This document shows positions 1-64,000 of a DNA stretch of 64,000 nt, piece after piece. The position numbers and the translations under genes are program-made. The notes under the pieces were generated by a model. The model ran no database searches and was not told the origin of the DNA. It was given only the letters and a program-made list of their open reading frames with translations. The first letter of the stretch is position 1; the number at the start of each line of letters is the position of its first letter. This DNA is from Sedimentitalea nanhaiensis DSM 24252 (lineage in GTDB: Bacteria; Pseudomonadota; Alphaproteobacteria; Rhodobacterales; Rhodobacteraceae): assembly GCF_000473225.1 (NCBI RefSeq), contig NZ_KI421509.1:252362-316361 (forward strand), written 5' to 3'.

Positions 1-34
1 CCTAGGTTCTGGCCAAATCTGACACGAGGCGGGC

Positions 35-1189
35 ATGAGCGGAAAACGCAGCATTTTCGAAGAGGTCACGGATGAGGGTGACACCAAACCGGCGGTCCAG
101 CCGGGCATGATCGACCGCGGACGCGCCGGGGCACGGGGTGGTATTCGGCTGTGGTTGGTTGTGCTGTTCGCCCTGGTGGTGGTGATGATCGCGGTTGGCG
201 GGCTGACCCGGCTGACAGATAGCGGTTTGTCTATCACCGAATGGCGTCCGTTCACCGGGGCCATGCCGCCGATGAACGATGCCGATTGGCAGGCCGAGTT
301 CGACAAGTACCAGAAGATTGACCAGTTCCGCATTCAAAACCAATGGATGCAATTGGACGATTTCAAAGCGATCTATTGGTGGGAATGGGGCCATCGCCAG
401 CTGGGCCGGGTGATCGGGCTGGTCTGGGCCGCCGGTTTTTTTGGATTTCTGGCGGCGCGCAAAATCCCGACCGGCTGGACCGGCCGGTTATTGCTGGTCG
501 GCGTGCTTGGGGGCGTTCAGGGCGCAATCGGCTGGTGGATGGTGACATCGGGTGTGACACAGGGCGAGGGGATGACCCGTGTGGCCAGCTATCGTCTGGC
601 CGTACATCTTGGGCTGGCCTTTGCCATCCTGGGCCTGATTTCCTGGTATGTGTTCATGTTGGGGCGGCCCGACCGCGCGTTGATGCAGGCCCGCCGTGCG
701 CGTGAGCAGCGGCTTTTTGGCTTGTCCACCGGCCTGATGCATTTCGCCTTTCTGCAAATCCTGATCGGGGCCTTGGTGGCCGGTATTGACGCCGGGCGCA
801 GCTATACCGATTGGCCGCTGATGGGGGGGCAACTGCTTCCACCGGATCCGCTGCTGCTTGAGCCGGCGTGGCGCAATCTGTTTGAGAACCCCGGATTGGT
901 GCAGTTCGTCCATCGCGTCACCGGATACCTGTTGTTTGCCTTTGGCGTCGTGGTTTGGCTGCGTGGACGTCGCAGTGCCCACAGGGCGACGAAATTTGCG
1001 TTCAACTCGGGATTTGCCGCGCTGTGTTTGCAGATCGTGTTGGGCGTCATGACCGTGCTTTACGGTGCCCCGTGGCAGATTGCCATCCTGCATCAACTGC
1101 TGGCTGTGGTGGTTTGGGTATTGATCCTGCGCGCCCGGTTCCTGGCCGCCTATCCCATTGCCACATCCGTCCGGAGTGAGACCAGATGA
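35..1189 (+). CDS. ctaA: Heme A synthase (COX15/CtaA family)
   Basis: Integral membrane enzyme that oxidises the C8 methyl of heme O to the formyl group of heme A for aa3-type cytochrome oxidase. The 384-aa protein has about eight hydrophobic segments and the conserved family histidines: H120 in the WEWGH segment, H191, H293 in FVHRVTGY and H353 in ILHQ, which fit the two heme-binding pairs. The cytosolic N-terminal tail of about 35 residues and the length match alphaproteobacterial type-2 CtaA. The ATG is preceded by a GAGG-type ribosome site. Its TGA overlaps the next ATG by four bases, so the M32 peptidase is translationally coupled. Family assignment is firm. Confidence 0.95.
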   Translation: MSGKRSIFEEVTDEGDTKPAVQPGMIDRGRAGARGGIRLWLVVLFALVVVMIAVGGLTRLTDSGLSITEWRPFTGAMPPMNDADWQAEFDKYQKIDQFRIQNQWMQLDDFKAIYWWEWGHRQLGRVIGLVWAAGFFGFLAARKIPTGWTGRLLLVGVLGGVQGAIGWWMVTSGVTQGEGMTRVASYRLAVHLGLAFAILGLISWYVFMLGRPDRALMQARRAREQRLFGLSTGLMHFAFLQILIGALVAGIDAGRSYTDWPLMGGQLLPPDPLLLEPAWRNLFENPGLVQFVHRVTGYLLFAFGVVVWLRGRRSAHRATKFAFNSGFAALCLQIVLGVMTVLYGAPWQIAILHQLLAVVVWVLILRARFLAAYPIATSVRSETR

Positions 1190-2655
1190 CCACTTACGAT
1201 AAACTGATGGCGCATGCGCGCGAGACAGCGGCGCTGGGGCAGATTGCCGGGCGCTTGGGCTGGGATCAGGAAACCATGATGCCCTGTGGCGCGGCGCGCC
1301 AACGCGGTGCGGAAATGGCTGCGATCGAAGCGGTCTTGCACGCGCGCAGGTCCGACCCGCAGGTCGGCGACTGGCTGGAAACGGCAGAGGCCATCGATGA
1401 GCAGGGTCAGGCCCAACTGCGCGAAATCCGCCGCGCCTATGAACGGGCCACCAAAGTGCCCGCCGATCTGGCCAAACGCATCGCGCAAGTCACATCCGAA
1501 GCCCAGGGCAAATGGGCCGCAGCCCGCGCTGCCGAAGATGTGGCGGCGTTTCTGCCAGTGCTGCAAGAGGTTGTGGCCTTGAAGCGCGAAGAGGGGGCGG
1601 CGCTGGCTGATGGGGGTGATCTCTACGATGCCATGCTGCGGGACTATGAACCCGGCACCACGGCTGCACAGATTGCAGACATCTTCGACGCGATGCGCCC
1701 GCGGCTGGTGGACTTGCGCGCCGCAGCGCTGGATAGGCCGGTTCCCGCCGGTGTCAGCGGAACGTTCGATGAGGCGGCGCAGATGAGGCTGAGCCAGGAA
1801 TTGGCCACCACCTTTGGCTATGACCTCAGCCGGGGCCGGGTCGATAAGGCGGTGCATCCGTTCAGTTCCGGCAGCGGCGACGATGTGCGGATCACGACGC
1901 GCACCAGCGCGACCGACCCGTTCAACTGTTTCTATTCCACGATCCACGAAGTTGGCCATGCCGCCTATGAGCAGGGCATCGATGCCACATATGCGTTGAC
2001 CCCGCTGGGGCAGGGCGTTTCAATGGGCGTTCACGAAAGCCAAAGCCGCATCTATGAAAACCAGATTGGCCGTAGCCGCGCCTTTACCGGATGGCTGTTC
2101 GGGCGCATGCGGGACGTCTTTGGTGATTTCGGGATCAACGATGCGGACGCGTTCTATGCCGCCGTGAATCGGGTCGACAACGGCTATATCCGGACCGAGG
2201 CGGATGAGGTGCAGTACAATCTGCACATCATGCTGCGGTTCGATCTGGAACGCGCGCTGATGGCCGGCGATTTGCTGGTGACGGATCTGGAGGCCGCCTG
2301 GAACGACCGTTTTCTGGCGGATTTCGGCTATGCGGTCGACACCCCTTCCAATGGCTGCTTGCAGGACGTGCATTGGTCGGTGGGGTTGTTCGGCTATTTC
2401 CCGACCTATGCACTGGGCAATGTCTATGCCGGTTGCCTATATCAGGCGTTGCGCAAGGCGGTTCCGGATCTGGAGACGCAATTGGCCAAGGGCGTCACGT
2501 CTGGCGCCACCGGCTGGTTGCGCGACACCGTGCAACAGCATGGCGGGCTATTGCTGCCGCGCGACCTGATCCGGCGGGCCGGCGGCATCGAGCCGACCGA
2601 GACCCCCTTGCTGGACTATCTCGAGGAGAAATTCAGCGCGCTTTATGGCCTCTGA
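1186..2655 (+). CDS. Carboxypeptidase M32 (thermostable carboxypeptidase Taq family)
   Basis: Cytosolic zinc carboxypeptidase that removes C-terminal residues from peptides. The 489-aa length is normal for peptidase family M32. The zinc motif HEVGH is at residues 254-258, the downstream HES motif supplying the third ligand is at 283-285, and the family HPF segment is near 224. The ATG overlaps the ctaA stop codon (ATGA), so the pair is probably one transcript, although no functional link to heme synthesis is known. No signal peptide is seen. The gene runs convergently towards gyrA. Confidence 0.93.
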   Translation: MTTYDKLMAHARETAALGQIAGRLGWDQETMMPCGAARQRGAEMAAIEAVLHARRSDPQVGDWLETAEAIDEQGQAQLREIRRAYERATKVPADLAKRIAQVTSEAQGKWAAARAAEDVAAFLPVLQEVVALKREEGAALADGGDLYDAMLRDYEPGTTAAQIADIFDAMRPRLVDLRAAALDRPVPAGVSGTFDEAAQMRLSQELATTFGYDLSRGRVDKAVHPFSSGSGDDVRITTRTSATDPFNCFYSTIHEVGHAAYEQGIDATYALTPLGQGVSMGVHESQSRIYENQIGRSRAFTGWLFGRMRDVFGDFGINDADAFYAAVNRVDNGYIRTEADEVQYNLHIMLRFDLERALMAGDLLVTDLEAAWNDRFLADFGYAVDTPSNGCLQDVHWSVGLFGYFPTYALGNVYAGCLYQALRKAVPDLETQLAKGVTSGATGWLRDTVQQHGGLLLPRDLIRRAGGIEPTETPLLDYLEEKFSALYGL

Positions 2656-2713
2656 TCATATCGGGACACGGTTAATCAAAGACTTTGATACCGCTTTGGC
2701 GCGTCTTTCAAAC

Positions 2714-2741
2714 CCCGCGTCCGTTTGAATTCGGACGCGGG
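2714..2741 (-). terminator. Hairpin terminator of gyrA
   Basis: A perfect 10-bp stem (CCCGCGTCCG at 2714-2723, CGGACGCGGG at 2732-2741) encloses an 8-nt loop, starting 7 bases past the gyrA stop codon. In the gyrA direction it is followed only by GTTTG, so the U-tract is weak. It may also stop read-through from the convergent M32 gene. Confidence 0.7.
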
Positions 2742-2748
2742 CGAACGT

Positions 2749-5493
2749 TTATGCGTCCTCGATCGCCTCATCCTCGCCCTGATCGGCGATCCAGGCCACG
2801 CTGACGACTTCTTCGCCTTTGGCGGTATCAAAAACCTTGACCCCGCCCGCGCTGCGCGACCGGAAGGAAATACCTTCGACCGGCACCCGTATCGATTGCC
2901 CGCCAGACGTTGCCAGCATGATCTGATCGTCCATCTCGACCGGGAAAGAGGCCACCAGCTTGCCGCCGCGCATCGCCTTGTCCATCGCGGCCACACCCAT
3001 GCCGCCACGCCCGCGTACAGGATAGTCGTGGCTGGAGCTGAGCTTGCCAGACCCGCGCGCCGTGATGGTCAGGATCAGATTTTCGGCCGCAGACATTTCC
3101 GCATAGCGTGCCTGGCTGATCGTTGCCATGGCGTTGGTCTCTTCGTCATCGGTGGCTTCGGCGTCATCTGCAAGCCCGGCCACGGCGCGGCGCATTTTCA
3201 GATAGGCGGCGCGTTCGTCCGAGGTTGCGTCGAAATGGCGGATGATCGACATGGATACGACGCGGTCGTTTCCGGTCAACCTGATGCCGCGCACGCCAAC
3301 TGAATTGCGGCTGTTGAACACGCGCACATCGCTGGCCGGGAAGCGGATCGCGCGGCCTGAGTTGGTGACCAGCATCACATCGTCGTCGTTGCTGGCGATA
3401 CGGGCGTTGATCAGCGTCGTCTCGGCATGTTCGTCCTCGAACTTCATCGCGATCTTGCCGTTGCGCATCACATTGGTGAAGTCCGACAACTTGTTGCGCC
3501 GCACTGTGCCGGCCGAGGTGGCAAAGACAACCTGCAGATCGTCCCATTCCGCCTCGGCACGGTCCACGGGCATGATCGCAGCCACGGACACCCCCGGCGG
3601 TATCGGTAGAATATTCACCACTGCCTTGCCTTTGGACGTGCGCCCGCCTTGAGGCAGCCGCCAAGTCTTGAGTTTGTAGACCATGCCTTCGGTGGTAAAG
3701 AACAGCAACTGGGTATGGGTGTTGGCCACGAACAACGTGGTGACCACATCCTCTTCCTTGGTCTGCATGCCCGACAGCCCCTTGCCACCGCGGCGCTGAC
3801 TGCGGAAATCGGCCAATGGGGTGCGCTTGATATATCCGCCCGAGGTCACGGTAACCACCATATCCTCGCGCTCGATCAGATCCTCGTCTTCCATGTCACC
3901 GGACCAGTCGACGATATCCGTACGACGCGGCACAGCGAACAGGTCTTTCACCTCGCGCAGCTCGTCCGAGATGATGCCCATGATGCGTTCGCGGCTGCTG
4001 AGGATCTCAAGGTATTCCTTGATCTTGCCAGCGAGTTCTTCCAACTCGTCAGTGACTTCCTTGACCCCGATCTGCGTCAGGCGCTGCAGGCGCAGCTCAA
4101 GAATGGCGCGGGCCTGTGTCTCTGACAGGTTATAGGTGCCGTCTTCGTTCGCCTTGTGGGTCGGGTCGTCAATCAGGGCAATGTATTCCATGATCGAGGC
4201 CGCTGGCCAACGGCGGGTCATCAGCTTTTCGCGGGCCTCGGATGCGTCGGCAGAAGATCGGATCGTGGCGACGATTTCGTCAATATTGGTGACAGCCACG
4301 GCGAGACCACACAGGATGTGGCTGCGCTCGCGGGCTTTGCGCAGCAGATATGCAGTGCGCCGCGCCACCACGTCTTCGCGAAAATCGATGAACGAAGTCA
4401 GGAACCGGCGCAGGGTCAACTGCTCGGGGCGGCCACCGTTCAGCGCCAGCATGTTGCAGCCGAAATAGGTCTGCATCGGCGAAAAGCGCCACAGCTGGTT
4501 CAGCACCACCTCGGCGGTGGCGTCGCGTTTCAATTCGATCACCACACGCACACCGTTGCGGTCGCTTTCGTCCTGAACATGGGCGACACCTTCGATACGC
4601 TTTTCGCGCACGGCCTCGGCGATCTTTTCGATCATTGTGGCCTTGTTTACCTGATAGGGAATTTCGTCCACGACGATGGCATACCGGTCCTTGCGGATTT
4701 CTTCGACCCGGGTCTTCGAGCGGATGATGACGCTGCCGCGCCCCTCGAGATAGGCTTTGCGCGCGCCTGAGCGGCCCAGCATAATGCCGCCCGTCGGGAA
4801 GTCGGGGCCGGGGACAAAATGGATCAGCTGTTCGCTGGTCAGGTCCGGGTCTTCGATCAACGCAAGCGTTGCATCGATCACTTCGCCCAGATTGTGCGGC
4901 GGAATGTTCGTTGCCATGCCCACGGCAATGCCGCCAGCTCCGTTGACCAACATGTTGGGGAACCGCGCTGGCAGGACGCTTGGTTCGCGATCCTTGCCGT
5001 CGTAATTGTCCTGAAAATCGACGGTATCCTTGTCTATATCGGCCAGAACATAGGCGGCGGGCCGATCCATGCGGACTTCTGTGTACCGCATGGCCGCCGC
5101 GTTGTCCCCGTCCATCGACCCAAAGTTGCCCTGACCATCGAGCAAGGGCAGGGACATCGAGAAATCCTGTGCCATCCGCACCAGGGCATCATAGATCGCA
5201 CTGTCGCCATGGGGGTGATATTTACCCATGACATCGCCAACCGGGCGGGCCGATTTGCGATAGGATTTGTCATGGGTATTGCCGGTTTCATGCATCGCAT
5301 AAAGAATACGACGATGCACCGGTTTCAGACCATCGCGCAGATCGGGTATGGCGCGGCTGACGATGACCGACATGGCATAATCCAGATAGGACGTACGCAT
5401 TTCGGATTCGATAGACACCGTCGGCCCATCGTAAATGGGCCGTTCTGGTGGCGTTTCATCCATGTTTTCAGGAGTTTCCGGCGTGTCGTTCAC
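2749..5493 (-). CDS. gyrA: DNA gyrase subunit A
   Basis: Breakage-reunion subunit of DNA gyrase, which introduces negative supercoils with GyrB. At 914 aa it has the usual alphaproteobacterial length. The catalytic tyrosine is Y137 in RYTEVR. The quinolone-determining segment reads [10 protein letters not shown], with Ser98 and Asp102 at the positions of E. coli Ser83 and Asp87, which is the wild-type susceptible state. The GyrA box QRRGGKG lies near residue 570, ahead of the C-terminal beta-pinwheel, so this is GyrA and not ParC. Acidic insertions in the second half are common in this group. Monocistronic, with its own terminator. Confidence 0.98.
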
Positions 5494-5699
5494 GTATTCT
5501 GCCTATTCTTGCTGTATCGGCCATCTTGTGTTTAGGCACCTTATCAGACCCAGCATATAGGGTGCAATGGCTCAGGTTCGGCTAATCTGGCAGCCAGCGT
5601 GAGAGAGTGATAACATTCTGTTTTTGTTGAAATTTAACGAATTTTGCGGATCATGAAAGGATCGAGCCAAAAAAGGTGAGTAACAAAGCGAGAGTAACG

Positions 5700-5969
5700 A
5701 TGAAACCGACTGAAACCGAATTGATGTTGAAAGGCTATGGGCTGACCACTGCCGAAATCTATTACCACATGCCCGACTATATCCATGTTCTCAACAGTTT
5801 TGTCTGGCAGGAGTACGATCTGGCACCGGACCACCCGGCGTTGTTCAAGTTCGTCGAGTTCTGGCAGCGCGAGATCGAAGGGCCGTTGCATTCTGTGCGT
5901 TTCACGCATCGCAAACTGCTGTCTTCGGGTGAGTGGCACCATCAGGTTGGGGAATTCACCCTGCACTGA
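5700..5969 (+). CDS. usg: Usg family protein
   Basis: Small cytosolic protein (89 aa from this start) of the Usg family, typical of alphaproteobacteria and of unknown biochemical role. The family core is complete, including LTTAEIYYHMPDY, FVWQEYDLAP and EIEGPLHSVR. A GTG at 5676 is also in frame, but AAAAGG abuts it without spacing. The ATG at 5700 has GAGAG about six bases upstream, so it is preferred. It ends convergently 21 bp from the caspase-like gene. Usg was first noted near trp genes in other alphas; no trp gene is here. Confidence 0.85.
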   Translation: MKPTETELMLKGYGLTTAEIYYHMPDYIHVLNSFVWQEYDLAPDHPALFKFVEFWQREIEGPLHSVRFTHRKLLSSGEWHHQVGEFTLH

Positions 5970-5990
5970 ACTATGGCGCAGCCGCTGATT

Positions 5991-7601
5991 TCAGCCCGCG
6001 CGTGACGCGTAGACCGAGCAACCGGTCGAACCGGTGGCGGTATAGCTGTTGCCATCTGCGGCCAGCCGACCGCGCCACCTGACGGTAACGCCCGGAAAAT
6101 AGTCCGTTCCGGTAATGTCACGGCCATTCAGATAGACGTCGCTGTTGGCTTTTTGGCCCAATGAATCCGACAGGTTGCCGTGAAAGGCATTTGGGCCGGT
6201 TCTCTTGAAACGGACCGATCCGTGGACCTTTATTACAAAGGCACAGGTCGCCGTGTATCGCCAGTTGCCAGCGAGGCCGAGGGCTGTGGCGCTACCGGCT
6301 GCGGCAGAGGCAGAGGGTTGCACTGGGGCCGTAACCGCTGGGGGACAAACCCGCCCTTTGCGTACCATGACGGCGCGGCGTGCCGTGTCTGTGCCCAGAT
6401 CGGCCTCGTGCAGATCGGCCGCGGTTTCATCCAGCCATTTGCGAAAAGCCTGCCGCGTTCGGGCACCGATTATCCCATCGGCTGTTCCCGCTGAGCAGCC
6501 GGCCGCGTTCAGGGCCAACTGCGTGTCGCGAATGATGGTGCGGCGATCGCCCGATTGTGTGGCGCCAGGTGCGGTTTCTGTTCTGGGTTCCGGAGGCTGC
6601 GCAGATGGCGGGCGTTTTCGATCGAGCAACTGTACGGCCATGCGATAGGAAAATTCCTCGCGGCGGTTGGCGTAGCGATCCAGAAAGGACTGGAGGGCGT
6701 CCGCCGTTCCAATCGCGCGGGCCAGGTCGAAATCGGCGCGCATCGGATCCGTTATGGTGCGCACCGGGGCATCCGAGCCTGACGATGTTCCCGCGGGGGC
6801 AGGGCGCTCAGCGATCGAGGGCTTGGCGCTCGCAAAATAGAAATCCCCCAACAATTCGTCGTAATAGGCGGGGAACTGGCGATGATTCACGGTTTGGGCA
6901 AGATCACGCACCTCGACCCGCAGATCGGCCACCAAGGATCGCAGTTCGAGCCCCGGTTGGGACAATCGAGGCACCAGAGCACGGGTGAAAACCGAGTTGT
7001 CGGCAGGGTCGTCTTCGGTCAACTCATCCAACGCCAATTGACCGGCCCCTGCAGAGAAGATCACGAAGGTGCCTTGTGGCGCAGTGATGCGCCCGAGCCC
7101 ACGGGTGCTGCCAATGCTGCGCCCCGCCGCCTTTTGGAACGGGTTGTTGCGGCAGGCGTCAATGATCGCGATGGTCATCCGCGCGCCGGTTGCGCGCACG
7201 CGATCCAAAAGAGCGGATAAGGCGATAGATTCGGCCTTGATGAAATCCCGTTCGCCCGATGCGGGGGCAAGGATGTCGGTGGGCAGCAAATAGTTCTCGC
7301 CATCGATCTCGACACCGTGGCCGGCAAAGAACACGAACGCGGTATCTCCGGCTTCCAACTGTTCGGTAAAGGTCGAAATCGTCCGGTTCATTTCCCGCCG
7401 GTTGGCATTCAGGACGGTGACGATGTCAAACCCTTGTTGGCCAAGCGCAGCCGAAATTGCCTGCGCATCCGCCCCGGCCTTCTTTAGAACCGGTACGTCC
7501 GAATAGAGATCGTTGCCTATCACAAGGCCAATCCGCTTTTCGGCGAATGCCGTCACCGGCGTCCAAGCTAAGCATAGAAATAGAAAAATAGCCTTGTACA
7601 C
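5991..7601 (-). CDS. Exported caspase-like (peptidase C14) protein with peptidoglycan-binding-like domain
   Basis: A 536-aa protein with a clear signal peptide (hydrophobic core, cleavage near TAFA-EK at residue 20). The caspase p20-like fold follows at residues 23-250, with the catalytic pair H95 in FFAGHG and C150 in IIDACRNNPF. After a linker there is a segment at about 355-395 (DTQLALNAAGCSAGTADG) resembling a PG_binding_1 repeat, then a C-terminal beta-rich domain at 445-536. The signal peptide puts a caspase-type protease in the periplasm, where it may act on proteins or cell-wall-linked targets. Substrate is unknown. Monocistronic and convergent with usg. Confidence 0.85.
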   Translation of the reverse strand: MYKAIFLFLCLAWTPVTAFAEKRIGLVIGNDLYSDVPVLKKAGADAQAISAALGQQGFDIVTVLNANRREMNRTISTFTEQLEAGDTAFVFFAGHGVEIDGENYLLPTDILAPASGERDFIKAESIALSALLDRVRATGARMTIAIIDACRNNPFQKAAGRSIGSTRGLGRITAPQGTFVIFSAGAGQLALDELTEDDPADNSVFTRALVPRLSQPGLELRSLVADLRVEVRDLAQTVNHRQFPAYYDELLGDFYFASAKPSIAERPAPAGTSSGSDAPVRTITDPMRADFDLARAIGTADALQSFLDRYANRREEFSYRMAVQLLDRKRPPSAQPPEPRTETAPGATQSGDRRTIIRDTQLALNAAGCSAGTADGIIGARTRQAFRKWLDETAADLHEADLGTDTARRAVMVRKGRVCPPAVTAPVQPSASAAAGSATALGLAGNWRYTATCAFVIKVHGSVRFKRTGPNAFHGNLSDSLGQKANSDVYLNGRDITGTDYFPGVTVRWRGRLAADGNSYTATGSTGCSVYASRAG

Positions 7602-7779
7602 TTTGCCCTCGCAGAACCGATTCTTGTCGGATCATAGCGGTTTGCAGCAGAACTCGGAGCAATTTGGTTCACACAGCGGTCTATGGCGGTGTCAAACATG
7701 CTTTTTGCACTGGCACCACCACTTGGCCGAACGTGGCGCTGTGGTCTATAGTGGCGAGGACATTTGTGTCCCCGGGCAG

Positions 7780-7823
7780 CGTTCGAAATCATTGTGAACG
7801 GTAAGATTTTGTATATGTGAACG
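7780..7823 (+). promoter_or_regulatory. Possible operator half-sites upstream of zwf
   Basis: CGTTC at 7780-7784 faces GAACG at 7796-7800, and the octamer TGTGAACG occurs at 7793-7800 and again at 7816-7823, 23 bp apart. The cluster lies 46-89 bp upstream of the zwf start, a normal operator position. Which regulator might bind is not known. Chance occurrence cannot be excluded. Confidence 0.3.
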
Positions 7824-7868
7824 CCAACATTTCCATTCTGATGCAGCAAAGAGGACGCAGGAAGAACC

Positions 7869-9326
7869 ATGGTATCACGCGTTATTCCCGTCGACCCGTT
7901 CGATCTGGTGATTTTTGGCGGCACCGGCGACTTGGCCCGGCGCAAGATTCTTCCAGGGTTGTTTCGGCGTTTTTGCGCTGGCCAAATGCCAGATTCGGCG
8001 CGCGTGATCGCTGCCGCGCGTTCTGCACATGACCGCGACGAATATCGCAGGTTCGTCGCCGAGGCGATCCGCGAGTTTTCGGGTCTTCGAGCCTGTGAGG
8101 GCGGGACATTGAACGGTTTTCTGGACTGTCTGGACTACGCTGTGGTCGATGCGCGCGGCACGGAGGGCTGGGCTGACCTGGCGTCCCGGCTTAGTCCGGA
8201 CCGGGTTCGGGCATTCTATTTTTCCGTCGGTCCGGGCCTGTTCGGGGACTTGGCCGAACGTATCCATCTGCACGGAATGGCGACGGACGAGTCCCGCATC
8301 GTGGTAGAAAAACCCTTTGGTCACGACCTGGCTTCGGCGCGTGATCTGAACGCAACCCTGGCGGCGCATTTCGACGAAGGACAGATCTATCGGATCGATC
8401 ACTATCTGGGCAAGGAAACGGTCCAAAACCTGATGGCCGTGCGGTTTGGTAACATGCTGTTTGAGCCACTTTGGAACAGCCAATACGTCGATCACATCCA
8501 GATCACCGTGGCCGAAACCGTTGGAGTAGGCGGGCGGGGCGAATATTATGACCATGCGGGCGCAATGCGCGACATGGTGCAGAACCACTTGATGCAGTTG
8601 CTGTGTCTGATCGCGATGGAACCGCCGGCAAAGTTCGATCCCGATGCGGTGCGCGATGAAAAGCTTAAGGTAATCCGCGCACTGGACCCGGTGGAGCCGC
8701 ACCATATCGTGCGCGGACAATACAACGCACTGGATGGCGAGCACCCGGGGTATCGCGAGGCCGTGGGCAATCCGCGCAGTTCGACGGAAAGCTTCATCGT
8801 GATGAAGACCCATATCAGCAATTGGCGGTGGGCGGGAACACCGTTCTATCTGCGCACCGGCAAGCGGCTGGTGGCGCGCTCCTCGGTGATCAGCGTGATG
8901 TTCAAGGATGCGCCGCATTCCATCTTTGGCCCTGACGCAGGGCGACATGCCAATGTGCTGTCGATCCGGTTGCAGCCGAACGAGGGCATCACCTTGCAGG
9001 TGACGATCAAGGAACCCGGGCCGGGGGGGATGCGCCTGATCGACGTGCCTCTGGACATGACGTTTGCCGATGCGCTGGGTCCCGAAGGCGAAGACCCGCC
9101 CGATGCCTATGAGCGGTTGATCATGGACGTTATCCGGGGCAATCAGACCCTGTTCATGCGCGGCGACGAGGTCGAGGCGGCCTGGGCCTGGACGGATCCG
9201 ATCATCGCGGGCTGGCAGCTCCGCGGTGAGGTGCCAAAACCCTATGACAGTGGCAGTACCGGCCCGGGCGATGCGGATCTGCTGATGAAACGAGATCACA
9301 GGGCATGGAGGGGAATCAATCCGTGA
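7869..9326 (+). CDS. zwf: Glucose-6-phosphate 1-dehydrogenase
   Basis: Oxidises glucose-6-phosphate to 6-phosphogluconolactone with NAD(P)+, the entry to the Entner-Doudoroff and oxidative pentose phosphate routes. The 485-aa protein has the nucleotide-binding motif GGTGDLARRK near residue 17 and the active-site signature RIDHYLGKE starting at R175, with catalytic His in that motif. It is the first gene of a tight zwf-pgl-pgi operon; its stop overlaps the pgl GTG start. The ATG has AAGAACC just upstream and the leader contains repeated GAACG half-sites. Confidence 0.97.
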   Translation: MVSRVIPVDPFDLVIFGGTGDLARRKILPGLFRRFCAGQMPDSARVIAAARSAHDRDEYRRFVAEAIREFSGLRACEGGTLNGFLDCLDYAVVDARGTEGWADLASRLSPDRVRAFYFSVGPGLFGDLAERIHLHGMATDESRIVVEKPFGHDLASARDLNATLAAHFDEGQIYRIDHYLGKETVQNLMAVRFGNMLFEPLWNSQYVDHIQITVAETVGVGGRGEYYDHAGAMRDMVQNHLMQLLCLIAMEPPAKFDPDAVRDEKLKVIRALDPVEPHHIVRGQYNALDGEHPGYREAVGNPRSSTESFIVMKTHISNWRWAGTPFYLRTGKRLVARSSVISVMFKDAPHSIFGPDAGRHANVLSIRLQPNEGITLQVTIKEPGPGGMRLIDVPLDMTFADALGPEGEDPPDAYERLIMDVIRGNQTLFMRGDEVEAAWAWTDPIIAGWQLRGEVPKPYDSGSTGPGDADLLMKRDHRAWRGINP

Positions 9327-9994
9327 ATATCGTGGAATATGCGGATCGCGAGATGGCGGCGATCGATGTGGCGAACATGCTGGCCGGGGCACTGAAAAGT
9401 TGCCTGTTGCGCCAGGATCGCGTGTCATTGGCGGTGCCCGGTGGCACGACTCCGGGTCCTATATTCGATACGCTCAGCGCGGTCGATCTGGATTGGCACA
9501 GGGTGCATGTGCTGCCGACCGACGAACGCTGGGTGCCGCAGGACGACGCGCGCAGCAATGGCGGGTTGATCCGGGCGCGGCTTTTGACAGGGCGGGCGGC
9601 GGCGGCGACCTATGTGCCGCTTTACGCTGTGGCAGAGCGCCCCGAGGATGCCTTTGCAGAACTGGAGGCCAAGCTGGAAACCGAATTGCCGATCTCGGTC
9701 CTGTTGCTGGGCATGGGCGCTGACATGCACACGGCGTCGTTGTTTCCCGGTGTCGCGGGACTAGAACGAGCGCTGGCTCCGGATGCGCCGATCCTGGCGG
9801 CGCTGCGACCAGACACGGTGCCAGAGCCGCGCGTCACTCTCAGCGCGCGGGTGCTGAACGGGGCCTTGGCAAAACACCTGGTGATCTTTGGTGCCGACAA
9901 ACGCGCCGCACTGGAGCGGGCGATGGATCTGCCGCCCCTTGACGCGCCTATCAGGGCGGTAATGGATGAGATGACGGTGCATTGGGCGGAGTAA
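9323..9994 (+). CDS. pgl: 6-phosphogluconolactonase
   Basis: Hydrolyses 6-phosphogluconolactone, the product of Zwf, to 6-phosphogluconate. The protein (223 aa from this start) has the glucosamine-6-phosphate-isomerase-like fold with the VPGGTTPGPIF loop, TDERWVP and the LLGMGADMHTASLFPG segment of the family. An ATG at 9305 is in frame, but GGAGGGG at 9307-9313 is an excellent ribosome site nine bases ahead of the GTG at 9323. That GTG overlaps the zwf stop (GTGA). This start is therefore chosen. Second gene of the operon. Confidence 0.95.
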   Translation: MNIVEYADREMAAIDVANMLAGALKSCLLRQDRVSLAVPGGTTPGPIFDTLSAVDLDWHRVHVLPTDERWVPQDDARSNGGLIRARLLTGRAAAATYVPLYAVAERPEDAFAELEAKLETELPISVLLLGMGADMHTASLFPGVAGLERALAPDAPILAALRPDTVPEPRVTLSARVLNGALAKHLVIFGADKRAALERAMDLPPLDAPIRAVMDEMTVHWAE

Positions 9995-9997
9995 GAC

Positions 9998-11620
9998 ATG
10001 GCTGACTGGAATGATCTGAAGGCGCTGCGCACGGCCCAGTCGGGCACGGGGATCGAGGGGCTTTTTGCCGCCGACCCTAACCGGGCCAAAGGGTTCAGTG
10101 CGTCTACGCAAGATATGCATCTGGACTATTCCAAGACCATGATCGACGCGCCGGTTCGTGATGCGTTGATCGCGTTGTGCGAAAGCGAGGATGTGGCCAG
10201 ACGCCGCGCGGCGATGTTTGCAGGCGCACCCATCAACGAAACAGAAGGGCGGGCGGCATTGCACAGCGCCTTGCGCAATCTGGATGGCGGGCCGGTGTAT
10301 GTCGACGGGCAGGATGTAATGCCAGACGTGTTGCGGACGCTGGCGCGCATGCGCAGCTTTGCCGATGCGGTGCGGGCCGGGACAACTGCAGCTACTGGCG
10401 GGGCGTTCACGGATGTGGTCAATATCGGAATTGGCGGCTCGGACCTGGGGCCAGCCATGGCAGTGCGCGCGCTGTCCCCCTTTCATGACGGTCCCCGCTG
10501 CCATTTCGTGTCAAATGTCGATGGGGCGGATATCGCCGACTGCCTGCGTGGGCTGGATGCGCGGCGGACGTTGGTGATCGTCGCCTCCAAGACATTCAGT
10601 ACCATCGAAACCATGACCAACGCCCGCACAGCACGGGCCTGGATGATTGACGGTGGCGGCGATCCTGCCCGGCAGTTCGCTGCCGTATCGACGGCCGATG
10701 ACAAGACCGCGGAATTTGGGATCGACCCGGATCACGTGTTCGGCTTTGCCGATTGGGTTGGCGGACGTTATTCGGTTTGGGGTCCGATCGGCCTGTCGCT
10801 GATGCTGGCCATCGGGCCAAAGGCATTTGACGCGTTCCTGCGCGGCGGTCAGGCGATGGATCTGCATTTTCAGGCTGCGGACTGGCCAGAAAATCTGCCG
10901 GTTATGCTGGCTTTGGTCGGGCTGTGGCATCACCAGGTCTGTGGCTATCCGACCCGCGCCGTGCTGCCCTATGATCAACGTCTGGAACGATTGCCAGCCT
11001 ATTTGCAGCAGTTGGAAATGGAATCCAACGGCAAGCGCGTCGCGATGGACGGCAGCACGTTGCCAATGCCCTCGGGTCCCGTGGTCTGGGGCGAGCCGGG
11101 CACCAATGGGCAGCACGCCTTCTATCAACTGATCCACCAAGGCACTGGAACGGTTCCTTGCGAATTCATGGTAGCGGCCACGGGGCACGAGCTGGATCTG
11201 GCCCATCATCACCGTTTGCTGATCGCCAACTGTCTGGCGCAGTCCGAGGCTTTGATGCGCGGTCGATCGTTGGAAGAAGCGCGCGCGTTGCTGATGGCAC
11301 AGGGATTGGGCGGCGAAGAATTAGAGCGCCAGGCCCGTCACCGGGTCTTTCCCGGTGACCGTCCGTCCGTGACGCTGATCTACCCCCAACTGACCCCCTT
11401 TGTCCTGGGCCAGATCATCGCGCTGTATGAGCACCGCGTTTTTGTCGAGGGTGCGGTTCTGGGGATCAATTCGTTCGATCAATGGGGCGTGGAGCTCGGC
11501 AAGCAGATGGCAACATCTCTGGGGCCGATCGTGGACGGAACCGAGCCGGTGCAGGGTCGCAATGCATCCACGGCGGCACTTGTCGAATATGTCCATAGAC
11601 ACGCTGGCGGTGCCGATTGA
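9998..11620 (+). CDS. pgi: Glucose-6-phosphate isomerase
   Basis: Interconverts glucose-6-phosphate and fructose-6-phosphate. The 540-aa protein has both family signatures: the GIGGSDLGP phosphate loop near residue 145 and the [16 protein letters not shown] segment near 370, with the conserved catalytic residues around them. It starts 3 bp after the pgl stop and is the last gene of the zwf-pgl-pgi operon. In many marine Rhodobacterales this set feeds hexose into the Entner-Doudoroff pathway; edd and eda are not in this window. Confidence 0.97.
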
Positions 11621-11745
11621 CGGCGATCCGGGCACCCGGTTGCTGTTCTTGCACAACCTCTTCTCAATATCGGGACCAAGAAAATGAGAACTATCTGGTC
11701 GGAGTCTTGCCAGAATTCCCGTGCCTTGTATCGGGCGGCATGGAT

Positions 11746-12222
11746 TCAGCTTTGCGGCTTTGCCCCTTCGGTCTTGGTCAGGTGGGCGCGCAGGGCAGCG
11801 GGCAGAGGGTAGCGTCCCGAGCCATCCGGATAGAGCATGACCATCACACCGGTGAGTGTGGCGCGCAGATCCCTGGACCATAATTGCTGTTCGATTGTAT
11901 ATGACGTGTTGCGATAACTGGTAATGCGGGCGGTTGCGATGTAATCTTCTCCCATTACCATCTCCTTGAGAAACCGCATGTCCGCATTTCGCAAAACTGT
12001 GCGCGGTTGCGGAAGATTCCGGTAGAACTGTGCGCAGACCTGCTCGAAATGCGCGACGCGCAGGGTTTCGAACCATCCCATGTACGATTTGTTGTTGACG
12101 TGGTTCAGCACATCCAGCTCCGCATAACGCACCCTGTCCGCAAGGGCCAGCGGTTGTGGTGCTGCCAGGCCGAATGCGGTCTGCTCGTCGGGCGTCAGGG
12201 GGGTGTGGTAACGCAAGGTCAT
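11746..12222 (-). CDS. Acyl-CoA thioesterase, hotdog fold (4HBT family)
   Basis: A 158-aa single-hotdog protein of the 4-hydroxybenzoyl-CoA thioesterase/YbgC type, expected to hydrolyse acyl-CoA thioesters in the cytosol. The family active-site region is present: VRYAELDVLNHVNNKSYMG, where the acidic residue and NHVNN correspond to the D-x-x-x-H-x-N-N catalytic area. The gene lies alone, convergent with pgi and divergent from the acyl-CoA ligase at 12418, so a shared role in acyl-CoA metabolism is plausible. Substrate is not predictable from sequence. Confidence 0.85.
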   Translation of the reverse strand: MTLRYHTPLTPDEQTAFGLAAPQPLALADRVRYAELDVLNHVNNKSYMGWFETLRVAHFEQVCAQFYRNLPQPRTVLRNADMRFLKEMVMGEDYIATARITSYRNTSYTIEQQLWSRDLRATLTGVMVMLYPDGSGRYPLPAALRAHLTKTEGAKPQS

Positions 12223-12417
12223 ACCCGAAATCGCTAACTGTAAGGGCCTGGTTGGGCAACCCCGATATTGCCAAGATGCACTTTCATTGTCAGGTTGCCC
12301 GAAGGAGGAGACCAGCCAGAGTAGATCGCGCGGTGACGCGTTCCCATGGCTGCGCTTCAGAGCAAAAAAACCGGCTGGGATCAGATTCCGGCCTCAAACC
12401 TGTTAAAGGAGCCTGCC

Positions 12418-14037
12418 ATGCTGGGTCAGATGATGACTGCCCCCTTGCTGATTTCGTCGCTGATCGATCACGCGGCAAATTACCACGGCGCGACCGAAAT
12501 CGTATCTGTGGAAACCAACGGCGGCCTGAGCCAGAGCACGTGGGCCGAAGTGGCCACCAATGCGCGCCGTCTGGGCTCGGCGCTGACCAAGTTGGGGTTA
12601 GAGCCGCAGGCGCGCTGTGGCACCATCGCCTGGAACAATCGCCGTCATCTGGAAATCTACTTTGGCGTGTCCGGTGCCGGCTTTGTGTGCCACACAATCA
12701 ATCCGCGGCTGTTTCCCGAACAGCTGATCTATATCGTCAACCATGCCGACGATCAGGTGCTGTTCCTGGATGCGACCTTTTTGCCCATCGCTGGCAAACT
12801 GGGCGAGCATTTTTCCAACCTAAAGCACATCGTTCTGATGGGGCCGCGCGACGACGCCGCAGCCGAGCAGATTCCGGGCCTGTTGTTTTATGATGAGCTT
12901 CTGGAAACGGGGGATCCGGATTTCGAGTGGCCGCAATTCGACGAAAACACCGCATCCAGCCTGTGCTACACCTCCGGAACGACCGGCAACCCTAAGGGCG
13001 TATTGTATTCGCATCGCTCAACACTCTTGCATACATTTGCGGCCAACCAGGCCGACGCGCTGGCCCTGACCGGGAGGGATTCGGTGATGCCGGTGGTGCC
13101 GATGTTCCACGTCAACGCCTGGGGTGTACCCTATTGCGCAGCGATGGCAGGCAGCCGGTTGGTGATGCCGGGGCCGGGATTGGACGGCGAAAGCCTGGTC
13201 AAGCTGATCGATGGGCAAAAAGTGACTTTGGCGTTGGGGGTTCCCACGATCTGGCTGGGGCTGCTGGCACACGCCAAGGGAATGGGCAGCAAGCTGTCCA
13301 GTCTGCAACGAACGGTGGTGGGCGGATCCGCCTGCCCCCCAGCGATGATGACACAGTTCCGCGAGGATTTTGGGGTGGATACGATCCACGCCTGGGGCAT
13401 GTCGGAAATGAGCCCCCTGGGTTCGGTGAACATTCCGTTGGCCAAACATCGCGACTTGCCCATCGACGAGCTGCACAAGCTGCGCGAGAGTCAGGGACGA
13501 CCGCCATTCGGTGTTGAACTGAGAGTCCAGGATGAGGAGGGCAACACCCTGCCCAACGACGGCGAGAGCCAGGGCGACCTGATGGTGCGGGGCCATTGGG
13601 TTCTGGAGAGCTATTTCCGCATGGAGGACCAGAACACCCTTCAGAATGGCTGGTTCTCGACCGGGGATGTGGCAACGATCGATCCGGACGGTTTTTTGAC
13701 GATCCGCGACCGCTCTAAGGATATCATCAAATCCGGCGGTGAATGGATCAGCTCGGTAGAGTTGGAAAACATTGCCGTAGCCCATCCAAAGCTGGCCAAT
13801 GCGGCGGTGATCGGGGTGCATCACAAAAAATGGGACGAACGGCCGCTGTTGGTTGCTGTGGCTGCCAAAGGTGAGACTCCGACTGAAGAGGAACTGTTGG
13901 CGTTCTACGAGGGCAAGATCGCCAGTTGGCAGGTCCCGGACAAGGTAGTGTTCGTCGACGAACTGCCCCTGAACGCCACTGGCAAAGTTCTAAAGCGCAA
14001 TCTGCGCGAACAATTTGCCGATGCGCTGACCCGCTGA
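12418..14037 (+). CDS. Acyl-CoA ligase, DmdB-like (medium/long-chain fatty acid or methylmercaptopropionate type)
   Basis: ANL-superfamily enzyme that activates a carboxylic acid to its CoA thioester via an acyl-adenylate. The 539-aa protein has the P-loop [11 protein letters not shown] from Y184, the motif WFSTGDVA, and the C-terminal catalytic lysine motif near [11 protein letters not shown]. The ATG at 12418 has AAAGGAG six bases upstream; the in-frame ATG at 12346 has none, so the shorter form is used. The N-terminus MLGQMM and the overall length resemble DmdB, the methylmercaptopropionyl-CoA ligase of roseobacter DMSP demethylation. Paralogues with fatty-acid specificity are common, so the substrate is left open. 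Confidence 0.88.
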
Positions 14038-14058
14038 CCAAAGACGCTTTGATCGGAG

Positions 14059-14094
14059 CCACCGGCAATCGGATACCAAACCGTTTGCCGGTGG
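14059..14094. terminator. Hairpin between convergent acyl-CoA ligase and tpiA
   Basis: A perfect 10-bp inverted repeat (CCACCGGCAA at 14059-14068, TTGCCGGTGG at 14085-14094) encloses 16 nt that can add an inner CGG/CCG pairing. It sits between the two convergent stop codons, so it may work in both directions. There is no U-tract. Confidence 0.5.
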
Positions 14095-14117
14095 GCCGTC
14101 ACAGCTCTGACCTGCGG

Positions 14118-14870
14118 TCAGGTGCTGCTTTCAAGCGCCCTGACGATAGGCGAGAAATCAGCCGCTGTCAGGCTGGCCCCGCCAACCAGCGCGCCGTCGA
14201 CATTGGGCACGGCAAAGATCTCTTCGGCATTGGTGGCCTTTACCGATCCGCCATAAAGCAGCCGGATCTGGCCGCCGATTTCCGCCCCAAACCGGTCCTG
14301 AAGACGGGTACGCATAAAATCATGCACTTCAGCAATCTGTCCGGTGTCCGGGACAAGACCCGTTCCGATTGCCCAGATCGGCTCATAGGCGATGACCAGA
14401 GCATTCCCGCTGGCCAGGTCGGGCACCGACCCTGCAATCTGACCGGCTATGACCTGCAGTGTTTCAGCCGCTTCGCGCTGAGCCAAAGACTCTCCGACGC
14501 AGACGATGACGGTTAGTCCGGCCGCCTGTGCGGCAAGGGCCTTGGCACACACGGTTTCATCCGCTTCGGCATGATACTGACGCCGCTCGGAATGCCCCAG
14601 GATGACCGCACTGGCCCCCGCATCAATCAACATCTGCGCGCTGATGTCGCCCGTATAGGCCCCATTGCCCTGTGGGTGACAATCCTGCCCGCCTACAGCA
14701 ATCTCTGCGCCCTCGACAGCTTGTGCGGCCCGATGCAACAGGGTCGCGGGTGGACAGATCAGAAGCTCGCAGGCGGGATGCGTGTGCCGTTGGGCGAGTT
14801 CGGTCAGCACATGCAGGTCCCCGCCGGTGCCATTCATCTTCCAGTTGCCCGCCGCCAGTTTCAGTCGCAT
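14118..14870 (-). CDS. tpiA: Triosephosphate isomerase
   Basis: Glycolytic enzyme interconverting dihydroxyacetone phosphate and glyceraldehyde-3-phosphate. From the ATG at 14870 the protein is 250 aa, the family norm, and begins MRLKLAAGNWKMNG with the conserved Asn and Lys. The catalytic His is in ILGHSERR and the catalytic Glu in the signature AYEPIWAIGTG. The open frame extends about 90 codons further upstream, but that extension is antisense to the divergent oxygenase and has no homologous content, so it was dropped. Confidence 0.95.
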   Translation of the reverse strand: MRLKLAAGNWKMNGTGGDLHVLTELAQRHTHPACELLICPPATLLHRAAQAVEGAEIAVGGQDCHPQGNGAYTGDISAQMLIDAGASAVILGHSERRQYHAEADETVCAKALAAQAAGLTVIVCVGESLAQREAAETLQVIAGQIAGSVPDLASGNALVIAYEPIWAIGTGLVPDTGQIAEVHDFMRTRLQDRFGAEIGGQIRLLYGGSVKATNAEEIFAVPNVDGALVGGASLTAADFSPIVRALESST

Positions 14871-14978
14871 GCCAAAATCCTGTAATTCATGTTTGTCCCG
14901 TGGTAACATTCGCTTGGCGGGCAGACAATCGGCCGGTGCTTCGAGCACCGTATGTGGCCACTGAAAAGGGCGGGCGGC

Positions 14979-15896
14979 ATGAACATACCGGAACTGGACC
15001 TGGAAAAGCTGAAGACAGGGGATCAGTCCGAAATGGCCCGTCTGAAATTGGCGGTGGGCGAGATCGGTTTCCTGACTGTGGCCAACACCGGGCTGAGCGC
15101 TGTGCGAATCGCACGGGTCCTTCAGGCGTACCGAGACTTCTTTCATCTGCCGGAGGCGCAGAAACGTCCCGTCGACATGGCCCGCACCGGCGCCAACCGT
15201 GGCTGGGGCGGGCCGGGGTCGGAGCAGGTCAACCCCGATGCCAACCCCGATTTCAAAGAGGTATTCGACTGTGGCTATGAGCTACCGTCTGACCATCCGA
15301 TGGCGGCACGCCAGCTTGGCGTCTATGCGCCGAACCAATGGCCGGACTCGGCGCCTGGCTTTCGGGCCGAGATCGAAACCTATTACCGAGAGGCGCTTGA
15401 GGTCGGGCGGCAGGTTCTGACCTGTATCGCTGCATCATTCGATTTGGGAGTAGACAGCTTTGCCGCCGCGTTCGATCCGCCGATGGCACTGTTGCGGGGC
15501 AATTACTACCCCGCGCGACCGGATTGGGCCGGGCACAAGGATTTTGGGATCGCCGCGCACACGGATTATGGGTGTTTGACGCTGCTGGCGATGGATGGCG
15601 CGCCCGGGCTGAGTGTGCGGATGCCGGACGGTACATGGCGTGATGTGCAGGCACCGCCCGGGAAATTTGTCATCAATTTCGGGGAGATGCTGGAAATCTG
15701 GACTGGTGGCCGGGTCAAGGCAACACTGCATCGGGTCGTCGGCGGCGGTGGAGAGCGGATCTCGGCGCCGCTGTTTTTGAATCCGTCCTATGACACCAAT
15801 GTGGCACCGCCCGGATCAGATCAGGTCAGGTTGGCGGGCGAACATCTGACCCGCCGGTTTGGCGAAACGTATCTGCATCTGAAAACGGCAGGCTGA
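14979..15896 (+). CDS. 2-oxoglutarate/Fe(II)-dependent oxygenase, isopenicillin-N-synthase-like
   Basis: A 305-aa double-stranded-beta-helix oxygenase of the IPNS/flavanone-hydroxylase family. The iron triad is intact: H194 and D196 in HTDYG, and H251 in ATLHRV. The co-substrate-binding R260 and S262 lie in ERIS. The ATG at 14979 follows AAAAGGG by a good distance, while the in-frame ATG at 14952 has no such site. It diverges from tpiA across a 108-bp gap. Substrate unknown; family members hydroxylate, desaturate or cyclise small molecules. Confidence 0.88.
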   Translation: MNIPELDLEKLKTGDQSEMARLKLAVGEIGFLTVANTGLSAVRIARVLQAYRDFFHLPEAQKRPVDMARTGANRGWGGPGSEQVNPDANPDFKEVFDCGYELPSDHPMAARQLGVYAPNQWPDSAPGFRAEIETYYREALEVGRQVLTCIAASFDLGVDSFAAAFDPPMALLRGNYYPARPDWAGHKDFGIAAHTDYGCLTLLAMDGAPGLSVRMPDGTWRDVQAPPGKFVINFGEMLEIWTGGRVKATLHRVVGGGGERISAPLFLNPSYDTNVAPPGSDQVRLAGEHLTRRFGETYLHLKTAG

Positions 15897-15898
15897 AC

Positions 15899-16252
15899 CT
15901 AGTCCATACCATTGAATTTAATCGATTCCCCACACCCGCATGCTTCGGAGACATTGGGGTTGTTGAACTTGAAACCCGATTCCAGAAGGCTGGTTTCATA
16001 GTCGATTTCGGTACCGAAAAGAAACATTTGCGCCATTGGAGCGATCATCACGCGCGCGCCATCCTGTTCGACGATTTCGTCATTTGGATCAGTGGCTTGC
16101 ACATATTCCATGGTGTATTCCATACCCGCACAGCCGCCCTTCTTGACGCCGATGCGCAGGCCGGAATGATCGTTTTTGGCCATCAGTCGCGTGATTTGCG
16201 CCGCCGCTGCGGGGGTCAGGGTCACGGCTTGTTTTCCGGGGATGCCAAACAT
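15899..16252 (-). CDS. Fe-S cluster assembly A-type carrier (HesB/IscA/SufA family)
   Basis: A 117-aa A-type carrier that accepts and delivers iron-sulfur clusters to apoproteins. The three family cysteines are present: one in KKGGCAG and the C-terminal pair in ACGCGES. It follows the DUF59 gene by 37 bp on the same strand, and both are normal members of alphaproteobacterial SUF loci. The sufBCDS genes themselves are not in this window. SufA is the likely name, but IscA and ErpA cannot be told apart reliably by eye. Confidence 0.92.
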   Translation of the reverse strand: MFGIPGKQAVTLTPAAAAQITRLMAKNDHSGLRIGVKKGGCAGMEYTMEYVQATDPNDEIVEQDGARVMIAPMAQMFLFGTEIDYETSLLESGFKFNNPNVSEACGCGESIKFNGMD

Positions 16253-16289
16253 TATTTATCTTCCTTGTCAGCGTGTTACACGCTGCTCG

Positions 16290-16652
16290 TTACATGAAAC
16301 CCAGTTCCAGACGGGCTTCGTCGCTCATCATGTCCATACCCCAGGGCGGTTCCCAGGTCAGTTGCACATCGACCTGTTTGACACCGGGGATGGGTTCGAT
16401 TGCATCAGCCAGCCAGCCGGGCATTTCACCTGCGACAGGGCAGCCAGGCGCAGTCAGGGACATGGTGACGCGGACCTCGTTTTCATTCGATATATCAATG
16501 GTATAGATGAGGCCCAGCTCGTAGATATTGACCGGGATTTCCGGATCGTAAACGGTGCGGCAGGCCTCGACCACCTGATCGTACAGGGGGTGATCGGTGG
16601 AAGATGGCGCAATCAGCGGCGCACCTTCGAGGGGTTCGGGAGCGTTATTCAT
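16290..16652 (-). CDS. DUF59/MIP18-family Fe-S assembly protein (SufT-like)
   Basis: A 120-aa protein of the MIP18/DUF59 family, which takes part in maturing Fe-S proteins. The core motifs are DPEIPVNIYELGLIY and the TAPGCPVAG loop with the conserved cysteine. The open frame extends upstream to 16763, but the ATG at 16652 has GAGG upstream and matches the usual length, so it is chosen. It is transcribed just ahead of the A-type carrier gene. The N-terminal 20 residues are low-complexity and typical of SUF-associated DUF59 proteins. Confidence 0.9.
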   Translation of the reverse strand: MNNAPEPLEGAPLIAPSSTDHPLYDQVVEACRTVYDPEIPVNIYELGLIYTIDISNENEVRVTMSLTAPGCPVAGEMPGWLADAIEPIPGVKQVDVQLTWEPPWGMDMMSDEARLELGFM

Positions 16653-16811
16653 CGGGGCCTCGGGATTTGTTCCTGAGTGATTATATAGGAAACATCGGGC
16701 GGCACGTCCAGTGGCGGTCTGTATTCCGTACATGCCCTGTACATACGCAGGTGAAGACAGCACGTCGGTCTGTCAGCGGGCGCAGCGCTGGTTTCGCGGG
16801 AGCGGGCAGAG

Positions 16812-17858
16812 CTATTGCGGACCGCGAATGCTCCAGAAAAACAATTCGAGAGCGCGGGATTTGTCGGCGATGAATGTGTCGGAAAAGGCGGTGTCCAGAA
16901 TGGAGGGACTGAACGGCACCTTCTGCGACAGGATTTCGAAGAACCGGGCGACATGCAGGGCACGGTTGGGAGTGTCGTAATTGAGCTTGCCGAAAATGGC
17001 ATAGCGGTCGGTGGTAAAGGTGCGCCCGGCGTTCTCGAACTCGCACCCCGGATTCATCCGGGCGTTGGCGCTGATGATTTCCTGATCGCCGAGGTAGTAA
17101 TAGAATTCAGGGTCATCCTGACAGAATGCCTTGGCGGCCTGGGTGTGGCCGGCATAGACCTTGACCGCGGAATAGTTCTGGGGGCCCTTGGCGCAGGTGC
17201 TGGGGCGTTCGTTGAGGAAATCGATCAGCAGGCTGCGATAGCGGGGTAACTCGTCCGCCGCCAGAATGGCGCGGATCCCGGATTGCGCGGCGGTGGTGTT
17301 GCCGACCAGGCCGAAGATCGGATGGCTCGGGCATTCGTTGCGCGCCGGTTGCGGCGGTTTGGTCACATCGGGACGGTCGATAAAGCTGATGCCGCTGAGA
17401 AACAGCGGCGGCGACAGGATCAGCCCGGAACGGCGTTCGTTGGTGATGGTGGCGGGATCGCACAGGATATCGAACTTGTCGCCGGTCAGCCGCGCCGGGC
17501 CATTTGGGGGCAGGGTGCCGAAATAGTCAAAGCGGCTGCCCTCGGGGTTTTGGGCGACCAGCGCATCCACATCGACGATGACGATGTCCTGTTCGGTAAA
17601 GGGGTCTGATTTGTCTACCGGGTTGATCAGCATGTTGGTCAGCACCGCATCGCAGATCTTGACCATGAATCCGGTGTATTTCCGCTTTGCCAGCGGGCCT
17701 GGCGTGGCGGCGGTAAGAACGTCGACATTATGTGCGGATCGGTAAGAAAACGGGCGGGCGTCGCTGCGCACTCCTATTCGCAGACGGTCGTCGGTCTGGG
17801 CGATGCTGGCGGTGGCGGCGAGAACGATGGCGAGCGCAAAGAGGCAGACCTTATGCAT
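16812..17858 (-). CDS. Solute-binding protein (SBP_bac_3-like), periplasmic
   Basis: A 348-aa exported protein with a signal peptide (hydrophobic stretch, cleavage near SIAQ at residue 20). It then resembles the amino-acid-type periplasmic binding family: RIGVRSDARPFSY at the N-terminus, a GFMVKICDAV segment, FDILCDPATIT and a later DQEIISANARM segment. The ATG at 17858 is preceded by GGGAGGGG and overlaps the end of the upstream membrane-protein gene by 8 bp, so the two are coupled. No ABC permease or ATPase gene lies nearby. The protein may therefore act as a sensor or partner of the 693-aa membrane protein rather than in transport. Confidence 0.75.
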   Translation of the reverse strand: MHKVCLFALAIVLAATASIAQTDDRLRIGVRSDARPFSYRSAHNVDVLTAATPGPLAKRKYTGFMVKICDAVLTNMLINPVDKSDPFTEQDIVIVDVDALVAQNPEGSRFDYFGTLPPNGPARLTGDKFDILCDPATITNERRSGLILSPPLFLSGISFIDRPDVTKPPQPARNECPSHPIFGLVGNTTAAQSGIRAILAADELPRYRSLLIDFLNERPSTCAKGPQNYSAVKVYAGHTQAAKAFCQDDPEFYYYLGDQEIISANARMNPGCEFENAGRTFTTDRYAIFGKLNYDTPNRALHVARFFEILSQKVPFSPSILDTAFSDTFIADKSRALELFFWSIRGPQ

Positions 17859-19932
17859 TGCTATCCCCTCCCGGTGCGGCTCCGGACAGGCGTGCCCAGA
17901 GCCGCGATGGCAGTGTGGTGGTGGTCTTGGCCTCTTCGGTGGCTTCGAGCAGCCACGCGAACAACACCACAAACGAGGCGGGCAGGATGCCGGTAATCAG
18001 GGTGTCCCGTCCGGCATGGTCGATGGTGAGGCCGCCCAGCCAGACCGGCAGCTCGAATGTGGTTGACCGAGTGTCAAGGGTCGTCAGGTGGAAAATCACC
18101 CAGGACAGGAACAGCAGGAATGCCGCAGCGATCAGCCCCGCGATCAGGCTGGTCAGAAAGGCCCAGTCGTCGTGTTTGTCCATCAGGGTCAGGGTGGCGA
18201 GGCTAAGGAACATGCCAGGCAGAAGATGCCAGGCGAAATAGATCCAATCGCCCTGAAACAGGATGGTGATCTGGCGCTGGGTGACGTCGAAATTGGAGTC
18301 CCAGATCAGTTTGATCACAGCGCCGGACGACAGGGCAAATACGCCGATGACGGCGGGAGAAAAGCTCATCGACAGCAGGCGCAAGAAGGGGATGCGCTTG
18401 AACGACCAGGGTTTCCACGAGTTCTGGTCGACGCGGACCTCGCGGAAGAAGATGGTCGAAACCACGACCCCGAACACCATCATGCCGCGTTGCAGGGTAT
18501 CCCAGAATGACCAGTAGGCAAAGCGCGCGAACTGATCGCGCAGCCAGGATCTCTTGCCGGCGTCGATTGCCTTTCGGCAGGTTTCCTGCATCGTCACCGA
18601 GTTGCCACGGGCGAGTTTCTGCAGGGCGGTGGCGCATCTTTTGCGGCGGTCTTCCTCTTGTTGGGCGGTGAGGGGGATCCAGCTGGCGTCGATGTCATCG
18701 GCGGTCACTGCGGGCGGGTTGTCCGGGTTTTCGGTCGCGATCTTGTCGGTGGCGGTCCTGATCGCCAGCTCACAGCGTGGCGCGATGTCGGCGGAAGGCG
18801 TGGTTGCGGCCTTTTTGCAGGCTTCCAGTTCGGTGGTCTCGTTGTCCTCGAACAGACGTTTCCAGGTGGTGTCGATCTGGCTGTCAGCCAGGGTGGGTTT
18901 GTCCCACACCCGGCTTTCGTTCCAGCTGTAATAGGCGTAAAAGCAGACCCCCAGCGAGAGGATGAAGCTGATGCAGATCGACATGGCAAAGGCATTGAGT
19001 TCGATCCGATAGCCGCGGGTGATCAGTTTTTCGATCCGCGCAATCGGCGAATTCGGGTCGGTGTTCTTGATCGCGTGGTTGTTGCGCACGTAGAACACGG
19101 CAAAAACGGCTTTGGCGCTGTTGGCGGTCATCACCGCCTTTTCATGCAGGACCTTGAGATTGGCTTCGGTTGGTTCGAGCTTGTCGATGTCTTCTTCGAT
19201 CGCGTCGATCTCCGCGCTGAGCTGGCCGGGGACCTCTTTGAAAGCGTCAAAATGGGTCATCGGAAAATGCAGGCGGCTGAAGCCGGCGGTCACCGAGGGG
19301 GACAGGCAGTCGATCGAGCTGAGCTGGGTGCGGATGTCGCCGATATACTGGTCTGACAGGTCGGTCATGTCCGCCGTTTTCAGCCGCTTTTCGAACTTGT
19401 TCAGCAGCGGGCTGGGAAAGGCGCGGTTGAGCTTGAGGTAATTGACGGTCTGCAGCCGCTCGAGCACCTTGTAGACCCCGCGCGGCACCCCGGCCAGCCG
19501 ATGCGCCAGCGCCCTCATGTAGGTTTCGATCGGGCGCATGGCCCCGACGGACAGGAATGCGATTAGGAAGGCGGAGACAAAGATAGGTTTGCCGTAGGTG
19601 CTGTCGGCCAGCGACACCGGATCCGACAGCGGACCGACAAACTCGTTGTTTGCGCCCACCTGAAGTTCGGCCAGGTTGGCGTTGCGCACCAGCAGGAACA
19701 ATTCGGTCGAACTGAGGATCAGCACATAGGCCAGCAAATAGAGCAGCGAATAGAACAGAAACCCTGACAGCCATTCGCGCGGGGTACAGAGGTTTTCAAG
19801 TTCGACCTTTTCCAGGATCGCGTGATAGGGAAAGGGATGGTTGCTCAGGGATGTGCGATAATTGCGATCCGCCTCAATCAGCAGCGAAATCGCGCCGAAA
19901 ATCACCGCTCCGACATAGATCCAGTCGATCAC
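17851..19932 (-). CDS. Large multi-spanning membrane protein of unknown function
   Basis: I do not recognise this 693-aa protein. It has about nine predicted membrane segments: one at residues 5-20, two between 55 and 85, one near 120, one near 330-350, and four in the last 230 residues. A roughly 190-residue soluble part with helical, charged sequence lies between about 130 and 320. Another polar loop (390-470) contains several cysteines and may face the periplasm. It overlaps the following solute-binding-protein gene by 8 bp, so they form an operon and perhaps a complex. No enzymatic motif was found. Confidence 0.7.
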   Translation of the reverse strand: MIDWIYVGAVIFGAISLLIEADRNYRTSLSNHPFPYHAILEKVELENLCTPREWLSGFLFYSLLYLLAYVLILSSTELFLLVRNANLAELQVGANNEFVGPLSDPVSLADSTYGKPIFVSAFLIAFLSVGAMRPIETYMRALAHRLAGVPRGVYKVLERLQTVNYLKLNRAFPSPLLNKFEKRLKTADMTDLSDQYIGDIRTQLSSIDCLSPSVTAGFSRLHFPMTHFDAFKEVPGQLSAEIDAIEEDIDKLEPTEANLKVLHEKAVMTANSAKAVFAVFYVRNNHAIKNTDPNSPIARIEKLITRGYRIELNAFAMSICISFILSLGVCFYAYYSWNESRVWDKPTLADSQIDTTWKRLFEDNETTELEACKKAATTPSADIAPRCELAIRTATDKIATENPDNPPAVTADDIDASWIPLTAQQEEDRRKRCATALQKLARGNSVTMQETCRKAIDAGKRSWLRDQFARFAYWSFWDTLQRGMMVFGVVVSTIFFREVRVDQNSWKPWSFKRIPFLRLLSMSFSPAVIGVFALSSGAVIKLIWDSNFDVTQRQITILFQGDWIYFAWHLLPGMFLSLATLTLMDKHDDWAFLTSLIAGLIAAAFLLFLSWVIFHLTTLDTRSTTFELPVWLGGLTIDHAGRDTLITGILPASFVVLFAWLLEATEEAKTTTTLPSRLWARLSGAAPGGDSNA

Positions 19933-19955
19933 CGGCCCGGCTTACCCGGCCCGTC

Positions 19956-20069
19956 TTAGGGGCAATCCTGCACTTCGGGATTGCAGGGGCCTGCATAAAA
20001 CGCGTCGGTCAGCGGCATTGCTGGCAAAACCAAGACGGCAAGGATGACGCTGAAAATTGCGTGGTTCAT
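19956..20069 (-). CDS. Small putative exported peptide (37 aa)
   Basis: A short frame starting at an ATG with GGAG six bases upstream. It encodes a hydrophobic N-terminal helix (residues 4-20) followed by a small tail with two cysteines (AGPCNPEVQDCP). It ends 23 bp before the start of the 693-aa membrane-protein gene on the same strand and may be its leader cistron. The good ribosome site and signal-like shape support it; without homologues it stays a hypothesis. Confidence 0.4.
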   Translation of the reverse strand: MNHAIFSVILAVLVLPAMPLTDAFYAGPCNPEVQDCP

Positions 20070-20235
20070 GGTCGTCTCCAAAGATATTCGTGTCAATAAT
20101 TGGTTAACGTACCACGATTCTTTGTTATCGGCAACTTTTGCGCGAGAATACCCCAGCGATACCCGCAGGTTATGGTTGTGACCGGTGTGGGGGCCCGTGC
20201 CGCCGGGACAGTTTGAGCGGCCGTGATCGGGTGGA

Positions 20236-20505
20236 TCAGCCGTTGATGTCGTCCTTGAAAGTCTTGACCTGTCCACGGGGCAGGGCAAAGAGTCGGCGCA
20301 ATACCAGCCATGTGATCAGCGACAGCGCCGCAAAGATCAGCAGCAGCACCGGCAATGAGACAAGCAGCCCCAGCGCCAGCAGGATCGAGACCGCAACCGC
20401 GCCGATGGCAAAGCCCAGAAAGATGAAGCCGGGCACCATGATTTCAGCGATGCCCAGGATCAGGGCGGCACAGAGCCAGGCCCACCACAGCGAGAGCAGC
20501 GCCAT
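20236..20505 (-). CDS. NfeD-like membrane protein
   Basis: An 89-aa protein with three to four hydrophobic segments and the motif GIAEIMVPGFIFLGFAIGA, characteristic of the short NfeD family (E. coli YbbJ). Short NfeD proteins are partners of SPFH/Band 7 proteins in membrane microdomains. Its ATG overlaps the stop of the upstream SPFH gene by one base, the classic arrangement. The soluble OB-fold domain of longer NfeDs is absent. Confidence 0.88.
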   Translation of the reverse strand: MALLSLWWAWLCAALILGIAEIMVPGFIFLGFAIGAVAVSILLALGLLVSLPVLLLIFAALSLITWLVLRRLFALPRGQVKTFKDDING

Positions 20506-21395
20506 CAGCCGCGCCCCCTGAGCATCTTGAAGGCGTCACCAAAGGCTTCGAGTGCATTGGCCGGCAGGATGATGGTTTGCTTGCCGTCACCCGCGCCGAG
20601 GGTATTGAGCGCCTCGACCTGTTTCAGCGCAACCTGGTATTGCGCCGCCTCAAGCCCGTGTTCCCGGATCGCGGCCGCGACGACGCCGGTGGCATAGGCC
20701 TCGGCATCGGCCTGGATGCGCCGCGCCTTGGCGATCTGTTCGGCAGCATAAAGCTGGGCATCGGCATTCAGTTCAACCGCGCGCTTGGAGCCTTCGGCCT
20801 CGGTGACCTGGGCGCGGCGGGCGCGTTCGGCGTTCAGCTGTTGCAGCATCGCGTCGCGGGTCGCCTGATCCAGGTTGACGTCCAGGATCTCGGCCCGGGT
20901 CACCTGAATGCCCCAATCGTCCACCGCATCCTCGACGCTGGTCTGGATCTGCCCGATCAGCTGCGCCCGGTTGGATTGCACCTCGTCCAGATCCATCTTG
21001 CCGATCTCGGCGCGTACGATCCCGGCCACCGTGGTGGCGATGGCCCCGTCCACATCGCGAATGCGGTACACGGTCTTTTCCGGTTCAAGGATGCGGTAGA
21101 ACACCGAGGTGTCGATCTGTACCAGTACGTTGTCCTTGGTGATCGCGTCCTGAGTGGCGTTGGGCAATTGCCGTTCCAGAATAGAGATGCGGTGTTTCAC
21201 CACATCCAGGAAGGGCACGATGAAGTTGATGCCCGGCCCGAGCACCGAATGCAGCCGGCCAAAGCGTTCGACCACATGCTTTTCCGATTGTGGAACGATC
21301 CTCACCCCTTTGAAGATGATCACGATCAGCAGCAGGGCGCCCAACAGGTAGATGCCGGTATCTCCGAGCAGGGCGAATAGCTGGTCTTCGGTCAT
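20505..21395 (-). CDS. SPFH/Band 7 domain protein (stomatin/QmcA-like)
   Basis: A 296-aa membrane-anchored protein with one N-terminal helix (residues 12-32). The SPFH domain follows ([22 protein letters not shown] and onwards), then a coiled-coil region rich in A, E, R and Q. The ATG at 21395 follows AAGGAG directly; the in-frame extension to 21701 crosses into the divergent tgt gene and was rejected. With NfeD it forms the usual qmcA-ybbJ pair involved in membrane organisation and quality control. It diverges from tgt. Confidence 0.93.
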
Positions 21396-21516
21396 GGGAA
21401 CTCCTTGGGTTGCTTGGACGTATCTGACCATGCCCACCCTGATTATCAAGTTAATCCGGGCCTTGGCGACATCGCGGCCTTTACTTTTTGCGACGCGCGC
21501 GGGTAACCGGGCGGGT

Positions 21517-22647
21517 ATGAGCGACAGATTTTCCTTTGCGTTGAACGCAACCGATGGCAAAGCCCGCACGGGCGTCATATCCACCCCGCGCGGCGAGATC
21601 CGCACGCCGGCCTTTATGCCCGTGGGCACGGCGGCGACGGTCAAGGCGATGCTGCCCGAAAACGTGCGCGCTACCGGGGCCGACATTTTGCTGGGCAACA
21701 CCTATCATTTGATGCTGCGCCCCACGGCGGAACGGATCGACCGGCTGGGCGGGCTGCACCGGTTCATGAACTGGGAGCGGCCGATCCTGACCGATTCCGG
21801 TGGGTTTCAGGTGATGAGCCTGGCTGGATTGCGCAAGCTGACCGAAACCGGCGTGACATTCAAAAGCCATATCGACGGATCGCGTCACGAGCTGACCCCC
21901 GAGCGCAGCATGGAGATCCAGCGGCTGTTGGGCAGTGATATCGTGATGTGTTTTGACGAATGCCCTGCCTTGCCCGCCGACCGGGCGCGCATCGCCGAAA
22001 GCATGGAGCTGTCGATGCGGTGGGCGGCGCGGTCGCGGGACGCGTTTGGCGATCGGCCTGGCCATGCGCTGTTTGGAATCCAGCAGGGCGGGCTGGAGAC
22101 GGATCTGCGCGCGCAATCGGCGGCGGCGCTGACCGAAATCGGATTTGACGGCTATGCGGTCGGCGGTCTGGCCGTGGGCGAAGGGCAGGAGGCGATGTTT
22201 GCCTGCCTGGACCATGCGCCCGACACGCTGCCGACGGACAAGCCGCGCTATCTGATGGGGGTGGGCAAGCCCGACGATATCGTCGGCGCCGTGGCCCGGG
22301 GTATCGATATGATGGATTGCGTGCTGCCGTCGCGATCCGGGCGCACCGGGCAGGTGTTTACCCGTCACGGGGTGCTCAACATCAAGAACGCGCGGCATCA
22401 GGACGATCCGCGCCCGCTGGACGATAATTGCGGCTGCCCGGCCTGTCGCGGGTACAGCCGGGCTTATCTGCATCATGTGTTCCGCAGTCAGGAGATCATC
22501 AGCTCGATGCTGCTGACCTGGCATAACCTGCGGTACTATCAGGATCTGATGGCGGGCATGCGCGCGGCGATTGCAGGGGGAACGTTTGCCGACTGGCAGG
22601 CGGATTTCCACGCGGCGCGCGCGCAGGGAGATATTGAGCCGCTATAA
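21517..22647 (+). CDS. tgt: Queuine tRNA-ribosyltransferase
   Basis: Exchanges guanine-34 for preQ1 in tRNAs with GUN anticodons. From the ATG at 21517 the protein has 376 residues, the standard bacterial length. It has the [11 protein letters not shown] active-site segment, the FDECPALP loop, GLAVGE and the nucleophile-containing [12 protein letters not shown]. The zinc ligands appear late in [16 protein letters not shown]. The in-frame upstream extension overlaps the SPFH gene on the other strand and was not used. Confidence 0.97.
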
Positions 22648-22713
22648 GGTCCTCGGACGGGCATCCGTGCCGGTGTTCAGGGAGGAGAGGCCTTTGCCGG
22701 TATGCTGGCCGCG

Positions 22714-23334
22714 TCAGGTGACGCGGTGCCGACGCAGCAGGGCAAATCCGCCCAGGGCCCCCAACAACAGCGGCAGTCCCGCAGGCAGCGGAACAACCGA
22801 AACCGTCGGTGCGGCATTGAAGGCGAGATTGTCCATGAACATGACGCCGTTCGATCCGACGTCGACGCGGATCTGATCGAACAGGATGTCGGTAAAGCCA
22901 AAGAAATTCGCGGTCGACACGAGATCGGTCGTCGCGCTGAAACTCTCGACCTCGGCCCCGTCCAGCAGCGCGGTAAAGGTGCTTGCGCCAAGGTTGGTGA
23001 CGATCGCGAATGTGGCGGCGGTTACGTTCGACGTGAAATCCAGGAAGAACGGATTGACGATCGGGCTGAAATTTCCCAATGCCGGATCGGTGAAATTCGG
23101 GTATTCCGCCGGGTTGCCATAATAAACCAGATTGGGCGAAAATGTAACGCCAAAGGCAGCGAACTGATCGGTTACGATGTCATTCGTCGTCAGGGGAACC
23201 TCGTCGAATGCCAGTTCTGTATTGGCTCCGGCCAATCCGCTGGTGGCCCCGTTTACCGTCGCGGCCTGCGCCGCGCCGACAAGGCCCAGTGCGGCAATCG
23301 TTGCAAAAACCGTTGTCAAACCGAGACACTTCAT
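22714..23334 (-). CDS. VPLPA-CTERM sorting domain-containing exported protein
   Basis: A 206-aa secreted protein with an N-terminal signal peptide (cleavage near AQAA, residue 24). The C-terminus is the tripartite VPLPA-CTERM signal: VPLPAGLPLLL, a hydrophobic helix, then RRHR. This signal is recognised by an exosortase/rhombosortase-type system typical of Rhodobacterales. The middle resembles beta-rich extracellular PEP-CTERM proteins and suggests a surface or matrix role. No sorting enzyme is encoded nearby. Convergent with tgt. A 7-bp inverted repeat lies about 96 bp upstream. Confidence 0.85.
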   Translation of the reverse strand: MKCLGLTTVFATIAALGLVGAAQAATVNGATSGLAGANTELAFDEVPLTTNDIVTDQFAAFGVTFSPNLVYYGNPAEYPNFTDPALGNFSPIVNPFFLDFTSNVTAATFAIVTNLGASTFTALLDGAEVESFSATTDLVSTANFFGFTDILFDQIRVDVGSNGVMFMDNLAFNAAPTVSVVPLPAGLPLLLGALGGFALLRRHRVT

Positions 23335-23732
23335 ATCAGACCCTAAATCTATTACCTATTCTATCTGGGGAAAGCATATCATAATCCTTTGGGGCGGTAA
23401 ACTCCCTGTCATGGGCACCGGTTCTAAAAAATGTGTGTAACACATTGATTTTACTCTACTCAGAGGTGTTTCAACCTGGGCGCGAAGCGTCCGAAGGTAC
23501 TAGGGCCTTGGAGTAGCGGGCGCGGTGCGTCATTTATCCCGATGTTTTTGTCGTTTTGCGGCATTTGGCCGGTTGCGGTCACCTTGCCGCGCGGTCATTC
23601 TGTCCGCCAGACGGCAGGGCGCGCTTGAAAACCCGAGGTTAGCGCCCCACTTTACTGTTCCGAAGACCGGAGATGGCCGGGGGTTGCCGCAAAGCGGGAC
23701 CAGCGCCGTCTTGCCAACGATAAGGATAGAGC
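23335..23732. other. 398-bp intergenic region between VPLPA-CTERM gene and lon
   Basis: No supportable gene is seen here. A perfect inverted repeat with 7-bp arms and a 3-bp centre (AATGTGTGTAACACATT) occupies 23430-23446 and may be an operator for either divergent gene. The AT-rich part near 23340-23460 is the likely VPLPA-gene promoter. The stretch from 23500 to 23720 should hold the lon promoter, but I could not identify a convincing heat-shock -35/-10 pair. Confidence 0.45.
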
Positions 23733-26144
23733 ATGCAAGAACCCCTGAATTCCTCTTACCCGGTGCTGCCGCTGCGCGATATCGTGGTGTTCCCGCACAT
23801 GATCGTGCCGCTGTTTGTGGGCCGCGAGAAATCGGTGCGTGCGCTGGAAGAGGTGATGGCCGATGACAAGCAGATCCTGCTGTCCAGTCAGATTGACCCC
23901 GCCGAGGACGACCCCGAAGCCGATGGTATCTATAAGGCCGGTGTTCTGGCGAATGTGCTGCAATTGCTGAAATTGCCCGATGGCACCGTCAAGGTGCTGG
24001 TCGAGGGCCAGGCACGTGTGCGCATTACCGAATTCCTGGAAAACGACAGCTTTTTTGAGGCCCGCGCCGAGTATCTGACCGAGATGCCGGGCGATGTGAC
24101 CACGACCGAGGCGTTGGTGCGCACGGTTGGAAGCGAATTCGAGCGCTATGCCAAAGTGCGTAAGAACATCCCCGAAGAGGCGCTGGCCGCGGTGGGCGAA
24201 AGCACCGAACCGGCCAAGCTGGCCGATCTGGTGGCTGGGCATCTGGGCATCGAAGTGGCGCAGAAGCAGGATCTTTTGGAGACGCTCAGCATCAGCGAGC
24301 GGCTTGAAAAGGTCTATGGGCTGATGCAGGGCGAGTTGTCGGTGATGCAGGTCGAGAAAAAGATCAAGACCCGCGTCAAGAGCCAGATGGAGAAGACCCA
24401 GCGCGAATATTATCTGAATGAGCAGATGAAGGCCATTCAGAAGGAACTGGGCGATGGCGAAGAGGGCGAAGGCGAGATTGCCGAGCTGGAAGCGAAGATT
24501 GCCGAAACCAAGCTGAGCAAGGAAGCCCGCGAGAAGGCGAACGCCGAGATCAAGAAGCTCAAGAACATGAGCCCGATGAGCGCCGAGGCGACTGTCGTGC
24601 GCAATTATCTGGACTGGATGCTGTCGATCCCGTGGGGCACCAAGTCGCGCGTCAAAAAAGACCTCGGCAAGGCGCAGAAGGTTCTGGACGACGATCATTA
24701 TGGCCTGGAAAAGGTCAAGGAGAGGATTGTCGAGTACCTTGCCGTGCAGCAGCGCAGCAAGAAGATGAAGGGTCCGATCATGTGTCTGGTCGGCCCTCCG
24801 GGCGTCGGCAAGACCAGCCTTGGCAAATCGGTGGCACGCGCCACCGGGCGGGAATTTATCCGCATTTCTCTGGGTGGTGTGCGCGACGAGAGCGAGATTC
24901 GCGGCCATCGCCGGACCTATATCGGGTCGATGCCGGGCAAGATCATCCAGGCGCTGAAAAAGGCCAAGACCACCAATCCGCTGATCCTGTTGGATGAAAT
25001 TGACAAGATGGGTCAGGATTTCCGGGGCGATCCGGCATCTGCGATGCTGGAGGTGCTGGATCCGGAACAGAACAACACGTTCATGGATCACTATCTTGAG
25101 GTTGAATATGACCTGTCCAACGTGATGTTCCTGACCACCTCCAACAGCTATAACATGCCGGGCCCACTGCTGGACCGGATGGAGATCATCCCGCTGGCTG
25201 GCTATACCGAGGACGAAAAGCGCGAAATCGCCAAGCAGCATCTGATCGGAAAACAGATCAAGAACCACGGGCTGAAGGCCAAGGAGTTCGAACTGACCGA
25301 TGCAGCGCTGACCGAAATCATCCGCACCTATACCCGCGAGGCAGGGGTGCGGAACCTTGAGCGCGAAATCGCCAAGGTGGCCCGCAAGAGCCTGACCCGG
25401 ATCATCAAGTCCGAAGCCGAAAGCGTTGTCGTGACGCCGGAGAATCTGAGCGACTTTTTGGGCGTGCCCAAATACCGCTATGGTCTGGCCGAGCAGGAAG
25501 ATCAGATCGGGGTCGTGACCGGGCTGGCCTATACCAGCGTCGGGGGTGAATTGCTGCCGATCGAAGCGCTGCGGCTGCCGGGCAAGGGCCGGATGAAGAC
25601 CACCGGAAAACTGGGTGACGTGATGAAGGAAAGCATTGACGCGGCCAGTTCCTATGTCCGCTCGATCAGTCCGCAGATCGGGGTCAAGCCGCCCAAATTC
25701 GACACGTTGGATATCCACGTTCACGTGCCCGACGGCGCCACGCCCAAGGACGGCCCCAGCGCCGGCCTGGCGATGGTGACGTCGATCGTGTCGGTGCTGA
25801 CCCGGATCCCGGTCAAGAAGGACATCGCCATGACCGGCGAGGTCAGTCTGCGCGGCAACGCGATGCCGATTGGCGGCCTGAAAGAAAAACTGCTGGCGGC
25901 GTTGCGGGGCGGCATCAAGACCGTGCTGATCCCGGAAGAGAACGAAAAGGATCTGGCCGATATTCCCGACAACGTGAAGGATGGGATGCAGATCATTCCG
26001 GTCAAGCACGTGTCCGAAGTGCTGAAACATGCGCTGGTGCGGGCGCCCGAGCCGATCGAATGGGACGAAGCCGCTGAAGAGGCGGCCGCAGCCAAGGCGG
26101 CGCTGGCCAAGCCCGACGATGGGGCCGGTGCGACAGCGCACTGA
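23733..26144 (+). CDS. lon: ATP-dependent protease Lon
   Basis: Cytosolic AAA+ serine protease that degrades misfolded and regulatory proteins. The 803-aa chain has the N-terminal LON substrate-binding domain (1-200), a coiled-coil region, the Walker A motif GPPGVGKT at 354-361, and the protease domain with the catalytic dyad Ser676 (KDGPSAG) and Lys719 (GGLKEK). The ATG follows AAGGATAGAGC. The C-terminal tail is Ala- and Glu-rich. A strong intrinsic terminator lies directly downstream, so lon is probably transcribed alone. Confidence 0.98.
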   Translation: MQEPLNSSYPVLPLRDIVVFPHMIVPLFVGREKSVRALEEVMADDKQILLSSQIDPAEDDPEADGIYKAGVLANVLQLLKLPDGTVKVLVEGQARVRITEFLENDSFFEARAEYLTEMPGDVTTTEALVRTVGSEFERYAKVRKNIPEEALAAVGESTEPAKLADLVAGHLGIEVAQKQDLLETLSISERLEKVYGLMQGELSVMQVEKKIKTRVKSQMEKTQREYYLNEQMKAIQKELGDGEEGEGEIAELEAKIAETKLSKEAREKANAEIKKLKNMSPMSAEATVVRNYLDWMLSIPWGTKSRVKKDLGKAQKVLDDDHYGLEKVKERIVEYLAVQQRSKKMKGPIMCLVGPPGVGKTSLGKSVARATGREFIRISLGGVRDESEIRGHRRTYIGSMPGKIIQALKKAKTTNPLILLDEIDKMGQDFRGDPASAMLEVLDPEQNNTFMDHYLEVEYDLSNVMFLTTSNSYNMPGPLLDRMEIIPLAGYTEDEKREIAKQHLIGKQIKNHGLKAKEFELTDAALTEIIRTYTREAGVRNLEREIAKVARKSLTRIIKSEAESVVVTPENLSDFLGVPKYRYGLAEQEDQIGVVTGLAYTSVGGELLPIEALRLPGKGRMKTTGKLGDVMKESIDAASSYVRSISPQIGVKPPKFDTLDIHVHVPDGATPKDGPSAGLAMVTSIVSVLTRIPVKKDIAMTGEVSLRGNAMPIGGLKEKLLAALRGGIKTVLIPEENEKDLADIPDNVKDGMQIIPVKHVSEVLKHALVRAPEPIEWDEAAEEAAAAKAALAKPDDGAGATAH

Positions 26145-26162
26145 TCCGACGTAAAGCGATGG

Positions 26163-26190
26163 GGGCGGACCGACGTGGTCCGCCCTTTTT
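26163..26190 (+). terminator. Intrinsic terminator of lon
   Basis: A perfect 9-bp GC-rich stem (GGGCGGACC at 26163-26171, GGTCCGCCC at 26177-26185) with a 5-nt loop is followed at once by TTTTT. This is the clearest rho-independent terminator in the window. It separates lon from the phosphatase gene on the same strand. Confidence 0.9.
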
Positions 26191-26214
26191 GCCCAGAACC
26201 GACCGGGGCACGCG

Positions 26215-26784
26215 ATGTCTTTTCCCGAATTCCTGATTCTGCGCCACGGCGAAACCCAGTGGAATCGCGAGGGTCGTCTTCAGGGCGCGCTGGATTCGCC
26301 CCTGACACCGCTGGGGCGGGAACAGGCACAGCGCCAGGCCGCCATTCTGCGGGATTTTGGCACCGGCGGTTGGGACTGGTATTCCAGCCCGCAGGGTCGG
26401 GCCTGGGAAACCGCGCGGATTGCGGCGCAGGGTCGGGCGGGGACGATCCGACAGGACGAGCGTTTGCGCGAGATCGGACTGGGGCAATGGGCCGGGCAGT
26501 TGCGCGATGACATTGCCGCCGGCGCGCCGGATCTGTTCGAAACCGACGGGCTGGGCTGGTATGACCATGTCCCGGGGGGCGAGGGCCTGCTGAAGCTTGA
26601 GAGTCGCGCCGCTGCGTTTCTGTCTGCGCTGTCAGGCCCAAGCGTCATCGTGACCCATGGAATCACCTCGCGGGTGATGCGCTGCGTGGCGCAGGGATTG
26701 CCAACCGAGGCGTTTGAGACGTTGGGCGGCGGACAGGGTGTCGTTTACCATATTCGCGACGGTATCAGCCGGATGCTGTCATAA
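26215..26784 (+). CDS. Histidine phosphatase family protein
   Basis: A 189-aa phosphoglycerate-mutase-like phosphatase. The phosphate-accepting histidine is H11 in LRHGETQWNREGRLQG. The second catalytic His lies in VIVTHGITSRVMR, and the acid/base Glu is in LREIGLGQW. The substrate cannot be read from sequence; small phosphorylated metabolites are usual. It sits alone between the lon terminator and a small hairpin with a TTTT tail ahead of tRNA-Val. Confidence 0.88.
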   Translation: MSFPEFLILRHGETQWNREGRLQGALDSPLTPLGREQAQRQAAILRDFGTGGWDWYSSPQGRAWETARIAAQGRAGTIRQDERLREIGLGQWAGQLRDDIAAGAPDLFETDGLGWYDHVPGGEGLLKLESRAAAFLSALSGPSVIVTHGITSRVMRCVAQGLPTEAFETLGGGQGVVYHIRDGISRMLS

Positions 26785-26792
26785 GGGCTTGC

Positions 26793-26809
26793 GCCGGGCA
26801 CCGGCTTTT
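26793..26809 (+). terminator. Short hairpin terminator after the histidine phosphatase
   Basis: A 5-bp stem GCCGG/CCGGC with loop GCA is followed by TTTT, 8 bases after the phosphatase stop codon and upstream of tRNA-Val. The stem is short, so efficiency is uncertain. Confidence 0.5.
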
Positions 26810-26838
26810 CGTAAACGCACGATCACAGATATGGGCAC

Positions 26839-26914
<76 letters not shown>

Positions 26915-26929
26915 TCCTCCTTTCCCTGG

Positions 26930-27853
26930 CTAGCGCGTGTAAAGCCTGTGCAGCAGCACGGGTGTCAGCAGCATTGGCAGTTGATAGCAGCCGAGAAACA
27001 CCAACATTGGCGCGGTGATATCGGGCGGCAGTGCGACGAAGAACAACGAGATATTGCGGTTTCCGGCCACCAGCGCCCGCGCTCCGGCAACGTGCGGTGC
27101 GGCGCGGTGGCGGGACAGGCACAGGGCAACGGCCTGGGTGCCGAAATTGGCGGCAAAGGCGATGGCCAGCCAATAGGCGAAACCGGCTGTATCCTGGGTG
27201 ATCGCCGAGGAGACCGACGGCATCAGGCCGATGACAAAGACCGCCAGCGCCAGCACCGACAGCCCGTCCAGATGCCGCAGGGTGCGCGGGCCGGGGACCG
27301 GCAGCAGATGGCGCAACAGGATTGCGCCGCCGCCGGCCAGCGCAATGGCGACCAGCAGGCGCAGCACAGCGGCCAGCACCGCATCCGCCGAGCCCAGGGC
27401 TGGCATCAGCCAGAACAGCGGCAGAGCTGTCAGCGGCAACAGCACGCTGCCGATCACCATATGTTGCATCGCCACCGGTGCGCTGAGCCCCATGATCGCG
27501 GCGATGTTGGGACTGCTGACGATGGGCGGCGCGCAAGCCAGAAGCACCAATGCGAGGATCGGCAAGGCGCTTTGCGTTCCGGTGACATAGGCAACCGTCA
27601 GCAGGGCAAGCGGCAGGGCCAGCTGCAGAGCCAGCACGCGGGCCAGAGCGCCGGGCAGGTCCGTTCCCAGTGGGCGAAGGTCGGCGGGCGACAGCCGCAA
27701 GGCTCCCAGAAACAACAGAGCCATGACCATCTCGGGGATCCAACCGGCCAGAAATCGCGCCAGGTCGGGCAGGGCGATGCCGATGATCAGCCCCGCCACC
27801 AGCACCGCGCGGGCATGGGTTGCGGCCAGGCTCAGCGGGTGAAACCGGTGCAT
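26930..27853 (-). CDS. Bile acid:sodium symporter-like (BASS family) transporter
   Basis: A 307-aa membrane protein with about nine to ten hydrophobic segments. It has the internal-repeat pattern of SBF-type transporters: PPIVSSPNIAAIMG in the first half and the GNRNISLFFVAL segment in the second. Family members import bile acids, pyruvate or other organic anions with sodium. Its start is only 6 bp after the dctM stop on the same strand, so it is probably the last gene of the TRAP operon. Substrate is not predictable. Confidence 0.78.
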   Translation of the reverse strand: MHRFHPLSLAATHARAVLVAGLIIGIALPDLARFLAGWIPEMVMALLFLGALRLSPADLRPLGTDLPGALARVLALQLALPLALLTVAYVTGTQSALPILALVLLACAPPIVSSPNIAAIMGLSAPVAMQHMVIGSVLLPLTALPLFWLMPALGSADAVLAAVLRLLVAIALAGGGAILLRHLLPVPGPRTLRHLDGLSVLALAVFVIGLMPSVSSAITQDTAGFAYWLAIAFAANFGTQAVALCLSRHRAAPHVAGARALVAGNRNISLFFVALPPDITAPMLVFLGCYQLPMLLTPVLLHRLYTR

Positions 27854-27859
27854 CGGGGA

Positions 27860-29170
27860 TTAGCCTGGCGCGGCGCGGATAGTGTTGGGCAGCCAGGTGG
27901 CAAGTTCGGGCCAGATGATCAGGATGATCACCATCACCACCATCAACAGCACCATCGGGATCGCGGTCTTGGCGATGTACGAGATTTCGTGATTGGTCAT
28001 GCCTTGCAGCACGAACAGGTTAAAGCCGATTGGCGGGGTGACCTGGGCCATTTCGACCACAACGACGATGAAGATACCGAACCAGATCACGTCGATCCCG
28101 GCCTGACGGATCATCGGCTCGACGATGGCCATGGTCAGTACCACCGACGAAATCCCGTCCAGAAACATGCCCAGCACAATGTAAAACAGGGTCAGCGCCA
28201 CGATCAGCACGATAGGGGACAGGTTCATCTGGTCGATCCAGGCGGCAAGTGCGCGCGGCAGGCCGGTGAACCCCATGGCGAGCGACAGAAACGCAGCGCC
28301 CATCAGGATCAGTGCGATCATCGCGGAGGTAGCCGTCGCCCCCATCAGGCTTTCGCGAAAAGTGGCCCAGGACAGTGAACCCTGTGCCCCGGCCAGGATC
28401 AGTGCCCCCAGCACCCCGACGGCTGCCGCTTCGGTGGCGGTGGCCCAGCCGAAATACATCGAGCCGATCACCAGCGACACCAACAGCAGGACCGGGATCA
28501 GAAAGCGGCTTTCGGCCAGCATCTGGAGCAGGCCGAGGCGGGGTTCGGGCCGGGCATGTTCGTTGGGGCGCAGGAAATGCCAGCCCACGATATAGGTGGT
28601 GAACAGTCCCGCCAGCACCAGCCCCGGAATGATCCCGGCCATAAACAGCTTGGTGATGCTTTCGTTGATCGACACGCCGTAGACGATCAGGGTCAGCGAC
28701 GGCGGAATCATCAGCCCCAGTGTCGCCGCCCCGGCCAGCGTGCCGATGATCATGTATTCGGGATAACCGCGTGCGCGCAATTCCGGGATCGACATCTTGC
28801 CCACGGTGGTCAGGGTCGCGGCCGAGGATCCGGAGACCGCGGCAAAGATCGTGCAGCCGGCGATATTGGTGTGCAACAGCCCTCCGGGCAGGCTGCGCAT
28901 CCAGGGCGCGAGACCGCGGAACATGTCTTGGGACAGACGGGTCCGATACAGGATCTCGCCCATCCAGATGAACAGCGGCAGCGCGGTCAGGGTCCAGCTG
29001 GACGAACTGCTCCAGATCGTGGTCAGCATGGCGTCGCCTGCCGGGCGCGAGGTGAACAGCTCCATCCCGACCCAGGCCACGCCCATCAGCGCCAGACCGA
29101 TCCAGACCGAACTGCCCAGCAATGCGAAGAGCACGAAGAGAAAGATGATGGTTGTGTAGATTTCGCTCAT
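27860..29170 (-). CDS. dctM: TRAP transporter large permease subunit
   Basis: The 436-aa DctM/SiaM-type subunit, which forms the sodium-driven channel of a TRAP transporter. It has about 12 hydrophobic segments with the family pieces SGSSAATLTTVGKMSIPELRARGY, LMIPPSLTLIVYGV and TPPIGFNLFVLQG. The ATG at 29170 overlaps the dctQ stop (ATGA). The open frame runs further upstream, but that part is out of frame with dctQ and lacks homology. It acts with DctQ and the periplasmic DctP encoded upstream. Confidence 0.95.
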   Translation of the reverse strand: MSEIYTTIIFLFVLFALLGSSVWIGLALMGVAWVGMELFTSRPAGDAMLTTIWSSSSSWTLTALPLFIWMGEILYRTRLSQDMFRGLAPWMRSLPGGLLHTNIAGCTIFAAVSGSSAATLTTVGKMSIPELRARGYPEYMIIGTLAGAATLGLMIPPSLTLIVYGVSINESITKLFMAGIIPGLVLAGLFTTYIVGWHFLRPNEHARPEPRLGLLQMLAESRFLIPVLLLVSLVIGSMYFGWATATEAAAVGVLGALILAGAQGSLSWATFRESLMGATATSAMIALILMGAAFLSLAMGFTGLPRALAAWIDQMNLSPIVLIVALTLFYIVLGMFLDGISSVVLTMAIVEPMIRQAGIDVIWFGIFIVVVVEMAQVTPPIGFNLFVLQGMTNHEISYIAKTAIPMVLLMVVMVIILIIWPELATWLPNTIRAAPG

Positions 29171-29880
29171 TCCACGGCCTCCGACCGGATGCGGCTGATG
29201 CCGGTGGCCGCCATGCGGGTCAGGTTGTCCCACAGCGCGACGGCCAGCAGGATGGTGCCGATGGACATCGGCAATTGCGGCACCCAGATCGGGGTGAACA
29301 CCCAGTCGCTGCCGGTTTCGGCCCAGAGGGCGCCCCATTGGCCGGGCGGGGTGACAAACATGGCAAGGGCCGACAACAGCCCTTCGGGCACCATGTCCTG
29401 ACCTTGGGTGCGGTCGTTCAGAAGCTTGGAAAAGATGTTGGTCCTGACCGCGTAGCGCGCGAAATAGGTGGCGACGATCGCGGCGGTCAGGGTGGCGAAG
29501 AAATCCAGCCAGCGATGGGTGAAGGGATTGAGATTCAGAAAGATCGATACCCGGATATGCGAGCCGCGATTCAGCGCATAGGCCAGTGCAAAGAACGAGG
29601 TTGCGGCCATGGCATATCCGGCGAATTCGGTCGAGCCGGGAAAGGGCAGGCCGCTCCAGCGGGCGATCATCTGAAACACGATGATCACCAGAATCAGCAC
29701 CATGAATACGGCGGACAGGCCCCCGCCCAGCAGATAGAGCCGGTCCAGAACCGCCCAGACCGGCGTCAGCAGACGGCGTAGCGATGCCGGACGCCATGCA
29801 CAGAGCAGGACCAGCACCATGGGCAACACAAACAGCCAGCCCCACAGTGGCAGCCCCATTAGGTCAGGCCAATCTCGCAT
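29167..29880 (-). CDS. dctQ: TRAP transporter small permease subunit
   Basis: A 237-aa DctQ-type membrane subunit with about five to six hydrophobic segments. The family region GLPFPGSTEFAGYAMAATSFF is followed by the ALNRGSHIRVSIFL segment. The ATG at 29880 is preceded by a good GGAGGAAAAG site; the longer in-frame start at 29937 lies inside the dctP-dctQ hairpin, so it is not used. The stop overlaps the dctM start. It is on the large side for DctQ, with an additional helix-rich N-terminus. Confidence 0.9.
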   Translation of the reverse strand: MRDWPDLMGLPLWGWLFVLPMVLVLLCAWRPASLRRLLTPVWAVLDRLYLLGGGLSAVFMVLILVIIVFQMIARWSGLPFPGSTEFAGYAMAATSFFALAYALNRGSHIRVSIFLNLNPFTHRWLDFFATLTAAIVATYFARYAVRTNIFSKLLNDRTQGQDMVPEGLLSALAMFVTPPGQWGALWAETGSDWVFTPIWVPQLPMSIGTILLAVALWDNLTRMAATGISRIRSEAVE

Positions 29881-29903
29881 CTTTTCCTCCTTGCCAGAAA
29901 ACA

Positions 29904-29930
29904 GCGGCCCGGCAGGTGATGCCGGGCCGC
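29904..29930 (-). promoter_or_regulatory. Attenuator-type hairpin between dctP and dctQ
   Basis: A perfect 10-bp all-GC stem (GCGGCCCGGC at 29904-29913, GCCGGGCCGC at 29921-29930) with a 7-nt loop starts 13 bases past the dctP stop. In the operon direction it is followed by TGTTTTCTGG. It sits upstream of the dctQ ribosome site. It probably stabilises dctP mRNA or partly terminates, giving more binding protein than permease. Confidence 0.65.
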
Positions 29931-29943
29931 GGAACAAGGGGGA

Positions 29944-30915
29944 TCAGTTGGCCTGATAGGCGTCGATGATCGCCTGACCCTGTGTTCCGGCCGCCTCGAG
30001 CCATTCGGCCTGCATAGCGGCACCGATGGCCTGCAGCTCGGCCAGAAATTCAGGGCCCGCATCCACGACCTTCATGCCGTTTTCCGCGAGCTGCTGGAAA
30101 TACCAGTCCGACAGCTCCTCGGCTTTGGCCAGACAGGCCGCTCCGGTTTCGTCGGCGGCCTTTTGCACCGCGGCCTGGGTGTCGGCGTCCAGCGCCTCCC
30201 ACGACTGTTTGTTGACCATCACATAGTTGCGCGGCAGCCAGGCGTTGACCTTGTAATAATGGTCTAGATGCTCCCACACCTTGCGGTCATAGCCGGTCGA
30301 GCCGGACGAGATGAAGGCTTCGGCCACGCCGGTGGCCAGCGCCTGCGACAGTTCGGCGGCTTCGACCTGCACCGGAATCATTCCCAGCGCGTCGGCAAAG
30401 GCGGCGGTGGCGGTATTGTAGCTGCGGAACTTGAGGCCCTGCGTGTCGGCGGACGAGTTCACCTCTTTGTTGAAATAGAAACCCTGGCCCGGCCAGGGGC
30501 AGGAATAGAGCGTCACCAGGTTCTGTTCTGCCAGTGCCTCGTTCACCGGACCCTTGGCGGCCTGCCACAGCTTTTCGTTATCCGCAAAGGATGTCGCCAG
30601 AAAGGGTACGTTGTCCCACCCCAGCAGCGGGGTTTCATTGGCGTGGCTGGACATCAGCCGTTCGCCGATCGGCACTTGCCCGGTCTGGACGGCACGCTTG
30701 ATTTCGCCACCCTTGAACAGGGATCCGCCCGGATGCACGGTGATGTCGATCTCGCCGCCGGTGTAATCGCGCACCTTGTCGGCAAAGACGACACCCATCT
30801 CCGAGTGAAAGTTGGTGGCTGAATAGGCCATCGGCATGTCCCAGCTTTCTGCCTGTACGGTGGCGGCAAAGGTCAGTGCGGCGGCGGTTGCGCCCATCAT
30901 GTTGGTCAGTTTCAT
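29944..30915 (-). CDS. dctP: TRAP transporter substrate-binding protein
   Basis: A 323-aa periplasmic receptor of the DctP/TRAP family. It has a signal peptide (cleavage near VQAE, residue 22), the N-terminal pattern MPMAYSATNFHSEMGVVFAD, the HPGGSLFKGGEIKRAVQ segment and the ligand-carboxylate-binding arginine region around KFRSYNTAT. It lies 42 bp downstream of the dadA-like gene and ahead of dctQM. The linkage to a D-amino-acid-dehydrogenase-like enzyme suggests an amino or imino acid ligand; this is inference. Confidence 0.93.
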   Translation of the reverse strand: MKLTNMMGATAAALTFAATVQAESWDMPMAYSATNFHSEMGVVFADKVRDYTGGEIDITVHPGGSLFKGGEIKRAVQTGQVPIGERLMSSHANETPLLGWDNVPFLATSFADNEKLWQAAKGPVNEALAEQNLVTLYSCPWPGQGFYFNKEVNSSADTQGLKFRSYNTATAAFADALGMIPVQVEAAELSQALATGVAEAFISSGSTGYDRKVWEHLDHYYKVNAWLPRNYVMVNKQSWEALDADTQAAVQKAADETGAACLAKAEELSDWYFQQLAENGMKVVDAGPEFLAELQAIGAAMQAEWLEAAGTQGQAIIDAYQAN

Positions 30916-30929
30916 CGGTCGCCCTCTCT

Positions 30930-30959
30930 GTTGTGTCGTTTTTAGTTGTGTCGTTTTTT
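30930..30959. repeat. 14-bp tandem duplication between dadA-like gene and dctP
   Basis: GTTGTGTCGTTTTT occurs at 30930-30943 and again at 30945-30958, separated by one A. The second copy runs into the dadA-like stop codon. It looks like a local slippage duplication in the 42-bp intercistronic gap. Confidence 0.6.
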
Positions 30960-32208
30960 ATGCCTCTCGGTCCGGTGAAAAGGCCGAAAGATCGGTATTG
31001 ACCGGTTGCCCGGATATCATCTGCGCCAGCCAGCGGCCGGTTTTTGGCCCCCCCGTCAGCCCGATATGGTGATGACCATAGCCGACAAAGACATTCGCCG
31101 CGCCCGGGGTCGCGCCGATCACCGGAATCGAATCCGAGGTTGCCGGGCGGTGGCCCATCCATTCCACAGTATCGTCACAGGTCAGGTCTGGAAACAACCG
31201 CGCGACCTGGCGTTTCAGCAGATCGAAGGGCGCGCGGGAAGGAGGATTGGAAAGCCCGCCGAATTCGACAATGCCGGCACACCGCAGCCGACCGTTCATC
31301 GACGTGGCCACGAACTTGCCCGCCGCCACCATCACCGGCGATCTGAACGTGATCGACGGATTCACGAATTCGATGTGATAGCCGCGTTCGGATTCCAGCG
31401 GCACAGCGATGCCCAGTTTCCGGGCCAGCGGGCCGCTCCATGCGCCGGTGGTCAGCACATAGCTGTCGGCTGCGATCCGCCCGGTGTCGGTGATCGCGGC
31501 GACGGCCGCGCCATCGCCCAGATCGAAATCCATCAGTTCGCCGATCTGCAAGGTGCCGCCATTGGCAACGAAGTGATCGGCAAGGGCGGCAACATAGGCG
31601 CCAGGATCGGTGATCTGCCCGTGGCCGGGGCAATCCACGCCATATCCGAACCGGCCAGCCAGCGCCGGATCGTGATCCTGCATCTGTTGGGCGGTCAGCT
31701 CGTGATAGGCGTATCCGCGCTGACGCCGTATGTTCCAGCCATAGGCATCGGCCTCAAAGGCGGCCTTGTCCGTATAGCCGAACAGATAGCTGCCGGGTTT
31801 GACATATGCCGCAGCGGGTGTGTCGCGGGCCAGCGCCAGATGCTGCTCTGGGCTGTCATGCAACAGTTCCGTCAGCGCATGCGAGGCGCGCTGGACCTGT
31901 GCCTCGCGACCGTTCTTGAGGTATTTGGCCAGGAAAGGTGTCAGGCGCGGCAGGTAGCCCCATTTCAGGAACAGGGGCTGGTCGGGGTCCAGCAGCATCC
32001 GGGGGGCCTTGGTCAACAGGCCGGGCACCGTCACCGGCACCACGGCCCCGGACGCCAACACCCCGGCGTTGCCATGCGAGGTGCCCCCCGCCGGCCCGAT
32101 CCGGTCCAGCAAAGTGACGCTGTGCCCGGCCCGTTGCAGCCAGAGGGCGGCGGAAACGCCCACGATCCCCGCGCCAATGACCAATGTGCTTGTCGCCTGT
32201 TTCGTCAC
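30958..32208 (-). CDS. FAD-dependent oxidoreductase, D-amino acid dehydrogenase (DadA)-like
   Basis: A 416-aa DAO-family flavoenzyme. The dinucleotide-binding fold is at the N-terminus (VIGAGIVGVSAALWLQRAGH, residues 9-28), followed by GGTSHGNAGVLASG near residue 45. The C-terminal segment DTVEWMGHRPATSDSIPVIG and the later YGHHHIGLTGGPKTG are typical of DadA-like dehydrogenases. No ATG fits: the likely start is the GTG at 32208 with GGGAAG upstream. First gene of the cluster with dctPQM, divergent from the racemase-like gene. Substrate inferred as a D-amino acid or related imino acid. Confidence 0.88.
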   Translation of the reverse strand: MTKQATSTLVIGAGIVGVSAALWLQRAGHSVTLLDRIGPAGGTSHGNAGVLASGAVVPVTVPGLLTKAPRMLLDPDQPLFLKWGYLPRLTPFLAKYLKNGREAQVQRASHALTELLHDSPEQHLALARDTPAAAYVKPGSYLFGYTDKAAFEADAYGWNIRRQRGYAYHELTAQQMQDHDPALAGRFGYGVDCPGHGQITDPGAYVAALADHFVANGGTLQIGELMDFDLGDGAAVAAITDTGRIAADSYVLTTGAWSGPLARKLGIAVPLESERGYHIEFVNPSITFRSPVMVAAGKFVATSMNGRLRCAGIVEFGGLSNPPSRAPFDLLKRQVARLFPDLTCDDTVEWMGHRPATSDSIPVIGATPGAANVFVGYGHHHIGLTGGPKTGRWLAQMISGQPVNTDLSAFSPDREA

Positions 32209-32347
32209 GTCTCGCTTCCCGGTTACAGTGCGCTGAAGTCTGCGAAATCCCGGCAGTGTTTTGCGGTTTGATCCGCGGGGCGGGGCCTCGGGCACTTCAG
32301 AGTATGATCGGCTGCATGTCAGCCCCAAACCGAGGGAAAGGCAAGCG

Positions 32348-33079
32348 ATGAACGCAACATCGGGCGAAACAGGCGGGCAGGCAGCGGTGGGGGTTCTCAT
32401 GCTCAAGACGCGGTTTCCGCGCATTCCCGGCGATATCGGCCACCCTGCCACATGGCCGTTCCCGGTGCTGTATCGTGTGGTGAACGATGCCTCGCCCGAG
32501 CGTGTGGTGCGGCAGGGGGCGCATGGGTTGCTGGAGCCGTTTATCGACGCCGCCCTTGCGCTGGTGCAAGAGGGGGCTTGGGGGATTACCACCAGTTGCG
32601 GGTTCCTGACGCTGTTTCAGGACGCGTTGGCAGCGGCGGTCCCGGTGCCGGTTGTGACCTCATCGTTGATGCAGGTGGCTATGGTCAACCGTTTGCTTCC
32701 GGCGCAGCGGCGGGCGGGTATTCTGACGATTTCGGCCAGATCTCTGACCGGGGCCCATCTGGCGGCGGCGGGTGTGCCGCCGGGAACGCCGGTCGGCTCG
32801 ACCGAGGGCGGTGCGGAATTCACCCGAGCGATTCTGGGCAATGCGCGAAAGCTGGATGTGGAGCTGGCGCGGCGGGACAATGTCGCCGCGGCGCTGGCGC
32901 TGCAGGCGGCGCATCCCGATTTGGGAGCCATCGTGCTGGAATGCACCAATATGGGCCCCTACGCGGGCGACATCGCGGCGGCCACGGGGGTGCCTGTTTA
33001 TTCGATTGTCAGTTTTTTACGCTGGTTTCAGGCCGGTCTGACGCCACCCCGGTTCGAGCCGTCCCTTGTCGTTCCCTAG
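32348..33079 (+). CDS. Aspartate/glutamate racemase family protein
   Basis: A 243-aa cytosolic protein of the Asp/Glu/hydantoin racemase superfamily. The two catalytic cysteines are visible: one in GITTSCGFL in the first half and one in VLECTNMGPY in the second. The ATG at 32348 has GAGGGAAAGG upstream; the longer in-frame start at 32261 does not. Divergent from the dadA-like gene across 139 bp, which suggests shared regulation and a role in interconverting the substrate of that pathway. Overlaps the convergent sulP gene by 4 bp. Confidence 0.85.
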   Translation: MNATSGETGGQAAVGVLMLKTRFPRIPGDIGHPATWPFPVLYRVVNDASPERVVRQGAHGLLEPFIDAALALVQEGAWGITTSCGFLTLFQDALAAAVPVPVVTSSLMQVAMVNRLLPAQRRAGILTISARSLTGAHLAAAGVPPGTPVGSTEGGAEFTRAILGNARKLDVELARRDNVAAALALQAAHPDLGAIVLECTNMGPYAGDIAAATGVPVYSIVSFLRWFQAGLTPPRFEPSLVVP

Positions 33080-34338
33080 CGGTCTGGCGCGGACCAGTCC
33101 GACGGCGGCACATCGCGGCGACGCAACCGCAGGGCCAAACCAAGCGCCACGCCGATGCCGATGGCAACCGTCAAATCCGCAACCACGGTCAGCACCAGGG
33201 TCAGAACCAACAGGAACAGGTCCGAGCGGCGCTGCTGCATGTAACCGCCCCATTTGTGCGGCTCGCTCATGTTCCAGGCGGTGACGATCAGCAGCCCGGC
33301 CAACGCGGGCATGGCAAGGTATCCGGCCAGAGGCGCGGCGAGCAGCATGACCAGAAGGATGGTCAGGGCGTGGATCAGGCCCGCGACCGGGGTCTTGCCT
33401 CCGGCGCGGATGTTGGTCGCCGTGCGGGCGATTGCGCCGGTGGCGGGCAATCCGCCAAACAGGGACGAGCCGATATTGGCTGCTCCTTGTGCGATCAGTT
33501 CGGCATTGGGGCGGTGCGCACCCCCGATCATTCGGTCGGCGACGATCGCCGACAACAGGGATTCGACACCGGCGAGAAAGGCGATGACGAAGGCCGAGGG
33601 CAGAAGTTCCTGCAGACGCGCGATGCTGATCTCGGGAAACGGGGGCAGCGTCAGGGTGCGGGGCAGGTCACCGAACCGCGACGCGATGGTATCGACCGGC
33701 AGCGCCAACACCGCCACCGCGCAGGAGGTGCCGGCGACCGCCACGATCAGGCCCGGAAATCGCGGGGCCAGACGGCGCAGCAGAACGATCAGCGCAATCG
33801 AGGTCACACCGATGGCACAGGCGGCGGGGTTGAGCGAGGCGCGGGCCGCCCAGAGGGTTTCGAGTTTGGCAAAGAATTCGGCGGGCACTGCGGCGGTGTC
33901 AAAGCCGAAGAGATCGTTCAGCTGGCTGGTGGCGATGATGACGGCGATCCCGATGGTGAACCCGTTGATCACCGCCTCGGGCACCAATGCGATCAGGCGA
34001 CCGGCCCGCAGCCAGCCGGCGGTCAACAGGATGAGTCCGGCCATGAAAGTCGCGAGCACCAGACCGTCATAGCCATGCTCGGCGATGACGCCGAAGACGA
34101 CGACGATGAATGCGCCGGTGGGCCCGCCGATCTGCACCCGGCTGCCTCCGAGCAACGAAATCAGAAGCCCCGCCACGATGGCGGTCACCAGGCCTTTGGC
34201 CGGGTTCGCGCCCGAAGCGATGGCAATCGCCAGGCTGAGCGGCAGGGCCACCATGGCGACGGTGATGCCTGCGATCAGATCGGCGATAAAGAGGTCCCGG
34301 GAATACCGCGGGAGCGTCGTCAGGATCTTGGGTTTCAT
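33076..34338 (-). CDS. SulP-family inorganic anion transporter without STAS domain
   Basis: A 420-aa membrane protein with about 11-12 segments of the SLC26/SulP core: DLIAGITVAMVALPLSLAIA near the start, QIGGPTGAFIVVV, and GLPATGAIARTATNIRAGG. Family proteins carry sulfate, bicarbonate or other anions. Typical members end in a cytosolic STAS domain of about 120 residues. Here the chain stops soon after the last membrane segments, at RRRDVPPSDWSAPDR, and the stop overlaps the convergent racemase gene. Either a naturally short subclass or an old truncation. Confidence 0.9.
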   Translation of the reverse strand: MKPKILTTLPRYSRDLFIADLIAGITVAMVALPLSLAIAIASGANPAKGLVTAIVAGLLISLLGGSRVQIGGPTGAFIVVVFGVIAEHGYDGLVLATFMAGLILLTAGWLRAGRLIALVPEAVINGFTIGIAVIIATSQLNDLFGFDTAAVPAEFFAKLETLWAARASLNPAACAIGVTSIALIVLLRRLAPRFPGLIVAVAGTSCAVAVLALPVDTIASRFGDLPRTLTLPPFPEISIARLQELLPSAFVIAFLAGVESLLSAIVADRMIGGAHRPNAELIAQGAANIGSSLFGGLPATGAIARTATNIRAGGKTPVAGLIHALTILLVMLLAAPLAGYLAMPALAGLLIVTAWNMSEPHKWGGYMQQRRSDLFLLVLTLVLTVVADLTVAIGIGVALGLALRLRRRDVPPSDWSAPDR

Positions 34339-34452
34339 GTCAGGAAAATGTATTTGAAAGACGTCGGCAAACTAGGTGCTGTCGGGTGCGATGGCAAGGG
34401 CGTTACCGGGACCGCGGGCAAGGGCAAAACGCCACTCCAGGGTCGGAGAGCG

Positions 34453-35385
34453 TCATCCCAGGAAAGTCAGCCACATCCAGACGGTCAGGATGGAAAGACC
34501 GGTGGCCATCAGCACCGACGACGCGGCCACGCGTTTGGCTCGGCCGTACATATTGGCAAAGATATAGGCGTTGATTCCGGGTGCCATCGCCGCGTTCAGA
34601 ACCGCCGAGCGGAACAGGTCCTGTTGCAAGGAAAGGGCGGTGCCAAAGCTCCAGACAAGGGCAGGATGCACCAGCAGCGCGATTGCACAGACGAAAGCGA
34701 TGGTGCGCAGATCGCCTTCGGGACGGTACTGGACCAGCACGCCCCCCAGTGCAAACAGCGCACAGGGCAGGGCGGCGCGAATGATCAGGGCCAGCGCGTC
34801 ATCGACCACCGTCGGGATTGTCAGGCCCGAAAGGTTGGCGATGAAGCCCAGCATGATCGCCAGGATAAGCACGTTGCGAAACATTGCCGACAGGGTGGCA
34901 CGCGCGGTGCGCAGGCCGCCATTGCCGCGGTTGCGCACAATCTCCATCGCGGTGATGCCAAGCGCATAGCAGAACGGCGAATGAAAGGCGATGATGGCGT
35001 AGTTCCCGACCAGGTTGTCCGGCCCGTATGCGCGTTCGGTAATCACCAGCCCCAACAGCACCGAGTTGGAAAACAGGCAGCAGAATCCGATGGCGATACT
35101 GTCCTCCCAATCGCGCGAAAACAGCAGTCGCGCGCCCAGGATGCCAAGGGCAAAGCACAGACCGGCACCGGCATAAAAGCTGAACAGCAGCGCGGGGTCG
35201 AACCCCAGCGACATGTCGAGATTGGCGATGGCGCGAAACAGCAGGCAAGGGATGGCAAAGGACTGCGCAAAACGCATCAGCGCGTCGATTTGGGACTGGC
35301 TGAAATAGCGCACGCGCGTCGTGACATAGCCGGTGCCGATCACCAGAAAGACCGGCAGGACGACGTTGATCAGGGTCTGGAACAT
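34453..35385 (-). CDS. AEC family transporter (auxin efflux carrier-like)
   Basis: A 310-aa membrane protein with about ten segments in two halves of five, as in the AEC/Mem_trans family. Recognisable parts are PVFLVIGTGYVTTRVRYFS at the N-terminus, SLGFDPALLFSFYAGAG, and the late MAPGINAYIFANMYGRAKRVAASS. Prokaryotic members export or import malate, malonate and other carboxylates. Monocistronic between the sulP gene and the tmk-holB operon on the same strand. Substrate is unknown. Confidence 0.88.
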   Translation of the reverse strand: MFQTLINVVLPVFLVIGTGYVTTRVRYFSQSQIDALMRFAQSFAIPCLLFRAIANLDMSLGFDPALLFSFYAGAGLCFALGILGARLLFSRDWEDSIAIGFCCLFSNSVLLGLVITERAYGPDNLVGNYAIIAFHSPFCYALGITAMEIVRNRGNGGLRTARATLSAMFRNVLILAIMLGFIANLSGLTIPTVVDDALALIIRAALPCALFALGGVLVQYRPEGDLRTIAFVCAIALLVHPALVWSFGTALSLQQDLFRSAVLNAAMAPGINAYIFANMYGRAKRVAASSVLMATGLSILTVWMWLTFLG

Positions 35386-35437
35386 GTGTCGCGGTCGCGG
35401 AAGGCGGATAGGCTTGGCGGCAGGGACGCGGGGCGTC

Positions 35438-36235
35438 TCACGCCGGGTATCGCAGGGTCAGGCCGTCATAGGCGGCAATGACGTTATCGGCGGTTTCCGC
35501 TGAAACCGTGTCATAATCCATGTCGATATGCATGTTGGTCAGCACGGCCTGTTTGGGTTGAACCCGCTCGATCCATTCAAGGGTGCGGGCCAGGTGCGCA
35601 TGGGTCGGGTGCGGCGTTCTTCGCAGGGCGTCGACGATCCAGCAGTCCAGATCGGTCAGCGCTTCCCAGGCGTCATCATAGATTTCAGCCACATCGGGCA
35701 GATAGGCCAGTCCGCCGATGCGAAACCCCAGCGCATCAATCGAGCCATGCCCCACCCGAAAGGGGCGGAACGGGATCACCCCACCGGGGCCGTCGATTTC
35801 AAACGGCCCGTCGATGGTGTTCAGGGTCAGGATCGGCGGATAAGGCGACCCTTTGGGTTGCACGAAAGCATATCCGAATTTGCTGATCAGATCGTTCTGG
35901 GTGTCGCCATCGGCCCAGACCGGCACGCGGCTGCGCATGTTGAACACGATCATGCGCAGATCGTCGATGCCGTGAACGTGGTCGGCGTGGCCATGGGTAT
36001 AGACAACCCCGTCCAACCGCCCGGTGCCGGTGCCCAGCAACTGGCTGCGCAGGTCGGGCGAGGTATCGATCAACACGCTGGTGGTGCCGCCGGGTCCGTC
36101 GCGTTCCACCAGCATCGAACAGCGTCGGCGGGTGTTTTTCGGGTTTTCAGGGTCACAGTCGCCCCAGTGTCCACCCAGACGTGGCACACCACCCGACGAG
36201 CCGCAGCCCAGAATCGTAAAGCGCATTTCACCCAT
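35438..36235 (-). CDS. MBL-fold metallo-hydrolase (PhnP/lipoyltransferase-linked type)
   Basis: A 265-aa metallo-beta-lactamase-fold phosphodiesterase-like enzyme. The metal motif THGHADHVHGIDDL and the later TNMHIDMDYD are in place. The N-terminal LGCGSSGGVPRLG and the DCDPENPKNTRRRCSMLV segment match the PhnP-like subgroup, found as the last gene of the tmk-holB-tatD operon across alphaproteobacteria. Its start overlaps the tatD stop by one base. Natural substrate is uncertain; cyclic phosphates are known for PhnP. Confidence 0.9.
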   Translation of the reverse strand: MGEMRFTILGCGSSGGVPRLGGHWGDCDPENPKNTRRRCSMLVERDGPGGTTSVLIDTSPDLRSQLLGTGTGRLDGVVYTHGHADHVHGIDDLRMIVFNMRSRVPVWADGDTQNDLISKFGYAFVQPKGSPYPPILTLNTIDGPFEIDGPGGVIPFRPFRVGHGSIDALGFRIGGLAYLPDVAEIYDDAWEALTDLDCWIVDALRRTPHPTHAHLARTLEWIERVQPKQAVLTNMHIDMDYDTVSAETADNVIAAYDGLTLRYPA

Positions 36236-37041
36236 CAGGCGGCGGCCCTGAACTGGGCGGCCTTGTGGAACAGCCGGTCGAAATTGGCCTGTGTCCGCGC
36301 GGCGAAATCGTCATAGTCCAGCCCGAACACCTCGGCCCCTTTGCGGGCGGTATGGGCGGTATAGGCGGGTTCGTTGCGCTTGCCGCGGTAGGGCGGGGGG
36401 GCCAGATAGGGCGCGTCGGTCTCCACCAGGATACGGTCCATAGGAGCAGCGGCAAAGATGTCGCGCAGATCCTGGCTTTTGGGAAACGCGGCGATGCCGG
36501 ACATGGACAGGTAAAAGCCCAGATCCAGCGCTGCGCGGGCCAGGTCGGCGGAAGAAGAGAAACAGTGCATGACGCAGCTATAGGCACCGTTGCGGTATTC
36601 TTCGGTCAGGATGCGGGCCATGTCGTCATCCGCTGCGCGGGCATGGATGATCAGGGGCAGGCCGGTGTCGCGGGCCGCAGCGATGTGGATGCGCAGACTG
36701 TCCTTTTGGATCTGCGCACTGTCGGCGGTATAGTGGTAATCCAATCCGGTCTCGCCGATGCCGACAAATTTCGGATGCTGCGCCAGCGCGGTCAACTGGT
36801 CCACCGTAGCCATGGGCTCTTGGGCGGCGCTCATCGGGTGGGTGCCGGCGGCATAGAACACCGGCGCGTAGGCCTCGGCGATGGCGCGCACGGTGGGCTC
36901 CTGGCGCAGCCGGGTGCAGATGGTGACCATACGGGTGACACCCGCCTGCGCGGCATTGGCGATGATGGTGTCCAGCTGACCCTCGAAATCGGGGAAATCG
37001 AGGTGGCAGTGGCTGTCGGTGATCTGGGGTGTTTCGGTCAT
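36235..37041 (-). CDS. tatD: TatD family metal-dependent hydrolase
   Basis: A 268-aa TIM-barrel metallohydrolase, possibly a 3'-5' exonuclease acting on DNA or RNA and in D-aminoacyl quality roles. The metal-binding start SHCHLDFPDF, the IGETGLDYHYT segment, HARAADDDM and the final DRILVETDAPYLAPPPYRGKRNEP signature are all present. Between holB and the MBL gene in the operon. In many relatives metG sits between holB and tatD; it is absent here, with only an 18-bp gap. Confidence 0.94.
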   Translation of the reverse strand: MTETPQITDSHCHLDFPDFEGQLDTIIANAAQAGVTRMVTICTRLRQEPTVRAIAEAYAPVFYAAGTHPMSAAQEPMATVDQLTALAQHPKFVGIGETGLDYHYTADSAQIQKDSLRIHIAAARDTGLPLIIHARAADDDMARILTEEYRNGAYSCVMHCFSSSADLARAALDLGFYLSMSGIAAFPKSQDLRDIFAAAPMDRILVETDAPYLAPPPYRGKRNEPAYTAHTARKGAEVFGLDYDDFAARTQANFDRLFHKAAQFRAAA

Positions 37042-37059
37042 GGCCTTCGGGTGACGGGA

Positions 37060-38187
37060 TCAGCCCGCCGCGGTTTCCTGCATTTTGAAAACCGTATCTA
37101 GGACAAGCGAGGCGGGGTCAAGGTTGACCGCCTTGCCGTGTCGGGTCCGGGCCGTTATGTCGCCTGCGATTTCAGCCCAGGCGCGGCCCATGGCCGGATT
37201 TGCGGCCAGACGGGCCAGTGTCCGGGATTCGCCAGATGCGGCTTCGGGGTGAGGGGGGCTGCCGGTGGCGCCGGTGCGCGCCAGCCGGGCCATGACAATG
37301 TCGATCAGGTTCAGCAGCAGTTCGAACTTGTCCGATGCGCCCTTTTGCGCGGCGGCCTCGGCCAGGGCCAGCGCGCGGCGGCGGTCCAGCCGGGGAAGCG
37401 ACTCGAGTATGGCAATGAGTTCGGCATAGATCTGCAACCCCCCCTGATTGATCAGCCGCAATGCCGCACCCACGGAACCGGCGGCCAGCGCCGCCAGATA
37501 TTCGGTCTGTTGCTGAGTGTCGGGCAACACGACCCCGGTCTGGGCCAGAGCGGCCTGCATGTGGGCACTGTTCAGTGGAGCCAGCCGCAGAGTGCGGCAG
37601 CGTGAACGGATCGTCGGTAACAGGCGCGAGGGTTGGTGGCTGATCAGCAACAGCGTGGTGCGCGCGGGCGGCTCCTCGAGCATTTTCAGCAGCGCGTTGG
37701 CCGCAGAAGTGTTCATTTCGTCCGCCGCATCCACGATCACGACGCGTCGTCCACCGTCGGTCGCAGACAGGCCGAAAAAGCGGTTCAGGCGGCGGATGTC
37801 GTCCACGACGATTTCTTCGCGCATCCGGTCGGTTTTGTCATTCACGGTGCGGGTGATGGTGGCCAGGCCCGGATCGGCACCGGCCTGCACGCGGTGCGCA
37901 ACCGGATGATCCGGATCGATGTCCAGTGTCGTTGGGCCGAGCGGTGCGCCGGACATCCCGTCGTTTTGCGGTGGGGGGGTGGCCAGCAGAAACCGGGCGA
38001 TGCGCCAGGCCAGCGTGGCCTTGCCGACCCCGCGCGGACCTGTCAGCAGCCAGCCGTGATGCAGCCGATCCGAGGTAAAGGCCCGCAGAAAGTCATCCTG
38101 TGCGGCGTCCTGACCAAACAACCGCGCGGTTTCGCGCGGATGTGGCGCGCCGGGGGCCTGATCGGCGGGGAGATGGTCGGTGCTCAT
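37060..38187 (-). CDS. holB: DNA polymerase III subunit delta'
   Basis: A clamp-loader subunit that, with tau and delta, places the beta clamp on DNA. The 375-aa chain has an AAA+ module with GPRGVGKATLAWRIARFLL near residue 53, RRVVIVDAADEMNTSAANALLKMLEEPP (Walker B-like region) and the sensor arginine region LPTIRSRCRTL. The family zinc-finger cysteines are mostly missing, which is common in alphaproteobacterial HolB. It overlaps the tmk stop by 4 bp, the conserved tmk-holB coupling. Confidence 0.94.
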   Translation of the reverse strand: MSTDHLPADQAPGAPHPRETARLFGQDAAQDDFLRAFTSDRLHHGWLLTGPRGVGKATLAWRIARFLLATPPPQNDGMSGAPLGPTTLDIDPDHPVAHRVQAGADPGLATITRTVNDKTDRMREEIVVDDIRRLNRFFGLSATDGGRRVVIVDAADEMNTSAANALLKMLEEPPARTTLLLISHQPSRLLPTIRSRCRTLRLAPLNSAHMQAALAQTGVVLPDTQQQTEYLAALAAGSVGAALRLINQGGLQIYAELIAILESLPRLDRRRALALAEAAAQKGASDKFELLLNLIDIVMARLARTGATGSPPHPEAASGESRTLARLAANPAMGRAWAEIAGDITARTRHGKAVNLDPASLVLDTVFKMQETAAG

Positions 38188-38822
38188 GCGAGCATCCGCA
38201 GGGCGGTCATGCGGACATCGGCGGCAACGGCGTCAACTGGGCGATTCCCGTCGATCACCCGAAATCGCGCGCGATATTCCTGTGCCAGCGCCAGAAAACC
38301 CGCACGCATCTTTTTTTGCAGGTCGGGGCCGAAATCCTCGAACCGTTCCTCGTCGCCCTGCCGGCCCCGGGCCCGGGTCAGACCGGTGTCGGGATCCATG
38401 TCGATCAGCAGGGTCAGGTCCGGTTCAAGCCCGATCATCAATGTGTGCAGGCAGTCCACGATGCCGCGCAGATCGCCGCGCGACAGGCCCTGATACATCC
38501 GGGTGCTGTCTGCGAACCGATCGCAAATCACCACCTTGCCGGCAGACAGGGCGGGTCGGATGGTGCGTTCCATATGATCGCGGCGCGCTGCCGTGAACAG
38601 CAGCAATTCGGTCTCGGCCGACCAGCGGTCTGGGTCGCCTTGCAACACCAGTCGGCGGATTTCCTCGGCCCCCGGCGAGCCGCCGGGCTCGCGGGTCAGC
38701 ACCACCTCGTGTCCGGAGGCGCGCAAAGTCTCGGCCAATAGCCGCGCCTGGGTGGATTTTCCGGATCCATCGATGCCTTCAAAGCTGAGGAAAAGGCCCC
38801 GACCAGCGGGCGTAGCGGTCAC
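38184..38822 (-). CDS. tmk: dTMP kinase
   Basis: Phosphorylates dTMP to dTDP in DNA-precursor synthesis. The 212-aa protein carries the P-loop EGIDGSGKST (G16-S23), the DR-type motif in VVICDRFADSTRMYQG and the LID segment DTGLTRARGRQGDEERFED. Overlaps dacC upstream and holB downstream by 4 bp each, so translation is coupled along the operon. Confidence 0.96.
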   Translation of the reverse strand: MTATPAGRGLFLSFEGIDGSGKSTQARLLAETLRASGHEVVLTREPGGSPGAEEIRRLVLQGDPDRWSAETELLLFTAARRDHMERTIRPALSAGKVVICDRFADSTRMYQGLSRGDLRGIVDCLHTLMIGLEPDLTLLIDMDPDTGLTRARGRQGDEERFEDFGPDLQKKMRAGFLALAQEYRARFRVIDGNRPVDAVAADVRMTALRMLA

Positions 38823-39979
38823 ATCGCCTCCGAAGGGCCGTCGATCAAACGAGTCATCAGCTGTTCGGCGGCGGTCTTGACCTTGACCACGAAACCGCCG
38901 CTTGGCACGTCCTGAGCCGCAACCAGCGGATGGCGGATTTCCGGCAACCCTTCGGGCTTGAGCACCAGTTCGGCCAACGGATCGCCCTTGGTGATAGGCG
39001 CCCGCAGCGGACCCTGATAGACAACCTCGGCGGCGACCGAGGTGTCGTTCAACGCCGGCAGCAGCAGTTTCAGATCGTTGGGCGGCACCAGCCCTACCGA
39101 TTGTTGTTCTCCCATCCAGACCTGGGCCTGGGCGACGGGCGTGTCTGCCGAGGCGACGGTCTTTTCGACAAAGTGACGAAACGACCAGCCAACGACGGCC
39201 TGAGCCTCCTCTGTGCGGGCGGTCTGGCTGGGCAGGCCCGACAGCACAAAGATCACCCGCCGGTCGCCCTGTTTCGCCGAACCAACCAGACCATACCCGG
39301 CCTCTTCGGTGTGGCCGGTCTTGAGCCCGTCAGCCCCGATGCCCAATCCCAACAGCGGATTGCGATTAAAGCGGTTCGCGGGCGAGCGATCCTTGTAGTT
39401 GAATTCCTTCTGGCTGAAATACTGATAAAATTCAGGGAAATCCTCGATCAGATGCATGGCGAGAATGCCCAGATCGTGCACGCTCATCCGCTGGTAGGGA
39501 TGTGGCCAGCCCGACGCATTGGCGAAGGTCGAATTTTTCATTCCCAGTTGCTTGGCCATCTCGGTCATTTGCTGGGCAAAGGCTTCTTCCGAGCCGGCCA
39601 GGCCCTCGGCCACGACCACGGTGGCGTCATTGCCCGAGGAGACGATGATGCCCTGGATCAGCTCGTCTGCGGTGGGGCGGTCCAGCTCATTCAGAAACAT
39701 CGTCGAGCCGCCCATGTTCTTGGCGCGGGTCGATACGGAAAATTGTTCGCCCAGGCTGACCCGCCCGTCCTGCAGCGCATCAAACAGCATGTACAGCGTC
39801 ATCAGCTTGGACATCGAGGCGGGCGGCAGCGGATCGTCCGCGTTCTTGGACAGCAGTACCGTGCCGGTGCCCTGATCGATCACAAAGGCTGCCTTGGCCG
39901 AGGTGTCGAAGGCAGCCGCAGACAGCGGCAACAGCCCCAGAAACAGGGCCGAAACAAAATGGCGAAATGCAGGTGTCAC
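38819..39979 (-). CDS. dacC: D-alanyl-D-alanine carboxypeptidase (PBP5/6 type)
   Basis: A periplasmic penicillin-binding protein that trims the terminal D-Ala from peptidoglycan stem peptides. The 386-aa chain has a signal peptide (cleavage near AAAF, residue 23). The three PBP motifs are SMSK (S55-K58), SGN (115-117) and KTG (220-222). A C-terminal beta domain and an amphipathic membrane-anchor-like tail complete the PBP5/6 architecture. Second gene of the operon, behind the SPOR lipoprotein and ahead of tmk. Confidence 0.95.
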   Translation of the reverse strand: MTPAFRHFVSALFLGLLPLSAAAFDTSAKAAFVIDQGTGTVLLSKNADDPLPPASMSKLMTLYMLFDALQDGRVSLGEQFSVSTRAKNMGGSTMFLNELDRPTADELIQGIIVSSGNDATVVVAEGLAGSEEAFAQQMTEMAKQLGMKNSTFANASGWPHPYQRMSVHDLGILAMHLIEDFPEFYQYFSQKEFNYKDRSPANRFNRNPLLGLGIGADGLKTGHTEEAGYGLVGSAKQGDRRVIFVLSGLPSQTARTEEAQAVVGWSFRHFVEKTVASADTPVAQAQVWMGEQQSVGLVPPNDLKLLLPALNDTSVAAEVVYQGPLRAPITKGDPLAELVLKPEGLPEIRHPLVAAQDVPSGGFVVKVKTAAEQLMTRLIDGPSEAM

Positions 39980-39995
39980 GGGATAGTCTCCCAGG

Positions 39996-40946
39996 TCAGT
40001 TGGTTACGAAATAGGCGTCGGAAAATCCGGTGCCTTCGACCGATTTCAGCAGGGCCGAGCGTTGCGCCGTGGTTTGGGCGGGGCCGACCACAACGCGCCA
40101 GAATTTTTTGTCATCCGAGGATTGCTCGTAGACGGTTGGTGTCAGACCGGCCGCGCGCATCTGTGTGGCGGCGCGGTCGGCATTTTCCTCAACGCTGAAA
40201 ATGCCGATCTGGATATAGGGTTTGTTCAGAGGCGGGGTCTGTTGGACCAGCGGTTCGGACACGATCGCGGCAGGGGCGGCGACCATAGCAGTCGCGGCGG
40301 CAACGGGCACGGGATCCGGTTTGGACCAGGGCCAGCGGAAACCCTTTTTCGGTTTGGGGTCTGCCGAAAGTACCGGTTCGGCTTCGGGCGAATCCGTTGG
40401 CGTGGCGGCTTCGATGCCCGCCGTTGCGACAGCAACGGTCTCGGTGCCGGTGGAAGATTCCGGGGCGCTGTCCTGGGTTTCAGGTTCGGGGGCGGCCTCT
40501 GTGCGGACAAGGGCTGTAACCGACAACTGGACAGGTGCGCCAGCCAGCATGGCAAGCGCCTCGGCGGCGTCCGACGATGCCTGAATGCGCGGGCCGGGAA
40601 TATCCCGCTCGCGGCGGAACAAGGCCCCGATCACTTCCTTGTTGTTGGCGGTGTTACGGATCAGGACCCGCTGCGGATCGGTGACATCCGGATGCGCCAC
40701 CCAGACACCGCCCAGAGACGGTCGCCCGTCCCACAGAGCGGCCTCGGTGGCCTCGAAGACCTCTGGTGCCTCGACATCCTGTTCGACCAGTTTGGTACTA
40801 TTGGTGGCGGCGTCGCCCGAGGCCGCCGCAGCATCCACCGATTTCAGAAACGCGGGGCTGTCGTCACAGCCCGTCAACGCAAGTATCGCAAGCGCCGCCC
40901 CGGTCAGGCCAAGCGCGCGCCTGCTGCCAAATGCCGTTCGGATCAT
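39996..40946 (-). CDS. SPOR domain-containing lipoprotein
   Basis: A 316-aa envelope protein. The lipobox LTGC ends the signal peptide near residue 26, so the mature protein should be lipid-anchored. The middle is Pro/Ala/Glu-rich and disordered. The C-terminal 75 residues form a SPOR domain (YIQIGIFSVEENADRAATQM, later FWRVVVGPAQT), which binds denuded glycan strands at division sites. It occupies the place where rlpA stands in related dacC-tmk operons, but the double-psi barrel of RlpA is not evident. The ATG at 40946 follows AAGGAATGGG. First gene of the operon. Confidence 0.85.
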   Translation of the reverse strand: MIRTAFGSRRALGLTGAALAILALTGCDDSPAFLKSVDAAAASGDAATNSTKLVEQDVEAPEVFEATEAALWDGRPSLGGVWVAHPDVTDPQRVLIRNTANNKEVIGALFRRERDIPGPRIQASSDAAEALAMLAGAPVQLSVTALVRTEAAPEPETQDSAPESSTGTETVAVATAGIEAATPTDSPEAEPVLSADPKPKKGFRWPWSKPDPVPVAAATAMVAAPAAIVSEPLVQQTPPLNKPYIQIGIFSVEENADRAATQMRAAGLTPTVYEQSSDDKKFWRVVVGPAQTTAQRSALLKSVEGTGFSDAYFVTN

Positions 40947-41241
40947 AACCCATTCCTTGCCTGTGTGCGGGCGAAAGCAGCACCCTGTTGCCGGTTGTCC
41001 GGTCATTCCACCTGGGCGTGCATTGTCCTTTTGATGCGATCATAGCCCGACTGGCATGGCATGGAAAGTCTGCAGCAGGGTGCCAAACGATATATCCGCG
41101 AGATTATTGGTCCCTGATCGGAACCCAAATACGTTCCCGCCTAGAGACCGCACGGATTGGGCCGAGCGGCGTTCTATTTGCACCCGGTGTCACTTGCAGA
41201 GGCTTCAAGCTTGTCCTAGAACGCGATCACCACGCGACACC

Positions 41242-41331
41242 GGGGAGGTGGCAGAGTGGTCGAATGCGGCGGTCTTGAAAACCGTTGGACGTGAGAGCGT
41301 CCCCAGGGTTCGAATCCCTGTCTCCCCGCCA
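41242..41331 (+). tRNA. tRNA-Ser (anticodon TGA)
   Basis: A 90-nt class II tRNA. Acceptor GGGGAGG pairs with TCTCCCC (one G-T pair), anticodon loop CTTGAAA gives TGA, a long variable arm (GTTGGACGTGAGAGCGTCC) follows, and the T loop is TTCGAAT. Discriminator G and an encoded CCA end it at 41331. It marks the edge between conserved and accessory sequence in this window. Confidence 0.96.
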
Positions 41332-41510
41332 GCCATACCGGTCTCATTTCAACAGCGTTATCTGATCCAATATTACGCCGCAATTTCCGGGGGTTGTCGG
41401 GCCGCGCCGCGGCTTGAGGCTGTTGAACTGGCACGATCTGGCGGTAGTAATCCGGAAAGTCTCAGTGGCCGATATTTCGGGGTTCGCTATGGCGGTGGAT
41501 TGCCGGTTTA

Positions 41511-41702
41511 CAGGGAATCTACAGGGAAATCGGTTGCTTTTGATCTCGAGTCCTGTGGTTCTGGGAGTCTGCGCTCTGATGACAGTAAAGAATTCAATGG
41601 GTTGCGGGGCGTTCCCTGTTCTTGTCGGAACAGGGAATTTCGAATGTGGCAACAGGGAATTGACACGCCCTTATCAGGGAAACTGCCGACGGGAACAGGG
41701 AA
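41511..41702. repeat. Cluster of seven CAGGGAA heptamers behind tRNA-Ser
   Basis: CAGGGAA occurs at 41511, 41522, 41631, 41653, 41675 and 41696, with an inverted copy (TTCCCTG) at 41612-41618. The last four are 22, 22 and 21 bp apart, about two helical turns, and the first two are 11 bp apart, one turn. The inverted copy and its neighbour form a perfect 10-bp palindrome (41612-41621 and 41628-41637) with a 6-nt spacer. The 383-bp gap 41332-41714 has no gene. The pattern is that of a protein-binding array: integrase arm sites, iterons or an operator. Confidence 0.75.
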
Positions 41703-41714
41703 GGGCGGGATTGT

Positions 41715-42593
41715 CTATCGGAAGCGGGGAACGCCCAATTCCGGCGGGGCGCCGTCGTCGTCCTCCGCCTCGACCGGCAGGTCGGACCAGAGCAGGGTGA
41801 CGGCGTGCCCGTTGTCGGCAAGCCGGGTCTGTTCGTGCAAGTCGAAGTCTGCCTTGTCGAACCAGGCACGAGCAACGTTCGGGCCTGGTTCGGAGATACC
41901 GACACGGCCTTGTCTGATCTTGATGGAAGCAGGCGTTGCGCTTGGAATCGGGTCGCCCTTGTTCAGTGGCAAATATGGCAAACCGTTGTCCCGGATCACA
42001 TATCGCACCCGGCCTTCGTGAGAGAAGACCAGCGCCAGGGGTTCATCCCGCCGTTCGAGCATCCGGCGCAGGCAGGCTTCCAGGCTGAGATCCAGACCAT
42101 CGCGTGCCTGCAGCGCATCCTTGATATCGGGAGCATCGGACAGGTAGCGATCGAACAGGGCAGGTGGCGCCAGCAGTTCGATGGCAAAGGTATTGGCCTC
42201 GGATTCCTGCCGGCGATGCCATTGACCGGTGCGGGTTTCTCGCAGGTCGGCAACCTTGCAGGCAAAGCCCTTCGGATCCGTTGGTACGTGCCGTTCGAGC
42301 AAAAAATGCCCGAGTTCATGCGCGATGGTGAACCGGGCGCGCCGATCACCATGCTTGTTGTTGGCCAGAATGGCCCCGCAACTGCGTACCACATCTGTCA
42401 ACAGCATGCCTTCAAAACCGTCGAAGCCGCCAATCCGCACCTCGGCGATATCCAATGCCCGGGCGATCTCCATGACCGGCACGGGCCCTGGGATCATGAC
42501 CGGAGAGTTCAGCGTGCCGATCTGATCATGCACTGCGCGGGCGAGGCGTTTGGGCGCGTGGATATCCGCCAGCTCGATCCGGTCCAACTGCAT
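41715..42593 (-). CDS. ImmA/IrrE family metallo-endopeptidase
   Basis: A 292-aa cytosolic zinc protease of the ImmA/IrrE (DUF955) family. The motif is HELGHFLLE with H92, E93 and H96, and a downstream acidic ligand lies in the RRQESEANTFAIELLAP segment, the usual second half of the signature. These proteases cleave a partner repressor or regulator to switch on mobile-element or stress genes. The partner is likely the XRE protein encoded 3 bp upstream in the same operon. The C-terminal 90 residues are not recognised. Confidence 0.88.
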   Translation of the reverse strand: MQLDRIELADIHAPKRLARAVHDQIGTLNSPVMIPGPVPVMEIARALDIAEVRIGGFDGFEGMLLTDVVRSCGAILANNKHGDRRARFTIAHELGHFLLERHVPTDPKGFACKVADLRETRTGQWHRRQESEANTFAIELLAPPALFDRYLSDAPDIKDALQARDGLDLSLEACLRRMLERRDEPLALVFSHEGRVRYVIRDNGLPYLPLNKGDPIPSATPASIKIRQGRVGISEPGPNVARAWFDKADFDLHEQTRLADNGHAVTLLWSDLPVEAEDDDGAPPELGVPRFR

Positions 42594-42596
42594 CTG

Positions 42597-42926
42597 TCAG
42601 GGGTGGCCCGACCGGTTCATCTTCATGCTTTCAATCATCTGTTCGACAATGGCGCGATCACGCTCTGAGAGCTTTTCCAGACCGCGATGCATGCGCTCGA
42701 TCTGCAGATCGTCTGAGCTTGGCTCTGGCGCATCGCCTGTCAGCACGTCGATCCCAACCCTGTAATGCTCTGCCAGTTTGCGCACCAGATCGAATGATGG
42801 GTTGCGGCTGCGACCTTTCTCCAATTCCCAGACATGCGCCTTGGAGACGCCGACCTTGTCGGCCACCTGCTGCAGGGACTCACCTGTTTTCTGCCGCAGG
42901 CTGAACAGCTTCTCACCGATTTCCAT
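42597..42926 (-). CDS. XRE-family helix-turn-helix regulator
   Basis: A 109-aa repressor-like protein. The HTH_3 domain fills residues 4-62 (EKLFSLRQKTGESLQQVADK, KAHVWELEKG), followed by a charged helical tail. The ATG at 42926 follows GGGAGACC; the open frame continues upstream to 43187 but crosses the promoter region and the divergent methyltransferase start. Cotranscribed with the ImmA-like protease, the standard switch of integrative elements. A likely sigma-70 promoter lies at 42957-42986. Confidence 0.88.
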   Translation of the reverse strand: MEIGEKLFSLRQKTGESLQQVADKVGVSKAHVWELEKGRSRNPSFDLVRKLAEHYRVGIDVLTGDAPEPSSDDLQIERMHRGLEKLSERDRAIVEQMIESMKMNRSGHP

Positions 42927-42956
42927 GTTGGTCTCCCGTCTGCCTTGCCGAACGCC

Positions 42957-42986
42957 ATTATACGCCTGTAGTTGACGAAATGCCAG
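42957..42986 (-). promoter_or_regulatory. Probable promoter of the xre-immA pair
   Basis: On the minus strand a perfect -10 box TATAAT (42957-42962) has an 18-bp spacer to CTGGCA (42981-42986), a 4/6 match to the -35 consensus. The predicted transcript would start about 25 bases ahead of the ATG. Confidence 0.5.
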
Positions 42987-43062
42987 TCGTAAGATAAATC
43001 GAACGGAGAGGGCCGACGGGGCGATTCCCGCGGCGGGCCGTACCAACAAGAGGAGGCAGCAG

Positions 43063-44364
43063 ATGCCCCACGCAAAGATCACGCAGATTGCCATCGGCGA
43101 TCTGACACCCTGGGCAAACAATGCTCGGACCCATTCGAAGAAGCAGATCCGACAGATTGCCGACAGCATCGAGGCATTCGGGTTCACAAATCCGGTGCTG
43201 ATCGACGAGAAGCGCGTGATCCTGGCCGGCCATGGTCGGGTGGCGGCGGCGCGGCTGCTGGGATTGCCGGATGTTCCGTGCCTGCGGCTGGATCACATGA
43301 GCGAGGCCGAGAAGCGGGCCTATGTGCTGGCGGACAACAAGCTGGCGCTGAACGCGGGCTGGGACGAGGACCTGCTGGCGGCGGAGCTGGGCGCGCTGCT
43401 GACGGCCGATCTCGATTTCGACATCGGCGTGACCGGCTTCTCGATCCCGGAGATCGACAGCCTGCTGGAGATGGTCGAACCGGAGGAACCGGATGATCCC
43501 GATGACGAGGCGGGCGCCGAACTTGCGCCGCGGCGGGTGAATCCCGGGGACATCTGGCATTTGGGACCTCACCGTCTGGTCTGTGGCGATGCGCTGGATT
43601 CGGGCGTGATCGGGGCGTTGATGGAAGGTGAAGCGGCGCGGATGGTGTTCTCGGACCCGCCCTACAACGTGCCGATCGACGGGCATGTGGGCAATTCCGG
43701 CAAGACGCAGCATCGCGAATTCGCGATGGCCGCGGGCGAGATGAGCCGGACCGAGTTCACAAGCTTCCTTGAGTGCGCCTTTCGCAACCTGGCCGATCAC
43801 AGCCTGGACGGGTCGATCCACTTCCTCTGCATGGACTGGCGCCACATGGGCGAGATGCTGGCGGCGGGACATGCTGTCTATGACGCGCTGAAGAACCTGA
43901 TCGTCTGGGCCAAGGACAACGGCGGCATGGGGACTTTCTACCGCTCGCGCCACGAGCTGATCTTCGCCTTCAAGAAAGGCGCGGAACCGCATGTCAACAC
44001 CTTCGAACTGGGCCAGCACGGGCGCTATCGCACCAATGTCTGGCAGTATCGCGGGGTCAACACGATGCGCGCCGGGCGCATGGAGGAACTGGCGCTGCAT
44101 CCGACGGTGAAGCCGGTGCAGATGATCGCCGATGCGATCCGGGACGTGTCGGGGCGCGGGGACATCGTGCTCGACATCTTCGGCGGATCGGGCTCGACAT
44201 TGATCGCGGCGGCCAAGACCGGGCGACGGGGCTTTCTCTGCGAACTCGATCCCGTCTATTGCGACCGCATCCTCGCCCGCTGGGAGGCCTGGGCAAAGGA
44301 TGAGGCGGAGCAGCTGGTCTGCGGCTGGAACCTGTCCACTGCCGGGCTGGAGGCCGCGGAATGA
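43063..44364 (+). CDS. DNA methyltransferase with N-terminal ParB-like domain
   Basis: A 433-aa fusion. Residues 5-100 form a ParB/Srx-like domain with the GHGRVAAARLLG motif at 57-68. Residues 160-420 form an N6-adenine or N4-cytosine methyltransferase with DPPY at 198-201 and the AdoMet motif FGGSGST at 373-379. This is the beta-class order (catalytic motif before FxGxG). No restriction enzyme gene is attached, so it is an orphan modification enzyme, common in phages and integrated elements. It overlaps the DUF5681 gene by 4 bp. Confidence 0.92.
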   Translation: MPHAKITQIAIGDLTPWANNARTHSKKQIRQIADSIEAFGFTNPVLIDEKRVILAGHGRVAAARLLGLPDVPCLRLDHMSEAEKRAYVLADNKLALNAGWDEDLLAAELGALLTADLDFDIGVTGFSIPEIDSLLEMVEPEEPDDPDDEAGAELAPRRVNPGDIWHLGPHRLVCGDALDSGVIGALMEGEAARMVFSDPPYNVPIDGHVGNSGKTQHREFAMAAGEMSRTEFTSFLECAFRNLADHSLDGSIHFLCMDWRHMGEMLAAGHAVYDALKNLIVWAKDNGGMGTFYRSRHELIFAFKKGAEPHVNTFELGQHGRYRTNVWQYRGVNTMRAGRMEELALHPTVKPVQMIADAIRDVSGRGDIVLDIFGGSGSTLIAAAKTGRRGFLCELDPVYCDRILARWEAWAKDEAEQLVCGWNLSTAGLEAAE

Positions 44365-45077
44365 GCCGGGACGGAAAGAAGCTGCCGGCTGCAAAACCGG
44401 GGGCCCGGTACGAGGTCGGCTATGGCAAGCCGCCGGAGTCGTCCCGGTTCAGGCCTGGACGGTCGGGCAACCCGAAGGGTCGCCCGAAAGGCGCGAAGAA
44501 CAAGCGGCCGCGGCTCAACGAGGAACGGCTGAAGGAGATCGTCCTGGATGAGGCCTATCGCGAGATCACCGTGCGGGATGGCGATCGCAACGTGAGCGTG
44601 CCGATGGCGCAGGCCGTCATGCGCGCCCTTGCTGTCAACGCGGCCAAGGGTCAGCATCGCGCACAGCGGCTGTTCGCCGAGATGCTGTCGACGACCGAGC
44701 GCCAGAACAAGGCGCTTGCGGATGAATGGTTCAGAACCGCGGTCGAGTACAAGGTCGAATGGGAAACGGAACTGCGCCGGCGCGAAAAACTGGGCATCAC
44801 GGATTTGCCGCCGCCGTTGCCACATCCGGACCAGGTGAAGCTGGACATGAACACCGGCCTGGCAACGATCAAGGGCCCGGCGACGAAAGACCAGGTCGCG
44901 CAGCTGGAGCTGTGGCGGAGAAGGCGTGACGGGTTCTCCGAAGACCTCGCGTTCGTACGACAAGAATACGAGACGGAGACGGACGAGGGCGCCAGGACGC
45001 GTCTGGAGGATGACATCCGGCAAATCGAGCGATCGCTGGAGGCCATTGACCAACTGCTCGACCAGATCGGGTATTGA
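44361..45077 (+). CDS. DUF5681 domain-containing protein
   Basis: A 238-aa basic-then-charged protein. The N-terminal signature RFRPGRSGNPKGRPKGAKNK (residues 31-50) defines DUF5681, a domain found in phage and mobile-element proteins, sometimes next to terminase or methyltransferase genes. The rest is helical, ending with a coiled-coil-like segment (180-235). Its ATG overlaps the methyltransferase stop (ATGA). Function unknown; DNA binding through the Arg/Lys/Gly patch is plausible. Convergent with the serine recombinase. Confidence 0.8.
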   Translation: MSRDGKKLPAAKPGARYEVGYGKPPESSRFRPGRSGNPKGRPKGAKNKRPRLNEERLKEIVLDEAYREITVRDGDRNVSVPMAQAVMRALAVNAAKGQHRAQRLFAEMLSTTERQNKALADEWFRTAVEYKVEWETELRRREKLGITDLPPPLPHPDQVKLDMNTGLATIKGPATKDQVAQLELWRRRRDGFSEDLAFVRQEYETETDEGARTRLEDDIRQIERSLEAIDQLLDQIGY

Positions 45078-45111
45078 GAGGCTCTCCGGTTCCCGGGATG
45101 AAGCGGCGTTC

Positions 45112-46791
45112 TCAAAATCCGAACAGGCGCTCCTGGTCGGCCCAGGCCAGCGGATGGGAGACGCTGACCAGGCGTTTGAGGGTGAGTTCGGGAGGCTGGC
45201 TGCCGTCGAGGATCGCGGCCTGGAGTCCCGGCGACAGGAAGGCGAGTCGGGTGCGGGTCCGGATGAAGGATCCGGGAACGCCTTCACGGCGGGCGATGTC
45301 GGAGAGTTGCGTGCCGGACCTCAATGCGCGGGCCCAGCCATGGGCGCGGATCAGCATGGCGCGCAGATGCGGATCGGGGTCCGGCGCGATATCGCCGGCG
45401 ATGATCCTGGCTTCGACCCCGCGGCGGCGGAGATCGAACGGGGCCGTTATGTGGGCCAGGGCCGGACACAGGTTCTTTTCCGGAACCCCGAGTGCCCGGA
45501 CCAGCGCTCCGACATCCAGCTCCAGGTCGATCTCGCCGCGCCGCAGGGTGGCGGAGGAGAGAAGGTCGGCGCAAAGCACACCGGTGTCCCTGTTCAGCCG
45601 GGCGATCAGGTCGCTCGCGGCCCGGGTCATTGTGTCAGCGCTTCCGGCATCGGGAGTGTCGAGAATCCGGTGCGACCCGGCGGCCTCTGTCAGATGTGTG
45701 GCGATGATGTTCCGGATGCTGGTCTCCAGCGCCGGGCCCGGCAGGCGCCAGGCGGCGGGATCGGCGCCGCCTGCGATCAGCCGGTTGGAGACGTAGTAGC
45801 GCAGGCGTCGCCCTTTCCGGGTGGTGTGGGTCGGGGTCAGCCGGTCGCCGGTCTCGTCGTGCAGCTTTCCGGTGAGCCAGGCGCCGGGGTCGGTGGAGCG
45901 GGGCAATGCCCCGGGCTTGCCTTGCGATCTGGATCGGTTGGCGGCGACCTGCATTCTCTCCTGCACCCTGTTCCAGAGATCCTGGTCGATGATGGCGTCG
46001 TGCTGGCCCGGCCAGACCTTCTCCTTGTGGCGGATCTTGCCGAGATAAACCGGGTTGCGCAGCAGGTAGTAGATCTGGCCGCGGGACAGCGGGCCGCCGC
46101 CCGAGACCTTGCCGCTGGCGCGGATCCGGCGTTTTGACCGCAGTGCTTCGTCGGCGGCGCGTTCGGCGACCCGGCGCAGGCAGCCCTGTTCTGCATAGAG
46201 GGCGAAGAGACGCCGGACGGTTGCGGCTTCACCTTGATTGACCACCAGAGTCCGCGCCTTCGTGTCGGGATCGCGGTCATAGCCCAGCGGCAGGTTGCCG
46301 CCCATCCAGAGGCCCTTCTTCTTGGAGGCGGCGATCTTGTCGCGGATGCGCTCGGCGGTGACCTCGCGCTCGAACTGGGCGAAGGACAAGAGCACGTTCA
46401 GCGTCAGCCGGCCCATCGAGGAGGACGTGTTGAAGGCCTGGGTGACCGAGACGAAGGAGCAGTTCGCCGCCTCCAGCCGGTCGACCAGCCGGGCGAAATC
46501 GGCCAGCGACCGGGTCAGCCGGTCGATCTTGTAGACCACCACCATGTCGATGCGCCCGGCCTCGATCTCGGCGAGCAGGCGTTGCAGGGCCGGGCGCTCC
46601 AGGGTGCCGCCGGAGACCCCGCCATCATCAAAGCGGGCGGGCAGCAGCTTCCAGCCCTCGTGGCGCTGGCTGGCGACATAGGCAGCACAGGCCTCGTGCT
46701 GGGCGTCCAGCGAGTTGAACTCCTGGTCGAGCCCCTCGTCCGAGGATTTGCGGGTGTAGATGGCGCAGCGGATCTTGGGGCGCTGGCTCAT
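45112..46791 (-). CDS. Large serine recombinase
   Basis: A 559-aa site-specific recombinase. The resolvase catalytic domain covers residues 7-150, with the nucleophile S16 in YTRKS, SLDAQHEAC, and YKIDRLTRSLADFARLV. A recombinase domain and a long C-terminal DNA-binding part follow. The zinc-ribbon cysteines usual in phage-type large serine integrases are not evident. Its ATG overlaps the DUF2924 stop by 4 bp. It is complete and could act on element ends in this region. Confidence 0.92.
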   Translation of the reverse strand: MSQRPKIRCAIYTRKSSDEGLDQEFNSLDAQHEACAAYVASQRHEGWKLLPARFDDGGVSGGTLERPALQRLLAEIEAGRIDMVVVYKIDRLTRSLADFARLVDRLEAANCSFVSVTQAFNTSSSMGRLTLNVLLSFAQFEREVTAERIRDKIAASKKKGLWMGGNLPLGYDRDPDTKARTLVVNQGEAATVRRLFALYAEQGCLRRVAERAADEALRSKRRIRASGKVSGGGPLSRGQIYYLLRNPVYLGKIRHKEKVWPGQHDAIIDQDLWNRVQERMQVAANRSRSQGKPGALPRSTDPGAWLTGKLHDETGDRLTPTHTTRKGRRLRYYVSNRLIAGGADPAAWRLPGPALETSIRNIIATHLTEAAGSHRILDTPDAGSADTMTRAASDLIARLNRDTGVLCADLLSSATLRRGEIDLELDVGALVRALGVPEKNLCPALAHITAPFDLRRRGVEARIIAGDIAPDPDPHLRAMLIRAHGWARALRSGTQLSDIARREGVPGSFIRTRTRLAFLSPGLQAAILDGSQPPELTLKRLVSVSHPLAWADQERLFGF

Positions 46792-47207
46792 GAACCTGGC
46801 TTTCCGGTCAGCCCGAAGAACCGCGGCCCGGACCAGTGGGCGCCGGTGATGGCGCGGGCGATGGCCGAGAGCGAGCGGTGGGTCTGGCCTTTCCAGAGAT
46901 AACCGTCTGCGGTGACATCGACGACATGGGTGACCCCGTTCCATTCGCGGAGCAGCCGGCCGCCGGGCTTGAGGGCGGGGCTTTTGGCGCGCGGGGTTTG
47001 ATCGGTTGTCTTCGCAAGCGCGGTCTTCACCTGCCGGGGCAGCCCGCCGTGGCGGCGGGTCTGCAATTCGAAGGCGATGAAGCGGCGGAGGAAGGGCTGG
47101 CTCAGCATCTTCGGGGCGGGTCCGGCGAAGATATCATGCCAGAGGTCCAGCAGATCCGGCCGTTCCATCGCCTCCAGATCCCTTATCTCACCAGGTGCCG
47201 CCATCAT
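46788..47207 (-). CDS. DUF2924 domain-containing protein
   Basis: A 139-aa protein fitting DUF2924: an N-terminal helical part with LWHDIFAGPAPKMLSQPFLRR, then a small beta domain with GGRLLREWNGVTHVVDVT and the YLWKGQTHRSLSAIARAITG segment. DUF2924 genes are nearly always found directly upstream of a large serine recombinase, as here, and are thought to be accessory DNA-binding factors. Four-base overlaps link it to DUF3489 and to the recombinase, so the three are one translational unit. Confidence 0.88.
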   Translation of the reverse strand: MMAAPGEIRDLEAMERPDLLDLWHDIFAGPAPKMLSQPFLRRFIAFELQTRRHGGLPRQVKTALAKTTDQTPRAKSPALKPGGRLLREWNGVTHVVDVTADGYLWKGQTHRSLSAIARAITGAHWSGPRFFGLTGKPGS

Positions 47208-47431
47208 TCATCCCCCGCGCCTGACGGCATATGGTAAATTGCTGGCGCACCTGCCTTCCCGGCCAGACGGCGCTCGATGGGCAGGCCTTTCTTGCGCATT
47301 GTGCTGAGCGCTGAACGAGCCGAATGCGGCTGCCAGCCGGTTGCCGTGCAGATGGCTTGAAGGCTGGCGCCGGAGGGGCGCCGAAGCATCGCCTGCACCT
47401 TGGCTGCCTTGGTCTCTTCGCGTTTTGTCAT
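47204..47431 (-). CDS. DUF3489 domain-containing protein
   Basis: A 75-aa basic protein of the DUF3489 family, with a winged-helix-like core (QAICTATGWQPHSARSALS). The ATG at 47431 follows GAGGAAAG, so the longer open frame to 47617 is not used. First gene of the DUF3489-DUF2924-recombinase module. Likely a small DNA-binding regulator or directionality factor; this role is inferred from context only. Confidence 0.85.
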   Translation of the reverse strand: MTKREETKAAKVQAMLRRPSGASLQAICTATGWQPHSARSALSTMRKKGLPIERRLAGKAGAPAIYHMPSGAGDE

Positions 47432-47554
47432 GAATCTTTCCTCGGATTTCGAGGCTGGCATGTTGCCGCGCCCCGGTACCGGGGAGAGCCCGAACGCGTC
47501 GGGCCTGGGTCCAGTGATGCGTGGTTCGGGCAAGTAGTCCAGTTGTTTCCATCG

Positions 47555-47657
47555 GCGGGTCCGGCGCAGTGGAGCGTGACGAGGCTCTCGCTGAACCACG
47601 ATGCGGTTCAGGCTCATAACCTGAAGGTCGTAGGTTCAAATCCTACTCCCGCAACCA
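47555..47657 (+). other. Initiator tRNA-fMet 3'-half remnant, possible integration scar
   Basis: From 47608 to 47657 the sequence is that of an initiator-type tRNA-Met(CAT): anticodon stem TCAGG, loop CTCATAA, CCTGA; T arm GTAGG TTCAAAT CCTAC; TCCCGCA, A, CCA. The 5' part is not a normal tRNA half. GCGGG at 47555-47559 can still pair with CCCGC at 47648-47652, but about 30 extra bases separate a D-like arm from the anticodon stem. A competing hairpin (CTGAACC 47591-47597, GGTTCAG 47605-47611) is also possible. The best reading is an att-site copy of a tRNA 3' end. The rest of the 482-bp gap (47432-47913) has no gene. Confidence 0.6.
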
Positions 47658-47913
47658 AAATATTACAGTATTATCAATACGCTAGAAGCCACCTCCGGGT
47701 GGCCGCGCGCGTTCCCGAAACACCACTGGAAGCACTGTGGAAGCAAACGGACGCGGCTTGTGACTGTTGCGGACACGCAACACGCAAGCTAGATCAGCAC
47801 AACAAAAACCAGTGCCAACGCAAACGGCCCATAACGGTCATTGCGACCAGTTCTTCGAAGGTCTGACTTTCAATTTGCTTCCGTGTTTAGAATCCTCACA
47901 AACAATCTCGACC

Positions 47914-49869
47914 TTAAACCTCGTCGAGGTTTGGCCACTCCTCAGGAACCAACGCTGGGGGTTTGGTCCACGGTTCTTCGACCAATGCGTCCTGAAACCA
48001 TTGATCACGGAGGTTCGCGTGCTCGGTGACGATCAGTTGAAAGCCGGGCACGTCATTCTGAGTATATTTTAACAGCAGCTCGAACAAGCGACGAACCGAG
48101 TTTAGATCCGCATCAGCCTCTGTTTTTTGGAAAGAGCCGTCGGCCTCCTTGTAGACTTTCTCAGACGGAAAGTAGACTTGGGTCGGCTGATCAATCAACA
48201 GGAAGCGTGGGATTGGGCGGTTGTTTTGCGCAGCGAATAGGTGCAGAGCGAGTAATGCAGAAAGGTGATAGGCTAAATGGTTTTCGCCGCCTCCTGTGCG
48301 ACTCATAGGGACTGGACGCTCAGGCCGATCGAAGATGATCGTCAACTGTGGTAGGTTGAGCCGCGCGGGGAAGTCTTGGAATTCGGCCTCGAATTTCCGG
48401 ATGAACCGCGTGACTTGCGCAGAGATGTTGTTGAGAATTGAGGCTAGGCGTTCATCGCTATCGTCGGTGCCGATTTCCTCCTCGAGTTGCGTCACCCTCT
48501 TGATGAGACGGCGATTCTCCGATTCAAGTCTGGCAAGTTCTTCGTTTGGAGGGAGCCTTTCCAAGAAAAGGCTGATACGGCCTACCACGCGCGCGGCAGC
48601 ATTGTTGCGACTGCCCATTTGGGCAATGACCTCATTGGCTGCGATCGCAGCGGACAGCTCCGTTTCTTTCTGTCTGACGTCGGTTGCGATGCCGTCCGCC
48701 TGAGCAATCAATTCAGCCAAGTAGGCGTCGAGCTTGGGGCGCTGACCGGTGGCGACGCGCAACTCCTTATCTAGCGATTCAAGCTCGTTTAGCAGGACGG
48801 CAGCAAGCGGGGAGTCGAGCGCTAGGTTCCGTTCGCTGAACGGCCATTGCCATTCGCCGCTGTCGGGATTCTTCGGCAGTGCCTTGATCGAAGTGAGACG
48901 ATCTATTTGTTCAGCGGCCTCGTTTTCGTAGCCGCCCGCCCTCTTGGCGAACTGTCGCGCCGAATCAATTCTTGCCTGAGTGTCTCGCCGATCCTGGCGC
49001 AGTTGAGCCAGCTCTTCTTCCAACAGGGAAATCCGGCTAGCGTCGTCGTCAGGCACCTTTTCAGGTTTCCAAGACAATACAGAGCTCAATGCTGCAATGA
49101 CTGCTTCTGCATTTTGATTTTCATCGGCGCTTCCGATCACCCCAACCGCCGTCGCTTCCGAGTGCAGACCGATTGCCTGCTCGTGCGACGTATCGACTGC
49201 ATTGCGCGCCTGCTCTAGCTTCTTGTTGCTGATTCTCAGATCCCGCTGCGCAATCCGTAGCTTCGACTCCCATTCGAAGCGGTCGTGAGAGGAGACGCCA
49301 AGCAGGATTGGCAGGGTATCGCGTATTGCCTGCGGCTGGAATTGTTCGTTCTGGCGGTAGAAAAGTTGGTCCTTGTTTGCGACCAGTCCTTGCTTTTGAA
49401 ACAGGTAGTAAAACGTGTGCTTGACGTTGGCGTCGTAGCTGGCGCGGCTGTGTTCAAGCGCAACTTCGGTCCGATTTTCTGGAATTCCGAGCAGGCGTGA
49501 CAGGAGTTCGACGATGCTATCGTCGTCAGTGTTGGCTAGCAGATCTTCGAACGCGGGTATTGGCAACTGATTGCCCCTTCGCAGCATTGCAGTGCTGCAA
49601 CTCGCACCACCGTGAGGCGGTGTTGGCTTAGCGACCAGAACCTGCTCTTTTTCAAATTGGTAGATCACGGCGAACCATGCCACCTTGTCACGGATTATTC
49701 CTTCCGGGACGTTGAACGAAGATCGTCCCATACAATATTCGATAATCTCTGAGAGTGCGGACTTGCCAGTAGAAGAGCGACCGGTAATGACGTTAAGCCC
49801 GTCAACCTTGAAGTACAGGTCGCGGCGCTGGCCGCCATGGCTGTAAATGTGGATGGACCTGATCTTCAT
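47914..49869 (-). CDS. ABC-3C system ATPase, DUF3732 (SMC/RecF-like)
   Basis: A 651-aa ABC-type ATPase of the DUF3732 family, the motor of ABC-three-component conflict systems. Walker A GRSSTGKS is at residues 30-37. Long coiled-coil arms lie between about 200 and 470. A signature-like segment (SRTGGGENHLAYHLS) precedes the Walker B region PRFLLIDQPTQVYFP. This is the split-head plan of SMC/Rad50 proteins, so it probably senses or binds nucleic acid. Its ATG overlaps the middle-component stop by 4 bp. Last gene of the operon. Defence role is inferred from the family. Confidence 0.88.
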   Translation of the reverse strand: MKIRSIHIYSHGGQRRDLYFKVDGLNVITGRSSTGKSALSEIIEYCMGRSSFNVPEGIIRDKVAWFAVIYQFEKEQVLVAKPTPPHGGASCSTAMLRRGNQLPIPAFEDLLANTDDDSIVELLSRLLGIPENRTEVALEHSRASYDANVKHTFYYLFQKQGLVANKDQLFYRQNEQFQPQAIRDTLPILLGVSSHDRFEWESKLRIAQRDLRISNKKLEQARNAVDTSHEQAIGLHSEATAVGVIGSADENQNAEAVIAALSSVLSWKPEKVPDDDASRISLLEEELAQLRQDRRDTQARIDSARQFAKRAGGYENEAAEQIDRLTSIKALPKNPDSGEWQWPFSERNLALDSPLAAVLLNELESLDKELRVATGQRPKLDAYLAELIAQADGIATDVRQKETELSAAIAANEVIAQMGSRNNAAARVVGRISLFLERLPPNEELARLESENRRLIKRVTQLEEEIGTDDSDERLASILNNISAQVTRFIRKFEAEFQDFPARLNLPQLTIIFDRPERPVPMSRTGGGENHLAYHLSALLALHLFAAQNNRPIPRFLLIDQPTQVYFPSEKVYKEADGSFQKTEADADLNSVRRLFELLLKYTQNDVPGFQLIVTEHANLRDQWFQDALVEEPWTKPPALVPEEWPNLDEV

Positions 49870-50354
49870 GGGCGAATTCCAAATGTTGCATAAATGGTTG
49901 CCCGGTCAGCAATGCGTGCAAATTCTCTACCAACTATCCGCGCGACTTTTTGGCAATCAACAGTCTCGGCCGTTCCACTGACGGTCTTGCGCACCTTCTT
50001 GGGCACGGTTTGGATGCGGCCGTTATCTGCGACATTGATGCAGCCCCTTTCCATAAGCAGACCAAATCCCTCGAAGGCATAGGGTAGCATCTCCGAAACC
50101 CGATCGCCGAAGCCCACCATCAGTTGCTGGTTCTTCTCCGTCGTCTTAAGCAGGTAGCTGCGCGGACTACTGACAATTACCTCGCGCGAGTCTTTGTGCA
50201 AGCAGAGCGGCAGGACGAGTAGTGACAGTGAAAAGGGCATGCCTCGTGCATCTTCGTCCTCATATCCGTTCAACGAACGGAACAAGACCAAGCCGCAAAA
50301 TGCCGGGTTGAATAGATTACGAATCTCGAACGGGCGTTGGTCCCATCGTTTCAC
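49866..50354 (-). CDS. ABC-3C system middle component
   Basis: A 162-aa protein matching the small middle component of ABC-three-component systems: RPFEIRNLFNPAFCGLVLFRSL at the N-terminus, a central MPFSLSLLVLPLCLH segment, and helical C-terminal sequence. The GTG at 50354 overlaps the upstream TGA (GTGA) with GGGGTGG upstream. An in-frame start at 50405 would overlap the neighbour by 55 bp and adds no family sequence, so the GTG is preferred. It is thought to link the ATPase and the effector; no catalytic motif is seen. Confidence 0.82.
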   Translation of the reverse strand: MKRWDQRPFEIRNLFNPAFCGLVLFRSLNGYEDEDARGMPFSLSLLVLPLCLHKDSREVIVSSPRSYLLKTTEKNQQLMVGFGDRVSEMLPYAFEGFGLLMERGCINVADNGRIQTVPKKVRKTVSGTAETVDCQKVARIVGREFARIADRATIYATFGIRP

Positions 50355-51574
50355 GAGGCCACCCCTAACACTTTGTATACGCGTTCGATAAATCGTGGAT
50401 GCCAATAAACTCTAGGTTCAGGCGTGGTATCCGCGAGAATGTGAAGGCTGCCTCGGACGACATAGGGTTCCGTCACACGCGCGCGAATGCGAAGGGACTC
50501 GATCTTGCCGGTCTCAAATTCTGCCCAGTTGTAGAGAGTGGCTCCGGCTTCGCGCAGCGCGTCCTCGGCGCTGTCGTCCGAGAGTTTCTCGAAAACAACG
50601 TCCCTGTAGCGGCTCCATTCCTCTGCGAGACGATCCTCGTATTCCTCTACCTCTCCCGATACGAGCAGGTTCTCGCGCGCCCAAGCCGACCGCTGCTCGA
50701 ACGCTCTGTAGTAATCTAGGATCGCACTCCTGATACGGTTGGAAGAGATGCCTATCTCGTGCATTTGCTTGACGAAAAGGCGCGGATCGGCATCGGTGTC
50801 AATCTCACTGGCGGGCACCTTTCCGCGGAAGGTGATTGGCAGATTGTCTGTTTTGTATTCCTCGGTGATGTTGGAAAGCTTATCCGACACTTCGTGGCCG
50901 AAAATCCCTTCCGGCCTGGCGCCAGTCAACTGCTTGATCACAGCATCGGTCCACCAACCTTCCAGTCGTTCTAAGACGAACTGGCGGTGTTCGCGCCTTA
51001 TGCTTCGCATGTGCTTTTCCCGGATGATTGCCGGGATGTCACTGATGCGCGGGTTCCCATCGAGGATCAGGATGCGCTCGAGAAAGTCTTGCTTCGCTGA
51101 ATCGCTTAATTCGTTAAACGCAGCTGCGATCGGTGTGATGAGTTTTGACTTTGACCTAGAGAGCGTGGCGGTGGCCAGTTCGGCAAGTGTTGCCTCATGG
51201 CTGGAAGAGGAGGCCAGTTCCGGGAGGAAGCGAGTAAGAAATGAATCGGTCGACACGGTGCCGGTGGTAAAAAGGAAGAACTGCATATTTGACGCAGCAA
51301 GGCCATCCCGCTTGTATCGCACCAGCCAAATGTTGACTGATTTCCAGAAATCTGTCGACAGGTCTGTCAGTTTATCGCCAATCGCCTTGTGCTTTAGCGA
51401 AGCCAAGGACTTACCGCCTTCGGTGTCAATGAAATCGAGATCGTCGTCTTTTTCAATGAAGACTGCCGCATCTTCTGGAAGCTGAAGGAGGCGAAGCAAC
51501 GCAAGACGACCTTGGTAAATATATCCAAGGCCCTGCTCGCCTGCTGAGAACTTATCAGTTTCTTTTTCGACCAT
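50351..51574 (-). CDS. ABC-3C system effector with nuclease-like N-terminus
   Basis: A 407-aa protein with two parts. Residues 15-65 resemble a Cap4/DUF4297-type restriction-endonuclease fold: GYIYQ at 17-21, E41, the acidic D43-D45 run, and K61 in SLKHK at the place of the usual QxK. The Gln is replaced by Ser, so activity needs testing. Residues 240-407 fit the ABC-3C C-terminal domain (SNRIRSAILDYYRAFEQRSAWARE and later YWHPRFIERVYKVLG). First gene of the operon; the ATG follows GGGAG. Cleavage of DNA on activation by the ATPase is the likely but unproven mode. Confidence 0.82.
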   Translation of the reverse strand: MVEKETDKFSAGEQGLGYIYQGRLALLRLLQLPEDAAVFIEKDDDLDFIDTEGGKSLASLKHKAIGDKLTDLSTDFWKSVNIWLVRYKRDGLAASNMQFFLFTTGTVSTDSFLTRFLPELASSSSHEATLAELATATLSRSKSKLITPIAAAFNELSDSAKQDFLERILILDGNPRISDIPAIIREKHMRSIRREHRQFVLERLEGWWTDAVIKQLTGARPEGIFGHEVSDKLSNITEEYKTDNLPITFRGKVPASEIDTDADPRLFVKQMHEIGISSNRIRSAILDYYRAFEQRSAWARENLLVSGEVEEYEDRLAEEWSRYRDVVFEKLSDDSAEDALREAGATLYNWAEFETGKIESLRIRARVTEPYVVRGSLHILADTTPEPRVYWHPRFIERVYKVLGVAS

Positions 51575-51698
51575 AGTTCTCCCGTCCAGTCAGATTAGCC
51601 AATTGGCCGGTAGGGACCTCTGATCCGAAAATCACCTTATGGCACACTTGCTGATTTCAGACATTGGCGCAAGGCGCAGCGAACTTCCGCTTCCCGCC

Positions 51699-51866
51699 GA
51701 TTTTGTTGAAAAACTCCGCTGTCCGAAATTCGCTTTAAGAATTCGGAACATCGTTCTCCCAGAACGCCCTCTGGCCGACGTTGTTTGCAAAATGGTGCGT
51801 TCGTGGGAAGTTGTTCTGCCGATTTGTCATTTTTCCGTCGGGCACCGAGTTTTTCAACAAAATCCG
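51699..51866. mobile_element. MITE-like element, copy 1
   Basis: A 168-bp stretch bounded by perfect 18-bp inverted repeats: GATTTTGTTGAAAAACTC at 51699-51716 and its reverse complement at 51849-51866 (one extra base within my reading error). It carries no real gene. A second element at 59073-59290 has nearly the same ends (GATTGTG instead of GATTTTG), so both belong to one non-autonomous family. It fills the gap between the ABC-3C operon and the IS3 element. Confidence 0.65.
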
Positions 51867-52007
51867 CCCCTTCTGCCCGCCTCACGCCCACCGATACCTT
51901 GCTTGTGCCTTCCCGATCCGCTCATCCAACGGGACAGGGTGTTCGTCGTGACCTGAGACCCATCTCTCCTCCAGCCTTTGGGAGAATCCGGGTTTTGTTT
52001 TCTGGCC

Positions 52008-52847
52008 TCATGCGGCCTGCTTTTGCAACGTCATTTTGTCTGCGAACTCGTTCGGCGTGAGATTTGCCAGCGACGAATGCGGCCGGTTTCGGTTGTAATC
52101 CTCCTTCCATTTTTTGATCTCTGATCTGGCGTCTGCGAGGGACGAGAACAGCGTCTCGTTCAAGCACTCATCGCGGAAACTGCCGTTGAAACTCTCGATG
52201 AAAGCGTTCTGTGTTGGCTTTCCTGGAGCGATGTAATGCCAGTCGATCTTTGTTTTCTGGCACCATTTCAAAACCGCTGAACTGGTCATTTCGGTCCCGT
52301 TGTCGCTGACAATTGTCTTCGGCATTCCGCGCACCTGAATGATAGCGTCCAATTCACGCGTCAGCCGCGCGCCCGACAGCGATGTATCCGGAACAAGAGC
52401 CAAACATTCACGGCTAAAATCATCTACCATCGCCCGAACGCGGAACCTGCGTCCATCTGTGAACGCGTCCGAAACGAAATCCAGGCTCCAACGCTCATTG
52501 ATGGTCTCTGGCACGATCATCGGGCGGCGCGTGCCCAGGGCGCGTTTCCGGCCACCACGCTTACGCACCTGGAGCCCTTCTTCGCGATACAAACGCCGCA
52601 GCTTCTTCTGGTTCATGTAGATGCCTTGACGCTCCAGCATGATGTGTATGCGCCTGTAACCGAAGCGCCGACGTTCAGCAGCCACATCCTTCATGGCTTT
52701 GCGCAGGTCAGCATCATCTGGTCGGATGCTGCGATACCGCACACTCGACCGATCCACGTCCAACACATCGCACGCCCGCCGCTGGCTCACCCCGTGCTGA
52801 TCACAAAGATGAACCACCGCTTTCCGCTTTGCCGCGGGCGTCACCAT
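52008..52847 (-). CDS. IS3-family transposase OrfB (DDE domain)
   Basis: A 279-aa catalytic part of the IS3 transposase with an rve integrase core. The DDE residues lie in [19 protein letters not shown] and [12 protein letters not shown]. An HTH_21 segment precedes it ([18 protein letters not shown]). Its first codons overlap the end of orfA at an A7 run on the minus strand (52847-52853), the usual -1 slippage site, so the active enzyme is the OrfAB fusion. Confidence 0.93.
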
Positions 52848-53107
52848 TTTTTTGAGTTCACATCCTTCAGCATGGCGTTATCCAGCATCTGTTCTGCCAG
52901 CAGCTTCTTCAGCTTGCCGTTCTCATCCTCAAGCGCCTTCAGCTTGCGGGCATCGGACACGTCCATTCCGCCGAACTTCGATTTGTATTTGTAGAACGAC
53001 GCTGTGCTGATGCCATGCTTGCGGCACACCTCAGCCGTTGGGACACCGCCCTCCTGCTCTTTGATCATCCCGATGATCTGCTCTTCTGAAAATCGTGACT
53101 TCTTCAT
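52841..53107 (-). CDS. IS3-family transposase OrfA
   Basis: An 88-aa HTH_8-type DNA-binding protein ([20 protein letters not shown], then [22 protein letters not shown]) with a leucine-rich coiled coil (residues 50-80). The ATG at 53107 sits close to the right inverted repeat. It ends in the slippage zone shared with orfB. Complete. Confidence 0.93.
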
Positions 53108-53172
53108 ATTCCGTCTCCAATGCTTGGGACAGATCCTACTCAAAAGTGGAGGAGGTTTAAGGTCTCAGGTCA

Positions 53173-53676
53173 GTCTCAGGTCAATGCTGCGGTGCGGCCC
53201 GTCATTGCTGCCATTCGCGGCGACCTCGAATTATAATGATCAGCGAAATTACGGTCTGCGGGACAAACCGGACTTGTGCAAGCGGCTATTGCTGACGCAG
53301 CATTCATTCGCTCTTGCAGCACGGTCACTGCTGCGTTGCAGCCCAAGTCGCCAGAGCAGTCATTGATGAACAGCCTCGAAGGTCGCACCCGTACTGCACT
53401 TTCGACGCAGGTGTCTGAACGCGAAGGACGCGGGGTTTTGCTGTATCTACTGCTTGCGCAGCTACTGATATCATAGAAACTGTTTGCAGAAGTGCGGTGC
53501 GGCCGATGTCGCCACACCCGCCGATCAATGCCTTGATAAGCGGTGCCCTCCTGCCGGGGTCGCAATCATAGAAGTCAAACTGAGGACTTACCTGTCGCTC
53601 GGAGAACTGGGTTTTAGGTTTGCTATTGGTGGCGCCATCCGCTGGCGGGTGTCACGAAAGGCCTATAAACGGCCCG
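53173..53676. other. 504-bp region without a supportable gene
   Basis: The region starts with an 11-base copy of the IS3 end (53173-53183). Several short frames exist in it but none has a ribosome site or recognisable content. It may hold decayed mobile-element sequence and the 3' region of ackA. No terminator was found. Confidence 0.4.
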
Positions 53677-54879
53677 TCATATGGAAATGAGTTTGACTTG
53701 GCATTTTTCTCGCTTTGGGTCATGAGGTGCGGCCTTCACGGCTCGAACGGCGCGCGCGATGACGCGTTCTTCATCTGTCGGGATCACCATGACGCTTGTC
53801 GGCCCTAAGCCAATGTGCAATGCGTTCTGCTCGTTGCGTTCTGCATGGATCTCAATCCCAAGATAGGCCATTTCCTGCCCGATGCGCCGGCGAATGGGTG
53901 CCGCATTTTCGCCAACACCACCGCAAAACACCAAGGCATCAAGACCGCCAAGAACTGCAGAAAGCGCCCCGATCTCCCGTCGCGCGCGGAATACATAGTA
54001 GTCGATGGCTTGTGCCGCTTCGGGTCGGTCGGACGCAAGCAAATCGCGCATGTCGCTCGTCTCGTCCGACAGCCCCAGCAGTCCACTGGCCTCATAAAGC
54101 ATCCGCAGCACATCATGGGGTGCCATGCCCTTTTGTTCGATCAGATACAGGACCACCCCAGGATCAATCTGGCCGCAGCGGGTGCCCATGGGCAAACCGT
54201 CCAGCGCTGAAAAGCCCATTGTTGACCCAACACTCTTGCCAGAACGTATTGCACACATCGATGCACCGTTTCCCAAATGGGCAACGATAATGCGACCGCG
54301 ATGCAAATCAGGGAAGTCGCGGGCAATCACGCCGGTCACATAGTCATAGCTGAGCCCGTGAAATCCATACCGCCGAACGCCTTCGTCATAGAGCGCGCGC
54401 GGAATGGCAAATGCATCGTTGACCCAAGGATGGCCCCGGTGGAACGCCGTATCAAAGCAGCCGACCTGAATGGCATCTGGAAATACCTTTTGTGCGGCAA
54501 GGACGCCGGCCAAATTGTGCGGCTGATGCAGCGGCGCGAGAGGCTCATAGGTGCGAAGCGCCTGCATGACATCTGGCGTCAAGAGCATTGGTTCTGCGAA
54601 ATCCGGTCCCCCATGCACAACGCGGTGGCCGACGCCGCCGATTGTATGCCCTTTAAGGTGGGGCGTTACCGCCTGCATGATCGCGTTCAAGGCTTCCGCC
54701 TGGGTCGACGCATCAATAGGATGCGAAGCCTTGCCGTCCGGCGTGCTCAGAACCAGCTGAGCGGAGTTTCCGATTCCATCAACTTGTCCATGCACCAGTT
54801 CAACCGGATCTTCGCAATCGCGGTACAGGCCGAACCTCAGCGATGATGACCCGGCATTCAGTGTCAGGATGCGTTTCAT
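53677..54879 (-). CDS. ackA: Acetate/propionate/butyrate kinase family protein
   Basis: A 400-aa kinase interconverting acyl-phosphate and carboxylate with ADP/ATP. The N-terminal NAGSSSLRFGLYRD, the signature GLPMGTRCGQIDPGVVLYL and the C-terminal FCGGVGENAAPIRRRI are present. It overlaps the phosphotransacetylase fusion gene by 4 bp and is the last gene of the phaC operon. Whether acetyl-, propionyl- or butyryl-phosphate is preferred cannot be read from the sequence. Confidence 0.93.
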   Translation of the reverse strand: MKRILTLNAGSSSLRFGLYRDCEDPVELVHGQVDGIGNSAQLVLSTPDGKASHPIDASTQAEALNAIMQAVTPHLKGHTIGGVGHRVVHGGPDFAEPMLLTPDVMQALRTYEPLAPLHQPHNLAGVLAAQKVFPDAIQVGCFDTAFHRGHPWVNDAFAIPRALYDEGVRRYGFHGLSYDYVTGVIARDFPDLHRGRIIVAHLGNGASMCAIRSGKSVGSTMGFSALDGLPMGTRCGQIDPGVVLYLIEQKGMAPHDVLRMLYEASGLLGLSDETSDMRDLLASDRPEAAQAIDYYVFRARREIGALSAVLGGLDALVFCGGVGENAAPIRRRIGQEMAYLGIEIHAERNEQNALHIGLGPTSVMVIPTDEERVIARAVRAVKAAPHDPKREKCQVKLISI

Positions 54880-56285
54880 GTCCGCACTGCAGCGTCACAC
54901 AAGACCGCAATCGCAGCAGACGCAACGCGCGTACGGCTATCATCAGCCCTGCTGGTCAGGATGATTGGAACCTGAGCGCCCAGTACGATACCAGCCGACT
55001 CAGCGCCCGCCAAATACATCAATTGCTTGGCAATCATATTACCGGATTCAAGGTCAGGAGCGACGAGAATGTCGGCTTGTCCCGCTACTGGCGAAGCAAT
55101 GCCCTTGCTCGCCACGGCGCGCATGGAAATTGCGTTGTCAAAAGCCAAGGGACCGTCCAGCAATCCGCCCGAAATCTGACCGCGATCCGCCATCTTGCAC
55201 AACGCGCCGGCCTCGACGGTTGATTGCAGCCGCGGGGTGATCGTTTCAACCGCCGAAAGCAGCGCGACCTTGGGCTGTTCGATCCCAAGTGCACTGGCCA
55301 GATCAATTGCGTTCTGGATGATATCTGCCTTGGTTTGAAGGTCCGGTACGATATTGATGGCCGCATCAGTGATCAAGAGCGGTTTGGCGTAAGTTGGAAC
55401 ATCCATCACATAGACATGACTCATCCGACGCTCGGAACGCAGGCCAGTTGCCTTTGCCACAGTGGCAGACATCACCTCGTCTGTATGCAACGCCCCTTTC
55501 ATCAACGCGCGGGCGCGCCCATCGCGGACAAGTTGCACCGCTGTTTCCGCCGAAGCATGACTATGATTGGTGTGAACAATCTCGATCCCGCTCAGATCAA
55601 GGCCCGCTTCCTGTGCCACGGCTTTGATGCGTTCCTGCGGTCCCAATAGAAACGGATCAAGCAGGCCCAGCTCTCGGGCCTGCAGCGCGCCGGTCAGCGA
55701 TGAGGGATCGCAAGGATGAACAATTGCGGTCGGAAGCGCAGGGAATTTCTGTGCCGCAGCCACCAGCCTGTCATGCGCTGCACCGCGCCTGTGCATGACG
55801 ATATCTGGCATCATCACGCGCGGTCTGCGAATTTTCTTGTCCGGGGCAATGACCTTGGCCTGACCGGTGATAACCGGCTTGCCGTCCCCGTTGGTGCACA
55901 AACAGTCAAGCGTAAGGCGCTTTTTCTCTTCGTGTTTCTCTGCGACCGTAACGCGGACGGTCACAGTATCACCGATGCCAACCGGCTTCAGGAACTTCAA
56001 AGACTGATCAAGATAGATCGTGCCTGGCCCCGGCAATTGGGTTCCAAGCACGTTGGAAATCAATGCGCCGCCCCACATGCCATGGGCGATGACTTTGTGA
56101 AAAATGTCCTCTTCGGCAAAAGCCGCGTCCACATGGGCCGGGTTCACATCACCCGATACAACCGCGAAGGCGTCGATGTCCTGCGCGGTGAGCGTCCTCT
56201 CAAGCTCTGCAAAATCGCCCACTTCGATATCGTCAAAGGGTCGATTTTCAATGTAGCCGATATCCGCAGAACCCTCAGACAACAT
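54876..56285 (-). CDS. MaoC-like enoyl-CoA hydratase fused to phosphate acetyl/butyryltransferase
   Basis: A 469-aa two-domain protein from the ATG at 56285. Residues 15-150 form a MaoC hydratase with the motif SGDVNPAHVDAAFAE (D46 and H51 catalytic), the R-specific enoyl-CoA hydratase signature. Residues 165-469 form a PTA_PTB domain (SSLTGALQARELGLLDPFLLG, MKGALHTDEVM, GPLAFDNAIS, ADILVAPDLESGNM). The start at 56333 would lengthen the overlap with fabI and was not chosen. The N-terminus could supply (R)-3-hydroxyacyl-CoA to PhaC, while the C-terminus links CoA esters to AckA. Confidence 0.9.
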   Translation of the reverse strand: MLSEGSADIGYIENRPFDDIEVGDFAELERTLTAQDIDAFAVVSGDVNPAHVDAAFAEEDIFHKVIAHGMWGGALISNVLGTQLPGPGTIYLDQSLKFLKPVGIGDTVTVRVTVAEKHEEKKRLTLDCLCTNGDGKPVITGQAKVIAPDKKIRRPRVMMPDIVMHRRGAAHDRLVAAAQKFPALPTAIVHPCDPSSLTGALQARELGLLDPFLLGPQERIKAVAQEAGLDLSGIEIVHTNHSHASAETAVQLVRDGRARALMKGALHTDEVMSATVAKATGLRSERRMSHVYVMDVPTYAKPLLITDAAINIVPDLQTKADIIQNAIDLASALGIEQPKVALLSAVETITPRLQSTVEAGALCKMADRGQISGGLLDGPLAFDNAISMRAVASKGIASPVAGQADILVAPDLESGNMIAKQLMYLAGAESAGIVLGAQVPIILTSRADDSRTRVASAAIAVLCDAAVRT

Positions 56286-57048
56286 GATGGCCCCCGTCAA
56301 TATAGGCGGTATTTCCACTGACAGATCGGGCAAAATCGGACACCAGACAAGCCGCCATTGCGCCGACTTCCTCGATGGTCGTCAGACGGTGCAAAGGTGC
56401 ACGTTTTCTGGCATCATCAATCAAGGCATCAAAGTGATCAATCCCCGACGCGGCCCGTGTTTCCAGCGGTCCCGGCGAAAGCGTGTTCACCCGGATATTC
56501 TTGCCGCCCAGGTCCACCGACAAATACCGCGCAGTAGATTCCAGGGCTGCTTTGACAGGCCCCATGATATTGTAGTGATCCACCACCTTGTCCGCCCCGT
56601 GGTAGGACACGGTCAGGATCGTGCCGCCATCGGCCATCAGAGGTTCGGCCTGCTTGGCCAGCCGGATCAGCGAATGCACCGAGATGTCCATCGCCAATGC
56701 AAATCCTTGCTGAGAGCAGTCGACAACGCGGCCATGCAGGTCGTCGCGCGGGCAAAAGGCAATGGAATGGACCAGAAAATCGAGCCGTCCCCATTTCTTG
56801 CGGATCGTGTCAAATACAGCGTCGGTTTGGTCAGCGTCAGTGACATCAAGCGGCGAGAATATCCCCGCGCCAACGGCTTCGGCTACTGGCTGGACATGTT
56901 TACGCGCCTTGTCGTTTTGGTAGGTGATGGCCAATTCAGCGCCAGAGGCAGCAAAAGCACGGGCACAACCCGCTGCGATGGAATGGTTGTTGGCAACGCC
57001 GACAACCAAACCAACTTTACCGCTCAGAAAATCAGTGTTGGGCAACAT
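56275..57048 (-). CDS. fabI: Enoyl-ACP reductase FabI
   Basis: A 257-aa short-chain-dehydrogenase-fold enzyme that reduces enoyl-ACP with NADH. The nucleotide loop GVANNHSIAAGCAR, the SIAFCPRDDL segment and the active-site Tyr-(x)6-Lys in SYHGADKVVDHYN match FabI. It starts 3 bp after phaC and ends 11 bp inside the hydratase-phosphotransacetylase gene. This is probably a second, operon-specific FabI, since the housekeeping copy normally lies with fabB/fabA. Confidence 0.93.
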   Translation of the reverse strand: MLPNTDFLSGKVGLVVGVANNHSIAAGCARAFAASGAELAITYQNDKARKHVQPVAEAVGAGIFSPLDVTDADQTDAVFDTIRKKWGRLDFLVHSIAFCPRDDLHGRVVDCSQQGFALAMDISVHSLIRLAKQAEPLMADGGTILTVSYHGADKVVDHYNIMGPVKAALESTARYLSVDLGGKNIRVNTLSPGPLETRAASGIDHFDALIDDARKRAPLHRLTTIEEVGAMAACLVSDFARSVSGNTAYIDGGHHVV

Positions 57049-57051
57049 ATT

Positions 57052-58794
57052 CTATTCCATCATCACGTAGGTGCCAGGAGCATCGCTGAGATCACCGGTC
57101 ATTTTTGGGGGCAGCGCCTTTTCGGACGATTGCGTGCCCAGCCATTTGGTCCACGCAGGCCACCAACTGCCCTCGGACATTTTGGCTGTTTCCAGCCAAT
57201 CGTCGGGCGTCAATGCCCGGTCCTGATCACGAGTGGTGTACACGCGGAAGTGACGGCGTTTGTGGCCCGGTTCGGACAAAACCCCGGCGTTGTGTCCGCC
57301 ATTGGTCAGCGCAAACGTAACATCTGCATGGCCGAGCGCGTGTATCTTGAACACCGATTTCCAAGGTGCAATGTGGTCCGTTTCCGTGCCCACACCAAAG
57401 ACTGGGATCCGAATATCGCGCAGGGATACAGCGTGCCCGTCCACAGCATACCGCCCCGTCGCCAGATCATTGTTCAGGAACATCTGCCGCAGGTATTCAG
57501 AATGCATCCGCGCCGGCATCCGGGTGCTGTCCGCATTCCATGCCATCAGGTCATTCATCGCCGGTTCGTCATCGCCTAAAAGATAGGTGCGCACCATGCG
57601 CGACCAGATCAGATCGTTTGACCGCATCATCTGAAACGCGCTCATCATCTGGGTTGCTTCCAGATAGCCCTGGCTGGCCATCAGGTCTTCGAGAAAGGAC
57701 ACTTGGCTTTCATTGATGAACATCATCAATTCGCCCGCTTCGCTGAAATCCGTCTGCGCAGCAAGCAATGTCATGCTGGCCAGCCTGTCATCGCCATCTC
57801 GCGCCATGCTGGCCGCGGCAATCGACAAAAGCGTGCCCCCAAGGCAATAGCCGACCCCATGTACCTTTTTGGCCTTGGTCTTGGTGCAGATGTGATCCAG
57901 CGCCGCGCGGGGGCCCTGTTCGAGATAGTCTGCCATGCCCAAATCTGCATCCGCAGCATCCGGATTGCGCCACGACATCATGAAGACAGTAAAGCCTTGA
58001 TCCGTCAGGTAGCGCACGACGGAGTTTTCAGGGCTCAGATCAAGGATATAGTATTTCATGATCCACGCAGGCACGATCAGAATGGGTTCGGGGTGTACCT
58101 TGTCCGTCGTGGGTTCGTATTGGATCAACTCCATCAGATGCGTGCGCAAAACCACCTTTCCGCGGGACACGGCCAGATCCTTGCCAACACGAGATGGCGG
58201 ATGCAGCGCGTCTTGCCCGGTCAGCGCCTGCCAGTCGCGCAGAAAAGCCGCGCCGCCATTTTGCAGATTTTCGCCGCGTGTTTCGATTGTTTTTGACAGA
58301 GCCTCGGGGTTGGTCATCAGAAAGTTTGACGGGGCAAAGGCGCCCATGAGCTGTCGCGCCAGGAACGTCATCGACGCGTCATGCGCCGGGGTCAGGCCGG
58401 GCACATCGGATGTCGCGTGATCGGCAAAATTCTCGGCCAGAAGAAATCCCTGCGCCAGTGCTGCAAAGGGTGCCTTGGCCCAGGCTTCACCTGAAAACCG
58501 TCGGTCACCCTTTTGCGGCGCGATCGGGCTGGCTTCCGGGTCATCAGGGCACCCGGCCATCACGAATTGTGACCACGCGAACCAGTTTTCCTGCGCTTTT
58601 TTCATCAACGAAAGCTGTTTGTCCGGCGCCGCGGCCAGGTGCAGTGCCCAATCGTTCATCATCGTCATGGTGGAAATCGGCGGACCGCCTCGTGTGAATT
58701 TCGTCAGCTTCTGACGCAATGCGCGATTGTCGGGTTCTCTACTTTCATCGTGGTCGGCAGTTCGTAGGCCCGCCGTTTTGCCTGTGTCTTTCAT
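57052..58794 (-). CDS. phaC: Polyhydroxyalkanoate synthase, class I
   Basis: Polymerises (R)-3-hydroxyacyl-CoA into PHA granules. The 580-aa chain has the PhaC N-terminal domain, the lipase-box-like GYCLGG with nucleophile C317, the catalytic Asp in GTETDHIAPW and the His in TNGGHNAG. First gene of the phaC-fabI-hydratase/PTA-ackA operon. The ATG follows AAGGTAGTC. A perfect 22-bp palindrome sits 47-68 bp upstream of the start and may be its operator. No phasin or phaA/B gene is nearby. Confidence 0.95.
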   Translation of the reverse strand: MKDTGKTAGLRTADHDESREPDNRALRQKLTKFTRGGPPISTMTMMNDWALHLAAAPDKQLSLMKKAQENWFAWSQFVMAGCPDDPEASPIAPQKGDRRFSGEAWAKAPFAALAQGFLLAENFADHATSDVPGLTPAHDASMTFLARQLMGAFAPSNFLMTNPEALSKTIETRGENLQNGGAAFLRDWQALTGQDALHPPSRVGKDLAVSRGKVVLRTHLMELIQYEPTTDKVHPEPILIVPAWIMKYYILDLSPENSVVRYLTDQGFTVFMMSWRNPDAADADLGMADYLEQGPRAALDHICTKTKAKKVHGVGYCLGGTLLSIAAASMARDGDDRLASMTLLAAQTDFSEAGELMMFINESQVSFLEDLMASQGYLEATQMMSAFQMMRSNDLIWSRMVRTYLLGDDEPAMNDLMAWNADSTRMPARMHSEYLRQMFLNNDLATGRYAVDGHAVSLRDIRIPVFGVGTETDHIAPWKSVFKIHALGHADVTFALTNGGHNAGVLSEPGHKRRHFRVYTTRDQDRALTPDDWLETAKMSEGSWWPAWTKWLGTQSSEKALPPKMTGDLSDAPGTYVMME

Positions 58795-58840
58795 TTCGAC
58801 TACCTTAGAGAATACGCTTAAGCACCTTCCCTAGATCGAC

Positions 58841-58862
58841 ATCGTAACACCCGTGTTACGAT
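58841..58862. promoter_or_regulatory. Perfect palindrome upstream of phaC, putative operator
   Basis: ATCGTAACAC at 58841-58850 and GTGTTACGAT at 58853-58862 form a 10-bp inverted repeat with a CC spacer. It lies 47-68 bp upstream of the phaC start. The spacing and length fit a TetR-type dimer site; no tetR gene is adjacent. It could also form a hairpin. Confidence 0.6.
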
Positions 58863-59072
58863 GATCGAGGATCGGTTAGAGCGCACGCTTCGCGTGTTTG
58901 CCCCTTCTGGTTGCTTTGCCCTGTTCAATGAAATCTCGACCACCTAGCCATGCTGAGACCTGCATGAATGACCGGTTCTGCCGCTCTATGGCGGCATCGA
59001 AATTTACGCCATTGCAGCAGTTTCCGTGCTGCATGCGCACGCAGCATGAAAATCCAATTCGCAGGTTGGGCT

Positions 59073-59290
59073 GATTGTGTTGAAAAACTCGGTTCTCACC
59101 TAAAAACGGTGAAAAACTTTGTCGTAGAGTGCCAGTTGGGAAATTTGGCCAGGGGGTCGGCCAAATCAATGGTTTGGCGATGTGCGCAGCTCCAAAATCC
59201 CCCTGCGCGAAAATAGGGCGAGCTCTTCGGATGCAACGGATTTTGGCGGAAAAATGAGGGTGTGGATTTTTCGGGTTTTTCAACACAATC
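59073..59290. mobile_element. MITE-like element, copy 2
   Basis: A 218-bp stretch bounded by 18-bp inverted repeats, GATTGTGTTGAAAAACTC at 59073-59090 and GGGTTTTTCAACACAATC at 59273-59290 (17 of 18 pair). The ends match those of the element at 51699-51866. It contains no gene. The surrounding gap (58863-59438) shows nothing else supportable. Confidence 0.6.
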
Positions 59291-59438
59291 GGCTCGAAGC
59301 AGTCCTTCGCTGCCGACTGCACGAACGACCGGCAAGGGCCGTCCCCATCCGGGAGGTCATGGAGCTTTGGAGGGATGCCGCACCGCATCCGAGGTCGGCA
59401 GTGAGCCCGAAGCTGCCAAAAAATGAAATGTTAAACCA

Positions 59439-59969
59439 TCAGGCTTCGGCTGACATCAGGTCGCATTCCATGAAAACGAGACGTTCTCTCAGTGCGGGTG
59501 GAAGGTCATTGTAGGGCTCGACTGCTTTGAACCCGAGTTTTTGATACAAATTCACGGCCTCTGTCTGTAGCGGCCCGGTATTCAGACGCATCGTCGCATA
59601 GCCCAAAGCGCTCGCGATTTTCATGATTCCTGTTGCCAGACGTCTTCCCACTCCCGAACCTTGCGCTTGCGGACTGACGAACATCCGCCTCATTTCCGCA
59701 ATGCCTTCGCCCAAGTCGCGCACCGCGACGCAACCAAGGGCGTCATGTCCACGCCGCGCCATGAGGAAGCAGGATTTGGGTGAGTCATACTCCCCCGGGA
59801 GGCGATCAATTGCCAACTCATGGGCCTTGTAGTCGACGTGCTTTTCCAACTGGTCACGGGACTCGGAATAGCGGATCTGGTGCCAGACAAGATACTCGCG
59901 CATCAAGCTTCGCACCGCCTCAATGTCCCGCTCACTTTTTGCAAATGACAACTCGATTGCGCATTCCAT
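59439..59969 (-). CDS. GNAT family N-acetyltransferase
   Basis: A 176-aa acetyltransferase. The acetyl-CoA-binding motif A is MRRMFVSPQAQGSGVGRRLA, followed by the GYATMRLNTGPLQTEAVNLYQKLGF segment with the usual Tyr. The ATG at 59969 follows AAAGG nine bases upstream; a longer start at 60014 is possible. Substrate unknown. It lies 64 bp downstream of the small hypothetical gene, possibly in one transcript. Confidence 0.87.
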   Translation of the reverse strand: MECAIELSFAKSERDIEAVRSLMREYLVWHQIRYSESRDQLEKHVDYKAHELAIDRLPGEYDSPKSCFLMARRGHDALGCVAVRDLGEGIAEMRRMFVSPQAQGSGVGRRLATGIMKIASALGYATMRLNTGPLQTEAVNLYQKLGFKAVEPYNDLPPALRERLVFMECDLMSAEA

Positions 59970-60033
59970 TTTCTTCGACCTTTCCCGCTGATCATATGAA
60001 TAACTGCTCGTCATACTCCATGCCCCATGGCAC

Positions 60034-60258
60034 TCAGAACCTTGATGGGTAGAAGTGCATCATGTTTTGAAAGTCCTGTTCGCTCTGGAAGTGCTCAGGA
60101 TGTGACTTCATCATTTCAAGCATGAAATCGAGCCTTTCCCGGCTTCGTTTCTTGCTGTCTTCTTTGACTTCGGGCTTCCATCGGGCAAGCGCGAAGACGG
60201 AGCGCAGATACGCCAGCCGCGGAAGTATTGGAGTTCCGGTGATATCGATCAAGCTCAT
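60034..60258 (-). CDS. Small hypothetical protein (74 aa)
   Basis: I do not recognise this protein. It is charged and helical after a short hydrophobic start (MSLIDITGTPILPRLAYLRS), with a Met/His-rich C-terminus (MLEMMKSHPEHF, NMMHFYPSRF). A GGGCGG-type ribosome site precedes the ATG. It diverges from lysR across 93 bp and precedes the GNAT gene, so LysR may control both; this is inference. Confidence 0.6.
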   Translation of the reverse strand: MSLIDITGTPILPRLAYLRSVFALARWKPEVKEDSKKRSRERLDFMLEMMKSHPEHFQSEQDFQNMMHFYPSRF

Positions 60259-60351
60259 GGTTCCGCCCTTTCCAAGTCCAATAGTGGGTCCAAGCGTAAG
60301 CGGCGGTCTGAAACGATGGTATCCATCCAGAATTTGTGCTGTTCTGAATAA

Positions 60352-61218
60352 ATGAAGAGCGCGCCCAACAACTGGACAAGCATCAAAGCCTTCCTTTTGG
60401 TCGTCCGCAGCGGCTCGACCCTCGCGGCATCACGAGAGCTTGGCGTTACTCAGCCAACCGTCGCCCGCAGGGTTGATGAGCTTGAGCATGAGCTTGGAGT
60501 GGTCCTGTTCGATCGCGATACGCGGGGCTTTCATTTGACGCCTCAAGGCAAAAGGCTGGTGGCGGAGGCGGAACAGGTCGAGGCTGCGGTGCTGTCCTTC
60601 GGTGCCTCCGCCGCCGAGTTGAGCGACAGCGTGACTCGTCCGATCCGATTTTCAGCACCAATCCTGGTATTTACGGACGCGATTTACGAAATCCTGACCC
60701 AGTTCAGGGCCACTTACCCTGATACCCCAATAGAAGTGATCCCGAGCAACAGGTTCCTAGATCTGAGCGCAGGCGACGGCGACATCGCCCTGCGCATTGC
60801 ATCCGAGATCAAGGATGAAGATCTAATCTGCCGCAAGCTCGGCGTTCTGTCAGGAGGGCTTTACGCGTCCCGTGACTACCCCGGCCCTCTGCCTTCGCAC
60901 TCGGACCAATTGCAGCGTCACAAATTCGCTTTGTTCGATGGTCAAAATGTGCCCCACGCGCTCAACAACTGGTTGCTTGGTCTGATCGATCCGGATCAAG
61001 TGGCGACCAGGTGCTCTGATCTTGGGTCCATGGTCGCGACGATCAGCAAAGGCGAGGTCCTGGGGCCATTGCCCAGACCTCTTGGCGAAAAAAACGAGAA
61101 ACTGACCGCCTGCCTTTATACACCCGACAACCTGTCGGTAGCGGTGTGGCTTGTCATTTCACCTGCAGCATATCGGCGAAAAAACGTGAGGGGGTTCTGT
61201 CAGAGCAAAATCGCTTGA
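60352..61218 (+). CDS. LysR-family transcriptional regulator, C-terminus replaced by IS6
   Basis: A LysR regulator with the N-terminal winged HTH (LAASRELGVTQPTVARRVDELEHELG, residues 23-50) and the substrate-binding domain behind it. The IS6 element begins at 61192, so codons after about residue 280 come from the insertion sequence and end at a stop within it. The family is usually 295-310 aa, so about 10-20 native residues are lost. Function may survive. Divergent from the 74-aa gene. Confidence 0.85.
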   Translation: MKSAPNNWTSIKAFLLVVRSGSTLAASRELGVTQPTVARRVDELEHELGVVLFDRDTRGFHLTPQGKRLVAEAEQVEAAVLSFGASAAELSDSVTRPIRFSAPILVFTDAIYEILTQFRATYPDTPIEVIPSNRFLDLSAGDGDIALRIASEIKDEDLICRKLGVLSGGLYASRDYPGPLPSHSDQLQRHKFALFDGQNVPHALNNWLLGLIDPDQVATRCSDLGSMVATISKGEVLGPLPRPLGEKNEKLTACLYTPDNLSVAVWLVISPAAYRRKNVRGFCQSKIA

Positions 61219-62008
61219 GACGGGCAGGGCGGTTTCGTAGCCTTACCGGATGACCAATCCTAACCCATTTCGCTACTTCAAGACGAGCCCAGAGATCATT
61301 CGCCTAGCGGTGATGTTGTACATTCGGTTCCCGTTGTCGCTCAGGAATGTGGAAGATCTGCTGCATGAACGAGGTGTCGATGTCAGCCACGAGACAGTCC
61401 GGTATTGGTGGCATCGCTTCGGTCCTGTGTTCGCCGCTGAGATCAGAAAGCGCAGGATCGCGGGGATGCGATCCAGCCGTTGGCGTTGGCACCTCGACGA
61501 GATGTTTGCGAAGATCAATGGCCAGACGCACTACCTTTGGCGGGCTGTGGATCACGAAGGCGAAGTGCTTGAAAGCTATGTCACGAAGACCCGAGACAAG
61601 AAGGCCGCATTGAAATTCCTAAAGAAAGCAATGCGAAAGCATGGCAGAGCTGAGGAGATTGTTACTGACCAGCTCCGATCCTACGGAGCCGCTTTGAAAC
61701 AGATCGGCGCGGGTGCTCGGCAGGAAACCGGCCGCTGGTTGAACAATAGGGCTGAGAACTCGCACTTACCTTTCCGACGAAGAGAACGAGCCATGCTTCG
61801 TTTCAGGCGCATGCGAAGTCTGCAGAAATTCGCCTCCGTGCACGCCTCTGTCTCAAACCACTTCAACCACGAGCGCAGCCTTTCATCTCGCAAACTTTTC
61901 AAGTTGAACCGAACCGCCGCCCTTGTCGAATGGCGTCAGCTTTGTTCCGGATAGGTTCACGCGCTTGGCGACAAGCTGAGACTAGTTCGAATTCGTCTGA
62001 CAGCACCC
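61192..62008 (+). mobile_element. IS6-family insertion sequence (about 0.8 kb)
   Basis: The left end GGGTTCTGTCAGA (61192-61204) matches the right end TCTGACAGCACCC (61996-62008) as an inverted repeat with one mismatch. The 817-bp length is normal for IS6. The 8 bp outside each end (acgtgagg left, cgcgggac right) differ, so no target duplication exists. Both neighbouring genes, lysR and the serine recombinase, are cut by it. That points to a deletion or fusion between two IS copies rather than a simple insertion. Confidence 0.75.
61250..61954 (+). CDS. IS6-family transposase
   Basis: A 234-aa DDE transposase. The N-terminal HTH region (SLRNVEDLLHERGVDVSHET) is followed by the catalytic pieces WHLDEMFAKING, VTDQLRSYGAAL and the final NRAENSHLPFRRRERAM. 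The length is normal for the family. Full-length and possibly active. It overlaps the end of the truncated recombinase frame on the opposite strand. Confidence 0.93.
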   Translation: MTNPNPFRYFKTSPEIIRLAVMLYIRFPLSLRNVEDLLHERGVDVSHETVRYWWHRFGPVFAAEIRKRRIAGMRSSRWRWHLDEMFAKINGQTHYLWRAVDHEGEVLESYVTKTRDKKAALKFLKKAMRKHGRAEEIVTDQLRSYGAALKQIGAGARQETGRWLNNRAENSHLPFRRRERAMLRFRRMRSLQKFASVHASVSNHFNHERSLSSRKLFKLNRTAALVEWRQLCSG

Positions 62009-62603
62009 CGCGGGACAAGGCACCCTTCGGGTTGCCGTGTTCGTCGATGAGCACCCGACGCAGGCCGTATCCAGCCGCTCCGCCTTGCCGGTAGCCAGGC
62101 TCAACCAGGCGGCATTGACCGGCGAAGACCTTCACTGAGAGCTCGCGGCTGTATTCGCCCGCCATCACCCGCTTGACGGTTTTCAGAAGGTTGGAGCCGA
62201 TGCTGCCGTCGTTTTCGAACTGCTCGCCACAATAGTGGACCCGGATCCCGGCACGAGAGCAGACATGCTCGTGGTAAGCCCCCTCATCAGCATCCTGAAA
62301 CCGACCCCAGCGGCTGACGTCATAGACCAGAATGGCCTTGAAATCCGCCTGGCCGGTTCGGACCTCGGCCATCAGGTTCTGCAGCGCCTCGCGGCCGTCC
62401 AACCGCAACCCGGACCGACCGGAGTCCTCGAAGACGCGCAGGATTTGCAGGCCCCGGGCGGCGGCGTAGTTCCGGATGGTGTCGAGCTGGTTCTCGGTGG
62501 AGTACTTCTGGTGATCGGTCGACATCCGCACATAGGCGACGGCCGGGATATCCTGTCCGGCCTCGTCGCCTTTGTCCTCGCTGTTGTATCGACCGTTATT
62601 CAA
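61899..62603 (-). pseudogene. Serine recombinase, truncated by IS6
   Basis: The first 198 codons encode a resolvase catalytic domain with nucleophile S28 in YVRMST, NQLDTIRNYAAARG and LVYDVSRWGRFQD, then the beginning of the recombinase domain. At 62008 the IS6 end cuts it, and the remaining codons to the stop at 61899 are read antisense through the IS. The C-terminal DNA-binding part is missing. The gene is a remnant of another integrative element, distinct from the recombinase at 45112. Confidence 0.82.
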
Positions 62604-62683
62604 ATCGGGTTTTCCTTTTCAGCCTTTTTTGGGTTCAATTTTTCCATCTCGCACAAACTCGTCTGGAAAGTCGTTTCCTGAAG

Positions 62684-62708
62684 CGGGCAAGGTCTTTCCG
62701 TTTGCCCG
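62684..62708. repeat. Short inverted repeat in the gap upstream of the recombinase remnant
   Basis: CGGGCAA at 62684-62690 pairs with TTGCCCG at 62702-62708 over an 11-nt loop. No U-tract follows in either direction. It lies between the recombinase remnant and the small HTH-like gene. The 250-bp gap has nothing else that I can name. Confidence 0.35.
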
Positions 62709-62853
62709 GCGGTCATTTTTCAAATTCCAATTCATTACTGCGCTCCTAAAATCAGTAGTGTCCGTCAAGCGCGGTCCAATGACCCGCAACGGGCAAAATC
62801 GACTCCCGTCGTTTTCATGGTTCTTCAATTGTTTAACGAAGAAGGACGTGAAA

Positions 62854-63159
62854 ATGCGCGTGAAGATGGGCACAGTTGTGCCGAAAATGGGCACATTTGT
62901 GCACCTGGTCGAAGAACCAACCGATTATCGAACCGCCATAGCGATGGCTCTGCACGAAGAGTTGCACGACACACACAGGGCAATCAAAATGGCCATGCGC
63001 TGGACGGGTGCCAGCGAACGCACCGTGAAGTACTGGTTCTCGGGCGAGCGGGGGCCGAGCGGCGACCATCTGATCGCCCTCGCGCGGCATTCGGATGCTG
63101 TGCTCTATGTTGTTCTTGCACTTGCGGGCCGCCACATTGTCGAGGAGGCAGACGATTGA
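62854..63159 (+). CDS. Small HTH-like protein of mobile-element type
   Basis: A 101-aa protein with a central helix-turn-helix-like region (AIKMAMRWTGASERTVKYWF, then SGDHLIALARHSDAVLYVV). Such proteins occur beside serine recombinases in alphaproteobacterial elements. The ATG at 62854 has GAAGGA seven bases upstream. Two palindromes lie at its 5' end (62869-62902), inside the coding sequence; if they are operators, a later start is possible. DNA binding is inferred. Confidence 0.65.
   Translation: MRVKMGTVVPKMGTFVHLVEEPTDYRTAIAMALHEELHDTHRAIKMAMRWTGASERTVKYWFSGERGPSGDHLIALARHSDAVLYVVLALAGRHIVEEADD
62869..62902. promoter_or_regulatory. Twin palindromes at the start of the small HTH-like gene
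   Basis: GGCACAGTTGTGCC (62869-62882) and GCACATTTGTGC (62891-62902) are palindromes with the same core, and their centres are 21 bp apart, two helical turns. The context ATGGGCACA is repeated too. Such spacing suggests a cooperative dimer-pair operator, perhaps autoregulatory. Coding constraint alone is an alternative. Confidence 0.45.
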
Positions 63160-63258
63160 GGGGCGAACGATGATCGGCGGGAGCAGGGTGCAGCCCACTC
63201 TTGTTTTGCGTTCATTTTTGGTTATATTGAATACACGCGAAGTGAAAGGTGCTGCGCC

Positions 63259-63513
63259 ATGTCCCGAACGACCACGATGACCGTCCGCCTTGGTGGGGCT
63301 CTGAGTGACTTCGTGTCGGCCAATGTGGGCGATGACGGGTCTTATGAGAACGTAAGCGAATACATCCGCGACTTGATCCGGCGTGACAAGGAGAGGGCGG
63401 AGCAGGAAGCCTTCAACCGCCTGAAGGCCGAGTTGACTCATGCTTTCGCGGCCTCGGAGCAGACGTATCAACCGCTGACCGCAGCCGAGGTGATCGCGCG
63501 GAACCGGGCCTGA
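63259..63513 (+). CDS. parD: Type II toxin-antitoxin system antitoxin, ParD family
   Basis: An 84-aa ribbon-helix-helix antitoxin. The N-terminal strand and helices are MTVRLGGALSDFVSANVGDD and YENVSEYIRDLIRRDKERAE, which is the ParD pattern. The flexible C-terminal tail should neutralise the toxin. It lies 4 bp ahead of the toxin start in the standard antitoxin-toxin order. It should repress its own promoter upstream of 63259. Confidence 0.92.
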   Translation: MSRTTTMTVRLGGALSDFVSANVGDDGSYENVSEYIRDLIRRDKERAEQEAFNRLKAELTHAFAASEQTYQPLTAAEVIARNRA

Positions 63514-63517
63514 TCCG

Positions 63518-63835
63518 GTGACCTCCATCCGTATCCAGGAAGGGGCGTCGCACCGTCTTGATGACATCTACCGCTACACCCGCGAAAGGTGGGGCGACGA
63601 TCAGGCTGAGAAATATATCACCGGCCTGTTCGGGTCCTTCGACAAGATCGCTGCCCACGGCGTCGCATCAAAACCCATCCCTGCCGAATTCGGCGTTGAG
63701 GGGTTTTTCTTTCGCTACGAACGCCATTACGTCTACTGGCGTCATCTCTCGAATGGTGACATCGGGATCGTGACCATCCTGCACGAGCGCATGCACCAGA
63801 TCGACCAGTTTCGCGATGATTTTGGGCTCGGATGA
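63518..63835 (+). CDS. parE: Type II toxin-antitoxin system toxin, RelE/ParE family
   Basis: A 105-aa toxin of the RelE/ParE fold, starting at GTG. Family segments are ASHRLDDIYRYTRERWGDDQAEKYI and the C-terminal RYERHYVYWRHL, IVTILHERMHQ. ParE members inhibit DNA gyrase, but the fold also includes RelE mRNA interferases, so the target is not certain. Paired with parD. Complete; the last 165 bases of the window behind it show no gene. Confidence 0.9.
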   Translation: MTSIRIQEGASHRLDDIYRYTRERWGDDQAEKYITGLFGSFDKIAAHGVASKPIPAEFGVEGFFFRYERHYVYWRHLSNGDIGIVTILHERMHQIDQFRDDFGLG

Positions 63836-64000
63836 TCGGACGCCTTTTCAAAAGGCATCAGATTTGCGCAGCGTGGAATCTTCAATGTTTGCTCGGTCCA
63901 GCGGCAACAGTAGCCACCTACTTGCTGGAGGTGGGGAGGATGCCGCTCTCGCCAGACGGCATCACCATTTGAGACGCTTGCAGTACTGGAAGCGCTCGTG

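Follow-up and report, generated by a model that had tools for sequence, protein, structure and literature searches.

The CAGGGAA array behind tRNA-Ser

The array of CAGGGAA heptamers behind tRNA-Ser(TGA) in the 64,000-nt stretch of DNA analysed here (the window) is probably the distal half of an att-side module of an integrative element whose large serine recombinase (LSR) targets tRNA 3′ ends, and it would form the accessory (arm) region of attP/attL. Judged by sequence comparison, this module of ~370 bp recurs across Alphaproteobacteria in mobile elements that encode the LSR and a DUF2924 protein and, usually, a DUF3489 protein. The initial annotation had named an arm-site cluster and an uncharacterised repeat family among its readings; both gain support, the former as the att-side module of LSR elements and the latter through its recurrence in Rhodobacterales. 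The features of the window are as follows (offsets with a plus sign are counted from the tRNA end).

41242–41331, + strand: tRNA-Ser(TGA), the attachment gene; crossover placed by inference at or near its 3′ end (CCGCCA)
41332–41702, + strand: whole conserved att-side module, ~370 bp (layout and alignment comparison)
41341–41345, + strand: GTCTC box (+9), putative outer contact of an LSR half-site; in 31/47 modules
41416–41420, − strand: GAGAC box position (+84), degenerate in the window (GAGGC); at 83–85 in 44/47 modules
41459–41463, + strand: GTCTC box (+127), 43 bp beyond the position of GAGAC (layout comparison)
41500–41506, − strand: cluster 1 inverted-box position (+168), degenerate in the window (TTGCCGG, two mismatches)
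41511–41528, + strand: cluster 1, CAGGGAA at 41511 and 41522 (+179, +190)
41592–41604, + strand: imperfect IHF-like site ATTCAATGGGTTG, one mismatch to WATCARNNNNTTR (IHF consensus)
41612–41618, − strand: inverted CAGGGAA box preceding cluster 2
41631–41702, + strand: cluster 2, CAGGGAA at 41631, 41653, 41675 and 41696
41715–42593, − strand: Peptidase_M78 (ImmA/IrrE-like), 3′ end towards the module (Pfam)
42597–43187, − strand: HTH_31/HTH_3 regulator (Pfam); ORF, true start probably further in
43063–44364, + strand: N6_N4 DNA methylase (Pfam)
44361–45077, + strand: DUF5681 protein (Pfam)
45112–46944, − strand: large serine recombinase (Resolvase + Recombinase), presumed cognate integrase; ORF, start probably ~46794
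45124–45372, − strand: additional helical domain at the LSR C terminus (residues 475–557 of 45112–46794), weakly ParB-HTH-like
46788–47207, − strand: DUF2924 protein (Pfam)
47204–47431, − strand: DUF3489 protein (Pfam), start inferred; HTH_23-like below cut-off
47608–47657, + strand: tRNA-fMet 3′ half, probable right end of the 6.3-kb unit

The array is real and not a product of chance. The seven exact heptamers previously claimed within 192 bp were recovered at 41511, 41522, 41631, 41653, 41675 and 41696 on the + strand and at 41612 on the − strand; the last four + strand boxes are 22, 22 and 21 bp apart and the first two 11 bp apart, as described, and the reported palindrome is a perfect inverted repeat with 10-bp arms (41612–41621 and 41628–41637) and a 6-bp loop. 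The heptamer per se is not over-represented in the window (12 copies against 8.2 expected, with at least 12 in 14 of 100 shuffles); its clustering is. Neither seven boxes within 192 bp nor a phased triple arose in any of 300 first-order Markov windows. A search of the window's own genome (4.95 Mb, 7 contigs) for boxes with 12–17 bp gaps returned 3 matches, all inside the 41511–41702 array, and the reversed control pattern returned 0. The tRNA was the sole match in an Rfam scan of the window from 40 to 49 kb. The interval originally assigned to the feature (41511–41702) starts too late, the conserved unit beginning at the tRNA 3′ end and taking in the GTCTC boxes at 41341 and 41459.

Layout and conservation of the module

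The layout was compared in 47 modules, after dropping the boxless L138 and six near-duplicates. Counted from the tRNA end, (i) GTCTC lies at +9 (31/47), GAGAC at +83–85 (44/47), and a second GTCTC at +126–128 (46/47), the spacing from GAGAC to this second GTCTC being 43 in 36 modules, 42 in 6, and 44 in 2; (ii) cluster 1 consists of TTCCCTG at ~+168 and CAGGGAA at ~+179 and ~+190, with steps of 11 in 19/20; and (iii) an inverted box at ~+271 precedes cluster 2, which consists of CAGGGAA at ~+288, ~+309, ~+331 and ~+352, with steps of 21 or 22 in 49/66, 13 of the remaining 17 being about two or three times that.

As the alignment shows, the boxes are conserved and the intervening DNA is not. 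In the gapped alignment of 42 modules of 350–400 bp, column identity was 0.83 in the boxes and 0.89 in GTCTC versus 0.43 in the rest (best of 10000 column permutations, 0.62). An ungapped comparison from +120 to +199 gave little contrast (0.48 vs 0.41), which we think is due to shifts of 1–2 bp.

Between the two box clusters, an IHF-like site is found at a fixed place (+248 to +250). The motif WATCARNNNNTTR, the IHF consensus, is exact there in 9/47 modules and present with at most one mismatch in 23/47 (these 9 included), compared with shuffle means of 0.09 (maximum 1) and 1.5 (maximum 6), respectively. The spacer from cluster 1 to the inverted box, measurable in 38 of 49 modules (the 47 plus the window and L073), is 80–82 bp in 33 and 90–91 bp in 4, with one outlier; the longer class includes the window and L073. 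By these measurements, spacer lengths differ by roughly one helical turn, which supports the helical phasing proposed in the initial annotation and carries it beyond the window. The two-cluster layout was present in only 37 of the 108 IMG/VR array stretches with enough upstream DNA.

Association of the module with a serine recombinase and tRNA genes

The cluster had been suspected to be an orphan; it looked so because the window LSR lies 3.4 kb from the array. That reading did not survive: the LSR is encoded at 45112–46944, and at least 3 exact boxes stand beside the LSR 3′ end in 66 of the 74 LSR loci with both flanks. These loci belong to a sample of 80 gathered by LSR protein alone, which avoids circularity; they are the best 80 of at least 321 relatives and are weighted to Rhodobacterales near the window's LSR. 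Boxes were counted up to 450 bp from the LSR 3′ end in the 78 loci with at least 360 bp beyond the LSR, and in 1413 controls from the same loci. At least 3 exact boxes were found in 70/78 loci and 0/1413 controls, and at least 2 in 74/78; four loci had none nearby (L073, L078, L128 and L138), and the L073 module lies 3.4 kb off. DUF2924 was present in all 74 loci with room for it and DUF3489 was detected in 57 of them. Across this sample, module, LSR and DUF2924 are thereby seen to travel together.

A tRNA 3′ end occurs within 800 bp of the LSR end in 54/80 loci (again the best 80 of at least 321 relatives), at a distance of 369–381 bp in 40 and of 194–444 bp in the remaining ones; eight of the 26 loci lacking a tRNA have <700 bp of sequence on that side. 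The 54 tRNAs comprise 51 Ser (27 TGA, 13 GGA, 7 GCT and 4 CGA) and 3 Arg. In class 1, where the array adjoins the LSR gene, the module is shown by these distances to keep a near-fixed position relative to the tRNA 3′ end.

Genome searches were made for the array itself. The triple box pattern was present in 12/198 family, 21/390 order and 23/385 class genomes, counts that still include some simple tandem repeats; the reversed control pattern was present in 6/385 class genomes and in none of the family (198) or order (390) sets. The 8-bp tandem arrays in G189 and the simple repeats in G322, G536 (contig 589) and G574 were set aside as matches to the pattern that have nothing to do with the array. 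Of the first 14 array loci (without G189), which have a common box order, 6 have a tRNA-Ser with one of three anticodons at an equal upstream distance, and no tRNA was found in the 3-kb stretches of the other 8. At 29 tRNA-Ser loci of other genomes, which have mixed gene neighbourhoods and of which 4 have <500 bp beyond the tRNA, the clusters were present in whole or in part in 4 and absent from 25, as expected for an element-borne site; this comparison with sites free of the island had been proposed at the outset.

In the same class genomes, the LSR family (threshold E ≤ 1e-40, with three candidates scored in each genome) was found in 71/385, namely in 16/23 array genomes and 55/362 others (odds ratio 12.8, p = 3e-8, the p-value being a guide since genomes are non-independent); 7/23 array genomes had no LSR at this threshold. 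Apart from the window's locus, an array lies within 1.5 kb in only 2/29 class-wide LSR loci, so that only class 1 shows the array next to the LSR gene. In 18/29 of these loci, a tRNA 3′ end (Ser, Gln, Met, Lys or Ala) faces the LSR 3′ end.

The crossover and a second class of elements

G106 contains two modules 43.5 kb apart that are 96% identical over 3.1 kb, and the shared sequence begins in the final bases of tRNA-Ser at its 3′ end, which places the crossover there. For the window, we therefore infer a crossover at or close to the tRNA-Ser(TGA) 3′ end. A true empty tRNA-Ser(TGA) site was not found in the window's own genus, in a second genus or among the 29 family tRNA-Ser loci; module-free tRNA-Ser sites exist, several of them containing other elements. 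The attB and attP assignments consequently derive from junctions. An apparent native flank was rejected because it proved to be a recurrent sequence behind several tRNA-Ser genes. A recurrent sequence other than the module, starting CTTRCCC..CGAAAGCG..TCTCCCGATC, stands directly after tRNA-Ser genes in L263, L282, L293 and L319; it is apparently the mark of another family of elements with the same tRNA-Ser target.

Class-wide, at least one cluster-1 box stands at its usual place in 25/28 array loci, and mostly no LSR lies downstream within the stretch. In L372, L374 and L378, the LSR is on the opposite side and reads towards the module. In L379, the LSR 3′ end is followed by a tRNA-Gln, and GAGAC and GTCTC stand 43 bp apart between the two; in L378, such a pair separates the first LSR from the module, and the second LSR is followed by a tRNA-Gln without the pair. 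When copies at different locations are compared, homology of the module sets in at −164 to −175 from the array in five pairs (L029/L030, L368/L369, L378/L379, L379/L380 and L378/L380); the limit of −163 in L374/L352 was left unused, being set by the L352 contig end. The nearest LSR match on the contig of the array lies downstream, at 8 kb in G724, 16 kb in G885, 25 kb in G733, 29 kb in G629, 34 kb in G721 and 53 kb in G687, in the module's orientation in all six genomes. G867 has an LSR just upstream of the array, and G000, G585 and G813 belong to class 1.

We read these arrangements as a second class of elements, in which module and LSR occupy opposite ends and would meet at attP on the circle. 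Since the module of this class would lie at the far end from the LSR and yet at the crossover, it appears to follow the crossover/att site, not the LSR gene, in both classes. Terminal repeats, as in circular forms, were absent from all 35 loci tested among the 37 two-cluster viral loci (24 whole contigs).

The recombinase and the candidate binders

The window LSR has Resolvase and Recombinase domains (Pfam). Its AlphaFold model (mean pLDDT 82; pTM 0.35, with an uncertain domain arrangement) aligns to solved LSRs from residue 4 up to residues 433–446; the fold matches 9dxh, 9y66 and 9iu2 have Z scores of 17.1–17.2 over 373–385 residues, with RMSDs of 12.7–16.2 Å over several domains, and the catalytic domain alone matches 3bvp with Z 16.0 (132 aligned residues, RMSD 3.6 Å). 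Beyond the aligned part, residues 475–557 form an additional helical domain of high local confidence that is conserved in 37 members. Searched singly against Pfam, this domain matched HTH_ParB in 7/37 (best E 0.001), HTH_23 in 6 and SopB HTH in 3; the window's own copy had no Pfam match at E ≤ 1. No PDB sequence match was found for the domain, which the whole-model fold search barely probes.

This weakly ParB-HTH-like domain is our leading candidate for the CAGGGAA binder. L138, which has a tRNA and no boxes, has the most divergent copy of the domain among the 37 members (32% identical to that of the window), a suggestive pairing. LSR relatives that match only before the domain lack an array in 20/20 regions, within the stretch; these do not separate the hypotheses, because an array within 1.5 kb is equally missing from 27/29 class-wide LSR loci, whose matches run to the C-terminal end in nearly every case. 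The recognition-helix subtype is associated with an exact box at +179 (17/36 vs 1/13, p = 0.017), an association confounded by kinship, and not significantly with the box at +190 (27/36 vs 13/13, p = 0.09).

A possible mechanism and its alternatives

If the array is an arm region, the two CAGGGAA clusters would be bound on one DNA face and brought together by an IHF bend, and the nucleoprotein complex beside the crossover would help the LSR to choose or time integration and excision. The GAGAC/GTCTC boxes 43 bp apart would be the outer contacts of LSR dimers. The CAGGGAA binder would be the additional HTH-like domain at the C terminus of the LSR itself, with DUF3489 or DUF2924 as second choices. 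An alternative that we consider unlikely, though deserving of some weight, is that a co-encoded directionality factor (DUF3489 or DUF2924), not the LSR, binds the arm sites and controls the LSR. It fits the company that DUF2924 (74/74) and DUF3489 (57/74) keep with the LSR and the resemblance of DUF3489 to HTH_23 (E 0.006, below the Pfam cut-off). Against it, DUF3489 went undetected in 17/74 loci, 14 of which have at least 3 boxes, although tblastn may miss so small a protein; the DUF2924 model had no confident PDB match in the fold search, which says little either way.

Other readings detach the array from the recombinase. An iteron-like origin had been suggested at the start; an iteron-type replication origin used by the excised circle, beside att by chance, is in our view improbable. 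Iteron origins also have direct repeats and IHF sites, and the 21–22 bp direct repeats and the IHF-like site of the module resemble them. The iteron reading leaves the fixed offsets of the module to the tRNA end unexplained; in both classes the position of the module seems tied to the crossover and not to a gene, and no replication initiator was present among 9 Pfam-scanned window proteins (larger ORFs, 41.7–50.4 kb). The clustering of palindromic boxes and the presence of an HTH regulator in the window would suit an operator array of a repressor or of adjacent genes, yet the class-1 gene beside the array ends there (LSR or M78 stop codon) and does not start, and 75/80 LSR loci have no M78 match in the examined DNA while most of them have the array; we regard an operator as very improbable. 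Least credible is a functionless passenger shared through element kinship alone: the elements are homologous and the ungapped partial comparison shows little contrast (0.48 vs 0.41), but the gapped box columns stand out (0.83 vs 0.43 elsewhere) and the spacing is constrained.

Comparison with known integration systems

Small serine recombinases that depend on extra sites and bending proteins are familiar from Tn3-family res and the Hin/Gin enhancer; the present system differs from them in enzyme size and architecture, in integration at tRNA genes and in its separate heptamer array. Among large serine integrases, the window LSR resembles those of phiC31, Bxb1 and A118/LI in its Resolvase and Recombinase domains and in its fold match, and the 43-bp GAGAC–GTCTC spacing would fit a dimer site of ~50 bp. 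What sets it apart from these systems is a conserved layout that extends over ~370 bp, an additional domain at the C terminus and the use of tRNA genes as targets. The serine recombinase of phage WO is a relative (32% identity over 99% of the window LSR), with an att boundary annotated directly after the recombinase gene; on that side, no repeated box was found in a 370-bp stretch from just before the LSR gene end onward.

According to passages of PMC3783163 and PMC4111918, serine integrases use sites of 40–50 bp and need no auxiliary DNA or accessory proteins for integration, and a passage of PMC4383910 describes tRNA genes as common targets of tyrosine integrases and the serine integrase family as not known to target them. 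Neither statement appears to fit the LSR family described here in Alphaproteobacteria. More recent collections of tRNA sites (TIGER, mentioned in PMC12884075) may contain such cases. Among titles and abstract openings, none was found that reports arm sites or a role of IHF in a large serine integrase system.

The lambda-type attP, given in a passage of PMC4111918 as ~240 bp with arm-type sites and IHF, is resembled, by sequence, in the complex att region, in repeated short arm boxes on one side and in an IHF-like site between clusters; like lambda integrase, the window integrase may have a second DNA-binding domain. Unlike lambda, the enzyme is a serine recombinase, and the stated lack of an adjoining tyrosine integrase was borne out, with no such domain among 18 Pfam-scanned window proteins from 41.7 to 63.6 kb (9 proteins at 41.7–50.4 kb and 9 larger ORFs at 50.3–63.6 kb). 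We tentatively raise the idea, to which we give somewhat less than even chances, that a family of serine integrases independently reached the lambda strategy of a two-handed enzyme, an IHF bend and a direction controlled by complex topology, not by the core site. The catalytic part and the zinc domain would then hold the crossover at tRNA 3′ ends, and the added ParB-like HTH would hold phased arm sites ~170–350 bp away, with IHF bending the DNA between. Should the arms be functional, the family would be a case convergent with lambda and a controllable class of genome-insertion enzymes. The family also explains the recurring repeat beside tRNA-Ser islands in marine Rhodobacterales.

The element in the window and its right end

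Behind the module, the window encodes M78, the HTH regulator, the DNA methylase and DUF5681, followed on the minus strand by the LSR, DUF2924 and DUF3489. Aliiruegeria lutimaris (L073) has the same gene order at tRNA-Ser(GGA), where array and LSR are again 3.4 kb apart, and a locus from the viral collection (L239) has M78, HTH, methylase, DUF5681 and LSR in the order and orientation of the window. Islands integrated at a tRNA gene (the Islander signature) carry the intact tRNA at one end and a displaced piece of that tRNA at the other; the window has tRNA-Ser on the left and a tRNA-fMet 3′ half on the right, the search for a tRNA-Ser fragment having covered ARAGORN and the genus comparisons. 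No shared right flank was found within the compared DNA, so the right end rests on the tRNA-fMet junction and is probably the 3′ half at 47608–47657.

This half is part of a 149-bp copy (99%) of the rRNA operon end inside the island (47608–47756), consisting of the tRNA-fMet 3′ half and its downstream flank. Further nearby copies of the rRNA operon end occur in the same genome at C4:318534-318619 and C4:326588-326744, and similar tRNA-fMet 3′ halves are present in L032, L033, L073, L090 and L106. Upstream of DUF3489 (47471–47505), the palindrome CCCCGGTACCGGGG lies beside a GCCCGA/TCGGGC hairpin, and a nearly identical pair precedes DUF3489 in L073; the palindrome is possibly the operator of the LSR operon. 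To the right of the element (47914–51574) are genes of an ABC-three-component system (DUF3732, MC3 and CTD7), which are candidate defence cargo. The accessory region also contains two transposase-like genes, at 52008–52847 and 61250–61954 (rve integrase core; IS240-type DDE).
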